From the NCBI GenBank assembly GCA_963580285.1, contig OY757011.1, positions 99,627,728-99,691,727 of the forward strand: a stretch of DNA of 64,000 nt, read 5' to 3'. Numbering within the stretch: the first letter of the stretch is position 1; each line of letters starts with the position of its first letter. This document shows positions 1-64,000 of the stretch, in pieces. Position numbers and translations under genes: made by a program. The stretch comes from Lucinisca nassula. Lineage: Eukaryota > Mollusca > Bivalvia > Lucinida > Lucinidae. The notes under the pieces were generated by a model that saw only the letters and a list, made by a program, of their open reading frames with translations, was not told where the DNA came from and did no database searches.

Positions 1-1710
1 TAAAAAGGATTTCTATGATTTGTCCTTCTGACCTCCTTTCTGACCCGACTTACCCTATATTCGAACTTGATCTAGATATTGTCGAGAAGATGTTTCTGGG
101 AAGGTATGATGATGATTGAACTAAAAGCGTAGGCTTTATAGTGTTAACAAGGTTTTTCTATGATTTGACCTACCGACCTACTTTTTCACCCGGCATGACC
201 CATATTGAAACTTGACCAAGATAGTGTAATGATGATCATTTTGAGCAAGATTGGTGATGATTGTACACAAACTGTGACCCCTAGAGTGTAAACAAGGTTT
301 TTTTTTGTGATTTGACCTACTGGCCTACTTTTTGATCCGACATGAACCATATTCGAACCTGACCGAGTTATTGTCAAGACAATCATTCTGGACAAGTTTG
401 ATGATGATTGGACCAAAAACTGTGACGACCTCTAGAGTGTTCACAAGGTTTTTTCTATGATTCAACCTACTGACATACTGTTTAACCCGATATGACCCAT
501 ATTCAAACTTGACTGTGATATTGTCAGGCTGATCATTCTGAGCAAGTTTGAGGATGATTGGACCAAAACTGACTGTGGCCTCAAGAGTGTTTTTTTTATG
601 ATTTGACCTACTGACCTACTATTTAAACCGACATGACCCGTATTCGAACTTGACCAAGATATTGTCAGGATGATCATTCTGAGCAAGTTTGAGGATGATT
701 GGACCAAAACTGTGGCCTCTAGTGTGTTAACAAGGTGTTTCTATGATTTGTCCTACTGGCCTACTTTTTGACCCGACATGACCCATATTCGAACTTGATC
801 GAGCTATTGTAAGGATTATCATTCTGAGCAAGTTTCATGATGATTGGATTAAGACTGTGGCCCTTAGAGTGTTAACAAGGTTTTTCTGTGATTTGATCTA
901 CTGACCTACCTTTTGACCCGACATGACTATATATATATATATATATTCAAACTTGACCGAGATATTGTCAAGATGATCATTCCGAGCATGTTTGAGGAAG
1001 ATTGGACCAAAACGGTGGCCTTTAGAATGTTAACAAGATGTTTCTATGATTTGACCTACTGGCCCATTTTTGACCCGACATGACCAATATTCGAACTTAA
1101 CCGAGATATTGTCAAGACAATCATTCTGAGCAAGATTGAGAATGATTGGATCAAAACTGTGGCCTCTAGAGTGTTAACAAGGTTTTTCTATGATTTGACC
1201 TACTGACCTAATTTTTAATCCGACATGACCCATATTCGAACTTGAACAAGATATTGTCAAAATTATCATTCTGAGTAAGTTTGAGGATGATTGAACCAAA
1301 ACTGTGGCCCCTAGATTGTTGGCAAGGTTTTTCTATGATTTGACATACTGACGTTCTTTTTGACCAGACTTGACCCATATTTGTTGTTGGCCGAGATATT
1401 GTCAGGATGATCGTTCGGGGCATGTTTGAGGATGATTGGACCAAAACTGTGGCCTCTAGAGTGTTCACAATGTTTTTCTATGATTTGACCTCCTGACCTA
1501 CTTTTTGACCCGACATGACCCATATTCGAACTTCACCGAGATATTATCATTATAATGATCATTCTGACAAATTTGATGATAATTGGATAAAAACTGTGAC
1601 CTCTAGAGTGTTAAGAAGTAAAGTTTACGCACGACGAACGGCGAACGGCAACGCCGGACATCTCACGGCCATAAAAGCTCACCATGACATTCGGTCAGGT
1701 GAGCTAAAAA
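1..1710 (+). mobile_element. Helentron-like element with ~146-bp tandem array (3' part)
   Basis: About eleven diverged copies of a unit near 146 bp run to about 1610; the recurring landmark, a 'caaggtttttctatgatttg'-like phrase, recurs near 150, 296, 444, 590, 732, 877, 1033, 1180, 1325 and 1469. An AT microsatellite (about 927-946) sits in one unit. The array ends in a GC-rich 'acgacgaacggcgaac' stretch and a hairpin (arms 1676-1683 and 1698-1705, AGCTCACC/GGTGAGCT, plus inner TGAC/GTCA) followed by TAAAA. This arrangement is that of non-autonomous Helitron/Helentron elements of bivalves. The left end lies outside the window. Open frames inside it are not genes. Confidence 0.75.
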
Positions 1711-1725
1711 CTATAAGACCTTGAT

Positions 1726-2155
1726 TAATGACACTTGGTACAAACTTTCATCTAGGGATGGCAACTTTAATGCAAGCATCCATATTTGACTTTGACCTGC
1801 ATTTCATGGTTTACTGACTTTGTGAACTATTACGTCAACCATAGCTTTCGCCCTAATGTTCAATTCCTTTTCTCAATAACGATAAGGTTTTTTTTTTTTT
1901 GTTTTTGGTTTTGGTTTTACGGCCCTTTCAAGATTATTTCACTCATATCGAGTCGATCGTTAATCAGAGGCGAAAACCGGAGTACCCGGAGAAAAAGCAC
2001 CTGATCTTCCGTTGCAGAACTTGGCGTCTCGCATCAGTAACGATAATAGCTTCATAAATGATAACTGGTACAAACGTGCATCAAGGGATACCAACTTTAA
2101 CACAATCATCCGCATTTGACCTTGACTTAAATTTCATGGTTCACTGACTTTGTGA
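1726..2155. repeat. Direct repeat pair (~100 bp) flanking a SINE
   Basis: A segment of about 100 bp at 1726-1828 recurs at about 2055-2155 with roughly 80% identity; both end in 'tggttyactgactttgtgaa'. They look like two units of an older tandem repeat, separated by the SINE at 1884-2035. Function unknown. Confidence 0.6.
1884..2035 (-). mobile_element. SINE S2, tRNA-Lys-derived, 5'-truncated
   Basis: Reverse copy of the family seen complete at 16576-16825: the tail region with 'acggccctttcaag', 'actccggttttcgcc' (as complement) and a poly-A/T end is present, the tRNA-like head is missing. A target-site duplication, (a/g)taacgataa, lies on both sides (about 1875-1884 and 2037-2046). Confidence 0.75.
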
Positions 2156-2499
2156 AGATTTCGGCCCCACATAGACTTCGGTGGAATTCTGGTTTATCTG
2201 GTAAATGTATGTTGCGTGTAATAGCGAGCAAATACAGCACAGCTTCACTGTGCAGAACATGGAATAGATATACCTTAATTATCAATAATCCCATTCACTC
2301 TTCCCCACCCCACCCCTTCCCCCGACTTTGCGATATGACTGACCATCAGTGCCTTGAACTTTCTCTTCTCGAACAAATCTCCACGGGAATAAGGGTGCTC
2401 TAGGCAATGAAATTCGACTGTGTTCACGCCTATTTAAATATACTGAGAATCCCCCCCCCCCGTCACACACACACACATACACACACCAAAAACGAAAAA
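2156..2499. other. No gene seen; C-run and CA microsatellite
   Basis: No coding signal was found. A run of C (about 2451-2461) is followed by a short (CA)n tract (about 2464-2486). The rest is unique-looking sequence without recognised features. Confidence 0.5.
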
Positions 2500-2683
2500 A
2501 AAAATGAAAAAGTTCAGATGAAAAATTCTGATATTTTTCATATTTCTGTTCTGCTCAAAACAAAGATTGTGATGTTTTTGAGCAAAAATTGGACCAATTA
2601 TAATGTATACAACTGTAAACCAAGTTTTACATAATAAGAGCGTCAAAATTATTAAATTATATAGGCGTATTTTCGTGATGTTG
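2500..2683. mobile_element. Degenerate A-type MITE
   Basis: Contains A-family landmarks in order: 'atgaaaaattctgatatttttc', a 'ctgctcaaaac.aagattgtg' stretch and a terminal 'taggcgtattttcgtgatg'. The central hairpin is lost. Confidence 0.5.
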
Positions 2684-2947
2684 AGAAAAACTTTTTTGTT
2701 ATGAATGCTCTGTATGCTGGATATTTGGGTTTTTTTAAATGTTTTTTTTTTCTTATTTTCCCAGTAAACAGGATTTGGCATTTCATGCAAATTGCTTGAC
2801 ATGTCAAATCCTGTTTTTTTTGTTTTTTTTGGGGGGGGCTGGGGTTTATATAAGGCCGCCAAATATAAATGATTTGTCGACTGCCGACCAGATGATTAGC
2901 TCAGAGAGGAGTGGTAAATGGTAAAACCTTACACTACTCATTTTCAG

Positions 2948-4299
2948 GTACATCAACATGTTCCCGCCTATGACATCTTCCCTAAGCCTAGATGCTTATC
3001 TGCTAAGATTTGGTCATCCGATACGAACCTTCAGGAAAGTCCGACAATCCGCGGAATCACGAGAGAATCGGCGATTACGGAAAAGAACAAAGACGTTTCT
3101 GATAACTCTTGTTGCGGAAGTACTACGTGAACGGCTTCGTCAAGCTGCAGAAGCCGACGGAAAGTCTATTCAAGACTATCTTCAGAAAAACCAGTGGAAT
3201 ATTTTGAAAGCGACCGGAAATAATCAGTTGCTAATCGACCTTGTCTATCCGAGGGTATCCGAATCATTGACCTTGTCTAGATGGGGTCCTCTTCTGACAT
3301 GCTTAATACTGAGAGCGGTAAAATGTTTAACTGAGGAGGAACTCGCCGAAGTTAAAGTGGTAGATAGGTTATGCAGGAAATACATTACAAAATATAAGTG
3401 CAGTAGGCGTAAGGGACTAAAACAAGTAAAACAAGACTGGAAAACAGTATGTAGCTGTTCCCAAAAACTGGCCAATTCAGCAAGAAATGCCAAGCTGATT
3501 AAATCAGTCAGAAACTTTATTGATGAAGCTGCATTACAACCAACAGATAGTGATAAAAGACCGCGCTCGGCACCAGCTCGTATGAACAGGAAAGCGGAAG
3601 CTGCGAATATACCATCCAAACGAAGACCAGCCACAGCTAACTTATCACGTGACAAAATGGCGACCAATCGCACTGCAGATGAACAACTTCACTTGGATTT
3701 CTTACGACAACGCCAAATGAATTACCGCTCACCTAAACAGTTAATTATGCCAATAACCATCAACGAAATTATAGGAGATGACAAAGAGATTCTAGACAGC
3801 ACAAAAGATGGCAGGGATATGAATGGTTTTACTCCGAAAATAAAGAAATGGACTGCGGAAAAATCGGTAGCAATTCGCAGTAAAAAGGTAGACAAAGCCG
3901 CTCTTGAGGCAAGAATAAGAAAATTTTGCGGCAGAATTCAAAGTCCTGTTCGGATTCCGAGAACAGCTGCTGACATTAGTCCCACACAAAAGCCCTTTAG
4001 ATTAAAACCTCTAAAATTACCTTCAACGGCTCATACTTCAGAAAGAGGACTTGTCGCAAGTGCACTGCCACGAGTAGTTGTCAAAGGATCAGCAGCTGAA
4101 CCATACCCGGAGAAAATGACATATACAAATGAGAAATCGCCCAGCCAGCAAGAGATACGTCAACCGGTTGTTGGTGAAAAGCACACCAGAACTCATTATC
4201 AAACGTCTAAAACTGTATCTTCAGGGCTACGTTCTGGTACCAGTCCAGATCCAATGCGAAACCGACCGGTGAAAATGTCAACAACTACCACGAAACAAG
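2948..4299 (+). CDS. Coding exon A of an unrecognised ankyrin-type gene
   Basis: The exon follows a 3' splice site (ttttcag, ending 2947); the first in-frame ATG is at 2958, with an in-frame stop upstream at 2922-2924, so this can be the first coding exon. Reading is open for 447 codons plus one base to a donor AAG|GTTTGA at 4299/4300; beyond it the frame runs into a poly-T/G tract that codes implausible phenylalanine and glycine runs. The product is basic and Lys/Arg-rich, with a predicted helical segment at about residues 40-190 and a low-complexity second half holding RPRSAPAR- and RRPATA-like motifs (about residues 200-230). I do not recognise the family. The phase-1 end matches the acceptor of the exon at 11475, giving a glycine across the junction. 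Further 5' exons cannot be excluded. Confidence 0.7.
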
Positions 4300-4304
4300 G
4301 TTTG

Positions 4305-4530
4305 AATGAACGTTTCTTTTTTTTTTTTCTTGGGGGTGGGGAGGGGGTAGGTGAGGCGCAGTTGTCATGTATCTTACGTCACGAGGGCGTCAAACTGATA
4401 TTTGGAGCAGGGCCTCATGGAAGATTAACTATTATCATGTATGTGCTAAATTTACTTATCCTCTACAAATAAAGTCTTTACTTACTTTCTCAGTTACTCA
4501 GGTAAGGGAAGAGGGGGGGGGGGGGGGGGG
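4305..4530 (+). repeat. Low-complexity T/G tracts and retroposon-like 3' tail
   Basis: Intronic stretch with a T-run then G-rich sequence (4315-4350), an AATAAA signal (4468-4473) followed by a TTAC-rich tail, and a G-run (about 4511-4530). The AATAAA plus short-repeat tail resembles the 3' end of a retroposon, but its family was not identified. Confidence 0.35.
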
Positions 4531-4550
4531 AAGCTGCTATTTCTTCACTT

Positions 4551-4955
4551 TCATTCATTTTCCTCTTTCGCCCCTGTCCATTCTTTTTCATCTCCTCAGC
4601 TATATCTTCTGTCTATGTTCCCTCTTGAATAACCCATTACGAAACACGCCTATACAAATACATTGTAACCTTTATCGCCGAAAAAATGAAAATTTAGTGA
4701 TGAAAAATTGCGATAATTTTCTAATTTCTGCTCAAAATATAGATGGTGGGTACTAGTGAGAACCGCCTCATCGAGGCGATTCGAACGAGTACCCACAATC
4801 TATATTTTAGAGCAGAAATAAGAAAAATAAGGTTTACCCCAGTAAACCCCAGTTTTATAAAATAAAAGTGGGGTTCAAGGGGTTCAAACTTATATAGGCA
4901 TGTTTTCGTGATGCCACAATGGTTGACATGTCGTTCAACCCTAATACAATCTATC
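4551..4955 (+). mobile_element. LINE 3' UTR remnant, split by a MITE
   Basis: The pyrimidine-rich segment 4551-4634 resembles 57935-57990, and the segment 4914-4955 ('ggttgacatgtcgtt') resembles 58395-58435. Together they form one LINE 3' end interrupted by the A-type MITE at 4635-4913. The end motif is the one shared with the SINE tails. Confidence 0.55.
4635..4913. mobile_element. A-type MITE, near complete
   Basis: The terminal inverted repeat reads CATTACGAAA-ACGCCTATA at the left and its complement TATAGGC-TGTTTTCGTGATG at the right. The central palindrome (about 4746-4796) contains GAACCGCCTC and GAGGCG-TTC arms. Inserted in a LINE remnant, which fixes both borders. No transposase is encoded. 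Confidence 0.8.
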
Positions 4956-5059
4956 AATGAAAAATGAGGAACGTTGCGAGAAAATTCATTACAAAATGTG
5001 CTTTATAACACTGACTGATCTAAGCCTTCGCTGTCTGCATGAAATTTCAACCTCGAACA

Positions 5060-5309
5060 CATTACGAAAACACGCCTATACAAATACATTGTAAATTTTA
5101 CCACGGACACGAAAACTTAAAGATGAAAAATTGTGAATGTTTCTTATTTCTGCTCAAAATATAGATAGTGGGTACAGGAGTTCGTGTACCCACAATCTAT
5201 ATTTTAGAGCAGAAATAAGAAAAATAAGGTTTATCCCTGCACTCCCAGTTTTACTGTTTAAAATTGGGGTTCAAGGGAATCAGAATTATAAAGGCGTGTT
5301 TTCGTTATG
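5060..5309. mobile_element. A-type MITE lacking the central GC hairpin
   Basis: Both termini are intact (CATTACGAAAACACGCCTATA and the complement ending CGTTATG) and the AT-rich subterminal arms match the other copies. The centre is shortened to a hairpin of about 26 bp at 5168-5193 (gtgggtac...gtacccac) without the GAACCGCCTC palindrome. It looks like a core-deletion derivative. Confidence 0.75.
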
Positions 5310-5365
5310 AAGCAGGAATGGCGCTGGTTGACGTTGTAGTCTTAGAGACAGGTTTTGACGCGGCA

Positions 5366-5800
5366 CTTTAATGATTTATTTGTTTAGATTAGACAGTCCA
5401 GTCAACCCTGTATTGGCATATCGAGCCGGTCAGTTTACCCAATAACACTCTTCTGGGTGGTCTCATTCTTTCTTCCAGTTTCGCCGGGGACACATACGGT
5501 GTACGTTATATAGACTCCTGATTTGCAGAATGAACGCCTACACCGTAATCATGTAATTACGGTACGGAAGGGGATGACTCTCCTGCACAGGGGGCCTCCG
5601 GTTAACATTCCGATCCGAAGGAGGGCGCGCTGCATGACATGTCAATGGAGCGTGTTCGGACACCGAAATGTTATCACCGCTGCCGGGGATCGAACCGGGG
5701 GCCTCTGGCATCAGAGGCAAGTACACTAACCACTGAGCTATCACGCTCCTGATGGTGGCACATAAGTGAATAGTCAGTACAGTGAGCAGAAACACAGACA
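5366..5800 (-). mobile_element. SINE S5, tRNA-like head, with S3-type tail fragment
   Basis: Read on the minus strand, a tRNA-like head (about 5760 to 5680) has an A-box-like 'TAGCTCAGTGGTTAG' and a B box 'GGTTCGATCC'. The body continues to about 5426, and an S3-like tail ('gagccggtcagtttacc', read on plus) lies at 5366-5425. Related body sequence recurs at 41560-41760 and 42205-42300. The head lacks proper tRNA pairing and is not a functional tRNA. Confidence 0.5.
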
Positions 5801-6227
5801 GAAACTGACAACTGCTCTTCATGAAGGGAGGGAGTGAATGACCATAGAAAAAAATTATGACAACTTTAATGAATGTTTTGGTGTAATAGGACTATTCTAT
5901 GATTCCGGAACAGATTAATTTTCTAATCTTTGTGATTTTAGTATCGACTTTGCTATTGCATGATAGAATTCAATGAATATATTACAACAAAATATTTTTG
6001 AAAACACTAGGTCATCTGGTTTTAGGAGACAAGACAGTTCCAAATTTCTGATTTCCTTATATGGTCATTTTAAAAATAAATACAATACATGTATTTTCAA
6101 CATGTCGCTTATGATAAATTTGAAAATGCGTTTTAAAATTTTGTCAATATGGAACTTACGGAATGGCTTAGAGTCACTTTTGACTTTGAACCTTATGGAC
6201 TACTTATGGACAGAACTTCAAGCTCCT

Positions 6228-6366
6228 GTGGTTAGAACCGCCTCACTGAGGTGCTTCGAACGAGCATTTCACACCCTATGTTTGCAGTATAAATAAGAAA
6301 CAAATATCAGAAATGTAGCCATTTTGGAGATGTGAAAAAAATGCACTGTGTCGCACGGGTGTGTCA
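6228..6366. mobile_element. B-type MITE, right half
   Basis: Starts within the central palindrome (degenerate, 'ttagaaccgcctcactgagg') and runs through 'cctatgtttgcagtataaataag' and 'gtcgcacgggtgtgt'. It abuts an A-type copy directly; the left half is missing. Confidence 0.65.
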
Positions 6367-6617
6367 TCACGATAACACGCCTATATAGTTTTAAACCCCT
6401 TGATAGTAAAACTGGGGTTTAAAGGGATAAACCTTATTTTTCTTATTTCTGCTCTAAAATATAGATGGTGGGTACCCGTTAGAACCGCCTCGTTGAGGCG
6501 GTTCTTAGGGGTACCCACAATCTATATTTTGAGTAGAAACAAGAAAAATATCACAGTTTTTCATCTGAAAATTTTCGTTTTTTCCTTGGTAAAGTTTACA
6601 ATGCATGAATCGTAATG
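6365..6617. mobile_element. A-type MITE, near complete
   Basis: Terminus CATCACGATAACACGCCTATA at left and a degraded complement ending CGTAATG at right. Central palindrome at about 6471-6518, with GAACCGCCTCGTTGAGGCGGTTC in the middle. Confidence 0.75.
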
Positions 6618-7160
6618 GATGTTTGGAGAAGGTATTATGTGATATGAATATATACCAATAACATGGGTAAACATCACTGTATTCGGCGATTTCTGCATAA
6701 TAATTGGCTTTGTTAACTCCATTTAGAACAATAGTTACTGCAAATTCTTAATTGAGATCTGTGGCTGTTACACACGTCCATATTTACTGGCACACTAATA
6801 CAACATTGTGTCATTTGACTTTTCAATCCTAGAACAAAAACAAGCTAAAAGTGGTTTGTTATACGTTTGTTTTCTTTCGGTGGATCGGATACCACGACGC
6901 ACGTGCATATGTTATTGCGTTGCCAAGAACAGAGATTACATTGTAGCACTACTCGCTATAAATAGTACCCCTTAGAAATATGGTTGATAACAAAAGTCTA
7001 GAAAAAACTGAACATGTAAAGATATCAAATGCAACCTTTGTTGAGTCTTCAGTGCTTTTTTATATTCAATCCGACTTTTTGATTGCAATTGCAATTGAGG
7101 CTTCTACAAGAACACTTTGGAAATACAAGGGTTAAAGGGAATGCAGCCGTATATTTTCCC
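6618..7160. other. No gene or recognised repeat
   Basis: AT-rich intronic sequence of the gene spanning 2.9-12.2 kb. No coding or repeat landmarks were recognised. Confidence 0.5.
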
Positions 7161-7172
7161 ACCATTTATGCC

Positions 7173-7445
7173 GCCGGCCTCGGTAGCTCAATCGGATGCA
7201 CGTATGACTGTTGATCAGGAGGACGTGGGTTTGATACCTGCCGGGGTCGGCAACATTCTTTCGTGGAGATTGATCATGAAATCTTTTCTGCGGCCATTCT
7301 CTCCCTTCCACTGATTCAAGAAGGGCAGTTGTCAGTCGTACGTATACGCCTGCCCAGGATAAGTGTGGATAGGTAAACTGGCCGCCTCAAAAATGACCTA
7401 AAATAGTGTTTCCTGGGCCGTTAAACTCCAATACAAACAAATAAA
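7173..7445 (+). mobile_element. SINE S3, full length, with target-site duplication
   Basis: A perfect 12-bp duplication 'accatttatgcc' lies at 7161-7172 and 7446-7457. The head has an A-box-like 'GGTAGCTCAATCGG' and a degenerate B box 'GGGTTTGATACC'. The central domain and the tail 'gggccgttaaactccaatac' match the other S3 copies. Confidence 0.9.
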
Positions 7446-7518
7446 ACCATTTATGCCAGTTGACATCTTTGTTCCTTTCATATAAATTGAACCCCTCTGA
7501 AGAAAGGTCTACTATTAA

Positions 7519-7728
7519 GCGTTACGAAAACACGCCTATACAAATGTATTGGAAGATTTTACCACCCAAAAAGGAAAATTTCCAGATAAAAAAATCTGAT
7601 ATTTTTCTTATTTTTGCTCAAAACATAGATTGCGGGGACTCGATAGAATCGCCTCGACGAGGCGGTTCTATCGAGTACCCACAATCTATGTTTTTGAGCA
7701 GAAATAAGAAAAATAATGTTTACCCCTG
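7519..7728. mobile_element. A-type MITE, right end truncated
   Basis: Left terminus CGTTACGAAAACACGCCTATA and a central palindrome at about 7635-7681 (gaatcgcctcgacgaggcg core). It breaks off after 'aataatgtttacccctg'. Confidence 0.7.
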
Positions 7729-7901
7729 AAAATTATTACAAGGAGACCTTACGTTCAATTTCTTAGGTACTACGCCCACTATTAGAGGGGCCTATTTATT
7801 GCAAATTTAATCTCTTTTATAGAAGAAAACTACTGATAAGAGAGAAACAAGAGGACGATGATGGCCCTATAACGCTCACATGAGCTAAGAGATTAACATG
7901 T

Positions 7902-8207
7902 CTGTTTGTTTTGTTTGATTTGAGGTTTAACATCCCCGTCAACACTGTAAAGGTCATTTTGGAGACGTTGCTTCCAATTTTGTTGGACTTTTACCCGACA
8001 TTGAGATGAAATGACATCTCTAGCCCTGTCACCCAATGAAACCAATAGGGTTTATTAGCATGGACGGTCCGCCTCGCACCGCGGTTCCTGGGCAGGCTTA
8101 GATCCTCTAAGCGGTTTACCAGTACTACTGTGCGGGCCGGATTCAGCTCTACGTGGAAGCATCATGCAGCCCATATATTTCTTCAAGCCCCTGTGGGCGG
8201 GGCCGTA
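7902..8207 (-). mobile_element. SINE S4, full length, with target-site duplication
   Basis: Flanked by a perfect 13-bp duplication 'gagattaacatgt' (7889-7901 and 8208-8220). Reverse orientation: tail complement 'gatttgaggtttaac' at the left, head complement 'cttcaagccc' at the right. Inserted near the 5' end of the Helentron-like element. Confidence 0.9.
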
Positions 8208-9351
8208 GAGATTAACATGTAGGTCCCAGGGCGATGCAATATTTTGACCGGGGTCTATAATTTGAACAATCTAAGCAGAGGTCACTGAATGAAGCTTAAC
8301 ATCGAATATCAAAGGCATGGGCCTTCTGGTTTCGGACAAGAAGATTTTTAAAGTTTTCTCTATAGAAGTCTATGTAATACCAGTGGGTCCAAGGACGGGG
8401 CCATTTTTGGCCACCATGCTATGATTTGAACGATCAGGGTACAGGTCTATTAGATGAAGCTTCCTACCAAATATCAAAGACCTGGGCCTTCTGGTTTCAG
8501 ACAAGAAGATTTTTTTATGTGTTCCCTATATAAGCCTATATAAAACCGTTTTTGGCCCCAGGGTTATAATTTGAACAACCTTGGTAGAGGTCCACTAGAT
8601 GAAGCTTCAAACCAAATATCTAAGACCTGGGCCTTCTGGTTTCAGACAAGAAGATTTTTTAAGGTTTTCCCTCTATAAGCTTATATAAAACCAGCGGGCC
8701 CCGGTGCAGGAGCATTTTTCTCCCCAGGGCTATAATCTGAAAAGTCTTTGTAGAGGTCCAATAAATGAAGCTTCAGACAAAATACCATAGAACTGAGCTT
8801 TCTGGTCTTCACAATATAAGCCTGTATAAAACTAGTGGGCCCCGGCCTGGGGGTATTTTTAATCCCAGAGCTATAAATTGAACAATCTTGGTAGAGGTTC
8901 ACTAGATGAAGCTTCATATCAAATATCAAAGACCCGGGCCTTCTGGTTTCAGGAAAGAAGATTTTTAAAGGTTTTCCCTATATTAGCCTTTGTAAAACCA
9001 GTGGGCCCCGGCGCGGAGGCGTTTTTGACCCCATGGCTATAATATGAACAATCTTAGTAGAGGTCCACTAGATGAAGCTTCATACCAAATATCAAAGACC
9101 TGGGCCTTCTGGTTTCAGACAAGAAGATTTTTAAAGGTTTCCCCTATATAAGCCTATTTATCACCAGTGGGTCCCGGCACGGGGGCATTATTGGCCCCAG
9201 GGCTATAATTTGAACAATCTTGGTAAAGGTCCATTAGATGAAGCTTCATACCAAATGTCAAAGACCTGGGCCTTCTGGTTTCAGAGAAGAAGATTTTTAA
9301 AGGTTTTCACTATATAAGCCCAAATGTCAAAAACCATGGCTTTCTGGTTTC

Positions 9352-9869
9352 TCTGTCTCTGGTCGGGCTCATCGGAGTCTTACTGTTGGTTTTCTTTTGC
9401 TCCAGCATTTCAGTGGTTTCTTGCTGTCGAGTCCTCACCGTTGTCTCACCTCTGTGGTTCTTTGATTTTTGTGTTCACGGAGATGTTGCACTGATGAGTT
9501 AGGAGGCCTTCATGCGGACTGAACAAATTATTTGTCTAAATCGCGACGGAAGTAAGGGCGAGGATTGTGGCCACGTAAAATCGATTTAAGCCCCCAGTGG
9601 AAATCTTCCACTGACCGTTCCAAGGCGGCTCTTCTGTGGCGATTTATTTATGTTGTTGTTTGTTACTTACTGTGTGTATCACTTGTGTCTTTTGGTTTTG
9701 GATGGCCATATGGCCATTTTGTGGGAAAGTAACTGTCCTTATGGCCTTCCTTTGTTTAGGTTTCCATTATGGTCTAGTCGCTTAATGTTTGTATTTCTTT
9801 CCCTTTGGTGTCTTTTATGGGTGGAGTAAGTTAATTGTATCAATTCCTGATCTTTGTTTTACTTCTACT
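9352..9869 (+). mobile_element. Retroelement-like insertion sharing a 3' module with 60944-61176
   Basis: It splits a tandem unit (…ggtttc | insertion | ttcagacaag…), with tttc at both borders. The last ~237 bp (9632-9868) are about 95% identical to 60944-61176, where the right border with the host repeat is the same. The first 280 bp are not recognised. No open frame was found. Confidence 0.55.
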
Positions 9870-11474
9870 TTTCAGACAAGAAGATTTTTAAAGGTTTTTC
9901 CCTTATAAATCTATGTAAAACAAGTTGGCCCCGGGGCGGAGCCAGTTTTCACCCCTGGGCAATAATCTTGGTAGAGGTCTACTAGGTGAAGCTACATACC
10001 AAATATCAAAGACTTGGGCCTTCAGGATTCAGACAAGAAGATATTTAAAGGTTTTTCCCTTATAAGTCTATGAAACACCAGTGGGTCCCGGCGCGGGGCC
10101 ATTATTGGCCCCTTGGTTAAAATTTGAACAATCTTGGTATAAGTCCATCAGATGAAGCTCCATACCAAATATCAAAGATCTGGGCCTTCTGGATTCAGAG
10201 AAGAAGATTATTTAAAGGTTTTCCCTATATAAGCCCATGTAAAACCGGTTTGCCCCGGGGCGGGGTCGTTTTTGGCCCCAGGGCTATACTTTGAACAATC
10301 TAGGTAGAGGTCCACTAGATGAAGCTTCATAAAAAATATCAAAGACCTTGGCCTTCTGGTTTTCAGACAAGAAGATTTTTATATGTATTCCCTATATAAG
10401 CCTATGTAAAACCAATGGGCCCCGGCACGGGGGCGTTTTTGGCCCCAGGGCTATAATTTGAACAATCTAGGTAGATGAAGCTTCATACAAAATATCAAAG
10501 ACCTTGGCCTTCTGGTTTCAGACAAGAAGATTTTTATATGTTTTCCCTATATAAGCCTATGTAAAACCAGTTTGCCCCGGGGCGGGGTCGTTTTTGGCCC
10601 CAGGGCTATAATTTGAACAATCTAGGTAGAGGTCCACTAGATGAAGCTTCATACCAAATATCAAAGACCTGGGCCTTCTGGTTTATGACAAGAAGATTTT
10701 TTAAAGTTTTTCCCTATATAAGCCTATGTAAAACCAATGGGCCCGGGCACGGGGGCGTTTTTGGCCCCAGGGCTATAATTTGAACAATCTAGGTAGAGGT
10801 CCACTAGATGAAGCTTCATACAAAATATCAAATACCTTGGCCTTCTGGTTTCAGACAAGAAGATTTTTAAAGGTTTTCCCTAAATAAGCTTATGTAAAAC
10901 CAGTGGGCCCTGGCGCGGGGCCAGTTTTGGCCCCAGGGCTTTAATTTGAACAATCTTGGTAGAGGTCTACTAGGTGAAGCTTCAGACAAGAAGATTTTTA
11001 AAGTTTTTATCCTTTTTTCCCCTTTTTGTTGCCATGGCAACCAGAGTTTTGCATGGAATGGAGTTCTTTGAAGAACTTTGAGACAGGACCATACAAAGAT
11101 CATTTCTGCTAAGTTTGGTTCAAATCCATCCAGTGGTTTAGGAGGAGATGTTGTTTAAAGGAAAATGTGAACGGACATACAGACGACGACGACGACGACG
11201 GACGGTGAGTGATCACAATAGCTCCGCCGGAGCCTTCGGATCAGGTGAGCTAAAAATGATTGAAAGAGTTCCTCTCCCTTGTAATCCATTCCCTGTCCCT
11301 CAGTTTTATATAAATCTTAATTTTCTCGACAAACATGAAAGCTATTTGATATGTATCTTGCATGAACTATCAATTTTTTTCATTGCATCATCTAAATTGT
11401 CAATAGTTTGTTTGCTATTTTCTCTTGAAATCGTGTTGTTTCGTTTTAATGATAATCTTCATGTTTTATTTTAG

Positions 11475-12163
11475 GTTTCAGTAACAGACAGATGAAGCAA
11501 TTGTTAAAGAAAGCGATCAAACTACGACGTATTGAAGACATCGCTGCAAATTCATTAATGGGTGACAAAGAATCCATCGATGCTTTCTTTGTATACTTGG
11601 AGAAAACCAACACCACGACTCAGTTTCTAAAAATCCAGAACAAGGAGACACAGACGAACTTTGAAAAAGCTGATGGCAGTAAGGCACACTTATCATTTCT
11701 CCACTACTGCCTTTATGCCTATGCGGCTGATGACCAGGTCAGTGTTAATAACCCAAGAGAGTACATAATTAAGAAAGTAATAAGCGAACTTTCCTGTTGT
11801 CACCAGATACGACATGACACCAAAACAGATTGTTGGAAATGTGGACAAAAAGGTCTGGCAATGGAAATAGCAATAAGCTTGGGAAAACCCGAAATCTGCA
11901 AGCTGCTTTTGCATGAAGGTGTTCCGTACAAAGAGGAGCATTTAACAGTCGCAGTGAAAGCTAACAATATTGTTGAATTCAAGCAAATAATTGGCTATCT
12001 GAAAGACAACGAGACTTGGAATCCATCTAGCCCTTGCGTTAGGGATGCGCTTCACTTGGCACGTGTTTGTGAGACAAATGCGTTCGTTAGGGTTCTTCAG
12101 TCTGAGGGTGTTCCAGACAGGCCAGGGGTGACCTGTATGTCATGTTTACCTTGCTTTACGTGA
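11475..12163 (+). CDS. Exon B of the unrecognised ankyrin-type gene
   Basis: The acceptor 'attttag' ends at 11474. The exon enters in phase 1 (GT, then TTC AGT ...), which fits the donor of the exon ending at 4299. It adds 229 codons to a TGA at 12161-12163, giving a joined product of at least 676 residues. Exon residues include a Cys/His-rich spot (CCHQIRH...CWKCGQKG) followed by helices of ankyrin-repeat type (GLAMEIAISLGKPEICKLLL, then DALHLARVCETNAFVRVL). One or two degenerate ankyrin repeats are my reading; no specific family is recognised. The stop follows a Cys-rich tail (CMSCLPC). A further donor just before it (CAGGG|GTGACC) could extend the gene, so the C terminus is uncertain. Confidence 0.7.
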
Positions 12164-12244
12164 ATACGATCCATTAGGATAGCAGCCTTTCGATGTAGTG
12201 GGTTCTAGCTTGGCTCCAAGAATGACACTTTTTGATGAAAATAT

Positions 12245-12245
<1 letters not shown>

Positions 12246-12293
<48 letters not shown>

Positions 12294-12318
12294 AGATAAC
12301 ACTTTTTGATGAAAATAT

Positions 12319-12363
<45 letters not shown>
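12246..12363. repeat. Duplicated (TC)n microsatellite block
   Basis: Two (TC)n runs (about 12246-12289 and 12321-12363), each preceded by the same phrase 'cactttttgatgaaaatatg', so the block is a tandem duplication of about 75 bp. It lies shortly 3' of the exon B stop. Apparent Arg-Glu repeat frames here are not genes. Confidence 0.9.
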
Positions 12364-12365
<2 letters not shown>

Positions 12366-12464
12366 TTCTACAAGCATACGTACACGTGTGGATTACTGCT
12401 CCTAACGAGCACAAACCATTTATGTATTTGAGGGACACATAAGGAAAATAAGTAAAATACCATT

Positions 12465-12618
12465 TTTATGACCACTTTTGACTGTTTAAAAGTATTCTTT
12501 CAGAACAACTTAAAAGGTTCGGAAGGTGGTCTCTGCGGTAGATATCACATAGATCAACTGCAACTTTTAAATGAGTTTTAGCGAGCTTGGCTGGCCTTAA
12601 TAGCGGATTTTTACTGTT
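12465..12618. mobile_element. E-type MITE remnant
   Basis: Holds the E landmarks 'gaccacttttgactgtt', 'ggtggtctctgcgg' and a terminal 'cttaatagcggatttttactgt'. Degenerate and probably lacking part of the left arm. Confidence 0.45.
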
Positions 12619-12870
12619 TTACAACTGTCCCCTGTTCCAGGGGTGCTCATTGCAAGGTGTACTCATGATGTCTACATATCCCCCGTGTTGTATTCAAAGT
12701 GTAGACATTTAGAAACTAGACATCACTTTGCCTTCATAAAAGGGTAGGCATTTTCGAATTTGCCATCATAACGATCTTTGGACGTCAGCTGCTATGAACA
12801 TAGACGAGAAATACACGAGTGAAGTTTCTTTGGCGAAAAAAAAAATACTTGCAACATTCACTTGTGAGCA

Positions 12871-12959
<89 letters not shown>

Positions 12960-12992
12960 CTCTCTCTCTCTCTCTCTTTCTATCTATCTATC
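12871..12992. repeat. (TATC)n tetranucleotide with (TC)n interruption
   Basis: About 22 copies of TATC (12871-12957), a (TC)n stretch (about 12957-12977) and three more TATC copies. The frames of repeated Tyr-Leu-Ser-Ile are artefacts of the repeat. Confidence 0.95.
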
Positions 12993-13042
12993 TTGAGTCG
13001 GTCACATTAGACTATTACCTCAGTTAGGTGGGTGGCTTAATT

Positions 13043-13293
13043 TAGAATTTGAGCCAGCGGACGACAAAACCTACAATAAAAAATGTGCGCCTATCGAAGA
13101 CTCAGATCAGCCGGCGCATCCATATAGTCTAACAAGAGACTTTTCTTGCTGCATGAAGGAGCATTGGGCCCTTAGCTATCCTTAGAGCGCACAACGAAGA
13201 CTCTGATCAGACTGCGCGGATGCGCAGGCTGATCTGGGTCTTCGTTGGTCGCACATGTCTTATTGTAGGTTTTGTCATGCGCTGGCTCATTTA
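13043..13293. mobile_element. J-type MITE with ~30-bp inverted termini
   Basis: The left end (GAGCCAGCG-ACGACAAAACC) and right end (GGTTTTGTCATGCGCTGGCTC) are inverted repeats and include TACAATAA/TTATTGTA. An inner hairpin at about 13190-13255 (GAAGACTCTGATCAGAC...) resembles the GATCAG core of the D family. A partial relative lies at about 19255-19440. Confidence 0.7.
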
Positions 13294-14430
13294 AGTTTTT
13301 TGTGGGTGCGTGTGTGTTTTACGTAACTGGAACTATCTACAATCTGATTAGCAGAGGTATACTAACACCCATACCTCTGAGTTTCAATCTAAACTTACGG
13401 GCTTTAAACGCCTCTGTGGTCTTGACATCTAGCGTAGATGGGGGACGACTTTTCCAATGAGAAAACGTTCTGGAAAAGAAAGCTTCAGGACTTCACAATA
13501 GGCCTGGTACCCACGGTATTGTGTGTTATTTACTTTTGATGCCCTTGTTTCGGTTGAAACTGTGGCAAGGGTCAAGTATTTATCTTTATTAAGAGACATC
13601 ACACTGGAGTGTATCTTACAAACGAAGGTAAGAGGACTTCTCACGACGGGCGTCAAGGGACAGCCACTCCATTTCGTTAAGCATATCACCGACGCTACTT
13701 TTATTTCGCCATCTCAGACAGATCTATCGAGCTGCCGTCATCTGTAGTACCTTCTCAACCGGCTGAATCTGAGGATGCCAAATGGGTGATGGGATAACCA
13801 ATATTTTGTAAGCAACATCCTTTGTATGCCTCGATGCAAAAGCCAAATTACGTGAAGAAATCCTTAAAGATCGTCAGTGATGGTGATACCGAGCCGAGTT
13901 TCTCTGGCCTATTTTAAACACGAGCCAAGTTTCGATGGCAAATTTCACATAGGAGCCAAATTACATTGGCAAATTACACAATCTAGCTTATATGCCTCTG
14001 TCCTGTTGCTATCTGGTCTTAAAAGCTTCCCCTCCCTCCTCCCACCTACATCATGTACATGAGGTTAGACTATATTTTCATCAGTGAACAAGACAAAATA
14101 GTTTTTATTAATAACAGTAATTATTTGAGTTTTTTTAATTTGTTCAGAAGTCAAAAGATATTATTTCTGTTCAACTGAAGAGGTTGGATTGACTCAATGA
14201 ACTGTAGATAGGTCTGTTCTTTTCAATCAAACAAGCTTTATTATATATAATTATCCTTTATAGGTTAGATCAATTGTTCATATTTTGATTTACTGGAATA
14301 TGAATAAGCTGAATTTATCATGGGTTTTGAAGGATTTATGGAAGGTCCTATTTTGTTTGACAGATAGAAGAATTGTTGTACCAGACTGTGCCACCCACTC
14401 TCTCTCCCTGTATTTGGAGATTCACTGATT
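13294..14430. other. No gene seen
   Basis: Some short open frames exist on both strands, without domain signal or clear splice context. A degenerate 'gagccaarttwcrtggcaaattac' phrase recurs near 13845, 13925 and 13955 and again around 16200-16330, suggesting an unidentified dispersed repeat. Confidence 0.4.
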
Positions 14431-14439
14431 TTTTTTTTT

Positions 14440-15360
14440 TTTGATAGATGTCTTCGCAGTATATTTAAGTAGCTGCAACACCTGTAAATTGCTGTCAAAA
14501 CAGATTAAAAGATGCAAAAGCTGCCGCTGCAGTGGGTGTGGCGAAGATCTTACTGCCAAAGTGACCAATCACATACCCCTAATAGGGGTATTATACACTG
14601 ACACCAGGCTTTATTCCCAACGTGTGACAGTTTTATTTATCGGCAATCTAGATAGTATCTTATCATCAAGCTGTTACTGAAGGTGTCAAAAATGAATGCA
14701 TCATAAAGACACAATTTGGAACCTCTTCACTATTTTGTGAGACAACAACAACAACAAAAAAAAAAAAAAAAAAAAAAAAACAGTGTAAGGTGCAAAGACT
14801 GTAATATTGAAGTTAGTGCTGTCATAGATTAAAATGCCTGGGGCTACAAAAGCCAGAAACTAATGCTAAGAGGCCACTTGGAGAAATATCTGAACCTGAA
14901 ACTCTATCAAATGAGCAGCCTCCACCAAAGAGACCAAAACTTCAACAGACTAGTTTCAGTAGCTTTGGCATTTCAATACAAAAAATATTCAATTCACCAC
15001 TTAATATTTCAATCAACCAGTATTGACCACTCCGGGAGTATTGAGCGGGGCGGTTTAAACCGGTTAAAACCGCCTCTGGTTTTGACCGCCCAACCTTGCC
15101 AGATATGGCACCAGAAGAATTTCCATGGCTTCGAGAAGAAACTTCACAATCTCTAACAAAGTCAACAGTGCCTCAGGGTACTTCTCTTGCACCGGAAGAT
15201 GTCTTGAAACTAATTAGATGTCGGTGTCAGTCGGAGGAGCCGTGTTCATCATTGCGTTGCGGCTGTAACAAAGCCAGACTTGGGTGTTTTGTGTTCTGCA
15301 TGTGGCAAGGGACAATTATTTGCAAGAACGAGCAAACAGTTTTAAGGAATGACTGAACAG
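14440..15360 (+). pseudogene. Cysteine-rich protein pseudogene
   Basis: Coding-like pieces in shifting frames: a Cys-rich piece at about 14460-14560; a piece beginning KRPLGEISEP at 14869-15024 that continues PPPKRPKLQQTSFSSFG; and a piece from 15096 to the stop at about 15354 ending in a Cys cluster (IRCRCQSEEPC, then CGCNKARLGC). Such CxC tails occur at the C terminus of large transposon-related animal proteins, which is known only by resemblance here. Stops and frame changes separate the pieces, and a poly-A run (14752-14780) interrupts. Most likely a dead copy of a transposon-linked gene. Confidence 0.45.
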
Positions 15361-16575
15361 TTGTACTGATTTGTTGAACTCTTTCTGAGTATTTGGCTGG
15401 TGTAAATGATAACATGCAAGCATATAGTTTTATGTTTGTGTACACCATTTTGAAGAATTTCCATTTCCAGTGTGGTTTCATGTTGCCTCAATTCAGGAAG
15501 GGACCCTTCTCATTACAGCCATATTGAAAACAAGCAATAATCATACAGTATGATTCTAATATTATATAGATGTATACCAGCTGCAAAGTTTGCATAGGAT
15601 TATACTTTGTGATGTTTTCATATTTCATCTATGTTCAGTCAAGAATACTTGTCTAGTGTTGGATTGTTGTTTCGTTGGTGAAAGTTTTTTTTCTCCCCTG
15701 GGTTTAAAGAATGACAAAAACATTTGCTTGTCAGCCATCTTGAATGCATAAACATAGCTTTACACACTTAAAGGTTGTTATACACATCAAAATGTCAAAT
15801 GAAAAAGTAACTATGAATAGTTTTGAGCCAACCAAACCGTAATTCAAGTTAAGTTTCATAGTTTTACGTAACATAGCAGCCTTTTTGGCTGCCATCTTAA
15901 GAGTCATTTCCCACAGTGAAGTGCCTGTAGTTTCTGCCTGGGTCCAGAAACACAAATCTGCAACAAAAGTGATTGTTTGGGGGCATTGAAAACCATATTT
16001 AGGTAAAAATGATATTTGGAAGCCATCTTGGACGCCATCTTGAATTTCTCAAAATGTTCAATGATGTCAGGGTGACATCACTTTGATTCTTTTAGGGGAA
16101 TGTCTTGGCTATAAGAATCAGCCAAGAAAAAAAATTTGAACCCTATTTCCAGGTACCCACACAATATGCAGTTTTTCTGCTGGACTATTAGCTTCTTTGG
16201 AACATTTCGTACGAGCCAAGCTTTTTTACCAGTTTTACCTATGAGGTAAGAGTCTTTGGCAAATTACACACTCACGAATACCTTCTTTGGAATATTTCAC
16301 ATGCAAACCAACTTTCTTTGACAAATTCTACATTTTTTGTGCAGTCTTCTAAAAAGAATTACTGCACAAAAGTAAACTAGAGGGCGTAAGATTCGTTTGT
16401 TTGTTTTGAGGTTTAGCGCACCGTCAGCACAGCTTACTGTCCAAGTGAACACGAGAGGATGTAGGAAGTGCTGCTAACAGATTACTGCCCAAATACAATT
16501 AGAGGGCGTAAGCAGTGTTATATTACTGATTACAATGCTCACTGGAGGGCGTAAGCAGTTTTGTCTACTGATTAC
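15361..16575. other. No gene seen; repeated 'gccatcttgaat' phrases
   Basis: Phrases of the type 'gccatcttgaat' recur at about 15733, 15890, 16022 and 16032, suggesting an old tandem array. A fragment of an S4 SINE tail ('gaggtttagcgcaccgtcagcac') is at 16390-16445, and 'agagggcgtaag' recurs at about 16380, 16500, 16540 and 16848. Confidence 0.4.
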
Positions 16576-16825
16576 TGTAACGGGCCTCCGTGGCCTAGTG
16601 GATAAGAGCGCTGACTCTTAGTCATTAGGTCTCTCACCGCCGTAGGTTCGAGCCTCGCTCGGGCCACGTGTGAGACGCCAAGTTCTGCAACGGAAGGTCA
16701 GGTGGTTTTTTTTCGGGTACTCCGGTTTTCGCCCACCTCTGATTAACGATCGGCTCGATATGAGTGAAATAATCTTGAAAGGGCCGTAAAACCCAAACCA
16801 AAAAAAAAAATAAAAAAAATACTGA
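16576..16825 (+). mobile_element. SINE S2, full length, tRNA-Lys-derived
   Basis: The head has A box 'TGGCCTAGTGG', an anticodon-like segment GACTCTTAGTC (CTT, Lys-like) and B box 'GGTTCGAGCC'. The body runs through 'ggaaggtcaggtggt' to the tail 'gggccgtaaaacccaaacc' and poly-A. The tail resembles those of S1, S3 and S4. Confidence 0.85.
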
Positions 16826-16955
16826 TTACTGCCCGGATGCACACTAGACGGCGTAAGCAGTTCGTATACAAATAACTGTCCAAAGGCTCAGTGTTGATTA
16901 GGTCCCCCTCTCCCTCAGCTAATCTGAGGCTCTAGTTTTCTATCTGTAATGTAGT

Positions 16956-17208
16956 GCCTGTTTCGGTAGCTCGATTGCAGGGCGTCTGACTAATGATCAG
17001 GAGGTCGCCGGTTCGATACCTACCATTCTTTCATGAAGGCTGATCATGATTATTTGTGATCATTATCTTCATTCTATTTAGCTGATTGAATAAGTCTGGC
17101 AACAGAATGTGCACAGTACTTTTACATAATCCTGCCCAGCAAAGTTTGGTTTGGCAAACATGGCCTTAAAGTGTCGACGGGGCCGTTAAGTTTCACATAA
17201 ACAAATAT
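16956..17208 (+). mobile_element. SINE S3
   Basis: Head 'ttcggtagctcgattgcagg', B box 'GGTTCGATACC', body with 'tgatcatgat', and tail 'ggggccgttaag'. An approximate duplication (taatgtagtg / taatttagtg) flanks it. Confidence 0.8.
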
Positions 17209-17369
17209 AATTTAGTGTGTTCTTAACTTCCAAATACAATCTTTAAAGCTTTACTTGGAGTAGTTCAGTGGCCTGCGCTGACGGTGGCCTGCGCTGGCGG
17301 TAGTATGTCAGCCCTTACTTCAGCATATAGAGCATGTTATATTTTCATCTGAGACAACTTTTAAGAACA

Positions 17370-17600
17370 TTAACCCACTGTATGCAGAAAACGCCTAAAG
17401 TGGTTCCTTGGCAAACAGCGCAGGCCCAGATCAGACGCCGCAGAATGCGGCGTCTGATCAGGGCCTACACTATTTGCTAACAGAATTTTCCGTCAAAAAT
17501 AGAATAAAAAAGAAAAAAATGGGCTTTACACCCCTTATATGACAAATGGACTTGGCCAACATATAGCAATGGAAGAGTCCACTAGCATAAAATGGGTTAA
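17370..17600. mobile_element. D-type MITE (TTAA, piggyBac-like)
   Basis: Bounded by TTAA at 17370-17373 and 17597-17600, with CCCA...TGGG ends. The core hairpin (about 17418-17475) reads CAGATCAGACGCCGC, loop, GCGGCGTCTGATCAG, inside CAG-GGCC / GGCCTACAC-TTTGC arms. Confidence 0.85.
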
Positions 17601-17616
17601 AAACCGTTAAAAACCA

Positions 17617-18200
17617 GATGCCAGTTGTTCAAAACTGACGGCGTCGTTGGTTAACGTATCGTTAAAACTTTGATCACTTATTAGGGCAAATATGCTAAAA
17701 TTTTTACTGAAAAAAAATGTGATCAGCTTTTGCAGGTCACGTTTTCCAGCAAAATTACCGCTGTATTAGATATTTTGCTTACCATGTATTATACATTGTG
17801 CTTACCAGAATATGCTCTTCGCCCCACGTCCATCGGGGCTTGAAGAAGTAGATGGGCTGCATGATGCTTCCACGCAGAGCTGAAACCGACTGCACACGAG
17901 TACTGGTTAACCGCTTAGACGACCTAAGCCTGCTCAGGCAAAGTTGTGCGAGTCGGCCATCCATGCTTATAAAGCCTATTGGTTTCATTGGGCGACAGGG
18001 CTTGACATGTCATTTCATTTCAATGTCGGGTAAAAATCCCACAAAATTGGAAGCAACGTCTCCAAAATGACATATACAGTGTTGACGGGGACGTTAAACC
18101 TCAAATCAAACAAACAACAAACAAAAGCTTACCAGAACAGTTAACAATTTGACATCTAACGAGCTCAATAAGCTAACGATACTTTGAACAACTGGCCCCA
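17617..18200. mobile_element. F-type MITE split by a SINE
   Basis: Left end 'gccagttgttcaaaac', inner inverted repeat around 'atcagcttttgcag', right end 'ctttgaacaactggcccc'. The S4 SINE at 17811-18126 interrupts it with a duplication of 11 bp. Ends of CAGGGGCC type suggest a hAT-like origin, which is inference. Confidence 0.75.
17811..18126 (+). mobile_element. SINE S4, full length, with target-site duplication
   Basis: Perfect 11-bp duplication 'gcttaccagaa' at 17800-17810 and 18127-18137. Head 'catcggggcttgaagaag', tail 'gacgttaaacctcaaatc'. Inserted in an F-type MITE. Confidence 0.92.
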
Positions 18201-18215
18201 GATAAATATACGAAG

Positions 18216-18486
18216 CATCACGAAAAAACGCCCACATAATTTTGACCTCCCCCCCCCCCCTCTCCTTGAACCCCACTTGTATTTAGTAAAACTGTGTTTA
18301 CAGGGGTAAACCTTATTTTTTTTTTGCTCTAAAATATAGATTGTGGGTATTCGTTAGAACCGCCTCATCGAGGCATCGAGGCGGTTCTAACGAGTCCCCA
18401 CAATATATATTTTGAGCAGAAATAAGAAAATTATCATAATTTTTCATCTTAAAATTTTCATTTTTTCGGCGGTAAAGTGTGAAATC
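18216..18486. mobile_element. A-type MITE, right end truncated
   Basis: Left terminus CATCACGAAAAAACGCCCA. The central palindrome (18345-18398) carries a small internal duplication (catcgaggcatcgaggcgg). It ends within 'ggcggtaaagtg'. Confidence 0.75.
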
Positions 18487-18544
18487 TGTTTTGGTAATGT
18501 ATTATGCTGTCAAAAGCACATTTAAAAAGGTTTCAGATGTTCAT

Positions 18545-18672
18545 TGTATTGTCTTTTCTACACCCCATGTCTTCTAATTCTAGTAAGAGACAACCTATGG
18601 AACTGATCAAAAGTGGTCTTACAGACACCTTTTGAACAGTCAAAAAGGCGGTCTTGATATAGGACTTTTACA
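18545..18672. mobile_element. E-type MITE remnant
   Basis: Hairpin-forming sequence 'caaaagtggtcttacagacaccttttgaacagtc' followed by 'gcggtcttgatataggactttta'. The outer left end is not clear. Confidence 0.55.
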
Positions 18673-18785
18673 GAAAAATTCCTAATTTATGACCACTTGT
18701 TGAACGTCTAAAAAGTGGTCTTTAAGACTACTTATAAAGAGTCCCCCAAAAGTGTTCAATGGAAGAAAACACAAAGAAAGAAAAC

Positions 18786-18988
18786 TTAACCCCTGTCCTG
18801 CTGAGCCCGGATATGCCTTATTTTTCAAACAATGAATATCCAGATCAGAAGAAGCCATCTGATCAAGATCTACATTGTTTGTCATTCAGATTGCGAATTT
18901 GTTCCATTAATTTGCTTCAAGTAATCTGAGTGGTTGATAATCGGTTGTGGGTGTGGCAGATTAAAATATTCAGCAGGACAAGAGTTAA
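18786..18988. mobile_element. D2-type MITE (TTAA)
   Basis: Bounded by TTAA at 18786-18789 and 18985-18988. The termini CCCCTGTCCTGCTGA and TCAGCAGGACAAGAG are inverted repeats. The core hairpin (about 18829-18880) contains CCAGATCAG ... CTGATCAAG. Confidence 0.8.
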
Positions 18989-19072
18989 GTTTAGTTGGTC
19001 AAACTGGCATTTCACTGTTTAGTAAAAATAGAGTGTGCTTATGTATTCTCAAGTAAAACGGAAAATCCTAAC

Positions 19073-19440
19073 GGGCCTCCCTGGCCAAATTGATAAGTGC
19101 GCTGACTCTTAATCATTAGGTCTCCGACTGTCGTGGTTCGCGCCTTTCTCGGCCACATGTGAGGCGCCAAGTCCTGCAGCGGAAGGTCAGGTGTTTTTCT
19201 CCTGGTACTCCGGTTTACGCCCCCGTCTGATTTACGATTCGCTCGTTGTACGAGAAAAAATCTCAGTTAATGAGTCAGCGCACGACAAACCCTACAATAA
19301 TGCTTGTGCGACCAGCTAAAATTCAGATCAGCCTGGTTAGTCTTCTCTGTTCGCATGAACCCACAATAGTCTGCGGGCTATCCAGCTCTTCCCATAGTTG
19401 GTGGGTGTGCAGTCTGATCCAGTCATAGCTTACTTTATCT
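19073..19440 (+). mobile_element. SINE S2 copy followed by J-type fragment
   Basis: 19073-19250 is an S2 head and body ('gctgactcttaatcattagg', 'ggaaggtcaggtg') that stops at 'cgattcgctcgttgtacg'. From about 19255, 'gagtcagcgcacgacaaacc' and the following sequence match the left part of the J-type MITE at 13043. Confidence 0.6.
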
Positions 19441-19509
19441 GACATTTACCTATTGACATTCATCCGTGACAGTCACACTTAAACCAATAGTGTACCTATA
19501 GGCCTATGA

Positions 19510-19673
19510 GTGAGTGAGTGAGTTTTAGTTTTACGTCCCACCAACAGCTAAGGTCATACGGAGACGGGACCTCGGTTTAAAGACTCATCCGAAAGTCTGG
19601 AGAAGCCCGGGATCGATCCTGCGATCCCTGGTTTACAAGTCGAGTAGCGTAACCACTGCACCACGGAGGCTTC
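19510..19673 (-). mobile_element. SINE S1, tRNA-Thr-derived
   Basis: Reverse orientation: (GTGA)n tail and 'acgtcccaccaacagc' at the left, tRNA head complement at the right. Flanked by a duplication 'ctata-ggcctatga' (19496-19509 and about 19674-19690). On the minus strand the head has a Thr-like CTTGTAA anticodon loop and a GATCGATCC B box. Confidence 0.88.
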
Positions 19674-19756
19674 TATATATAGGCCTATGATATATACCTG
19701 TCGTGTAATCAATCGTGTTATTCGGCTGTGTGTGAAAACGCATTAACCTTTACGAC

Positions 19757-19912
19757 ACGGGGGACCGTGGTGTAGTGGTTACGCTACTCGCCTTGTAAAC
19801 CAGGGATCGCAGGATCGATCCCGGGCTTTTCCAGACTTTCGGATGAGTCTTTAAACCTAGGTCCCGTCTCCGTATGACATTAGCAGTTAGTGGGACGTAA
19901 AACTCAAACACA
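19757..19912 (+). mobile_element. SINE S1
   Basis: Head 'ccgtggtgtagtggttacgc', anticodon-like 'gccttgtaaacc', B box 'GGATCGATCC', and tail 'gggacgtaaaactcaaac'. No clear target-site duplication was seen. Confidence 0.85.
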
Positions 19913-20109
19913 ACCGGGGCGGGGGGATGAGAGCAGGCGCTCATGTCAACAGATGTCTAGTTAATTTCGGACTGGCTATTTTTATAATATGAAAGGTGCT
20001 TTAATGAGGCACCGTTACTTAAGTACATGTAACAAGCGAGAAAATGAGATCAATAGTGAGTCATTTTGTACTTAAAACGAAATACAAAATATCATCGGTT
20101 CCCATAATA

Positions 20110-21310
20110 TACCCGGCAAAAAAGTTCTGCACAACTGGGTTGTTTTCGACCTGTTTGCCTAAAACATAAATGTACAGTGTGAGTGAGTTTTAGTTTAACG
20201 TCCCACCAACAGCTAAGGTCATACGGAGACGGGACCTCGGTTTAAAGACTCATCCGAAAGTCTGGAGAAGCCCGGGATCGATCCTGCGATCCCTGGTTTA
20301 CAAGGCGAGTAGCGTAACCACTGCACCACGGAGGCTTCTACACATAAATGTACAGAAAAAATAATTACACCACAAGACAATTTAATTCAATCCTGATAAT
20401 AAACAGGAATCAAAACAAGAATATCATAACTGAGTCATGGGAGGCACATGGGGTAGGTTGTCAAAAATCACAGTTTCTGAACTGTAACTCAATAATCAAT
20501 AACGGGTATAGCCACCAAGATTCACACGACACTCGTCAAGTCTCCACCAGTCTGTGTATATGATGCTGAGGAATCGCAGCCCTCTTGGAGTAGAAGTGTC
20601 TGGAAGTCTTGTGTGTTGATTGCTTTGTTTGTTTACAGCCCGAACAAGAATATCCCACAAATATTCAATGCACGCCAAGTCAGGGGACACGGGCGGCCAC
20701 TCAAGTCTCCGCATACCATTCTGCTGCAGGAAAGCATCGACAATCCTGGCACGACGTGGTCTCGCATTGTCCTCCTGGAAGATGGAGTTCTGGCCCATCT
20801 GTCTGAGATACGGTACAACATGAGGCCTTAGAATTTCGTCAATGTACCGACGACCATTCAAATTTCCGGGCAATACGACATTGGCAGTTCTGCCATTAGA
20901 ACTGATACCTGCCAAACCATTACACTGCCGCCGTTGTAAGCTGTTGTTGGTAGGGCATTAGGCTCAAGGTGCCTCTCCCCAGTGCGGTGCCAAACTCTGA
21001 TCCGACCATCAATCTTCCGAAGACAAAATCTCGACTCGTCGGAAAAAAGAACTTCCGACCACTGCCGTCGGTTCCATCTGTCATGTCGTGCACAAAACTG
21101 GCGCCGTAGAGCCCTGTTCCGTTGAGAAAGCTGGGGCTTCATAGCCGGTTTTCTACATTTGAACCCCGAGGCTCGAACTCTGTTCCAGACTGTCTGAACC
21201 GAGATTCGACGTGCGCCAGGCCCCCGTTGTTGTCTCAACATTCTCTCCAGACTGGGACCATCAACAAAACGCCGCCTTGCTTTAGTTACCGCAATGTATC
21301 GGTACATTAT
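20110..21310 (-). pseudogene. Broken Tc1-type transposon with transposase remnant
   Basis: The minus-strand frame from about 21310 to 20490 encodes a Tc1 transposase lacking its N-terminal DNA-binding half. The catalytic triad regions are visible: SDESRF (first Asp), QEDNARP (second Asp) and SPDLACIEYLWD (third acidic residue). One base is missing after VMVW (about 20912-20917) and a second frame change follows the Asn-Gln-rich part near 20580, so it is inactive. The left terminal region 'cccggcaaaaaagttctgc' (20111-20130) is the usual element end. A SINE S1 (20178-20341) is inserted between the gene and that end. The right inverted repeat and the first ~70 residues are missing. Confidence 0.85.
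20178..20341 (-). mobile_element. SINE S1 inside the Tc1 remnant
   Basis: A perfect 14-bp target-site duplication 'acataaatgtacag' at 20164-20177 and 20342-20355 marks the insertion. Sequence is near identical to the copy at 19510-19673. Confidence 0.95.
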
Positions 21311-22254
21311 ATACATCATGTATTATACAAAAAAACAACAACTGTGGAATGCGGGGATATACGAGTACATAATTCTTTACTTTTGCTTGTGGGGACTCGT
21401 TAGAACCGCCTCTATGTGCTCTATGGGTTTGCTGTTCTGTATATTTTTTCGTACGTGTCATTTGTGTCTGTATTGCGTTCTTTACTTGGAATGACAGCCA
21501 ATACAGCTTTGTTTATTTTCAATGCATGCCGTGTGCTGCGGTAGGGTGCTCTTCTTAATTAACAATAGTGCATTTTATACCTGTATCTTATTACCACTGG
21601 ACTCACCGAGGATGTTTTCATATGGAATCATTTTGGGTCGATTGTGTGTCAACCGACCCAAAGTTACTAAGCCAAGAAGCTTTTCAGTGCTGATGTCCAC
21701 GTGACCATCAATCCAGATAATGGTTATTTATAGAAAATAGCCGCGCTATTCTTGTCTCTGTGACGCTATGAAATGGAAAGCTTATTCTTGCATAAATACC
21801 TATGCGCATGGCTGTTTGAAGCCATTGTCAAATGAACCGAAAGCCGTGCTCAAACAGCAAAAACCATGTTCAAATCATGAAATTCGCGTGCTGTTTGAAC
21901 ATGGATTTTGAGCTTTTGATATCACAAGACGGGCCTTGCTTTGTATACGTTACGTTGAGCGACGTAACGTTATCGCCCTGAACGTAGCGTTTAAGGGTTC
22001 TATAATGACGTCACTGCGTGACAACGTCATTGTAAACAACATTCTGAACTGGCCGCCATTTTGGTTTGCCTGTCGCATTTGAAGAGTTTATATGGAATTT
22101 ATATGGAGGTTTTGGGCGTTTTCGTCAAAATTTGTTGTCGGATTCGTAACTTCGATCACCCATGGTTATTTCATTGCATTAACATTTGCCAATGCATGAA
22201 AAACCATGGTTGATCCCTATATTGTAAAACACTGACTCGGAGCATGTGCTGGGA
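21311..22254. other. No gene seen; fragment of A/B core and a short palindrome
   Basis: A half core of the A/B hairpin ('actcgttagaaccgcctc') sits at about 21391-21412. A palindrome around 'acccatggttatttcattgc' spans about 22158-22218. CRE-like TGACGTCA sites occur at about 22003-22045. No gene identified. Confidence 0.4.
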
Positions 22255-22353
22255 TACTAGCAAACAGTTTAGACCCAGATCAGACGCCGCATAACGCGGC
22301 GTCTGATCAGGGCCTTCACTGTTTGCTTAGAGTACAGAAATTTAAGGGTTAAG
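22255..22353. mobile_element. D-type MITE, left end lost
   Basis: Core hairpin 'cagatcagacgccgcataacgcggcgtctgatcag' with arms, and a right end 'aagggttaa' with TTAA. The left TTAA is not recognisable. Confidence 0.65.
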
Positions 22354-22855
22354 CAAGTCTTAAATCCTCATTAAAGACTATTTTCCAGTCTACACTCGGA
22401 CAGACGACCCACCAGTCCTGCTAGTGCTTTGATTTTGGACTTTTTCCATTGAGAGGTTGCAAGCACATCATTTTTGCAAGATTATTCTCCCTTGATCCGT
22501 CATATTGGAGACACCAGGCAGGTTTTTGTGTACATATTTATTCATTTTTGACAAATTATCCCATTGAAGGTGTTAATATGTGTCTGTGATTGTTCTTAAA
22601 GAACAAAATAATCAAGGTTAAGTCATAAGTTTCCTAGGGACAAGAAAGTTATTTACAAGGAAAGTACATTAAAAGTCTGTTGGAAATAAGCTTGGGTGTC
22701 TCCATCAAGAAAGATAACAGTAGGGGTGTGACGACATCTGCAACCCCTCAATTGCAAATATTTATATTACGCAGAAATGGGCGCCAAGCCCCTGCTACTT
22801 TAGTAGCCCGGCCTGCTTTGTATTAATTTAGGGCTAACAACATACGTTCACAGCA

Positions 22856-23125
22856 CGGATATCACTTTAACAAGTCCGTGAAATGAACACCTCCGTCCGT
22901 AAACCCCACTTTATAGAGAAAATTTTGGTTTACAGGGGTATACACTATTTTTCCCAAGACATAGGTTGTGAGTTCTGGCTAGAGCCGCCACAATAAGGCG
23001 GCTCTAACGTTCACTCTGAATCTGTGGAAAAAAATAAGCCTGATATTTTCACCAGAAAACTTAATTATATATAACAGTTTTGGAGATTTGATAGACTGCC
23101 CTATTTTGCACGAATGTGTTATCGA
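22856..23125. mobile_element. B-type MITE, diverged
   Basis: Left end 'actttaacaagtccgtgaaatgaac', centre 'ggctagagccgccacaataaggcggctct' (22970-23016) and right end 'cacgaatgtgttatcgat'. The central palindrome is altered on both arms at matching positions (GAACCGCC to GAGCCGCC), so pairing is kept. Confidence 0.65.
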
Positions 23126-23347
23126 TCCTTACCACTCGAAATTAGATTTCACACGAGTTTCTGCCAGCTAAGTGACATTTCAAGCACAAGTCCGCAAACA
23201 GTTTGCAGGAGGCGTAAAAGGGGAATGGGAACACCTTCAAGGAGGGCAAGGCTTTCAAAAGTATTCTTGTCTCCCATCCTCAGGAGCAAATTCTTTCCTT
23301 TAAGAGTTGACCCCTTTTTCCGTGGGAAAGAGCTTATAGAAAAGTGA

Positions 23348-23650
23348 GCCGGCCTCGGTAGTTCAGTCGGATGCGCATCTGACTGGTGATCAAGAGGACG
23401 CGGGTTCGATGCCTGCCGGGATCGGCAACATTCTTTCGTGGAGATTGATCATGAAATCTTTTCTACAGTCATTCTCTCCCTTCCGCTGATTCAAGAAGGG
23501 CAATTGTCAGTTTCTGACGAAAGAATGTGCACTGTACTGGTTAACCGCTTACGTATAAGCTTGTCAAGGTGTGGAGAGGTAAACTGACCGCTCAAAATGA
23601 CCTAAAATAGTGTTGACTGGGCCGTTAAACTCCAATACAAACCAAAAAAA
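23348..23650 (+). mobile_element. SINE S3, full length, with target-site duplication
   Basis: Perfect 14-bp duplication 'ttatagaaaagtga' at 23334-23347 and 23651-23664. Head 'ggcctcggtagttcagtcgg', B box 'GGTTCGATGCC', central 'gcactgtactggttaaccgc' and tail 'gggccgttaaactcc'. Confidence 0.93.
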
Positions 23651-23964
23651 TTATAGAAAAGTGAACAGGACGTTCCGAAAGTTGTCTCCCTTTGAAAAAT
23701 GGCGGACAAATCTGTCAGGTGTTCCCATTCCCCTTAACAAACATGATTACAGAGAAGCTGTAACAGAAAAAACAGTATGAGTGTGAACAGCTGACCACAG
23801 AAAACACATTTCCGCGAAATAGATTGGAATTTGTAGTGAGGTGTTTTACGATACAGGCAATTATTTTAGCGCTTAGCCAATCATACTTACCGCGCCCAAC
23901 AAACGCGATAATTCGTAGTTTATTTACCACAAGTCTTTAATTCAGCCACTTATTTACCTTTTTA

Positions 23965-24196
23965 GGTTGCATGGTTCTTCCACGCAGAGCTGAAACTGGC
24001 CTCACATGAGTACTGGTAAACCGCTTAGAAGGACTAAGCCTGCTCAGGCAAAGTGGTGTTACCCAGACCGTCCAGTGCGTAAAAGCCTTTTGGTTCCATT
24101 GGGCGGCAGGGCTTGACATGTCAGTTGGAAATTGGAAAATTGCCTAAATAGTGTTGACGGGGACGTTAAACCTCAATTCGAACAAACAAAACAAAG
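23965..24196 (+). mobile_element. SINE S4, 5'-truncated
   Basis: Begins within 'gcatggttcttccacgcagag'. The central domain and the tail 'gacggggacgttaaacctc' are intact. Confidence 0.8.
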
Positions 24197-24269
24197 TTTA
24201 CCTTATCAACACAAGAAATGGTTGCCACATGGCTGCTATGACGCACCACCTTTGGGACCGTAAACATTT

Positions 24270-24425
24270 GTTCTAGAGAGGGATAGTACGAGCCACCGAG
24301 GGTTCTTCAAAGCACCGTGTTAGGGGGCATAATGGTTTTATAAAATAATGGTATGCTGTGTGTACTCATTAGAATCGCCTCAACGAGGCGGTTCTAATCA
24401 GTACAAACAACATACCTTTTCATGA
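24270..24425. mobile_element. C-type MITE, partial
   Basis: 'agtacgagccaccgagggtt' and a central palindrome at about 24361-24405 ('tactcattagaatcgcctc' paired with 'gaggcggttctaatcagta') are C-family landmarks. Outer ends are missing. Confidence 0.6.
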
Positions 24426-24448
24426 CAAACTATTCTCCTAAATGATCC

Positions 24449-26715
24449 TTCAAATCACGAAAACTCGTGTCTGACCCCCTTAAACCCCACTTTTACATAG
24501 TAACACTGGGGTTTACAGTGGTATACATTTTTTCTTATTTGGTCTCAAAAACATATATTGTGTTCTTGTTAGAACCGCCTCGGCGAGGCGGTTCTAACGA
24601 GTTTTCACAATCTATGTTTTTGAGCAGAAAACCAGAAGACCAATGGTCCTGGGCCGCTCACCTGAGTGCTGAGAGTTTCTGAAGGGTTTTTACCTTATAT
24701 AGGCATGGCGGTCATATTGGTCATGTGGCCAAATTCATATTAATTAATTTTCATTTCTTTGTTCCTAAAACCTTTCATAAGAAATTTGGTTACAAATGGA
24801 GCAGTGGTTTCTGTGTAAAATTAAGTTGTAATTTTCATATCTGAACCCTGGGCCAAGGTCAAAGAATGACCTTGACCTTTAATACTCGAGTAGTTTCACT
24901 GACACATTCAGCTAACTGCATCTAACAATTTTCAGATCACAGGCTGCAATGGTTTCCGAAAAAATACACGTTTTTTTTTTTTTTTACTTTTTCCCACACG
25001 AATGTCTATGCGACTAAATTAGACTTTGGCGTAAATTAGGTCATGGCCATCAAGGGATCATCATTCGAGAAACCTATAATGGGCCAAAGTTCCCAGTGCT
25101 GCATACCAATTTTCATGAAAATCGGCCCATAGGTTGCGGAGAAGACTTCTGAAGTGTTTTACCCTTTATGGGCATGGTGGCCATATTGGTCATGTGACAA
25201 AACTCATGTCAATACATTTTCATTTTCTTGTTACTACAAGCTTTTCTATAAAAGTTGACCACAAACGGCCCAGAGGTTCCAGTGAAAAATAAATCAGAGA
25301 CTAAAATAGTTTCCGAACAATACACAATTTTGACTTTTCCCATACAAAAGTCTATGCGAGTAAATTTGACCTTGGCCTAAAAAGGTCAAGGTCATTCGAG
25401 GGTCATCATTTGTACAAACTATGATGAGTCCGAATCCGCAGTGCTACATACAGTGATGTTTAAGGGTTTTTACCTTATATGGGCATTGTGACTATATCGG
25501 TCATGTGACCAAACTCATTTTAATAACGTTTCATCTCCTTGTTCCAACAGGCGTTTAAATGAAATTTGGTAACCACTTGAACGGCTTAGTGCTTTCTGAG
25601 GAAAATAATTTTTCATTTTTCATATTTGAATAACCTTGGGCCAAGGTCAAATTCTTGACATTGAATACTGATGTATGTATTTTCATCCACTTATTTAGCT
25701 ACCGACATTTACCAGTTTTCGGATCACAGGCTGCAATACACAAACTTGAATTTCTCCCATACAAAAGTCTATGTGACCAGATTTAACATTGACGTAAAAT
25801 AGGTCAAGGTCATCCAGGGTCATCATTTGAACAAATTATGATGGGCCTGAGTCCCCAATGCTACGTACCAAGTTTCATTGCTATCGATCCACTGGTTCCG
25901 GAGGAGAAAAACAAATTGATGGACTTTTACCGTATATGGGCATGGCGACCATATTGGTCATGTGACCAAACTGACTTTAATTAATTTTCATTTCCTTGTC
26001 CCTAAAGGCATTTACATGAAATTTGGTTACAAATGATTTAGTGGTTTCTGAAGAAAATAAGTTTAAATTTTGATATCTGAATGACCTTTGCACAAAGTCA
26101 AATAATGACATTAACCCTGAATACTGATCTAGTTTCATCCGCTCATTTAGCTAACTACATGCACCCATTTTTCAGATCACAGGCTGCAATAGTTTCTGAA
26201 AAATACCGTTTTTACTTTTCCCCATACAAAGTCTATGTGACCAAGTTTGACCTAGCGTAAATTAGGTCATTGTCATCTGAGGGTCATTATTTGAAAAAAT
26301 TATGATGGGCCAGATTCCTCAATGCTACATACCAGGTTTCATGGCAATCGGCCCACTAGTTCCGGAGGAGATCTTTGAAAGGTTTTTACCATATATGGGC
26401 ATGGCGGCCATCTTGGTCATGTGACCTGGACTCCGCGAACAACTTTTCATTTGACCCAGCCCATGGATGCTCCATATAAAATTTGACTTCAATCGGTCAA
26501 TCGATTTCGGAGGAGATGTTTGAAATTGTTGACAGACAGACAACAGACAGACAGACAATAGACAGAAAACGGAGCCTTGCCATACTTTAAGCTCACCTTT
26601 GAGACTTCGGCTCCGGTGAACTAAAAATTTCAGAACTTTTTATCTGAAAAGCTTCCCTTTTTTGCCGGAAAAGAATCCACATGTTTGAATAGGCGTGTTT
26701 CTTAACAAGAGCTGC
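24449..26715. mobile_element. A-type MITE split by a Helentron-like element
   Basis: The left portion 24449-24629 has 'atcacgaaaactcgtgtctg' and the central palindrome (24565-24603). The right portion 26623-26715 continues with 'atttcagaactttttatctg', 'ttttttgccgg' and the terminal 'ataggcgtgtttcttaac'. The element at 24630-26624 lies exactly between them. Confidence 0.7.
24630..26624 (+). mobile_element. Helentron-like element with ~460-bp units
   Basis: The 5' end CCAGAAGACCAATGGTCCTGG has a subterminal inverted repeat GACCAATGGTC and a CCGCTCACCTGAG motif. Units are marked by 'gggcatggcggccatattgg' near 24700, 25165, 25480, 25935 and 26395, with one unit shortened. The 3' end has a run of CAGA repeats and a hairpin at 26590-26622 (AGCTCACC ... 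GGTGAACT), then AAAA. It interrupts an A-type MITE, which fixes both ends. Confidence 0.8.
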
Positions 26716-26724
26716 GGGAAGAAT

Positions 26725-26810
26725 GATATTGGGTCTCAAGAGCCAGGTTGAGTCAACCATGGTAAACGAGCCATCGGTGGGTTTTGGAGTCTCGGAAGTT
26801 TCACTGTATT
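26725..26810. mobile_element. C-type MITE, 3' end fragment
   Basis: 'ctcaagagccaggttgagtc', 'ggtaaacgagccatcggtg' and 'gaagtttcactgta' match the right end of the C family. Confidence 0.55.
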
Positions 26811-26811
26811 T

Positions 26812-27090
26812 CATTACGATAACACACCTGTTTAGCATAGTGTATTTTTACATCTCCAAAAATGGTTTCTTTTCTGATGAAAATCCGTGATAGTTTTCTT
26901 ATTTATACTGCAAACAAAGTTTGTGGGTGCTCGTTAGAACCGCCTCATTGAGGCGGTTCTAACGAGTACCCACAACCTATGCCTTGGAGCAGGAATAAGA
27001 AAAATAATGTATACACTTGCAAACCCCAGTTTTCTCTATATAAAGTGAGGTATAAGGGAGTAGTCAGTTCACGGACTTGTTCACGTAATG
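26812..27090. mobile_element. B-type MITE, complete
   Basis: Ends CATTACGATAACACACC at left and GGACTTGTTCACGTAATG at right. Central palindrome at about 26928-26972 (GTTAGAACCGCCTCATTGAGGCGGTTCTAAC in two arms). Confidence 0.85.
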
Positions 27091-27207
27091 TGCGGACATG
27101 TAGAGTGGCAACGGAGGTGGTAAAACAAAGATAAAACTGCAAATGAAAATTCCCATTTAAAACATTAAAATACTGAAGAACTAATACTGATTTCATCTGT
27201 TGTCTTT

Positions 27208-27505
27208 TGGCGCCCACCCATCGGGGCTTGAAGGAATACATGGGCTGCATGATGTTTCCACGCAGAGCTGAAACCGACCGCACACGAGTACTGGTAAACC
27301 GCTCAGATGATCTATGCCTGTCCAGGCAAAGCGGTTTAAGTCGGACAGTTCATGCTTATAAACCCTATTGTTTCATTGGGCGACAGGGCTTGAGATGCCA
27401 TTTCATCTCAATGTCGGGTAAAAGTCCCACAAAATTGGAAGCAACGTCTCCAAAATGACCTTTACAGTGTTGACGGGGACGTTAAACCTAAACTCAAACA
27501 AACAA
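27208..27505 (+). mobile_element. SINE S4
   Basis: Head 'cacccatcggggcttgaagg', central 'gagtactggtaaaccgctc', and tail 'gacggggacgttaaaccta' followed by (CAAA)n. Confidence 0.88.
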
Positions 27506-27540
27506 ACCATTGGGTCTTTGAGAAATAGATCGGGCTGTTT

Positions 27541-28065
27541 TGTTTGTTTGATTTTAGGCTTAACGCCCCCGTCAGCACTGTATCTATTTTGGAGACGCTG
27601 CTTCCATTACCCGACATTGAGATGAAATGACATCTCAAGCCTTGTCGCCCAATGAAACCAACAGGGTTTATAAGCACCGCTTTGCCTGGGCAGGCTTATA
27701 TCCTCTAAGCGGTTTACCAGTACTCGTGTGCGGTCAGTTTCAACTCTGCGTGGAAGCATCAAGCAGCCCATCTATTTCTTCAAGCCCCGGTGGGCGAGGA
27801 ACGAGATTGGGCTGCATATATGGTTCTTCCACGCAGAACTGAAACTGATCAAACTTGAGTACTGGTAAACCGCTTAGAAGGTTTAAGCCTGTCCAGGAAA
27901 AGTGGTGCGAGTCGGACAGACCTTTAAACCCTAGAAGTTTCTTTGAGCGGTGGGGTTTAAGATGTCATTTCATATAAATATCCGGTAAAAGTTCCACAAG
28001 CTAAGCCTGCAAAGTTACCCAAATAGTGTTGACAGGGATGTGAAACCTCAACAGAAACAAACCTA
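27541..28065. mobile_element. Two S4 SINEs, head to head
   Basis: 27541-27800 is a minus copy (tail complement 'gattttaggcttaacgcccc' to 'tcaagccccggtggg'). 27803-28065 is a plus copy ('cgagattgggctgcatat' to 'tgacagggatgtgaaacctc'). Their heads abut, giving a large inverted pair. Confidence 0.8.
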
Positions 28066-28210
28066 CCGATGAACAGCTAAGCAATCCCAACAATATATGA
28101 GCCGCTTCACAATACAAGGACAGTCACCGCATAAGAAACCAGACAATGTTTGGCCAAGCCTGCAAAGGCGACTAAATACATGACGTTTCGCATGATGTTC
28201 CCACAAGATC

Positions 28211-28272
28211 TCGCACCAAAGGCTGTGGTGACACTGCGCAACTGCGCATGCGCAGTTTCACCAGAGCCTTCG
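28211..28272. repeat. Inverted repeat around TGCGCATGCGCA
   Basis: Arms of about 26 bp, CACCAAAGGCTGTGGTGAC and its near complement GTTTCACCAGAGCCTTCGG, enclose 'actgcgcaactgcgcatgcgc'. The middle TGCGCATGCGCA matches the known NRF1-type binding consensus. Whether it is regulatory or a small MITE is open. Confidence 0.5.
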
Positions 28273-28373
28273 GTGCTCTCAGAAGCTGGCTCGTTTGAAC
28301 CCAGTCACGAAAATATATGTCTCTCTGTTTGAAAATAGGTATGGCTTACATCAGCCTAGTAATATTAGAGATA

Positions 28374-28650
28374 CATTACGAAAACACATCCCTGTGACTT
28401 GGTGCATTTTTCACATTTCAAATTGGCTACTCTATGATAAAAATTTGTACTATTTTCCTTATTTGTACTCCAAACATAGGTTGTGGGTGCTCGTTAGAAC
28501 CGCCTCATTGGGGCGGTTCTAACGAGTGCCCACAACCTATGTATTGAAGCAGAAAGAAGAAAAATAATGTATACCTCCATAAACCCCAGTTTTCTCTTTT
28601 TAAAGTGGGGTTCGAGGGGTGTTCATTTTACTGACTTTTCACATGTGACG
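28374..28650. mobile_element. B-type MITE, complete
   Basis: Left end CATTACGAAAACACATCCCTG, central palindrome at 28489-28533, right end 'tttcacatgtgacg' (degenerate). Confidence 0.8.
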
Positions 28651-28852
28651 TGTAATTTTGTTTTCGCAAATTGCAAAACATGTTTTCTAACGACGTGGCT
28701 CGTAAAGGGAAAAGTGGCGTTTTCAGGGTTTAAATAATTTTCGTATTTAGGGTTCCAATTTAGTCGTCTTGTCTCTCCAAAAATAGCGATTGTTGACCTG
28801 TACTTTCTACAATCGCCAACGTGCTTCTAACAAAACCCATTACTGCAGCCGG

Positions 28853-29163
28853 CCCCCGCCCATCGGGGCTTGGAGAAATAGATGGGCTGCATGATGCTTC
28901 CACGCAGAGCTGAAACCGACCGCACATGAGTGCTGGTAAACTGCTTAGAGGATCTAAGCCTGCCCAGGCAAAGCGGTGTGAGTCGGACCGTTCATACTTA
29001 TAAACCCTATTGATTTAATTGGGCGACAGGGCTTGAGATGTCATTTAATCTCATTGTCTGGTAAAAGTCCCACAGCATTGGAAGCAACGTCTCCAAAATG
29101 ACCTTTACAGTGTTGACGGGGACGTTAAACCTCAAATCAAACAAACAAACAAACAAACAAAAC
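28853..29163 (+). mobile_element. SINE S4
   Basis: Head 'cgcccatcggggcttggag', body complete, tail 'gacggggacgttaaacctc' plus (CAAA)n. Confidence 0.9.
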
Positions 29164-29317
29164 AGAACAAAATTTATGTCCCCATGTCAATCAAAATGAA
29201 TTAAAATGTGGCCGATACAGCCACAGACGCTGACTGTCCGCACCAAAAAAAACAGCATGCCCCACTCCGACTTCGATATGGCATATTTAATTTCCAGAAC
29301 CACATAAAAATGCATAG

Positions 29318-29810
29318 TTTGTTTGTTTGTGTTAAGGTTTTACGTCCCCATCAACGCTATTAATGTCATTTTGGAGACGTTGCTATCGGTTTTATGTGGG
29401 GCTTTAACCCATCTGGTACCAAAAATCCAAAACGGGTACCCGGGCAAACAATGAAGGCCCAGATCAGACGCCGCGGCGTCTGATCAGGGCCTCCACTGAT
29501 TGCTAAAAGTTCAGTCTTTTTCCAAATAAATGTTGATGAAAACACAACCTGACACCCCTAAATTTCGAAATGGACTCATGCTTTATATAAGGAGGAAGAT
29601 TCCATTTGGTACAAAAAGGTTAACGGACATTGAGATGAAATGACATTCCAAAGTAACCGCTTGGGTTTAAGCGACGGTCCAACTCGCACCACTTTTCCTT
29701 GGCAGGCTTAGACCTTCTTAGCGGTTTACGAGTATTCGAATGTACAGCTGGTTTCAGGTCTGCGCGGAAGCACGATGCAGCGCAATCTATTTCTCCAGGC
29801 TGTAAAATAA
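29318..29810 (-). mobile_element. SINE S4 split by a D-type MITE
   Basis: Left part 29318-29403 has the tail complement; right part 29624-29810 continues with 'cggacattgagatgaaatg'. The two halves join exactly at the TTAA taken by the D element (29404-29623). The head is diverged. Confidence 0.8.
29404..29623. mobile_element. D-type MITE (TTAA) in an S4 SINE
   Basis: TTAA at 29404-29407 and 29620-29623. Ends 'cccatctggtaccaaaaa' and 'tttggtacaaaaagg' are inverted. The core is a shortened perfect hairpin 'cagatcagacgccgcggcgtctgatcag' with no loop. Confidence 0.88.
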
Positions 29811-29879
29811 TGCAATGTACAAATCCTTTATCAATTAAAAGTCAAACTTGTGTGGCACAAGAACCCTTTGAACTTGGGA

Positions 29880-30290
29880 AATTTGTTCCAGTTGGGGTTT
29901 AAGGGGGAGGGGGTATACATTAGTTTTCTTATTTTTGTCCCGAGACATAGGTTGTGGGTACTCGTTAGACTAGCTACTAGTCGGATATCATATTTTAAAG
30001 TTAATAAATAATATTCTTCTCTATTTTTTAACTTCTTTTTTCCTCTCTGATAGCTACATGTATTTGTTTTATCTTGGGAAGATATCCTTGATGTGAGACA
30101 AGATTAATGTCTAACAAGGTTTCATATTTGATAAAAACACACAGGAAGGTTGGTCATTGGCCAATATGACATCAAGGTCTAGGAGCTAGACTAGGTACTC
30201 GTTAGAACCGCCTCAGAGAGGGGGTTCTAATGAGAACCCACAATCTACGTTTCGCCTTGAAATGAGAAAAAAAATGTTTAAAAATCATCT
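29880..30290. mobile_element. B-type MITE with an internal insertion
   Basis: 'aggttgtgggtactcgttaga' (29950-29970) is followed by about 225 bp of unrelated sequence (29971-30195), then 'ggtactcgttagaaccgcctc'. The 13 bases 'ggtactcgttaga' are therefore present on both sides, like a target-site duplication. The insert has loosely inverted ends (ctagctactagtc / gagctagactag). The B outer ends are worn. Confidence 0.6.
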
Positions 30291-30489
30291 GAAATGCCGG
30301 TTTTATGCCATGCCATTTTAACACGCGATATAGGGTAGTTCTGAGAGGGCACAATGGGGATTACTAAGGGATATATTTTTAGTCTTTTATAAAAAAGAGT
30401 TATGATCTGTTACCCATTAGAAGTGCCTCGATGATGTGGCTCTGATCAGTATACACAGCATAAATTTCAAAATTAATCCATATGTGCCT

Positions 30490-30592
30490 AACGTCCTTTT
30501 TGGGACTTTGAAAACATTGTAGACACAGATCAGACGCCGCGTTCTGCGGCGTCTGATCTGTGTCTACACAGTTTTTCAAAGGACATGAATTG
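30490..30592. repeat. D-type long hairpin
   Basis: Near-perfect inverted repeat: GTCCTTTTTGGGACTTTG, then AGACACAGATCAGACGCCGC, a GTTCT loop, and the complements through CTTTTTCAAAGGAC-like sequence. No TTAA was found at its borders. The GATCAG core is that of the D family. Confidence 0.75.
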
Positions 30593-30721
30593 TTTTACAA
30601 CTTACATCTGATACCGGACCACTCCAAACTTACGAGGTGGAAGTTGCCATTGTCGTAAGTGTAGTTTCAATTAACATTTATCATATTTGATTGTTTGTTA
30701 TGTGTTACATGTACGTACAGA

Positions 30722-31270
30722 CCAACACTATTTATGTAAGATTGGAGACGTTGCTTCCATTTTGTGGGATTTTTACACGACATTGAGATGAAATGACATC
30801 TGCACAGTCTGATCGGACCCTACATTGATCGCATGTATCTTGTGTAGCCTTCAGGCTACACAAAGATCGGTAAAATCAACTTTTGTTTTTCCTTACTATG
30901 TTAATGCGCCGACTGATTTAAGTCTACACTTCGCACGTGTTTTATTTCCAGGTTGTTACCATGATAAGTGACTCCTCCGTAAATCCTCAGACAAACAATA
31001 TCATGAACACCTGCATATATCAATAACCCCGCCCATCGGGGCTTGAAGAAATAGATTGGGCTGTATGATGCTTCCACGCAGAGCTGATACCTACCGCACA
31101 TGAGTACCGGTGAACCGCTTAGAAGCAAACCCTATTGGTTTCATGAGGCGGTAGGGATTAGATGTCATTTCATCTCAGTGTCGGGGAAAATGTCCCACAA
31201 AATTGCCAGCGACGTCTCCAAAATGACCTAAAAGTGTTGACGGGGACGTCGTTAAACAGACAAAACCAAA
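30722..31270. mobile_element. S4 SINE fragment (minus) and S4 SINE (plus)
   Basis: 30722-30801 holds a minus-strand S4 piece ('ggagacgttgcttccat', 'cattgagatgaaatgacat'). 31027-31270 is a plus copy from 'ccgcccatcggggcttgaag' to 'gacggggacgtcgttaaac', with a deletion after 'accgcttagaag'. Confidence 0.75.
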
Positions 31271-31311
31271 TTGTATACATCGTTTACTGTTGGTCTAAGA
31301 ATAACTAATTG

Positions 31312-31503
31312 AACTAAAATTCCGGCATCAAGACCACCTAAACTGTTTTAAAAGATTATTTAGAAGGTTTCGGTTATTCTTTCTTTGTGTTTCTACACCC
31401 AGTGTCTCCTATATTAAGACCGCCGTTGGAACTATTTATCAATTGTCTTAAGACCACTTTGGAACAGTTCCAAAGGTGGTCTTAATACTGGATTTTTGTA
31501 ACT
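31312..31503. mobile_element. E-type MITE
   Basis: 'ctaaaattccggcatcaag' at left and 'gtggtcttaatactggatttttgta' at right. Inner arms 'gtcttaagaccactttggaac' and 'tccaaaggtggtc' form the usual E hairpin. Confidence 0.65.
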
Positions 31504-31562
31504 ATTCTGGTATGTCAGATTTAGGTGTCACTCACTGGTCAGATGATTTCGCGAAGGAAATT

Positions 31563-31954
31563 CATCAAGAAAACACGCCTATATTATTTTGACCCCCTTG
31601 AACCCCACTTTTATATAGTAAAACTGGGGTTTACAGGGGTTAACCTTACTTTCTTATTTCTGCTCTAAAATATAAAGGCGGTTCTAACGAGTACCCACAA
31701 TCTATATTTTGTGCAGAAATAAGAAAAATATCACAATTTTTTATCTTAAAATTTTCTCTCTTTTTTCTGCGGTAAAGTTTAAATTTTAATTTTGAAAATA
31801 TCTGAGGGTCACTGATGAGGCCTAATTGGCCGAAACTAGCTAGTTTGGCCCAGAAAACATATACACTCTATATTTTTCAGTTCTGTGGTGTATTCCTTGC
31901 TTCCAAAGGATAACCCTTTTATAGAACACATTTGTATAGGCGTATTTCGTAATG
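31563..31954. mobile_element. A-type MITE with lost left core arm and a ribozyme-bearing insertion
   Basis: Left end CATCAAGAAAACACGCCTATA and right end TATAGGCGTATTTCGTAATG. Only the right arm of the central palindrome remains ('aaaggcggttctaacgagtac'). An unrelated ~140-bp segment (about 31792-31932) interrupts the right arm and carries a hammerhead ribozyme. Confidence 0.75.
31806..31851 (+). ncRNA. Hammerhead ribozyme, minimal, open stem I
   Basis: All conserved core bases are present in order: stem I 5' strand GGGTCA (31806-31811), CTGATGA (31812-31818), stem II GGCC-TAATT-GGCC (31819-31831), GAAA (31832-31835), short stem III ACT-AGCT-AGT (31835-31844), cleavage base T (31845), and stem I 3' strand TGGCCC (31846-31851). 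Stem I has six pairs (one G-U), stem II four, stem III three. Self-cleavage would follow 31845. Such minimal hammerheads with a very short stem III are known in Penelope-like elements and in small retrozymes of bivalves. The host segment is a ~140-bp insertion in an A-type MITE, and no Penelope protein is seen nearby. Activity is inferred, not shown. Confidence 0.88.
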
Positions 31955-31988
31955 TGGACAACGTCCTTTCAAAGGCTATCATGCTCAT

Positions 31989-34057
31989 TTAGCCATGCAA
32001 CAAAAACGCATGAAGAAAGCATATTATACTGAAATTGATTATACTATGTATAGCTGTTTTATAGTTCAGATGACCACCGTTTCTAAGCCCTAGTTCCACT
32101 TGAGTTGAAATATCGGTCGTTGAATGGTCTTCAAAGAGAGGAAAATTCATCTGGTTGCTTCCAAGCCTTCTTGTGCGTATACCGGCTCGGACAACACCAC
32201 TTTCCATGTTGGATCCGACGACGTCAGCCTTAACAGAAGGGACAACCATAGATGTCAATTCAGTAACGAAGCCGTACGTCAGGGACAGATTAAGAGCTTG
32301 AGCATGGAGTTTCGCTTTTAAACTGTCATCTATACCGGTCTCGATCGCGGCTTGTTTTAGTAAATCTGTTATTTTCTTGTATACATATAGTCTCGACAAA
32401 AATGTCTGTTTTCAGGCCGAGTGAAGCTTATCCTGCGGGTTGCTACAAATTCGACGTTGTCTTGGTTATTTCTAGCATAGACCCGCGGTTGAAAGAGATA
32501 CGTGGCAGGTGCACCTTCATCATTTGTTGTTCCCTCTTCATCTGGTCCTGATAGGAATTCGTCAATCATCCCTGACACGACCAGTTCCGAACCACAGAAG
32601 TACTGGGGAAAATCAGTTTGTGTCAGAGTAATTGGCAGGAGTTCGTCTCTATCCCCATTATAATCGAATCGAACATCATTTAGATAGGGGTCTTGAAACC
32701 CTTCGAAGAAATTCAGGAGAAGAGAACTAGCTTCCGCATCCGTCCTGATGGCAGTATAGGTACCGCCGTTGCTCCATGCAATTTGTTTTAACAAATCTTC
32801 ATTAGTGTGTGTTCCAAATGCAAGCGAGAATATTGGCGCGTACAATGATCCGTCATTAAGCCTATTTTCCGCGCCGACTTGCCTTCGTATCTCTATTGCA
32901 TTTGTTACGCCCTCTGTTGCCCTGCCGTCCGTTAGAAATACCACAATGTTGCTCTTCTGTTCGTCACTCCGGGGCAACAGTTTAGATTTGAACATTTTTA
33001 TTCCTTCTAACAGTGCTGTATTTATGTTTGTTCCCCCAGATGCTGTAATGGTTTCAATATAGTTTATTGCGGTCATAATGTTATTTTCAGATGCTTCTAC
33101 AAGAACAGGCCGCCATTTGTCAATGATTTTTTGAAATGTGATCACGTTAAAATAATCCGAAGGCCGTAGCTGACTCAGGATTGTCTTCAGCGCAGTTTTC
33201 ACATAGTCGATTCTGGGGGATCTCATTGAGCCACTTTTGTCTACGACGAAGACGATACGCTTATTCAGGATCATATCATTTTGACATTCTGGTGAGAAGA
33301 AATGCGTGAAATAGTCTTCACTTTCAACGACTATTCCACCGTCTGTGTCATGAATGACGTCGTAATCGACTATCAATTTATCGCCCAGTCCAAGGTTGGG
33401 GTCTACAGTGATCTGTGACTGCACTGAAGGCCTGTAATTAATCTTTCGTGTAAAGTCGGTAAATTCTGTACTGACTTCTGTCATATCAGCTGTTGGTAAC
33501 TTGTATTTGAAAGACCGAAAACCCTGTGGTTCCATAAAGAAGCAGGCCACATTAAGGTCTGGAACTATTTGTTTGGGACTTAGAAATAGCCATTGGGAGT
33601 AAACCCCAAGTCGGCGCTCCAGAAGTTCTTGATATTGTAAAAGAAATTCAATCAACGAGTCCGCCGGAATAAACACTTCAACTTTAAACAGTTCGTAATC
33701 CAAATCCTCCTGAACGAGAGCCTGTCTTGTTATTAACCCAGTTGCCGATTTTTTTTCCTTTGCGGCAGTGTAAATTTCCTTTGCCTCCTTATTTTCTCGT
33801 ATCTCTCCATGAAATTCCTCCCCGTTTAGAAGGATCTTGAAGCTAGTGATGAAGGCTTGTTTTGGCATCCGCACTTCAAAGCTGATTTCTTCTCCACCCC
33901 CCTCATTATTCACCACAGTGCTTGAGACGCTTACCTCGGCAAAGTGCACGGATACATTGGAGGTGATTGTCATTCGAGTAATCTCGGCTTTACCCTCGGC
34001 TTTTTTCACAACGTGTAAAAGAAAAGGCACGAGACAAAAACAAATATTAAAAATCAT
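31989..34057 (-). CDS. ITIH-like VIT and VWA domain protein, frameshifted
   Basis: The chosen start at 34057 (minus) begins with a hydrophobic signal-peptide-like stretch (MIFNICFCLVPFLLHVV); the ATG 26 codons upstream would add a lysine run encoded by a poly-A tract. A VIT domain spans about residues 25-155. A VWA domain from about residue 265 has an intact metal site: DKSGS (273-277), T343 and D377. This is the layout of inter-alpha-trypsin inhibitor heavy chains, secreted proteins that bind hyaluronan and matrix. The frame breaks at a run of five bases (32398-32402): one reading ends 14 codons later at a stop, while the other continues with the expected LYVYKKITDLLKQ and YGFVTELTSMVV segments to a stop at 31989. 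The end is hydrophobic (IINFSIICFLHAFLL), which could be a GPI signal. No introns are visible, so it may be a retrogene. One missing base may be an assembly error or real decay. Confidence 0.85.
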
Positions 34058-34339
34058 TGTCCTATTTGCTTCTGTTTTTTTTTTTTTTTTTTTTCGTAAT
34101 ATATAGGTATTTAAGTATTTAGTCCCTCTTAACAATCTTTAGCATTCTCTATACATGCTAGACACGGAAACATTAATCTTTCTGATATGTTTGAAAAGTC
34201 ATTTTATAGTCCATGCATCCTTATTGGACGTCATGAACAAAAATGTCATGGTAACATACTCACGTTGCTGTTATAGTCTCAGCTCTCTAGTTAAACTATT
34301 AAATAAGTCGGCCACAACAAAACCTACACGAATACAGAA

Positions 34340-34765
34340 GCCTTCGTAATGTAGTGGTTATGCCATCACGAAAACATGCCTATATAACTTTGATTGACCC
34401 CCTTGAACCCCACTTTTATATAGTAAAACCGGGGTTTACTGGGGTAGATCTTATTTTTCTTATTTCTGCTCTAAAACATAGATTGTGGGTACTCGTTAGA
34501 ACCGCCTCGATGAGGCGGTTCTAACGAGTACGCACAATCTATGTTTTAGAGCAGAAATAAGAAAAATATCGTAATTTTTCATCTTATTTTTTTTCGGCGG
34601 TAAAATTTACACTGTATGTATATAGGGGTGTTTTCGTAATACTACGCGCCTTCTAAACCAGGGGTCGCAGGATCAATCCAGGGCTTCTCTAGACTTTCGG
34701 ATGAGTCTTAACAAGTGGGTCCGTCTGCCTATGACCTTAACTGTTGGTGAGTGCTCACTCACTCC
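34340..34765 (+). mobile_element. SINE S1 split by an A-type MITE
   Basis: The head 'agaagccttcgtaatgtagtggttatgc' (34338-34364) is cut, and the rest continues at 34642 with 'ctacgcgccttctaaacc' and 'cgcaggatcaatcc' to 'ggtgagtgctcactcac'. The cut falls in the tRNA D-arm region. Confidence 0.8.
34365..34641. mobile_element. A-type MITE inserted in a SINE
   Basis: Left end CATCACGAAAACATGCCTATA, right end GTTTTCGTAATA. The central palindrome (about 34487-34536) is perfect around GAACCGCCTCGATGAGGCGGTTC. The SINE fixes both borders. Confidence 0.87.
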
Positions 34766-34844
34766 CTACGCAAATACTTTTAGAAACAGCGAAGACTCTG
34801 ATCAGGCTGTTCAGCATTCGCCGTTTGCAAAGGAATTACGATAA

Positions 34845-35125
34845 CATACCCGTGCGACATAGTGCATTTTTTTTTCACATCTCAAAAATAGCTACTTTTC
34901 TGGTGAAAATATGTGAAATTATTGTTATTTTTACTTCAAACATAGGTTGTGGGTGCCCGTTAGAACCGCCTCATTGAGGCCTCATTGAGGCGGTTCTAAC
35001 GAGTACCCACAACCAATGTCTTGGAGCAAAAATAAGAAAAATAATGTATACCCCGTAAACCCCAGTTTTCCCCATATAAAGTGGGGTTTATGAGGTGTTC
35101 ATTTCACAGACGTGTTCACGTGATG
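34845..35125. mobile_element. B-type MITE, complete
   Basis: Left end ATTACGATAACATACCCGTG, right end 'gacgtgttcacgtgatg'. The central palindrome (34958-35003) carries a duplicated 'cctcattgagg'. A D/J-like 'gcgaagactctgatcagg' fragment lies just before it (34790-34810). Confidence 0.83.
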
Positions 35126-35174
35126 ATAGCCAAGAGTGATAAGCAAATAATACTCTGATCTGACTGAATATTGT

Positions 35175-35450
35175 GCCCCGCCAATCGGGGCTTGGCGAAA
35201 ATAGATTTGGCTGCATGATGCTTCCAAGCAGAGCTGAAACCGATCAAATTTGAGTACTGGTAACTCGCTTAGAAGTTTTAAGCCTGTCCATGAAAAGTGG
35301 TGCTAGTAGGACCGCTCCTGTAACCCCAGCGGTTTCTATGGGCGATAGGGCTTGAGATGTCATTTCATCTCAATGTCGGGTAAAAGTCCCACCAAATCGG
35401 AAGCAACGTCTTCAGAATGACTAGTGTTGATGGGTACGTAAAACTTCAAC
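35175..35450 (+). mobile_element. SINE S4, diverged
   Basis: Head 'ccgccaatcggggcttggcg', body complete, tail 'gatgggtacgtaaaacttc'. Confidence 0.8.
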
Positions 35451-35948
35451 CCATGTCCGAATAAATGCGAAGACTGTTCAGCGTTTTTGGTTGGTCGCGT
35501 TGCCCATTGGATCTAGTAAGCTTTTTCAGTGACGTTGCTTTTACCAGTAAATTAACTTGAACATTTTGGTTCGATTTTTTTTATCAACCGACCCAAAAAT
35601 TAATCAAAGCGCCAAAGGCACTGAAAAGACAGATTCTATGAGAATATCAAAACACTGTGAAAACTTACAGACAACCTTTCTAAAAAGATCTTAAAATTTA
35701 GAAAAGTAGTTCTGCAAATTTCATTGTATGATATGTTTGCAGATGTCTATACACCGGTGGTATCATGAAATGCCATTCGATGTTTCAAATTTTGGAAAGA
35801 AACTATTTACGTTTTCAAAACCAAACATTAAAATTCAAGTTTTAACAATACTACTTTCAATTAGTAACATTTTTGTCTGGTCGGTTGTGCATACCTCCCC
35901 CCAAAAGATACTCTATTTTTCACAAAGAGATCGGAGGAGAAAGGCTGG
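35451..35948. other. No gene seen
   Basis: AT-rich sequence between an S4 SINE and the possible exon at 35949. If that exon is real, this is its first intron. No further exon was recognised in it. Confidence 0.4.
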
Positions 35949-36134
35949 TCAGTCCAGTACATGAATTCCATTGGCTTGAAGACATTTTTGAGTAAGAACA
36001 GCACTATAAACCCGCGCGTAATCCTGCTGGATTAGATATCCCGGATTCTGAGCGTAAACAAATAAATGGAACCACGTGAGGCCGACGCACTTGATTGATG
36101 TAACGTCTCGCTGTTCAGTTACCGTCTCAGCCAT
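35949..36134 (-). CDS. Possible first exon, 61-codon open frame
   Basis: ATG at 36134 (minus) in a good start context (GATCATGG) opens a frame of 61 codons starting MAETVTEQRDV and containing the segment LIQQDYARVYSAVLTQKCL. The composition is balanced and unlike the repeat-derived frames around it. It lies at the edge of a CpG-rich stretch with no recognised transposons. A possible donor (CAT|GTACTG) lies just before the stop. I do not recognise the product, and no downstream exon was found. Confidence 0.35.
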   Translation of the reverse strand: MAETVTEQRDVTSIKCVGLTWFHLFVYAQNPGYLIQQDYARVYSAVLTQKCLQANGIHVLD

Positions 36135-36720
36135 GATCTTGAATGTTCTTAATGTCGCTAGCTACATGCAATAGCTCGACATACCGTTTCGCTTATTCCA
36201 TCCGATATGTCATGCTCTATTACGCACGCGTCGCCTCGGCATACCTTACACCTATATGTCGAAACATCCCGAAACAACAATCGGCGTGATTCACGCTGAA
36301 GCGCGATGTGTCACTGAAACGCATATCACGCGAGTCGCTTAGACGCCAATATACATGTACGTATTTCTTTCACCAGCGTAAGTGTTCCGTTGTGTGTCGA
36401 CGTCTTAATTTTGGTCACGACAGGGACGTCTAGCTCTCAAAAGTACATCGCATAAGGGCGACGAACAGTGTCAGTGCTTATTATTAGGTGGTAGTTGAAA
36501 CCCTTTGTTTATCTACAGGTACAGTGTAGCAGATGCCGGCGGAAATCTGCTTCGCATATGCGTCTGTCGGATGAATCGATCTTGACGTACTGACGTCGGT
36601 CTTCCGCTACGTCGACGTCCACTAGCGTCTTCTGTTGATAGTAAGAAGTCGCTCCAACAGACAAATAGATCACACACATGTGGCACCCAAAATCAGAGTC
36701 AACGCCATCCGCTTTCCGAG
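36135..36720 (-). promoter_or_regulatory. CpG-rich, repeat-free stretch, possible promoter
   Basis: CG dinucleotides are much denser here (e.g. 'cacgcgtcgcctcgg', 'cacgcgagtcgcttagacgcc', 'tacgtcgacgtcc') than in the surrounding AT-rich sequence, and no transposon landmark was found. Its position upstream of the open frame at 35949-36134 suggests a promoter. This is inference from composition only. Confidence 0.4.
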
Positions 36721-36741
36721 CAGCTTCTAACTGTCAATTAG

Positions 36742-36908
36742 AAGCCTCCGTGGTGTAGTGGTTATGCTACTCGCCTTGTAAACCAGGGATCGCAGGATCG
36801 ATCCCGGACTTCTCCAGACTTTCGGATGTGTCTTAAAACCGAGGTTTCGTCTCCGTATGACCTTAGCTGTTGGTGGGACGTAAAACTCAAACACTCACTC
36901 ACTCACTC
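36742..36908 (+). mobile_element. SINE S1 with target-site duplication
   Basis: Head 'agcctccgtggtgtagtgg', Thr-like 'gccttgtaaacc', B box, tail 'gggacgtaaaactcaaac' and (ACTC)n. Flanking duplication 'tctaactgtc' on both sides. Confidence 0.92.
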
Positions 36909-37080
36909 TAACTGTCCAGGGTTTAATGAAAAACGATGCAATACGTTCTCACTTGATGCTTTTTGAGAACAAAATACAATTTCTTCTTTTCTAGGCACGA
37001 CCTTACATCACACATCAAAAGTTTGATCCTGAACATGTGGTTTTTATCAGTGCTGGTGTGAAGGTGGTACGCAGGATCGT

Positions 37081-37385
37081 TGGCCCCCGCCCATCGGGGC
37101 TTAAAGAAATAGATGGGCTGCATGATGCTTCCACGCAGAGCTGAAACCGTCCCGCACACGAGTACTGGTAATCTGCTTAGAGGATCTAAGCCTGCCCAGG
37201 CAAAGAGGTGCGAGTCGGACCGTCCATGAATATAAACCCCATTGGTTTCATTGGGCGGGAGGGCTTGAGATGTCATTTCATCTCAGTGTCGGGTAAAAGT
37301 CCCACAAAATTGGAAGCAACGTCTCCAAAATGACCTATACCCTGTTGACGGGGACGTTAAACCTCAAATCAAACAAAACAAAACA
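37081..37385 (+). mobile_element. SINE S4 with target-site duplication
   Basis: Duplication 'caggatcgt' at 37072-37080 and 37386-37394. Head 'cgcccatcggggcttaaag', tail 'gacggggacgttaaacctc'. Confidence 0.92.
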
Positions 37386-37394
37386 CAGGATCGT

Positions 37395-38880
37395 GGCCGG
37401 ACTGGTAACCATACGTCACGGTTGATTGATTTAACCTTTTTAGCTTAAGGGCAAGGTGCCTAAGCGTGTTGTAATCATGCAATCGTTTGGTTTCAAAATC
37501 AAAGAACCGAAAGTGTTAGTGGGATGTACGAGGTTGGGTAAAAGTCCTGGGCTGAGATTAAACTGTTTAATTTAACTCTGAAATTCAAAACAAATAGTGA
37601 AGATTTTGATAAGAAGCGCGTTCTGCAGCGTCCGAACTTGGTCTACACTGTTTGCCAAGCTCACCCTATGATTCCAGGATGATCCTCTTCAGCCTTATGG
37701 AATACCCTGATCTCACTGCGGCTATTTTCTGCAAGAAAAAGGTTATTCTGAGAAGTCAGTGATAGTCACGTAGACGTTAGCTCTGAATCGCTTTTTTTAT
37801 TAGTAACTTCGGGTCGAATGCCAAACAATCAACCCAAACATAGCCGGGTCGTTTGTCAGTCTTGGGTACATGTAAGTGTTATCTGTCAAATCTGCACTTG
37901 AATAAAATGTTCGATCTGGCAAACAATGTAAACTAAGATCAAACGCCACAGAACACGGTGCTAATCTTATTGTACAATTTTTTTGCATCAGTTACTAACA
38001 TCCGTTAAGTTTAAACGGATCAGTCCAAGTCCTCGTTCATGACCAGCCTGCATTTAGAGACAATCGGCATGAGTGTTGTCAGTGTTTTGATTTATTCACT
38101 GCCTTGAGTTTCTGGAGTGTACTTTTCCATCACTGAAGTTGGGCTCGTCCATTCTGCTAAATATGGCACCTAGAATTACATGTATATCACAGGACCTACA
38201 CTGTTTGCATAGGTATCTGTACCATATTCCAGGGTTGAAAGGGGCAGTCTGATATACACCTAGTTGTAACTGACCTAGACTTGACCTCGAATGTCGGAAA
38301 ACCCATTAATATTCTGGTCTGCAGCTGACCGGCTGGTCTTTAAGGATTAAATATTGACAGCACTGTTAGAAAACAGTGTAAAACCTGAGCAGACGTCTGA
38401 GCAGGTGCCGCATTGATCTAGGTATACAGTCTCGCATGATGCAGCTGATTCATATGAAATGCTGAATCTATTCTCTGAAAGGTAAGATAAAATCGTCAAG
38501 TCGTCTGCTTCAAAAGTTTGTATTGCGATTATAGGATGTACAATTTTGATAACTGCGCCGAACCGGACTACATTTTTGTGCGGACTCATATTTCTTTGGC
38601 GGTCAAAGCCGGAAGAAAGTCGTAAGAAAGCCGGAACTACTTTACAACACGCAGGATACCTAGAAATGACAGAATGAATCTGTCATTAATAAATACAGAA
38701 GCTTCCCGCCTGCTTTTTATAGGAACGTTAGTATTCTCCCTGTGACGTAAGAGAGCTGTGTGAAAAGTAAAATCTGGACTGGGCTCGTGCGAAGCTCCAG
38801 ATCAGACGCACACCAGTGTCTACACTGTTTGCTTAAAATACTGGAATGTAAATGTTGAACGAAACAGTGTGTCTCAATTT
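37395..38880. other. No gene seen; degenerate D-type fragments
   Basis: Eroded D-core pieces ('ggtctacactgtttgcc' near 37655; 'tggcaaacaatgtaaactaagatcaaacgcc' near 37917; 'ctccagatcagacgcacacc' near 38795). An open frame of 80 codons on the minus strand (38347-38589) has no supporting features. Confidence 0.4.
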
Positions 38881-38895
38881 AGGACTATTTTCCCA

Positions 38896-39173
38896 ACGCC
38901 CCTGCCCATAGGGGCTTGAAGAAATATATGGGCTGCATGATGCTTCCACGCAGAGCTGAATCTGGCCCGCACACTAGTACTGGTAAACCTCTTAGAGGAT
39001 CTAAGCCTGACTAGGAACCGCGGTGCTAATAAACCGTATTGGTTTCATTGGGCGACAGGGCTTGAGATGTCATTTCATCTCAATGTCGGGTAAAAGTCCC
39101 ACAAAATTGGAAGCAACGTCTCCAAAATGACCTTTACAGTGGGGACGTTAAACCTAAAATCAAACAAACAAAC
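38896..39173 (+). mobile_element. SINE S4 with target-site duplication
   Basis: Perfect 13-bp duplication 'gactattttccca' at 38883-38895 and 39174-39186. Body complete with small deletions. Confidence 0.94.
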
Positions 39174-39354
39174 GACTATTTTCCCAGCCTGCACTCAGAA
39201 ACAATCGACAATCCAATGCTTTGATTTTGCTACGGTAGGGCCTGATGGAGGACATAAAACGGACCCCCAGAGTTTATGCTTTTTGAGTATGCAATTCTCT
39301 AATTTCCTAAATAATTCAGGCGATTTCACTGCTCGGATCAGCGTAAAAGCTATA

Positions 39355-39700
39355 CAGTTGAACTTCAATGGCTCGAACACGTTTGGGACCTCGAAAATCT
39401 GTTCGAGACAGGGGAAGTTCGAGCTACTGAGGTTAACGTCAGGAGGCATCACGAGATACGTTTAGACATCTTTGCGGTGTTCTATAATGAATATGTATGC
39501 TGTGTGTACTCATTAGAATCGCCTCAATGAGGCGATTCTAATGAGTACACACAGCATACATTTTCAAGATAAAAGACTAAAAACTCTTAAATTATCCCCC
39601 ACTATTTCTTATGTAGAGGATTTCGCTAGGGGCTCAAGAACGGGTTCGACTTATCCACGGTAAACGAGCCATCGGTGTTCGAGCCATCGAAGTTCTACTG
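39355..39700. mobile_element. C-type MITE, complete, TA target
   Basis: TA at 39353-39354 and 39701-39702. Termini CAGTTGAACTTCAATGGCTCG and its near complement CGAGCCATCGAAGTTCTACTG. Central palindrome (about 39498-39550) 'gtactcattagaatcgcctc' and complement, with flanking CACACAGCATACA. Confidence 0.88.
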
Positions 39701-39702
39701 TA

Positions 39703-40083
39703 TATATATTTATCATGCTCATGAACTGAATACAAAAAGTGACATTGCCTGCTCATGTGAGTTGAGCAGAAATATTTTATAATTTTTGAGTCTGAGTCTA
39801 TAAAACATTTTTCATGCTCAACTCACTTAAGCATGAATTTTTTCCCGATAATAAATTAAAAAAAAATGCATTTGAAAGCCATTTTAAAATTTTGTAGGTA
39901 GGACAAACAACATTCTTTGTTGATTTGAGCAGACAAATTGCCTCATTTGTTTGTATTAGTAAAATAATGAGCATTTCGAATTTCATGCTCAAGTGAGTTG
40001 AGCATGAAAAAAGTTTTATAAATGCGGGACCTGGTTTCTCCAGTACATGTGTTATGGACATACAGTAAAATATAAAATATAAT
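39703..40083. repeat. Sequence with four scattered 'gagttgagcat' motifs
   Basis: The motif 'catgctcaactcactt' or its complement occurs at about 39757, 39812, 39987 and 40000, giving inverted pairs. No gene; identity unknown. Confidence 0.4.
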
Positions 40084-40364
40084 CATCACGTGAACAAGTC
40101 CGTGAAATGAAGACCCCCGTATACCCCACATTATAAAGAGAAAACTGGGGTTTACGGGGGTAAACATTATTTTTCTTATTTTTACTCCAAGACATAGGTT
40201 GTGGGTACTCGTTAGAACCGCCTCAATGAGGCGGTTCTAACGAGCACCCACAACCTATGTTTGCAGTATTTATAAGAAAAGTATCACGGATTTTCATCAG
40301 AAAAATGGCCATTTTGGAGATGTCAAAAAAATGCACAATGTCGCACGGGTGTGTTATCGTAATG
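40084..40364. mobile_element. B-type MITE, complete
   Basis: Ends CATCACGTGAACAAGTCCGTG and CGGGTGTGTTATCGTAATG. Perfect central palindrome at about 40203-40250. A good reference copy of the family. Confidence 0.88.
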
Positions 40365-40464
40365 ATCGCGTCAGTAATCAAAATCCATACATTCACAAAG
40401 GAAGTCGCTCTCTTTTTAAATGCTTCTCTTTTCACGTGTTTTGACATTAGAATCTTCCACACTA

Positions 40465-40975
40465 AGTACAGTAAAATTCCTGTATTAAGACCACCTTGGG
40501 GACTGTTAAAATGGTCTTAAGACCACTTTTGAACAGTCCCTAAGGTGGTCTCTTATAAGGAGATACTGGGTATTGTTTGTTTGTTTGATTTGAGGTTTAA
40601 CGTCCCCGTCAACACTGGAAATGTCATTTTGGAGACGTTGCTTCCAATTTTGTGGGTCTTTTACCCGACATTGAGATGAAATGACAGCTCAAGCCCTGTC
40701 GCCCAATGCAATGAAACCAATAGGGTTTATAAGCATGGACGGTCCGACATTCACACAGCTTTGCCTGGACAGGCTTAGATCCTCTAAGCGGTTTACCAGT
40801 ACTCGTGTGTGGGTCGGATTCAGCTCTGCGTGGAAGCATCATGCAGCCCATATATTTCTTTAAGCCCCGATGGTATAGAAAACACAAAGTAAGAATTACT
40901 GAAATCTTCTCAACAAGCTTTAAAAGGCAGATTTAGTCTTAATTTAGTGGAATTTTATTGTATTTGACCAGGCCA
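40465..40975. mobile_element. E-type MITE split by an S4 SINE
   Basis: Left end 'tacagtaaaattcctgta' with hairpin arms 'gtattaagaccacc', 'ccacttttgaacagtcc'. After the SINE it resumes 'tagaaaacacaaagtaag' and ends 'gtggaattttattgta'. TA is present at both ends. Confidence 0.8.
40574..40871 (-). mobile_element. SINE S4 in an E-type MITE
   Basis: Tail complement 'gatttgaggtttaacgtcccc' at left, head complement 'tttaagccccgatgg' at right. Confidence 0.88.
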
Positions 40976-41114
40976 CTTTCGAGTTAAAGAAGAGTCTGTT
41001 GTTTATTGTAGGTAACAAAAATCCATGTGCCAAAGAGTAGACCCTGTGGTGTTTCATCTGGGTCTGCACTGCTTGTCACTGTCCCATTTAGTTGACGCTA
41101 GAAACAAAGACAGG

Positions 41115-41544
41115 TACTGTTGTCGGAGGATCAGTTGAAAGTGACGTTAGCGAATGTTTTTGTTATTAAGCATTATCCACTGTTGTCTAAAGGTAACGAC
41201 GCTTCGGTAATGATAAGTATAACGGCCAGCCAATGATGGGTATAATAATGATAACGGTGCAACATGTCAAACCTACCTGTGGTGGTATACTCTTTTACGT
41301 CACTGTCTACTTATCCTCCGACAACAGTAGGATAAGTTGAAAGTGACGTCTGCGAATGTTTTTGTTATTAAGCACTGTCCACTGTTGGCAAAAGGTAACG
41401 GCGCTTCGGATACGATAATTATAACGTTACAACCAATTGCCAACCAATAAAGGGTGTGATTATGATAATGCTACAACCTGTCAAAACTACCTGTGATGGT
41501 TTACTCTTTAACGTCACTGTCAACTTATCCTCCGACAACAGTAG
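41115..41544. mobile_element. K-type MITE, two tandem copies
   Basis: Two units of about 215 bp (41115-41330 and 41331-41544), about 85% alike. Each ends 'acttatcctccgacaacagtag', whose complement begins the first unit ('actgttgtcggaggatcag'), so the units have inverted ends. Confidence 0.65.
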
Positions 41545-41559
41545 TAGGCCCAGTCAGAA

Positions 41560-41760
41560 AAGACATCGTATACGTAAGCTTTGTCACACCTTCAGAATGC
41601 ACTTCGTCTAATTACTGTTACTGCGATCATTACTCTCAGGTGTACATTACATACACTTCAGATTTGCAGGATGAAAGCCTGTGCAGTAATTATGTAATTA
41701 CGGCAGGGATCTCAGAATCATAATCATCAGAATCAGAATTGTTACTGGTGATACGTCACG
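41560..41760. mobile_element. S5-related fragment
   Basis: 'gatttgcaggatgaaagcct' and 'agtaattatgtaattacgg' resemble the S5 body at 5515-5570. No tRNA-like head here. Confidence 0.4.
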
Positions 41761-41852
41761 TCAAATGACATTCATACATCAGGAACCAGGACCTGTAATA
41801 GGGGAAGTTAGTCCCTAGCTCTAACCAAAGAGGTAAATCTCTAACCTACACA

Positions 41853-42138
41853 CGCCCCCCCCCCCCCCCCCCCCCCCCGCTTATCGGGCCTTGAAGAAAT
41901 AGATGAGCAGCACGATGCTTCCACGCAGAGCTGAAACTGACCCGCACACGAGTACTGGTAAACAGCTTAGAGGATCTAAGCCTGCTCAGGCAAAGCAGTG
42001 CGAGTCAGACCACCAATGCTTATAAACCCTATTGGTTTCATCTCAATGTCGGGTAAATGTCCCACAAAATTGGAAGCAACGTCACCAAAATGACCTTTAC
42101 AGTGTTGACGGGGACGTTAAACATCAACTCAAACAACT
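41853..42138 (+). mobile_element. SINE S4 with target-site duplication and C-run
   Basis: Duplication 'taacctacaca' at 41842-41852 and 42139-42149. A run of about 23 C at its start (41856-41878) precedes 'cgcttatcgggccttgaag'. Confidence 0.92.
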
Positions 42139-42149
42139 TAACCTACACA

Positions 42150-42704
42150 GGGAATGAATATCTCTGCATAAAGTCCCGTTCCAAAGGCCGGTGCACGTTA
42201 TGGCATTCATCCCTGCAAACAAATGATGCCAGTGGAGCATGTTCGGACACCGCAATTTTATTACCACGCTCTGGTATGAAGGTTCTAAAGGAAAATGTAT
42301 TCTATTCAGACGTTTATTGGTAATTTAAGGAAACTCACGGGAAAGTATAGCGATACATGCATTATCCAACATCTTACAAAAGATGTAAATAACGTCACGT
42401 CATGGCAATTAACGACGTCAAAGGAGATGAAATCGTCATTTTAAAAGCTATATTATAATTTAATCAACATGTTCTAAAATATGGGGCACAACTCCCGCGA
42501 GCGTTAAAAACATCGTGCTAGTGCGGCTTGTAACACCCTCAGGAATTATTCTCCGAGGGGTCACAGCTGCTGGGGTATTCCGTTTACCTACAAAATCAGA
42601 TTAGGAAATCCAGGATTTTAACAATGGAATAGAAATTTTATCCTACTGGTTGGATTTTTCTGTCTACCCCTCATTTTTATATTATTTTCGAGAACAGTCT
42701 TACT
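42150..42704. other. No gene seen; S5-related piece
   Basis: About 42205-42300 ('gatgccagtggagcatgttcgg', 'acaccgcaattttattacc') resembles the S5 body at about 5640-5680. The remainder is AT-rich without landmarks. Confidence 0.4.
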
Positions 42705-42934
42705 TTAACCCATTGCATGCGGGAAACCCCTAAGGGGGTACCTTGGCAAACAGTGTAGGCCCAGATCAGACGCCGCAGAACGCGGCGTCTGATCAAGGCC
42801 TGCACGATTTGTTAACAGAATTTTCCGTCAAAAATAGGATAAAAACGAAAAAATAGGCCTGACGCCCCTTAGATGACAAATGGATTTGTCCAACTAATAG
42901 CAATGGAAGAGTCCACCAGTATACAATGGGTTAC
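42705..42934. mobile_element. D-type MITE
   Basis: TTAA at 42705-42708, CCCATTGCATGC left end and 'tacaatgggtta' right end (last base of TTAA mutated). Core hairpin GATCAGACGCCGC / GCGGCGTCTGATC as in the copy at 17370. Confidence 0.85.
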
Positions 42935-43052
42935 AGATTGGAGAGGCAACTGTATCAATTCCCGTTAAGGTGTCTGTCACATTTTCCGTCTGCTTTAATA
43001 GGCACATATATACTTTCTGCCTTTCTTTAAGTAGAGCTGTACTTCACAAGGT

Positions 43053-43190
43053 ACAGAATAGCTCTTCTATAAAAACCACCTTTGGGATTGTTCAAAACTG
43101 TTCTTTAAGACCACTTTTGAACAGTCCCAAAGGTCGTCTCTGACTAGAGGACACTGTATGCAGAAAACACAAAGAAAAACAACTGAAACC
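43053..43190. mobile_element. E-type MITE, partial
   Basis: Hairpin 'aaaaccacctttgggattg' with 'cttttgaacagtcccaaagg', then 'gcagaaaacacaaagaaaaac', as in other E copies. Confidence 0.6.
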
Positions 43191-43395
43191 AACTAAAATA
43201 AGGTTTGGAAAGCAGAATTGGTCGTTTGTTGGTTGGTAGACGATTATCATGTAATGTCAAATCTGTTTGCTGAAAAATAAGTGTAAAAAAATACTTTGAA
43301 AATGCCGACATCTGCTAGAATTGGTTAGCGTTTGTAGGGTTGTTGTAAAAGGTCTCCCCGTACATTGATTTAATGCTCCTCAGGGGTTGTATAGA

Positions 43396-43556
43396 AGCCT
43401 CCGTGATGCAGTGGTTACGCTACTCGCCTTGTAAACCAGGGATCGCAGGATCGATCCCGGGCTTCTCCAGACTTTCGGATGAGTCTTTAAACCGCGGTCC
43501 CGTCTCCGTATGACCTTAGCTGTTGGTGGGACGTAAAACTAAAACTCACTCACTCA
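43396..43556 (+). mobile_element. SINE S1 with target-site duplication
   Basis: 'caggggttgtata' just before and 'caggggttttata' just after; all SINE landmarks present. Confidence 0.9.
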
Positions 43557-43599
43557 GGGGTTTTATATACAATTATTTTACCCTCTTTTGCTTCATGGT

Positions 43600-43740
43600 A
43601 CCCATAACGCGAACGAGTCCGTGGAACACTTCGATAAACCCTACTTTATATAGAAAAAATGGAGTGGACGGGGGTATAGTACGAACCGTTGAAATGGACC
43701 TGAGATTGGTGAACTCTATTAACATAATTTCACATCCGAC
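43600..43740. mobile_element. B- and C-type MITE fragments
   Basis: 'gcgaacgagtccgtggaac' and 'aaccctactttatatagaaaa' match the left part of B; 'agtacgaaccgttgaaatgg' matches C. Both are truncated. Confidence 0.45.
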
Positions 43741-43956
43741 TGAATGCATGTATTTATCTTCGCCGTCTCCCGAAAATGGCGATATTGTTATTCAATACAT
43801 AGAGGTCGGTATAGTTTATCAACGACCTTTGAGAGTTCAAAGTTTAAGCTTGACAAGTCTATTCCATTTTTTAGGGGAAGCAGGTCTCGGATAACCTTTT
43901 TCTTAGGATTTTAAAAATATAAATCAATGTTTAGGTGTTGTATTTATCTAGAAGTC

Positions 43957-44030
43957 ATGGCCGAGTGGTTAATGCGATGTACTGCGAGTCACACTATAAA
44001 TATTTTAGACGAGGTTCGAGTCCCAATGGT
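43957..44030 (+). tRNA. tRNA-Ser-like pseudogene or SINE head
   Basis: 'catggccgagtggttaatgcg' matches the D-arm of class II tRNA-Ser and 'gaggttcgagtccc' is a T-arm/B box, with a variable-arm-sized gap between. The anticodon stem is mispaired and the acceptor stem does not close, so it is not a working tRNA. Confidence 0.4.
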
Positions 44031-44189
44031 ACATATTTTTCTTTTTTTTTTTAATTTATCATTTTTATTTTATCTTTTTGTGAGTAAAGTAATTTTCTTT
44101 ATTTTTTATATTTACATCCTTTATATTTTGTTTCCTTTGTTTTATTTTCAACAATGATATCTTATGTCATTGTAAATCTTTTCTGAAAT

Positions 44190-44498
44190 GCCTGCCTCGG
44201 CAGTTCAGGCGGATGCGCGTCTGACTGGTGATCAGATGATCTGACTGGTGATACCTGCCGGGGTCGGCAACATTCTTTCCTTCAAATTGATCATGAAATC
44301 TTTTCCATGGCCATTCCCTCCCTTCCGCTGATTCAAGAAGGGAAGTTATCAGTTTCTGGCGAAAGAATGTGCACTGTATATGTTAACAGCTTACGCATAA
44401 GCTTGACCAGGAAAAGAGGGGATAAGTAAACTGACCGGCTCAGAAATGACCTAAATAGTGTTGCATGGGCCGTAAAACCCCCTTACAAACAAACAAAA
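44190..44498 (+). mobile_element. SINE S3
   Basis: Head 'tgcctcggcagttcaggcgg' with a duplicated 'atctgactggtgat' replacing the B-box region; central domain 'gcactgtatatgttaacagc'; tail 'gggccgtaaaaccccc'. Confidence 0.85.
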
Positions 44499-44658
44499 CT
44501 CTTTCAGATACATTTCAACAGAGCATTTGCCTTCACTGACGGCTATGAACGTACGTTCAATCATAGTATCATTTTTGAAAATACCTCTAGAATCCGAGCT
44601 GAAACGATTCGCTTCGCTCGTTCCATCTTTTCAATGAAATGAATATACTTCTAATGTG

Positions 44659-44945
44659 ATGGCCCCGCCAAACGAGGCTTGGAGAAATAGATCGGGCTGC
44701 ACGATGGTTCCAAGCGGAGCTGAAACTGACGGCACATGCGCAATGGTAAACCGCTTAGTATGTCCGAGCCTGCCCAGGCAAAGTGGTGCGAGTTGGACCG
44801 TCCATGCTTATAGACCCGTTTTGTTTTATTGGGTGGTAGGGCTTGAGATGTCTTTTCATCTCCATGTCGGGTAAAAATCCTTCAAAATGGAAGCAACTTC
44901 TCCAAAATTGACCGGGACAATAATCCTCAAATCAATCAAACAAAC
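44659..44945 (+). mobile_element. SINE S4, diverged
   Basis: Head 'cgccaaacgaggcttggag', central 'caatggtaaaccgctta', worn tail 'accgggacaataatcctc'. Confidence 0.8.
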
Positions 44946-45019
44946 ATCTCGTGTGATCCAATTTTATAGGTACGAAACAATGTTCAGGAAATGAAAAAAT
45001 AAAACAATAAAAAAGAGAG

Positions 45020-45105
45020 AGAAAGAAAAACTCACCAAGATTCGAACCCTAGATCTCCAAGATGGTAGACGCGTTACTAGACTGTCTCGACTAGACGTCA
45101 TTCTG
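45020..45105 (-). repeat. tRNA-like sequence
   Basis: On the minus strand a B box GGTTCGAATC and an A-box-like 'TCTAGTCGAGACAG' are about 40 bp apart. No closed acceptor stem. Either an old tRNA pseudogene or a SINE head. Confidence 0.3.
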
Positions 45106-45377
45106 GTTACATGAAGCGTAAGATTAAGAATATGACGGTAACTATCGCCCAGTGTAAAAATACTCACAACATGCGACTTACCTAAAACATGGACGAGTCC
45201 AAAATTAAAAGTGCAGTCACGTCTCACTGTGTTTTGAAAGACTATAAATGGGTCGCAATTCACGAGATACCGAAAATTCATGAGAAGTTTACGAAAGCCG
45301 ACGTATTAGGCGATAACATTGACTAATTTATTCCATGCATAAAGGTAAGTCTCATGTCAAATTATTCGCACTAAACA

Positions 45378-45488
45378 CATTTTTTTTATTTCTGCTCCAA
45401 GTCATAGGTTGTGGGTACTCGTTAGAACCGCCTCACTGAGGCGGTTCTAACGAGCACCTACAACCTATGTTTGCAGTATAAATAAAAA
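45378..45488. mobile_element. B-type MITE, central part only
   Basis: Perfect core palindrome (about 45413-45460) with 'ataggttgtgggtactcg' and complement. Right part is cut by the start of the Helentron-like element at 45489. Confidence 0.75.
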
Positions 45489-46442
45489 ATAGCCATCGCA
45501 AGAGATGGCAAATCCCCCGACCACCAGGTTGCGCTTTGGTTTAGGAGTGGGGATCTGAAAGGTGTCTGAAATATTAGATAGAAGTGAAGGCAATATGCCT
45601 TTAATGGAGGGGCATGGCTCCGGCGCTACCCGGGGGATCTCCGGGTTGGTGTGACCGAAAGCGTCTTATCATAAGGAACAAGACTATAAATGGTTTAGGG
45701 GTGGGGATCTGAACGGTTTCTGAAATATAATGTCCTTTTATGCTGTGGAGGGGTGGGGCATGGCCCCAGCGCAACACGGGGATCACCCTAGTTGGCGTTT
45801 CTAAATGCGTTTTATCATGGAGAACAAGAATATATATGGTTTAGGGGTGAGGATCTTAACAGTTTCTATGACATCAGTTTTTTTTTTCTATAGTGGAGTG
45901 GGTTGGGCATGGCCCGGGCGCACCCCAATTCAATGTTGCTCTCGCACACCCTCATCATGTAAAGAAGCTATGTACCAAATTTGGTTGCATTAAGACCAGT
46001 GTTTAAGCGCGGCAGAGGATAGCGTGATGAATGAAAGGACGGATAGATAGATGCATTCACAATCCTCAGACAGTTTTTTTAAAAGCAGGGGGATAATGAA
46101 TATATACGTATATAGTTTAGGGGTGGTGATCTGAAAAGTTTCTCCAATATTAGGCCTTTAATGAAGTGGAGGGGTGGGGCATGGCCCCCGGACAACCCCA
46201 AAGTTGGTGTAACTGAATGCATCTTATCAAAAGGAACAAGAATATATATGGTTTGAAAGGTTTCTGAGATATTAGGCCTGAAGTGGAGGGGTTGGGGCAT
46301 GGCCCTGGTGCACCTCCAGGTTGGTGCCACTGAAAGCGTCTTACCATAAGGAACAAGCGTATATATGGTTTATGGGTGGAGATCTGAATGGTTTCTGAAA
46401 TGAGATCTGAATGGTTCCTTTTATGAAGTGGAAGGGTGGGGC

Positions 46443-46589
46443 ATGGCCCCAGCGCAACCCGGGGTCACCCTAGTTGGCATCTCTAAATGTGTTTTATCAT
46501 AAACAACAAGAATATAATATTCTTGTTGTTTATGATAAAACACATTTAGAGATGCCAACTAGGGTGACCCCGGGTTGCGCTGGGGCCAT
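46443..46589. repeat. Perfect 73-bp inverted repeat, one-base spacer
   Basis: Arms 46443-46515 and 46517-46589 are exact complements, centred on the A at 46516. The arms consist of array sequence ('atggccccagcgcaaccc...'). Such exactness means a very recent fold-back duplication or an assembly or sequencing fold-back. Confidence 0.92.
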
Positions 46590-47716
46590 ATATGGTTTAG
46601 GGGTGGAGTTCTTAATGGTTTCTCAGATATTAGCCTTTTTCTGAAGTGGAGGGGGTGGGGAATGGACCAGGAGCACCCAAATTTAACACTGCTCTTGCAT
46701 ACCCTCATCGTGTAAGGAAGCTGTATATCAAATTTGGTTGCATTCCGGCCAGTGGTTGAAGAGGAGATAGCGTGATAGATGAACGGAAGGACTGATGCGT
46801 TCACAATATCCTAGAACGCTTTTTAGCATAGGGATAACAAATAAAAAAAATAAATAAATAAAAAAAACATATCAAACGCATGCTCACTAGCATCTTATCT
46901 CGGACGGCACCGTTTGCTAAAAGTTAGCCATTTTCTAATGCATATCTATAAATAATTCAGAATTGAAAATGAACTTGTTCAACATACAACATGTAAGTTT
47001 ATTTGGAACTTGAGCGCGCAGTTGATGGCACACCATTGCAACCCTTCTGACAGAGCCAAGTATAAAGCTGTTTTTGCAAGGGCTCATCATGTCAGGAAGC
47101 TATGTACCAAAATGTGGTTGTTTAAGGAGAGGATAGCACGATGGATGGATTGACAGACAAACACATGGATGGAGGCATTCACAATATCATCAAACACTTT
47201 TTAAAAGCATGGGATAATGAAATATATGGTTTATGGGTGGGGATCTGAACAGTTTATCAGATATCAGGCCTTTTATGAAGTGGAGGGGTGGGGCATGGCC
47301 CCGGCACACCCAGTGCCGAGTGGGGCAGGAATATATATGGTTAAGGGGTGTGGATCTGAAAGGTTTCCGTGCTATTATGCCTTTAATGAAGTGGAGGGGT
47401 GGGGCATGACCACAGGACCTCGAGGTTGGTATCACTGAAAGCATCCTATCATAAGGTACAAGTGAAAATATGGTTACGGGGTGGGAATCTGAATGGTTTC
47501 TGAAATATATGTCCTTTTATGAAGTTGTGGCATTCACAATATCCTCAAACGCTTTTTTAAAAGCATGGGGATAATGAATATATATGGTTTAGGGTGGTGA
47601 TCTGAACAGTTTATCAGATATTAGGCCTTTAATGAAGTGGAGGGGGTGGGGCATGGTCCTAGCACACCCGGGGGGACTCCAAGGTTGGTGACACTGAATG
47701 CATCTTATCATAAGGA

Positions 47717-49069
47717 ACTAGAGAAAGTGCCCAGTGGGGCACGTATACCCCCAGCCAGTGCCATCCACTTTTAGTGGAAATGACAATTTGTCTGTAGCAT
47801 TGAACCTTTCCATATAAACTTTCCATTTGGTCCACTGAGAATAACTATTGCATTTCAACAACAAGGAGTATAATGAAAACAGTTAACACAAAACTTGGAC
47901 GTAATCAAAATGCCTAAGTCTTAATTATTAGCCCTAGCCTCACCAAGGGGATTGACCCAGGAGCTTAGATATTCTGTATGAAAGTTAATACTATAGATAT
48001 ATTATGTACAGAATATGGAGAGAATCTAACATGAGGTTACAGAGATATGAGCAATCAAAAAGGTTTAACACAAAACTTTGACGTAAAAATTGACAAATGG
48101 GCAGACAGCTCACCCAGGGGCTTGACCCAGGGGCTTAGATATTATATATGAAAGGTAATGCTGTAGAGATATCTTTTACCAAACATGAAGAAAATCTAAC
48201 ATGTGGTTACAGAGATATAAGCAATCAAAAAGGTTTAACACAAAACTTTGATGTCAATGTTGACAAACAGGCGGACAGCTAACCCAGGGGCTTGACCCAG
48301 GGGCTTAGATATTCTATATGAAAGGTAATGCTATAGAGATATTAAGAGAATCTAACATGTGGTTACAGAGATATGAGCAATCAAAAAGGTTTCATACAAA
48401 ACATTGACGTAAATGTTAATGAACGGACGGACGGACAGACGGACTGACGGATGGACAGCCCACCCAGGGGCTTGACCCGCAAGCTTAGATATTTCAAATG
48501 AAAGGTAATGCTATAGAGAAATCCTGTACCAAATATGAAGAGAATCCAACATGTGGCGACAGAGATATGAGCCATCAAAAAGGTTTAACACAAAACTTTG
48601 ACGTAAAAGTTGACAAACGGACGGACAGCCCACCCTGGGGCTTGACCCAGGGTTTGCACCAGGGGCTTAGAAAACCATATGAAAGGTAATGCTATAGAGA
48701 TATCCTTTATCAGACATGAAGAGAATCTAACATGTTGTTACAGAGATGTCAGCAATTAAAAAGGTTTAACAAAAAACTTTGACATAAAAGTAGATGAACA
48801 GACAGACAGACAGGCAGACAGCCCACCCAGGAACTTGACCCAGGGGCTTAGATATTCCACATGAAAGGTAATGCTATAGAGATATGCTTTACCAAATATG
48901 AAGAGAATCTAACATGTGGCTACAGAGATATGAGCAATCAAGAAGGTTTAACGCAAAACTTTGATGTAAAGGTTGACAAACGGCGGGAAAGACAAAAAGT
49001 AAGAATGAACAAACAGACGGAAAGACGAAAACTATATACCCCCTGACATACTTCGTATGCCGGGGGTAT
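47717..49069 (+). mobile_element. Nested Helentron-like element with ~170-bp units
   Basis: It interrupts 'cataaggaac | aagaattta' of the host array. The 5' end has GTGCCCAGTGGGGCAC and TATACCCCCA. Six units are marked by 'caggggcttagatatt' near 47960, 48135, 48300, 48480, 48660 and 48845. The end carries GACGGA/CAGA repeats and a hairpin ACCCCCTGACATAC-TTC-GTATGCCGGGGGT (about 49038-49066). Confidence 0.8.
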
Positions 49070-49682
49070 AACAAGAATTTAGGGGTGGGGATCTGAAAGG
49101 TTTCCTTGCTATTAGGCCTTTAATGAAGTGGAGGGAGTTGGGCATGGCCGCAGGACACCACAGGTGACCTCGAGGTTGGTATCACTGAAAGCATCCTATT
49201 ATAAGGAACAAGAGAATATATGGTTAAGGGGTGGGGATCTGAATGTTTTCTAAAATATATGTCCTTTAATGAAGTGGAGGGGCATGGCCCCAGCGCAACC
49301 TGGTGATCACCCTAGTTGGCTCCTCTAAATGTGTCTTAAAATAAGGAACAAAAATATATATGGTTTAGTGGTGGGGATCTGAACAGTTTCTCAGATACTA
49401 GGCTTTTTCTCATCATGTAAGGAAGCTATATACTAAATTTGGTTGCATTCAGGCCAGCGGTTAATGAAATAGCATGAGGGATAGACGAATGGGCCGACTG
49501 AGGCGCTCACAATATCCCTGAATGTTTTTCTTTTTTTTATAAAAGTGTGGGGATAATGACACAGTGCAAGACAAAATGGGTACTTATCCCACAGTACAGT
49601 ATCATTTGCAGTCTTGCCAGAGCCTTTGCTGATCACAAGAGAGAAGCATTGAGGTAGCTTCGTGCAAGCACTTGTGCCTCTA

Positions 49683-49930
49683 GTCCTACCAGGGCCAAGG
49701 TGTTCAAAGCATCGTTAGCTTAACGAGCTCGTTAGTGGTCATATCGTTGTGTTCTAGCAAGGACAATATCTAAAATTTTGGCATTTTGCTGAAAAAATGT
49801 GAGTAGCTTTTGCATTTGCAAAAGCTGCTCACATTTTTTTCAGCAAAAATATCAGCATATTTGCCATATTAAATGATGATCAAAGTTTTAACGATACGTT
49901 AACTAATGATGTTGTTAACTGAGCCCAGAT
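49683..49930. mobile_element. F-type MITE, worn ends
   Basis: 'gttcaaagcatcgttagctt' at left, an inner inverted repeat 'gagtagcttttgcatttgcaaaagctgctc', and 'cgatacgttaactaatgatg' at right. Confidence 0.65.
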
Positions 49931-50019
49931 GGCTGCGTACCCACATTTGAGGAGCACCGATCGGAGAAAAGAGCCTTTCTTCCCATTCAGCTCCTGGGAA
50001 GATTTGTACCGTAAAAATC

Positions 50020-50232
50020 TTAACCCTTGTCCTGCTGAGCCCGGATATGCCTTATCTTTCAAACAATAAAGATCCAGATCAGATGGCTTCTGAAGAAGCC
50101 ATCTGATCAGGATCTTCATTGTTTGCCATCCAGTTTATGAATTTGCTGCAATAATTTGCATCAAGTAATCTGATTGGCTGATAATCAGTAGTGGGTGTGG
50201 CATATTTAAATATTCAGCAGGACAAGGGTTAA
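50020..50232. mobile_element. D2-type MITE with perfect termini
   Basis: TTAA at 50020-50023 and 50229-50232. Inverted ends TTAACCCTTGTCCTGCTGA and complement are exact over 19 bp. Core hairpin 'ccagatcagatggcttc' / 'gaagccatctgatcagg'. Confidence 0.92.
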
Positions 50233-50797
50233 AACTTTTGACAGCTTAACCCTTTTCATAACACTCCAAAAATTTTAACAAATTTGTTTCTAGATCCAAT
50301 AAGGAGTCCAATAGGTGCAGATGGAATGGCAAACGGTGTAGAACCTGATCAGACTGGTCCAATCTGGCTCTTCACTGTTTGCTTAGGCTTATCTATCCCA
50401 ATACTTACCGGTAGTATCATTACGGTAACTGATGCTGTGAAAAACTGTGGCACAACTCCATTTCATGCATGTTTTGTTATGTATTGTTGCAATAAAATGT
50501 GTTTAGATTTCTTTTTCCTTTCATTATGTGTTTATGTGTTGTAGTCTATTGCCCAAATCATCAGCTGAGGTCATGTTGGGCCAGTCACTGACCTGCACTG
50601 TTCCTAGAAAGGCTTAGACCCCCTAAACAGTATACCATTACTACGAGAGATCCCACAATCCCCTAACAGTAACTGACAACAGTCGGTTAGTCAAAGGCTG
50701 AGCAATCATTCATCTCAAACGATCTCCTAGAAAATGAGTCATTAGAAAAAGGAGAGAAAGGACAGAGTAGAAAAACACACACAAAAAAAAAAAAAAA
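50233..50797. other. No gene seen; D-like fragment
   Basis: 'gcaaacggtgtagaacctgatcagactgg' and 'tcttcactgtttgcttagg' (50331-50388) are a D-core relative. A 'cctgcactgttcctagaaaggcttagac' piece near 50592 resembles SINE S4. Confidence 0.45.
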
Positions 50798-51323
50798 AAC
50801 AAGAAGTGTTTGTGAAACACGAACATGTACCCGGGCAGGGTCATTTTCTTCTTTGAAGTAGATCACACAATTTTATGTATGAGTGGGAAGCCCTTGTCAC
50901 AAGGAACCTACATGCCAAATATGAAATCTCTACCTCAAATGGTTAGAAAGTTATGACCAACATTATTTTTTTCTTTAAAATAAAGGTCACAGGTCATTTT
51001 TTTGTATAAGCGGGAAGCCCTTGTCACAAGGAACCTACATGCAAAATAAGGAGGCTCTACCTGAAATGGTTTGAAAGTTATGGCCAATGTTATTTTTTTC
51101 TTTAAAGTAGGTCACAGGTCAAGGTCAAGGACAGAGGTCAAATTTTTTGTATGAGTGGGAAGCCCTTGTCAAAAGGAACATACATGCCAAATATGAAGGC
51201 TCTACCTCAAACAGTAAGTTTGACCAATGTCATGACCAATGATAAAGTTGCCCAACCGACAAACAACCCAACAAACAGACAGGGCAAAAACAATATGTCC
51301 CCGCTATGGCTACCGGGGACATA
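50798..51323 (+). mobile_element. Helentron-like element with ~127-bp units
   Basis: 5' end ACAAGAAGTGTTTGTGAAACAC contains the inverted repeat GTGTTT-GTG-AAACAC, then ATGTACCCGG. Three units carry 'gggaagcccttgtcacaagg' (about 50887, 51012, 51156). The 3' hairpin (51294-51323, TATGTCCCC ... GGGGACATA) is followed by AAAA. Confidence 0.85.
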
Positions 51324-51591
51324 AAAACAGCCCCTATCATGCATCTGCTGCAAGTACAACAGGATTGAGCCAAGGCAGTAGAAGGCCAGTGCACTGTAAG
51401 CTACACAGCACCTTCACAGCGACTCGACCAAAAGATGTTTTTCTTTTTTTCATAATTGCATAACATCAGCCGTTTTCTGGTTTTTGTAGATCGGATTACA
51501 GAAAATCGTGATCCAAGATATTATTTGCTGAAAACACATGTCCTCCTTTAAAGTACAACTTAACCACTGTGCTTATTACCGGAGGTGGGCT

Positions 51592-51890
51592 TTAACCCTT
51601 AGGATGTCGATCACATTATTGTGGTCTGCTTTGCTGTCTGCTATCTATTTTGAAGTCTTGCTGCAAACAGTGTAGACCCTGATCAGACTGCTCCTGGAGG
51701 AGCAGTCTGATCAGGGTCTACACTGTTTGCTTGTATGCAAAATGTGTTTAAAAAGTTTGCCAGAAGATGAAGCCGACGATGTTTTCAGATTGCTCCTAGC
51801 GGAGCAGTCTGATCAGGGTCCAAACTGTTTGCTTGTATGCAAAAATATGTTTACAAAGTTTGCCAGAAGATGAAGCAGACATTTTCAGAT
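51592..51890. repeat. D-related perfect hairpin and tandem duplication
   Basis: 51663-51730 is a perfect hairpin: 32-bp arms around the loop TGGA, with outer GCAAACAGTGTAGACC. The following ~60 bp ('gcttgtatgcaaaa' to 'gttttcag') and part of the hairpin are repeated at 51776-51890. A TTAACCC at 51592 may be the left D-type end; no right end found. Confidence 0.8.
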
Positions 51891-51916
51891 GCAATGTCTT
51901 GTCATAACAACAAATA

Positions 51917-52238
51917 CCGTATTCGCCCTAATAACCGCACCGTGCCCTTAGTTTTTTTTCAAAATCGTGTCAAAAAATCATGGTGAAAAATCTACCTTAT
52001 TAGCACACACTTGATACGAAAACAATAGCTTCTGAGATTATGCATACTGATATTTAATGAGACGGAAAAGGATACTTTAAGCATTGTATTCACTATTGAA
52101 GAAAGAATGGTAAGTTTTTATAGATTTACTGTGAGAGCTTCAAGGGGAGGTTACTGTAAAGTGTGCGGTTATTTCCTTTTCAAAAATAGCTTTGGTGTGC
52201 ACTTATAGGAGCATGTGCGGTAATTAGGGTGAATACGG
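51917..52238. mobile_element. H-type MITE, TA target
   Basis: Inverted ends of about 24 bp (CCGTATTCGCCCTAATAACC and GGTAATTAGGGTGAATACGG) between TA at 51915-51916 and 52239-52240. Confidence 0.8.
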
Positions 52239-52242
52239 TAGG

Positions 52243-52319
52243 CCATAGGGGCTTGAATCACGCAAAAAAAAAAGATTTTTTTTTTTTTTTAATTTTTTTT
52301 TCGTGATTCAAGCCCCTAT
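52243..52319. repeat. Inverted repeat around A- and T-runs
   Basis: Arms CATAGGGGCTTGAATCACG and CGTGATTCAAGCCCCTATG (19 bp, exact) enclose A- and T-rich sequence. Abuts the H-type MITE. Confidence 0.8.
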
Positions 52320-52499
52320 GAATAAGCCAAGACAAGTGAATAGGGGTTAACAGAGGAGCAAAATCAGGGTCCAAGGTTATAAACTTTATTCTCAGCTCAG
52401 CCTGAAATTCTCTTAATTATTACGGGTAACCCTTTTGATGCGAAGAAAAACTGCATGCGAAAATGTCTCTGTTTTCTTCTCCATCATTTCAAAAACTTT

Positions 52500-52865
52500 T
52501 CATTCATATTTTTGCATACAGGCAGTGTGGACCCTGATCAGACTGGAAAAGTTTGTTTGTATTGGAGTTTAACAGCCCAATCAACACTATTTTAGGTCAT
52601 TTTTGAGCCAGTCAGTTTACCTATCCACACTTTTCCTGGGCTGGACATAAGCGGTTAACCAGTACAGTGCACATTCTTTTGCCAGAAACTGACAACTGCC
52701 CTCCTTGAATCAGCAGAAGGGAGAGAATGACCGTAGAAAAGATTTCATGATCAATCTTCACGAAAGAATGTTGCCGACTCCAGCAGGTATCGAACCAATG
52801 TCCTCCTGATCACCAGTCAGATGCCAGACTAGAACAGTCTGATTCAGATCCAGACTGTTTGCAAC
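52500..52865. mobile_element. D-type hairpin split by an S3 SINE
   Basis: 'caggcagtgtggaccctgatcagactgg' (52519-52546) and 'agaacagtctgattcagatccagactg' (52831-52857) are the two arms of a D-core hairpin, parted by the SINE. Confidence 0.7.
52549..52825 (-). mobile_element. SINE S3 in a D-type hairpin
   Basis: Tail complement 'attggagtttaacagccc' at left, tRNA-like head complement at right. Duplication 'agactggaa' / 'agactagaa' flanks it. Confidence 0.85.
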
Positions 52866-52881
52866 AATGATTTTAAAATGA

Positions 52882-53040
52882 GTGAGTGTTTGAGTTTTAC
52901 GTCTCACCAACAGCTAAGGTCATACGAAGACGGAACCTCGGTTTAAAGACTCATCCAGAAGTCTGGAGAAGCCCGGGATCGATTCTGCGACCCCTGGTTT
53001 ACAAGGCAAGCATTATAACCACTACACCACGGAGGCTTCT
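52882..53040 (-). mobile_element. SINE S1
   Basis: 'gagttttacgtctcaccaac' to 'accacggaggcttct'. Flanks 'gattttaaa' and 'gactttaaa' suggest a target-site duplication. Confidence 0.88.
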
Positions 53041-53091
53041 GACTTTAAAGTAACCAGCTGACTAAAGATGACAATTGTTGTGATTGGCATC

Positions 53092-53304
53092 TTAACCTTT
53101 AACCTGCTGAATATTCAATTAAGCCACACCCATTTCTGACTTTGAACCAATCAGATTACTTGATGCAGCTTATTTCTACATATTCATAAACTGAATGTCA
53201 AACTGTGTAGATCCTGATCAGATGGCTTCTTCAGAAGCCATCTGATGTGGATCTACACTGTTTGCAAAGATAGGGCTTGTCGCCTACAGCAGGGTAAAGG
53301 TTAA
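53092..53304. mobile_element. D2-type MITE
   Basis: TTAA at both ends, termini CCTTTAACCTGCTGA and CAGCAGGGTAAAGG. Hairpin 'gatcagatggcttcttcagaagccatctgat' in the core. Confidence 0.85.
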
Positions 53305-53405
53305 GGGTTAAAATACAAACACAAGTGCCAACTTACCTGTTCAAATCAACACAAAAATTTATTTGTCCTACTCGTAAATTTTAAAATGAAATAATTGTAT
53401 ACTTT

Positions 53406-53652
53406 TGTTTCTTTCTTTGAACTGAGGTTTAACAACCCCGTCAGTTTGTCAACACTATTTGGGTCATTTTGGCAATGTTGTTTTCAATTTTGTGGGACTT
53501 TTACCCAACATTGAGATGAAATGACATCTCAAGCCCTGTCCCCTGATGAAACCAATAAGCTTTATATGCATGGACAGTCCAACTCCCACCACTTTGCCTG
53601 GGCTTTTAGCTTTGTGAAGAAGCACCGTGCAGCCCAATCTATTTCAAAAGGG
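53406..53652 (-). mobile_element. SINE S4, diverged
   Basis: Tail complement 'aactgaggtttaacaacccc', 'cattgagatgaaatgacatc', and head remains 'cagcccaatctatttc'; a part of the head is deleted. Confidence 0.8.
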
Positions 53653-53672
53653 CCAAACAATTGTAGGCATTT

Positions 53673-53826
53673 TAACCCTTATCTTGCTGTTCACGACAAC
53701 CCCTATCTTTGCAAACAGTGTAGATCCTGATCATTTATAAGAAAAGTATCACAGATTTTCATCAGAAAAGTAGCCATTTTTGAGATGTGAAAAATGCACC
53801 ATGTCGTACGGGTGTTATTGTAATGA
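53673..53826. mobile_element. D2-type half joined to B-type right part
   Basis: 53673-53728 is the left half of a D2 element ending inside its core ('tgtagatcctgatca'). From 53731 the sequence is the right part of B ('tataagaaaagtatcac', 'gtcgtacgggtgttattgtaatg'). A recombinant or deletion joint. Confidence 0.65.
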
Positions 53827-53830
53827 TTTC

Positions 53831-54030
53831 TTAACCCTTAACCTGCTGTTCACAACAACCCTACTTTTGCAAACAGTGTAGGTGCAGACCATATGGTTTC
53901 TGGAGAAGCCATCTGATCAGGATCTACACTGTCGTTCAGTTTGTGAATTTAAACAAAAACATATCATGTAATATGATTGGCTGATAGTCAGAAATGGGTG
54001 TGGCTAATTCAATATTCAGCTGGGTAAGGG
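53831..54030. mobile_element. D2-type MITE
   Basis: TTAACCCTTAACCTGCTG at left, CAGCTGGGTAAGGGAT at right (right TTAA mutated), degenerate core hairpin. Confidence 0.75.
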
Positions 54031-54678
54031 ATAGCCAGGGGATGACAAATAGAGAATAATAAAACTAAATAATAAAAAGTCTAGTTATAATACTCTCATT
54101 TTCACAAACACTAATACTTCAAACTACAGTTCAAATCAAACTACATTTTGGACAATGTTTAGTTTGCAATCTGTTCGATATATTTCATTCATAGCTTTTA
54201 TCTCAAACCACTGTTTCCTCAAATGAAAAATTCCAGTCCCTTAAAAGTTTCAGACAATGTGGGACCACCATGTGAATGACTGTTTTCGCAAGTTCCAAAA
54301 GATTACTTCTGTAATATGTACTTAGGCACAGCCTAAATGCCGACATGAGTATTGTTATATACGTACAAGTATAACTAACTGTTGCTATTGGAGAATGCTT
54401 CCATCCTACCAAGGTATCAGTAAATAATCCAGTGAATTATTGGCCCACGTGAGGTGCTGGCTTTTCTTTTTAAAGATGGCGTTTACGAGTTTTTGTGTGT
54501 TTCAAATTTCAATACTGTAAGTCAGGACAGGAAATATAGATTTGAGCATTGTAGAAAAAAAGAAAAAGTTTGTCAAAACAAAAAGATCGTCAAAAATGAC
54601 GTTTCCGGTGGGTGGTCTACCCGTACAGAGGCAGACATTTTATATGGAGGAATAAACCGTTAACCAGTCTGAAATAGT
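54031..54678. other. No gene seen
   Basis: Two short open frames lie here (69 codons each, opposite strands) without splice or domain support. 'aagatggcgtttacgag' near 54474 resembles a start context, but the frame closes quickly. Confidence 0.4.
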
Positions 54679-54844
54679 TGTTTGATTGTATTGGAGTAAA
54701 CATCACAGTCAACACTATTTTAGGTCATTTTTGAGCCAGTCAGTTTACCTATCCACACTTTTCCTGGGCAGGCTTATACTTAAGCTGTTAACCAGTACAG
54801 TGTAAATGCTTTCACCAGAAACTGACAACTGCCCTTCTTGAAAC
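54679..54844 (-). mobile_element. SINE S3, head missing
   Basis: Tail and central domain complement ('gtattggagtaaacatcac' to 'aactgacaactgcccttcttgaa'). Confidence 0.8.
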
Positions 54845-55000
54845 GGTTGTCTCGCAAGGTCTCCAAGATTTAACGTGATTGGACCATGTAAACGATCTTC
54901 CTTAGGGTAGGGAAGTTATGTTGTTATGACTAAACCTGTATGTCTTAGTCTATAGGCGGACATCTAGCAGATTCAACATTTGCTCATGTTTGTATTATGT

Positions 55001-55178
55001 TTAACCCATTTAGTACCCAAAACCTCAAAACCGGTACCCTGGCAAACAGTGCAGGCCCAGATCAGACGCTGCAAAATGCAGCTTCTGATCAGGGTGTACA
55101 CTGTTTGTAAAAAAGTTCAGCCATTTTCCAAACAAATTTTTAAGAAAACACAACATGACACCCCTAAAATATTAAACC
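55001..55178. mobile_element. D-type MITE, right end lost
   Basis: TTAACCCATTTAGTACCC left end; core 'cagatcagacgctgcaaaatgcagcttctgatcag'; the right half fades after 'gacacccctaaaatatt'. Confidence 0.75.
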
Positions 55179-55346
55179 AACAGCGAGACCATTTTTGGGC
55201 AGTCCCAAATTGTCTCGATCCTCACAATGCTGAACCCAAACAAATCCTTTTTGAAAAAAGTATTGTTCTCAGAAGCCAACTATACATGTATACTATTTCC
55301 TCTCTGCTTCTGAATCCATGATGAAACTGAAATAATGCAACACAAA

Positions 55347-55625
55347 CATCACAAAAACACGCCTATATAATTTTGTCCCCCTTGAACCCCACTTGTATAT
55401 AGTAAAACTGGGGTTTACAGGGTAAACCTTATTTTTCTTATTTCTGTCTAAAATATAGATTGTTGGTACTTGTTAGAACCACCTCGATGAGGTGGTTCCA
55501 ACGAGTACCCACAATATATATTTTAAGCAGAATTAAGAATAATATTACAATTTTTCTTCTTAAATTTTTTGCTTTTTTTGGCGGTAAAGTTTACAATGTA
55601 TTTGGATAGGCGTGTTATCTTAATG
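55347..55625. mobile_element. A-type MITE with a covarying core change
   Basis: Ends CATCACGAAAACACGCC and GGCGTGTTATCTTAATG. The core reads 'aaccacctcgatgaggtggtt': both arms carry the G-to-A/C-to-T change, so the hairpin is kept. Confidence 0.83.
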
Positions 55626-55675
55626 CGACTGAAAATCGAGAAGTGTAGCATGCTGAAATATTCAGCATGGAAAGG

Positions 55676-55836
55676 AGAAGCCCCCGTGGTGTAGTGGTTA
55701 CGCTACTCGCCTTGTAAACCAGGGATCGCAGGATCGATCCCGGGCTTCTCCAGACTTTCGGATGAGTCTTTAAACCGAGGTCCCGTCTCTGTATGACCTT
55801 AGCTGTTGATGGGACGTAAAAAACTCAAACACTCAG
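55676..55836 (+). mobile_element. SINE S1 with target-site duplication
   Basis: 'tcagcatggaaagga' lies directly before and after. All landmarks present. Confidence 0.94.
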
Positions 55837-55839
55837 CAT

Positions 55840-56285
55840 GGAAAGGATAAATAGCAAGCAAAAATGTCTAAACATTTCTAGTACTCATAATTATGTCCTA
55901 CATACAGGGGAAAACATGTCACATATCTGCAGAGAACAAACATGACAAAAATCAATTTTCTTTTCTTTTTCATTTCTGTACACTTTGGCAGTGAAAAACA
56001 TATCATCATCATGTAGCCTCCCTTTTCGTTGACAGACAACATAGATGTTTTAGGTATCTAACACCTTTTGGTAAAACATGGAGAAATTTATTTACTGTAT
56101 GTATTCAGACAGACAGGCCAGGGCAAACAGTGCAAATCCAGAGGCATCTCATCAGGGTCAACACTGTTTGCCACCCATCCAGCTATTTTTAGACAAAACA
56201 CTGTAGTAAATTAATGTTTAAGATAAGGTCAAAATCTTCAATTTTAGAACAAGTATGCTAAGGCATCCATATATTTATAGTAAAT
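55840..56285. other. No gene seen; worn D-type core
   Basis: 'gggcaaacagtgcaaatcc' and 'tcagggtcaacactgtttgcc' (56120-56172) are an eroded D core. A TTTATT (AATAAA on the minus strand) near 56090 could serve the ANKRD54 transcript. Confidence 0.4.
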
Positions 56286-56494
56286 ATGGTAAAATTTCTG
56301 TATTAAGACCACCTTTGGGACAGTTCAAAAGTGGTCTTTAAGACTACTTTTGAACAGTCCCAAAGGTGGTCACTTTCTAGATGACCCTGGTTGTAGAAAA
56401 CATAATGAAAGATCAGCTTAAATCCTTAAAATGTAATTTTAATAGCATAATTAGTCCTGATAATAGCTGGTCTTAATAGTGGACTTTTACTTTA
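56286..56494. mobile_element. E-type MITE
   Basis: 'gtaaaatttctgtattaagacc' at left, 'gtcttaatagtggacttttac' at right, with the long inner hairpin (arms 'gaccacctttgggac' and complement). Confidence 0.82.
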
Positions 56495-56713
56495 TGACAA
56501 CCTAAAGGAAACAGCCCAAGGAAATAGCATATTCTTTCCTTTCAGTGCAGCCTCTCCAGGCAAAGAGGAGGCAAGAGGTAGTTTAGGCTGCTCTCTTCAA
56601 GGTACACAATGCTCTCCTAGCCAGAGCTGAAGCTATGACCAGTCCAAAGCAGATTTCTTTAACTCTCTTCATACAGAAGCTGTATTGAACTTTCTTCAGA
56701 CCAAATTGGTCCA

Positions 56714-56920
56714 CTATGTTTCTCTTCTTGACACCATCCTCAGTTCTGGTTGTTCTTTCTTCTGTATGGAGAGCGAGGCAAAGTCTGACAGAAGGATATT
56801 AACATGGTCCACCTCCTCTCTCGTTGAAGTCCTCTGAAGCTGTCGACACAGTTCGTCAAGCTGACTTGCATCCTCCTTGTCACCCGTTATCTCAAGGTAA
56901 GTCTTCATCATATCAGATAC
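56714..56920 (-). CDS. ANKRD54: ANKRD54, last coding exon
   Basis: Acceptor (TTTAAAAAG on the minus strand) ends at 56921; the exon starts GTA TCT GAT in phase 0, matching the donor at 62230, and stops at TAG 56714-56716 after 68 codons. The segment LDELCRQLQRTSTREEVDHV and the following LLSDFASLSIQ match the known C-terminal tail of ankyrin repeat domain protein 54, which in vertebrates holds a nuclear export signal and helps move the kinase Lyn and its partners between nucleus and cytoplasm. The join with the upstream exon (RAEVLQ | VSDMMKTYLE) aligns with the vertebrate protein without a gap. Identification is by recalled family similarity. The short tail after SLSIQ differs from vertebrates. 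Confidence 0.9.
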   Translation of the reverse strand, partial: VSDMMKTYLEITGDKEDASQLDELCRQLQRTSTREEVDHVNILLSDFASLSIQKKEQPELRMVSRRET

Positions 56921-56954
56921 CTTTTTAAAGAAAACAAATTAGTCATTACAAATT

Positions 56955-57204
56955 CAGGGGCCAGTTGTTCAAAACTAACGATGTTGTTAAGTAACGTATC
57001 GTTAAAACTCTGATCATTAAATATGGCAAATATGCTGAATTTTTTGCTCAAAAAATGTAAGCAGCTTTTGCAGGCGCAAAAGCTGCTCACATTTTTTCAG
57101 CAAAAAAAGACAAAAATTTACGATATTGTATTTGCTAGAAGAGTTAACAATATGACCACTAACGAGCTCGTTAAGCTAACAATGCTTTGAACAACTGGCC
57201 CCTG
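56955..57204. mobile_element. F-type MITE, complete
   Basis: Inverted ends CAGGGGCCAGTTGTTCAAA and TTTGAACAACTGGCCCCTG (19 bp). Inner inverted repeat 'gcagcttttgcaggcgcaaaagctgc'. Lies in the ANKRD54 intron 35 bp from the last exon. Ends of CAGGG type suggest hAT ancestry; no 8-bp duplication seen. Confidence 0.87.
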
Positions 57205-57350
57205 GTCTATAAATAATATCTACAGTCCAGCTTTTGGGGGCAGTTGGGTGAGGCAAAGGGGTTGTGTATTGTCACAGGGGTGTCCAATTGATTACAGTTG
57301 GGCAAGGCCTAGTGTCCTTGCAGCAGTTAAGGATATATGGGAATATTGTT

Positions 57351-57900
57351 CATCACGAAAACACACCTATATAATTTTGACCCCCTTAAACCCTGTTTCT
57401 ATATAGTAAAACTGAGGTTTACAGGGGTAAACCTTAGTTTTCTTATTTCTGCTCTAAAATATAGGCTGTAGGTACTCGTTAGAACCACCTCAACAAGGCA
57501 TTTCTGACTAGTATCCACAACCTTATTTTAGCAGAAATGAGAAAAATATCATGTTTCGTCTTAAAATTTTCATTTTTTTTGCACTAACTTTTACAATGTA
57601 TTTGTATAGGCGTGCTTTCCATTACGTAAACACGCCTATACAATTACACTGCCACCTTTATCGCCGACAACATTTAAATTTTATGATGAAAAATTGTGAT
57701 ATTTTTCTTATTTCTGCTCAAAATATAGATTGTGGGCACTTGTTAGAACCGCCTCATCGAGGCGGTTCTAACAAATACCCACAATCTATATTTTAGAGCA
57801 GAAATAAGAAAAATAAGGTATACCCCCCGGAAGCCCCAGTTTTACTATATAAAAGTGGGGTTCGAGGGGGTAAAAATTATATAGGCGTGTTTTCGTGATG
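57351..57900. mobile_element. Two A-type MITEs, inverted and abutting
   Basis: 57351-57619 starts CATCACGAAAACACACC; 57620-57900 starts CATTACGTAAACACGCC and ends GTTTTCGTGATG. They lie in opposite orientation and share a terminus. The first core is damaged (near 57475-57512), the second intact (about 57738-57785). Confidence 0.82.
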
Positions 57901-58435
57901 CTTAATGTTTTTCAGTTTTAACATTTCCGATGATTTTCCACTTTCTCCCCTGTCCTTCTCTTTTATCTACTCCACTGTCTCTTCTGCATACAGTCGAACT
58001 TCAATGGCTCGAACCTCTTTGGGACCATGAAAATTTGTTCGAGACAGCGGTAGTTCGAGCCACAGAGGGATACTATTAGTGCCATACCAGGAGGCATAAT
58101 GGAGATAATTGTAGATATCTTTTCTGTGTTCTGTATTTTAAATGTACATTGTGTGTACTCAATAGAATCGCCTCATCGAGGCGATTCTAATGAGTACACA
58201 CAGCATACATTTGCAAGATAAATGAAGCAAATCTTCCTAAATTACCCTATGTCGTATTTTGAGGGACTCCCTGAGGACTCAAGAACGGGTTTGACTCATC
58301 CATAGTAAACGAGCCATTGGAGTTCGAGCCATCGAAGTTTTACTGTACTCTATCTCTTTTCTCCCTTTCTCCAGGAGACATACAGAAAATGACCCATAAG
58401 GGTTGACATGTCGTTAAACCCCAACATAGTCCAAA
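57901..58435 (+). mobile_element. LINE 3' UTR remnant split by a C-type MITE
   Basis: 57901-57990 is pyrimidine-rich sequence like 4551-4634. After the MITE, 58346-58435 has 'gacccataagggttgacatg' and 'tcgttaaaccccaac', the LINE 3' end. Same family as 60458-60945. Confidence 0.6.
57991..58345. mobile_element. C-type MITE, complete, TA target
   Basis: TA at 57989-57990 and 58346-58347; ends CAGTCGAACTTCAATGGCTCG and CGAGCCATCGAAGTTTTACTG; core palindrome at about 58150-58200. Confidence 0.9.
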
Positions 58436-58672
58436 GAAATGGCTCAAACCCCTTTGGGACATTGAAAATTTGTTAAGTTAGGGGTAGTTTGAGCCACTGA
58501 GAGTTAAGGTCAGAAGGCACAATAAGGATATCTTTTCAATTTTCTTAAAAATAAAGGTATGTGTGCACTCATCAGAACGACCTCAACGAGCCGATTCTAA
58601 CCACTGGTAGTATACATTAAATATATTTTCTAGATAACATAAGAAAATTCTACATAATTATCCTCACTATAT
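58436..58672. mobile_element. C-type MITE, degenerate
   Basis: 'aatggctcaaacccctttggg', 'gtttgagccactgagagtt' and a mutated core 'catcagaacgacctcaacgagccg'. Confidence 0.6.
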
Positions 58673-59215
58673 TTAAGGTTTTTCTATCTTAAGCTCTGGT
58701 GGTCATTTTGTTTCATGGAGCAGAACCATTTAGACAATTTCAGTAGAGGGGCCCCTAAGGTACACTTCTTAAAAATTATTTTAAAATCCATTAACCGGTA
58801 CAGGGGGAGATGTCTTTTAAGTAAGTTGTTGATAGACGAAAAAACATTTATTTTTACTCATGTGGCCATCTTGTTTATACAAGCAGACTGGTTTGAGCAA
58901 TTTCCGTTGGTCACCCAAGGAGTATTCCTGTGAAATTATTTTGAAATTGGGTTAGTGGCCTTTGACGAGATGTCATTTTAAGGTTTTTCCATTTTAAGCT
59001 CTGGCTGCCATTTTGTTCAACAGAGTACGTGGAATCATTTTAGCAATTTTGGTAGAGGGTCACCCAAGGAACACTTCTGTGAAATTATTTCAAAATTCAT
59101 TCACTGGTTTAGGTGAATATGTAGTTTAAGTAAATTGTTGATGGACGATACAAAGAACATGACAACGACATACCAGGGGCATGGCATGATCACAATAGCT
59201 CACCATGAGCACTTC
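58673..59215 (+). mobile_element. Helentron-like element, two ~304-bp units
   Basis: 'aaggtttttctatcttaagc' at 58676 recurs as 'aaggtttttccattttaagc' at 58980. The end 'tgatcacaatagctcaccatgagc' (59191-59213) is the family's 3' end with the second hairpin arm missing. Confidence 0.7.
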
Positions 59216-59217
59216 GT

Positions 59218-59465
59218 AAACCCTATTTTTCTCTAAAAAAGTGGGGTTTAGGGGAGTTCATTTCATGGACTTGTTCACATGATGGAGACAGCGAAAGTTT
59301 GAGCCAATGAGGGTTAATTAAACGGCCAGGTCAGGAGGAAAAGAAGAAATATTTTTTTTAACTTTTCTTCAAAATAATGGTATGTAGTGTGTACTAATTA
59401 GAACTGCGACATTAAGGCAATTCTTCTGAGGACACACAACATATATTTTCAAGATAAAATAAGAA
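59218..59465. mobile_element. B-type end and C-type remnant
   Basis: 59218-59283 is the right end of B ('tcatttcatggacttgttcac'). 59285-59465 is a worn C ('gcgaaagtttgagccaatg', 'actaattagaactgcgac'). Confidence 0.6.
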
Positions 59466-59704
59466 AAAATATTGCAAATACATCAATATCTGGGGCCAGT
59501 TGTCCAAAACCTCGTCAGCTTAACGAGTATGCAAGTACAATATCTGAATTTTTTTTTATTTTTTCTGAAAAAAAAAAATACAACAAGAGCTGTCACTATA
59601 AGTGAGCAATGCCCCCGTGGGAGCCAATTTGAGGAAACAAAAAGGGAGGACTAACGCACAAACCCACACACAAACCCACAAACAAATGGGCAGTGCAAAA
59701 ACTA

Positions 59705-59882
59705 CAGTCAAACCTGTCATAGTGGCCACCTCTATTGAGCAAGCAACCTGTCTTAAGCAAACATAGATTTAGTTCCCCAAAAAGGCAAATGCATTAAAAT
59801 TCCCCTGTATTAAGCAAGCACCTCTCTTAAGCAAGCACATTTTGATTATCCCATAGGTGGTTGCTTAATACAGGTTGGACTG
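59705..59882. mobile_element. G-type MITE, TA target
   Basis: Ends CAGTCAAACCTGT and ACAGGTTGGACTG, TA at 59703-59704 and 59883-59884. 'ttaagcaagcac' repeats inside. The CAGT start with TA target fits Tc1/mariner-type MITEs. Confidence 0.85.
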
Positions 59883-60457
59883 TATATGCCCTCCTACGGG
59901 GGCATACAAATTTAACAAAATTGTTGAAGAAATGTGGCAGTAGTTCGGGTCACAATGTTTAAGAGCGTGTTTTTATTTCAGAAAATAATGGGCCATACCT
60001 CCTTCGCAGATGATAGGATCAGCGTGAAATTTGTGTTAGGCACCCCTTTAGCTCACAAGGAATGCATGTGCAAAGTTTCAGCTCAAATGGCAGAGAAATG
60101 TGGAAGTAGTTCGTGTCACAAGGTTTTTGAACGCGTTTTTCAGAAAATCAAGGGCCGTAACTTCGTCGCAGGTGATAGGATCAACTTGAAAATTTTGTTA
60201 GGCACCCCTTCACCTCACAAGGAATGCATGTGCAAAGTTTCAGCTCAATTGGTGAAGAAATGTGAAGGTAGTTTGCGTCACAAGATTTTTTAGCGCATTT
60301 CTGAGAAAATCAAGGGCCATAACTCCATAACCCTTCATCTGAGTAGAATGAATTTTGTGTAAGGCACCTCTTTACCTCAAAAGGAATGCATGCATGTGCG
60401 AAGTTTCAGCTCAAACGGTGAAGAAATGTGGAAGAAGTTAGCGTCACAAGGTTTCAA

Positions 60458-61176
60458 GGAATGGGACCGTGCAATAATTAACAAACTCCATGCCATTAAA
60501 CCTGTCTTTGGAACAAAATGCACTCCTCCACAGTTTTCCAGAAAAGAGGACGTAGTATTAACACGACTGCGCATTGGCCATACTAGAGTTACTCATTCTT
60601 ATATTTTTAATGGTGATGATCAGCCTTCTTGTGTAGGTTGTGATCAGCCATTCACTGTGAAACATATCTTAATTGACCGTGTTGACTTTTCACCCTCACG
60701 TATTTTATATTTCAAAGCTGACACTTTGCAACAACTGTTTCGAGATGTACCTGTTGATAATATTATTTTATTCTTAAAAGAAATTGGACTTTTTCATAAG
60801 ATTTAACTGTTTCAGATTTTCTGTTTTACTTTTAATATCATCATAATTATTCATGCCGTTTAACCATTAACCGTTTGATGCTTATGACCCACAAAGAGGG
60901 TTGACGCGTCATTAAACACGAAATCATCATCATCATCATCATCTTCTGTGGCGATTTATTTATGTTGTTTGTTACTTACTGTGTGTATCACTTGTGTCTT
61001 TAATTTTGGATGGCCATATGGCCATTTTGTGGGAAAGTAACTGTCCTTATGGCCTTCCTTTGTTTAGGTTTCCATTATGGTCTGGTCGCTTGGTGTTTGT
61101 ATTTCTTTCCCTTTGGTGTCTTTGATGGGTGGAGTAAGTTAATTGTATCGATTCCAGATCTTTGTTTTACTTCTAC
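60458..61176 (+). mobile_element. LINE fragment: reverse transcriptase C terminus, 3' UTR, extra module
   Basis: An open frame to a stop at 60804-60806 encodes a typical C terminus of an L2/CR1/jockey-like reverse transcriptase: LTRLRIGHTRVTHSYIF, then CVGCDQPFTVKHIL, with the last Cys of the usual CxxC...H...C pattern lost. The 3' UTR ends 'gggttgacgcgtcattaaac' and (ATC)n at about 60945. A further ~230 bp (60944-61176) match 9632-9868. 'tttcaa' occurs at both outer borders (60452-60457, 61177-61182), so the whole may be one insertion in the Helentron-like array. 5'-truncated, inactive. Confidence 0.75.
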
Positions 61177-61672
61177 TTTCAAACACGTTTTTCAGAAAAT
61201 CAATGGCCGTAACTCCATCACAGATGACAGGATCAACGTGAAAATTGTGTTCGGCACCCCTTCACCTCACAAGGAATACATGTGCAAAGTTTCAGGTTTT
61301 TAGCACATTTTTTAGAAAATAAAGGGCCGTAAGGCCTTTGAAAATGATAGGACCAACGTGAAAATTGTAATAGGCACACTTCACCTCACAAGGAATGCAT
61401 GTGCAAAGTTTCAGCTCAATCGTTGGAGAAATGTGGAAGTAGTTCGCATCACAAAAAAGTGCGGACTTACAAACCCACAAAAGCACAAACGAACGAACGC
61501 ACAAACAAACAGACAGTGCAAAAATTATATGCCCTCCTACGGGGCATAAAAATGTTAGATATTGCATTTTTCAGCAAAATAATTAGCATATTTGCCATAT
61601 TAAATGATCAAAATTTTAATAATTCATGAACTAACGACAGCGTTAGTTTTGAACAAATGGCCACTGCAATTA

Positions 61673-61760
61673 TGATAATTTTTTTCTTAGCAACTCAAGA
61701 ACTAGTTCTAAACAGCCGTGGTAAATGAGCCGTCTGTGTTTGAACCATCAAAGTTTCATT
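61673..61760. mobile_element. C-type MITE, 3' end fragment
   Basis: 'agcaactcaagaactagttc', 'gtggtaaatgagccgtctg' and 'aaccatcaaagtttcattg'. Confidence 0.5.
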
Positions 61761-62061
61761 GCATAAGGCAAAAAAATTCATTCTCTACAATATGGATTAC
61801 AATTTCTTGCACACCAGATAAGGAAATCCATAGTTTTAGCTTGGGATAGAAATTCTGTTCTAACCCTGGTGTTCTTACTCAAAACTGAATATTCTCACGT
61901 GTTTGATAAATGCACTGGTTGACTATAACCTCATATGTGCCGTTGTTAAGGTGGACATGACGTCACTATACATCACTGTAGTGTCATCACAATATGGCCG
62001 ACGTCGGCAACTGAAGTGACTGCAGTATTTTAACATCCACACTCAGAAATGGAAGGTATGC

Positions 62062-62217
62062 AAGAAAAAGTATCCTACATGGGTGTGAGGGGTGGATAGA
62101 AAAATCCGTCCCTCGGGATCACTGTACGGCATCATGAGGCAAGCCTCATGATGCCGGACAGTGACCCTTGGGATGGATTTTTCCATCCACCCCTCACACC
62201 AATGTAAGATTCTTATA
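62062..62217. mobile_element. I-type palindrome next to an ANKRD54 donor site
   Basis: Imperfect inverted repeat with arms of about 75 bp (62062-62134, 62135-62217), ~85% paired; centre 'gcatcatgaggcaagcctcatgatgc', outer 'gtgaggggtggat' and complement. It ends about 12 bp into the intron following the exon at 62230-62354. The exact ends and target site are unclear. Confidence 0.75.
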
Positions 62218-62229
62218 GTATAAAAGTAC

Positions 62230-62354
62230 CTGTAGAACTTCTGCTCGCATTCTGTCATTACTGTATGACTTGTCTTCAACCAACAATTTTAATCTTGACT
62301 TTGCCAGAGCCAGCGGCGTTCGCCCATACTGGTCCATTGACTTCAGATCAGTCC
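62230..62354 (-). CDS. ANKRD54: ANKRD54, penultimate coding exon
   Basis: 125 bp between an acceptor TTTGTTTTAG (minus strand, ending 62355) and a donor CTACAG|GTACTT (62230/62229). It enters in phase 1 and leaves in phase 0. It encodes the last ankyrin repeat with DQYGRTPLALAKSRLKLL, matching the D-x-x-GRTPLxLAKSxLxLL segment of ANKRD54, then the linker helix DRMRAEVLQ that continues into the exon at 56920. The intron to that exon is about 5.3 kb and nearly all transposons. Earlier exons with the first ankyrin repeats were not found up to 64000 and must lie further right. Confidence 0.9.
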
Positions 62355-62377
62355 CTAAAACAAAGCACTTACTGGTA

Positions 62378-62807
62378 CAGTAAAAGTCCGCTGTTAACCC
62401 TTTTTGTACCAAATGGAATTTTCCACCTTATATATAGCAGGAGTCCATTTCAAAATTTAGGGGTGTCAGGTTGTGTTTTCTTCAAAATTGATTTGGAAAA
62501 TGGCTGAACTTTTTGCAAACAGTGGGGGCCCTGATCAGACGCCGCATTCTGCGGCATCTGATCTGGGCCTGCACTGTTTGCCAGGGTACCCCTTTAGGGG
62601 TTTATGGTCTGAAATGGGTTAAGACCACCCAAAATTAAGACTAAATCTGCTATTAAAAGCTTATTGTGAAGGTTTCAGTTATTCTTTCTGTGCGTTTTCC
62701 ACACCTAGTCTCTCGTATTACGAGACCACCTTTGAGACTGTTCAAAGTGGTCTTGAAGACCACTTTTTAACAGTCCCAAAGGTGGTCTTAACATAGGAAT
62801 TTTAGTG
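62378..62807. mobile_element. E-type MITE split by a D-type MITE
   Basis: Starts CAGTAAAAGTCCGC after TA (62376-62377) and ends GGAATTTTAGTG before TA (62808-62809). The D element sits at a TTAA near the left end. The first base is 24 bp from the ANKRD54 exon. Confidence 0.87.
62394..62622. mobile_element. D-type MITE (TTAA) in an E-type MITE
   Basis: TTAA at 62394-62397 and 62619-62622; ends CCCTTTTTGTACC and 'tctgaaatggg'. Core 'gatcagacgccgcattctgcggcatctgatc'. Confidence 0.9.
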
Positions 62808-62959
62808 TAAATGTATGTCAAAAGCAAATGTATAATGATGAAGTCAGAAGAAAACTAGATTGAGCTGTGTTGTTGGACAACATACACCCCACCACATAAG
62901 CAAGGTCACAATAAATTGAATTGCAATCAAGCATTTTTGAGCAAATAAGGAACATGTAT

Positions 62960-63447
62960 AAAATATAATGCACAAAAGGCCGTAACTACTGTGACACGGT
63001 TGGATTTTGATGATGATCAAACTTGTAGGAGGTCTCATTGATGCAAAGCCATGTATCAAGTTTGGTGGAAATCGTAAACACAGACTGTAGAGTTTGTAAA
63101 TGGCTAATTTCAGCATTACATATATTTGAAGAACAAAGGGCCATATCTCCCGCGATATACATCGGATTTTGACGATTATCAAACTTGTGTGAGGTCTCAA
63201 GGGTGCTATGCCATGTATGAAGTTAGGTGGAAATTGGTAGGTAAACACAGACTGTAGAATAAGGAAACGGCTAATTTCAGCATAATTTGAAGAACAAAGG
63301 GCCATAACTCCTGCGATGGGCATCAGATTTTGCTGATGATCAAACTTGTGTGAGGTCTCATGAATACAAAGCCATGTATGAAGTTTGGTTGAAATCAGTG
63401 AGTAAACACAGACGGTCGAGTCCGAAATGGCTAATTTCAGCATTAAT
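62960..63447. repeat. ~165-bp tandem array, three units
   Basis: 'atggctaatttcagcatta' and 'aagaacaaagggccata' recur about every 165 bp (63100, 63268, 63428). It resembles the internal array of a Helentron-like element; no terminal hairpin was found. The 199-codon open frame across it is repeat-derived. Confidence 0.7.
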
Positions 63448-63449
63448 TG

Positions 63450-64000
63450 AAAAACAAGAGGCTCAATGAGCCTAAACCGCTCACCTGAGGAACTTAAGTT
63501 TTAACAATTCACAGACTTGACTACTAAATCTGTTAATAGAATCCAGCCCATTGACCCTTACAGGATATAAGTCATGATTATTGCATTGCATTCCAAGTTT
63601 GAGACTTCTAGCTTCTATAGTTCCTGAGAAATCTTTGACGAAAATTTAACATTGGTCAAAATGGAGAGAAAGAAGAATGAAAGAACAGATGAACAAATAA
63701 GCTGAGAAAGCCCATTGTCTCTTACACAAAATAAGTCATCATTATTCTATTGAATACCAAATTTGATGCTTCTAGCTTTTATAGTTCCTGAGAAATCTTT
63801 GATTAAAAATTTAACATTGGTCTATTATCTCTATATGGAGAGAAAGAAGAATGAAGGAACAAATGAACCAGACTAGCTCCAAAACCTAATGCAGCCTTTC
63901 CCCTTGCCCAATGGTGCTACACATAAAATTTAAACAAGATTGGTTGACTGCCTTCTGAGATATGCTTCATTGAAAGTGTGGACGACGGATGGACGGACGA
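63450..64000 (+). mobile_element. Helentron-like element, runs off the window
   Basis: 5' end ACAAGAGGCTCAATGAGCCT (inverted repeat GGCTCAATGAGCC) then CCGCTCACCTGAGG. Two units of about 173 bp carry 'agttcctgagaaatctttga'. The last bases are the GGACGGA-type repeat that normally precedes the 3' hairpin, so the end should lie just past 64000. Confidence 0.8.

Follow-up and report, generated by a model that had tools for sequence, protein, structure and literature searches.

On balance, the insert at positions 31788-31933 of the window (the whole stretch of DNA that was analyzed, 64,000 nucleotides) is a 5'-truncated copy of a repeated 261-bp retrozyme with a predicted self-cleavage site after base 31845, whose family was likely inserted in a Penelope-like manner, by target-primed reverse transcription from a fixed internal site that lies about 88 nt 3' of the cut. 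The question addressed is which enzyme moves animal retrozymes, and such a model of insertion would help to explain their mobility. A 3' boundary that is sharp and as far from the hammerhead as the site where a Penelope-like protein most often begins to copy in vitro also provides a positional test that can be applied to every retrozyme genome, and one that could be reconstituted at the bench.

A retrozyme copy within a MITE-like repeat

The features of the insert, its ribozyme and its surroundings are summarized in Table 1.

Table 1. Positions of the hammerhead elements, the insert, the host repeat and the neighboring gene in the window.
Feature	Position	Strand	Remarks
Stem I (GGGTCA/TGGCCC)	31806-31811 / 31846-31851	+	Six pairs, one of them G-U
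Catalytic core CTGATGA	31812-31818	+	Read from the sequence
Stem II (GGCC/GGCC)	31819-31822 / 31828-31831	+	Loop TAATT
Catalytic core GAA plus A15.1	31832-31835 (GAA 31832-31834)	+	Read from the sequence
Stem III (ACT/AGT)	31835-31837 / 31842-31844	+	Loop AGCT
H17	T31845	+	Cleavage therefore predicted between 31845 and 31846
Retrozyme copy, 5'-truncated, single ribozyme	31788-31933 (146 bp)	+	Unit positions 204-261, then 1-88
5' junction AATTTT	31782-31787 (6 bp)	+	Insert-free paralogues have CAATGT here
ATTT, usual 3' terminus of the family	31930-31933	+	Ends 88 nt past the cut; the empty target TGTATTTGTATAG contains it as well
Host MITE-like repeat, split by the insertion	31561-31955	.	Inverted arms 31571-31583 and 31935-31947
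ITIH-like gene region	31989-34138	-	ORF 32369-34138 with VIT and VWA; ORF 31989-32411

The two portions of the host repeat (31561-31781 and about 31930-31955) have many paralogues within the window, and insert-free paralogues were found as seven matches in the window and 12 in the fetched loci. Where the aligned insert-free paralogues have the consensus GTTTACAATGTATTTGTATAGGCG, the window reads GTTTA - AATTTT - retrozyme - GTATAGGCG, and 31788-31933 is thus identified as an insertion; the insertion of about 140 bp described in the earlier note is thereby borne out, with a measured length of 146 bp. The AATTTT at the 5' junction represents filler or target loss, six target bases having been lost or replaced, and in the alignment to the insert-free paralogues no target-site duplication was seen around the window insert. 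The ATTT at the 3' junction may have served as priming microhomology. A further copy, in locus L041, lies in a similar MITE-like repeat with an identical 3' junction and a different 5' end. The earlier note had also placed the ribozyme inside a MITE, which holds for the MITE-like host but not for the ribozyme as a property of the MITE, since the ribozyme comes from a distinct family of 261-bp tandem units; a ribozyme unit forming part of the MITE was rejected, as the repeat has paralogues that lack this unit both in the window and at other loci. Bivalve MITEs and HINEs that bear tandem repeats (pearl, DTC84, BIV160) consist of a tandem core nested in MITE-like flanks; unlike these, the family described here occurs outside the MITE-like repeat as well and has ends of the retroelement type.

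The window copy equals the family majority at 142 of 146 bases, and one of the four differences is the cleavage base, the cleavage triplet being GUU in the window and GUC in the majority. It is most likely a dead insertion with an intact-looking ribozyme; a unit-length circle could not arise from it, as it has a single ribozyme and lacks a second unit.

The search for other copies that the earlier note had proposed was made across the genome (2.93 Gb, 696 contigs) and, with the best 40 of 2622 first-look candidates scored, gave at least 59 matched stretches. Many of the copies stand in tandem arrays with a 261-bp unit that carries one hammerhead; unit positions are counted below from the first base 3' of the predicted cut. 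Among the 169 hammerhead-like instances in the fetched loci, 74 equal the family consensus, and in 126 the core is preserved and no more than one pair is disrupted. Judged by its sequence, this is a new family within the known animal (metazoan) non-LTR retrozymes, to which the earlier note had rightly pointed alongside Penelope-like elements, and the lack of a visible reverse transcriptase noted there fits a non-autonomous element. As far as the accessible text of Cervera and de la Pena (2020, PMC7229834) goes, the family resembles the metazoan non-LTR retrozymes in its type I hammerhead, its short stem III with a tetraloop, its tandem repeats within the 150-450 bp range (period 261), its low GC content (0.41, below the 50% limit of that class) and its many copies, and differs from them in sequence and in its 261-bp unit, the units given there being 220-245 bp in Acropora, about 350-390 bp in Mytilus and 330/350 bp in axolotl. 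Metazoan non-LTR retrozymes are further characterized by expression as circular RNA, by the lack of an LTR, a PBS and a PPT and, when target-site duplications are present, by lengths of these above 4 bp; the same part of that source was not found to describe microhomology with the target or a 3' end that prefers a point 88 nt beyond the cut, both of which were seen here. With the plant LTR retrozymes, as portrayed in the accessible parts of PMC7761336 and PMC7229834, the family shares a non-autonomous nature, a hammerhead in direct repeats and a circular RNA model; the plant elements have type III hammerheads, 4-bp target-site duplications, a PBS and a PPT, whereas the present family has a type I hammerhead and no clear target-site duplication.

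Ends, junctions and arrays

The ends of the copies were analyzed in two samples of loci, one made up of loci that resemble the window insert and the other selected by the linker between ribozyme regions, for which 30 of 40 matches were cut out as loci. Young copies are favored, because both samples consist of the best-scoring matches. From 86 segments, 80 remained after comparison of flank similarity and 75 after removal of those at an edge or next to another segment; the superseded loci L002, L003, L005 and L043 were omitted, and one 133-bp piece is counted twice among the segments (L057 and L058). Segment lengths range from 43 to 1889 bp. In 63 of the 75 segments the 3' end falls at unit position 86-92, and hence 86-92 nt past the cut (39/45 in the insert-similarity sample and 24/30 in the linker sample), where a uniform distribution would place about two of 75 in a seven-base window of 261. 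Among segments of at least 180 bp the proportion is 60 of 65, and seven of the 12 segments ending elsewhere are no longer than 145 bp. The boundary is not only a recent one, since three of the six copies below 90% identity end at 87-88. The accessible portions of the open-licence retrozyme literature examined were not found to describe an end that is fixed relative to the cleavage site.

The 5' ends are scattered across the unit, and a uniform distribution was not rejected (KS p = 0.21). Among the 75 segments no 3' end lies within 3 nt of the cut and no 5' end within 4 nt, the closest 5' ends being at positions 257 and 7. A peak of 5' ends at 142-148 (13/75) lies in the 3' arm of a hairpin in the MFE fold (z -1.74) and may reflect a polymerase stop at that hairpin. 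One long array, L035, extends 37 nt further than usual and stops at unit position 125 on its 3' side, which may mark a second start site comparable to the Penelope tail.

Flanking direct repeats averaged 3.16 bp against 2.90 in shuffled flanks (44 segments, p = 0.14), and target-site duplications thus show no clear excess over shuffled flanks. Rare duplications do exist, as repeats of 7 bp or more flank two of the 44 segments, one of them with 9 bp, against 0.44 expected. Microhomology could be assessed at 25 insertions with an empty paralogue, 15 of which have a close one (at least 78% identity). At these 15 the 3' microhomology averaged 2.6 nt against 0.75 in the null, a value reached in none of 5000 resamplings, and the target matched the element over four or more nt in six of the 15, against 2.3% in the null; this test is free of the bias from choosing the best of several sites. 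Shared bases (1-6 nt) were present at 11 of these 15 readable 3' junctions and absent from four. By strict overlap the 25 insertions gave a mean of 1.84 nt against 0.45, with 11 at zero, a comparison biased upward because the observed value is the best of several empty sites and the null uses one. ATTT, TTTA or TTCAA occurs at several junctions, as counted without a base-composition control for the targets. At several junctions the last element bases are TTCAA in place of TTTAA, and the target of L054 likewise has TTCAA; at such junctions the target strand itself may have acted as the primer, with a single G-U pair in its duplex with the RNA. At the 5' junction of L004 there is a filler like repeated pieces of the start of the element (CATCCCTACATCATC), which resembles templated end joining.

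Within arrays, unit divergence was 2.17% for adjacent and 2.21% for non-adjacent units and 4.43% between arrays; in a larger set the values were 3.70%, 3.26% and 5.17%, so that divergence within arrays is half to two-thirds of that between them. Subfamily variants are mostly uniform inside one array, apart from site 84, from sites 16 and 24 of a few arrays and from L039, which varies at position 261. These patterns fit repeated copying of a single template; spread at the DNA level through unequal exchange was not favored, since units of an array resemble one another equally whether or not they adjoin. Unit position 84 (window 31929) is T or C, with 19 C among 102, and is mixed inside arrays that are otherwise rather uniform. 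It is not a CpG site, and editing, misreading by reverse transcriptase and an old polymorphism are candidate sources of the variation.

Candidate routes of insertion

In the accessible parts of the sources, Penelope-like elements are named as a strong candidate partner of animal retrozymes (PMC7229834), and metazoan repeats are described as having no conserved motif from which an autonomous partner could be deduced (PMC7761336). A Penelope-like partner is proposed here mainly because of an equal spacing in an element with the same type of ribozyme, the Poseidon element of Anolis, for which Frangieh et al. (2024, PMC11167929) report that reverse transcription starts inside the RNA, most often 111-118 nt into the ORF, and that the hammerhead cuts 26 nt into it. 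By our subtraction of these values, the distance from cut to start is 85-92 nt in Poseidon, which coincides with the fixed end described above, the comparison being with one published element and the commoner of its two start sites. The fixed 3' end of the retrozyme would then correspond to the start of reverse transcription, which suggests, by analogy, that a Penelope-type enzyme moves this family. The Poseidon protein prefers A/T-rich DNA containing ATT, and its genomic copies end at the start sites (PMC11167929); tandem copies are found in both elements, and sequences resembling such targets stand at several junctions of the present family. Poseidon is autonomous, with an ORF and a second start site separated from the first by a tail of 30-40 bp, whereas the present family has a 261-bp unit, and the Poseidon start is not homologous to its target, in contrast to the bases shared at most of the readable junctions here (PMC11167929).

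In the model that we propose, multimeric retrozyme transcripts would cleave themselves at the hammerheads, and the monomers would be joined into circles, as assumed from the accessible text on animal retrozymes (PMC7229834). A Penelope-like protein would nick A/T-rich DNA, and the 3' end of the target strand would anneal to AUUUAA at unit positions 85-90. The enzyme might then complete as many as about seven rounds of the circle before falling off, and the outcome would be an array of tandem units that is constant at one end and ragged at the other. Because hammerhead cleavage is dispensable for insertion of Poseidon in vitro (PMC11167929), uncleaved multimers rather than circles may serve as template. 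It is possible, if short of probable, that animal retrozymes in general are parasites of Penelope-like elements that keep the hammerhead and, at an equal spacing of about 88 nt, the internal start site used by the Penelope reverse transcriptase, with repeated passage round their circular RNA giving rise to such arrays.

GIY-YIG domains gave at least 138 matches in the genome (best 150 of 746 candidates scored), of which some fall within ORFs that are 763-820 aa long and some form pairs on the same strand, separated by 3.8-4.0 kb. The pairs at C5:35878300/35882109, C5:145336487/145340514 and C6:63493014/63496822 of this genome (G000) are candidate Penelope-like elements. Several retrozyme arrays sit inside or beside members of a family of RT-like ORFs (L041:704-1774, L031:4391-5407, and in L018, L019, L039, L004, L009, L011, L020, L040 and L062), in which the motifs YDFSTLYTTLP, GIPMGTNCAPLVADLFLYCYE and RYLDD are recognizable by eye and which has no Pfam match. 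This family has no match in the 64-kb window, and by this one comparison, with the window, an enrichment near retrozymes was not established.

Movement by a LINE-type element with an APE endonuclease, in which a linear transcript would be mobilized in the manner of a SINE with its 3' end at 88 and with 5' truncation, would also account for a preferred 3' end and ragged 5' ends, and the peak of 5' ends at 142-148 could then be the start of the transcript. The genome does contain a LINE-like open stretch of 836 aa with RVT_1 and Exo_endo_phos_2, which reaches the edge of L038. We nevertheless consider this unlikely, as the flanks inspected show no poly(A) or simple-repeat tail past position 88 and base counts at the first flank positions are mixed, target-site duplications are without clear excess, and read-through of the 3' end would be required for arrays in which position 88 recurs internally up to seven times. 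Spread at the DNA level, as a satellite or a Helitron/HINE-like repeat, by DNA circles or rolling-circle transposition and with the hammerhead as a passenger, is less probable still: tandem arrays, the want of clear target-site duplications and the nesting of several copies in the same MITE-like repeats agree with it, but DNA circles predict no preferred 3' end, and rolling-circle transposons are expected to have both ends fixed, whereas the segments share a 3' end and are scattered at the 5' end; the likeness of non-adjacent to adjacent units also argues against it. The Penelope-type route is thus the reading that we prefer for this family.

Gene context and the hammerhead match

The earlier note's statement that the ribozyme is antisense to an ITIH-like gene was substantiated, as the gene lies on the minus strand with both VIT and VWA in its longer ORF (Table 1), for which the highest-ranked of the organism-labelled homologues are molluscan, so that the host is likely a mollusc. 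A ribozyme that still looks intact and lies about 138 bp past the last ORF, as counted on the strand of the gene, might be thought to have been co-opted to process a transcript beside it. This is very improbable, because the ribozyme is antisense to the gene, the copy differs from the family majority at only four of 146 bases, the cleavage base among them, and it is one of many in the genome; nothing that was observed points to a role of the ribozyme in the ITIH-like gene. Elsewhere in the window, long tandem arrays with units of roughly 141-170 bp occupy 10-1618, 8404-10989 and 47939-48986, and a piece of a transposase-like ORF (HTH_Tnp_Tc3_2) lies at 20858-21322.

A descriptor scan found exactly one exact-core motif with stems of 6, 4 and 3 bp in the window, at 31806-31851 (+), which has the CUGANGA, GAAA and NUH core and three stems in the order of a type I hammerhead. 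For this geometry no match was obtained in 60 simulated 64-kb windows or in 400 further ones (first-order Markov); a looser geometry (4,3,2) gave 14 matches across the 400. The MFE fold of 31804-31853 has three stems and is near the hammerhead (z -1.65), and that of the isolated 46-mer differs from it. An Rfam scan of the window gave no match at the gathering score, and the motif was not among the 73 matches up to E 10 in a permissive scan of the whole window. In a 301-base region the best two matches were RF03152 (22.3 bits against a gathering score of 56.3, E 0.14) and RF00008 (18.2 bits against 48.5, E 0.24), both hammerhead models below threshold. The earlier note had named beforehand the lack of a covariance match above threshold as a result that would count against its complete hammerhead, and on that point the outcome is formally adverse. 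The hammerhead is upheld despite these scores because the family evidence (169 instances) outweighs them, and with its core and 6/4/3 stems 31806-31851 is confirmed as a genuine type I hammerhead for which self-cleavage is predicted. A chance resemblance, with which the low Rfam scores would agree, is hardly credible at all and was rejected by the simulated windows (0/60 and 0/400), and the recurrence of the motif throughout the family already contradicts it.

With a relaxed descriptor no hammerhead from outside the family was found in the window and the loci up to L073 (L001, L002, L003, L005 and L043 being left out as repeats of other loci). Over the instances in the fetched loci a paired double change was confined to the second pair of stem II. 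The pattern CTGATGAGTCCN{3,8}GGACGAAAC matches just two places in the genome, both of them members of the retrozyme family with that pair compensated, and constitutes weak evidence for covariation, since the pattern was selected for that change. The two places, L072:1486-1531 and L073:1486-1531, have the compensated pair in a GTCC/GGAC stem II and a common GGATCA stem I, and L073 holds an additional unit with a single one of the two stem II changes. The core pattern CTGATGAGGCCN{4,6}GGCCGAAAC was matched by at least 120 stretches of the viral collection and by 11 of the prokaryote collection.
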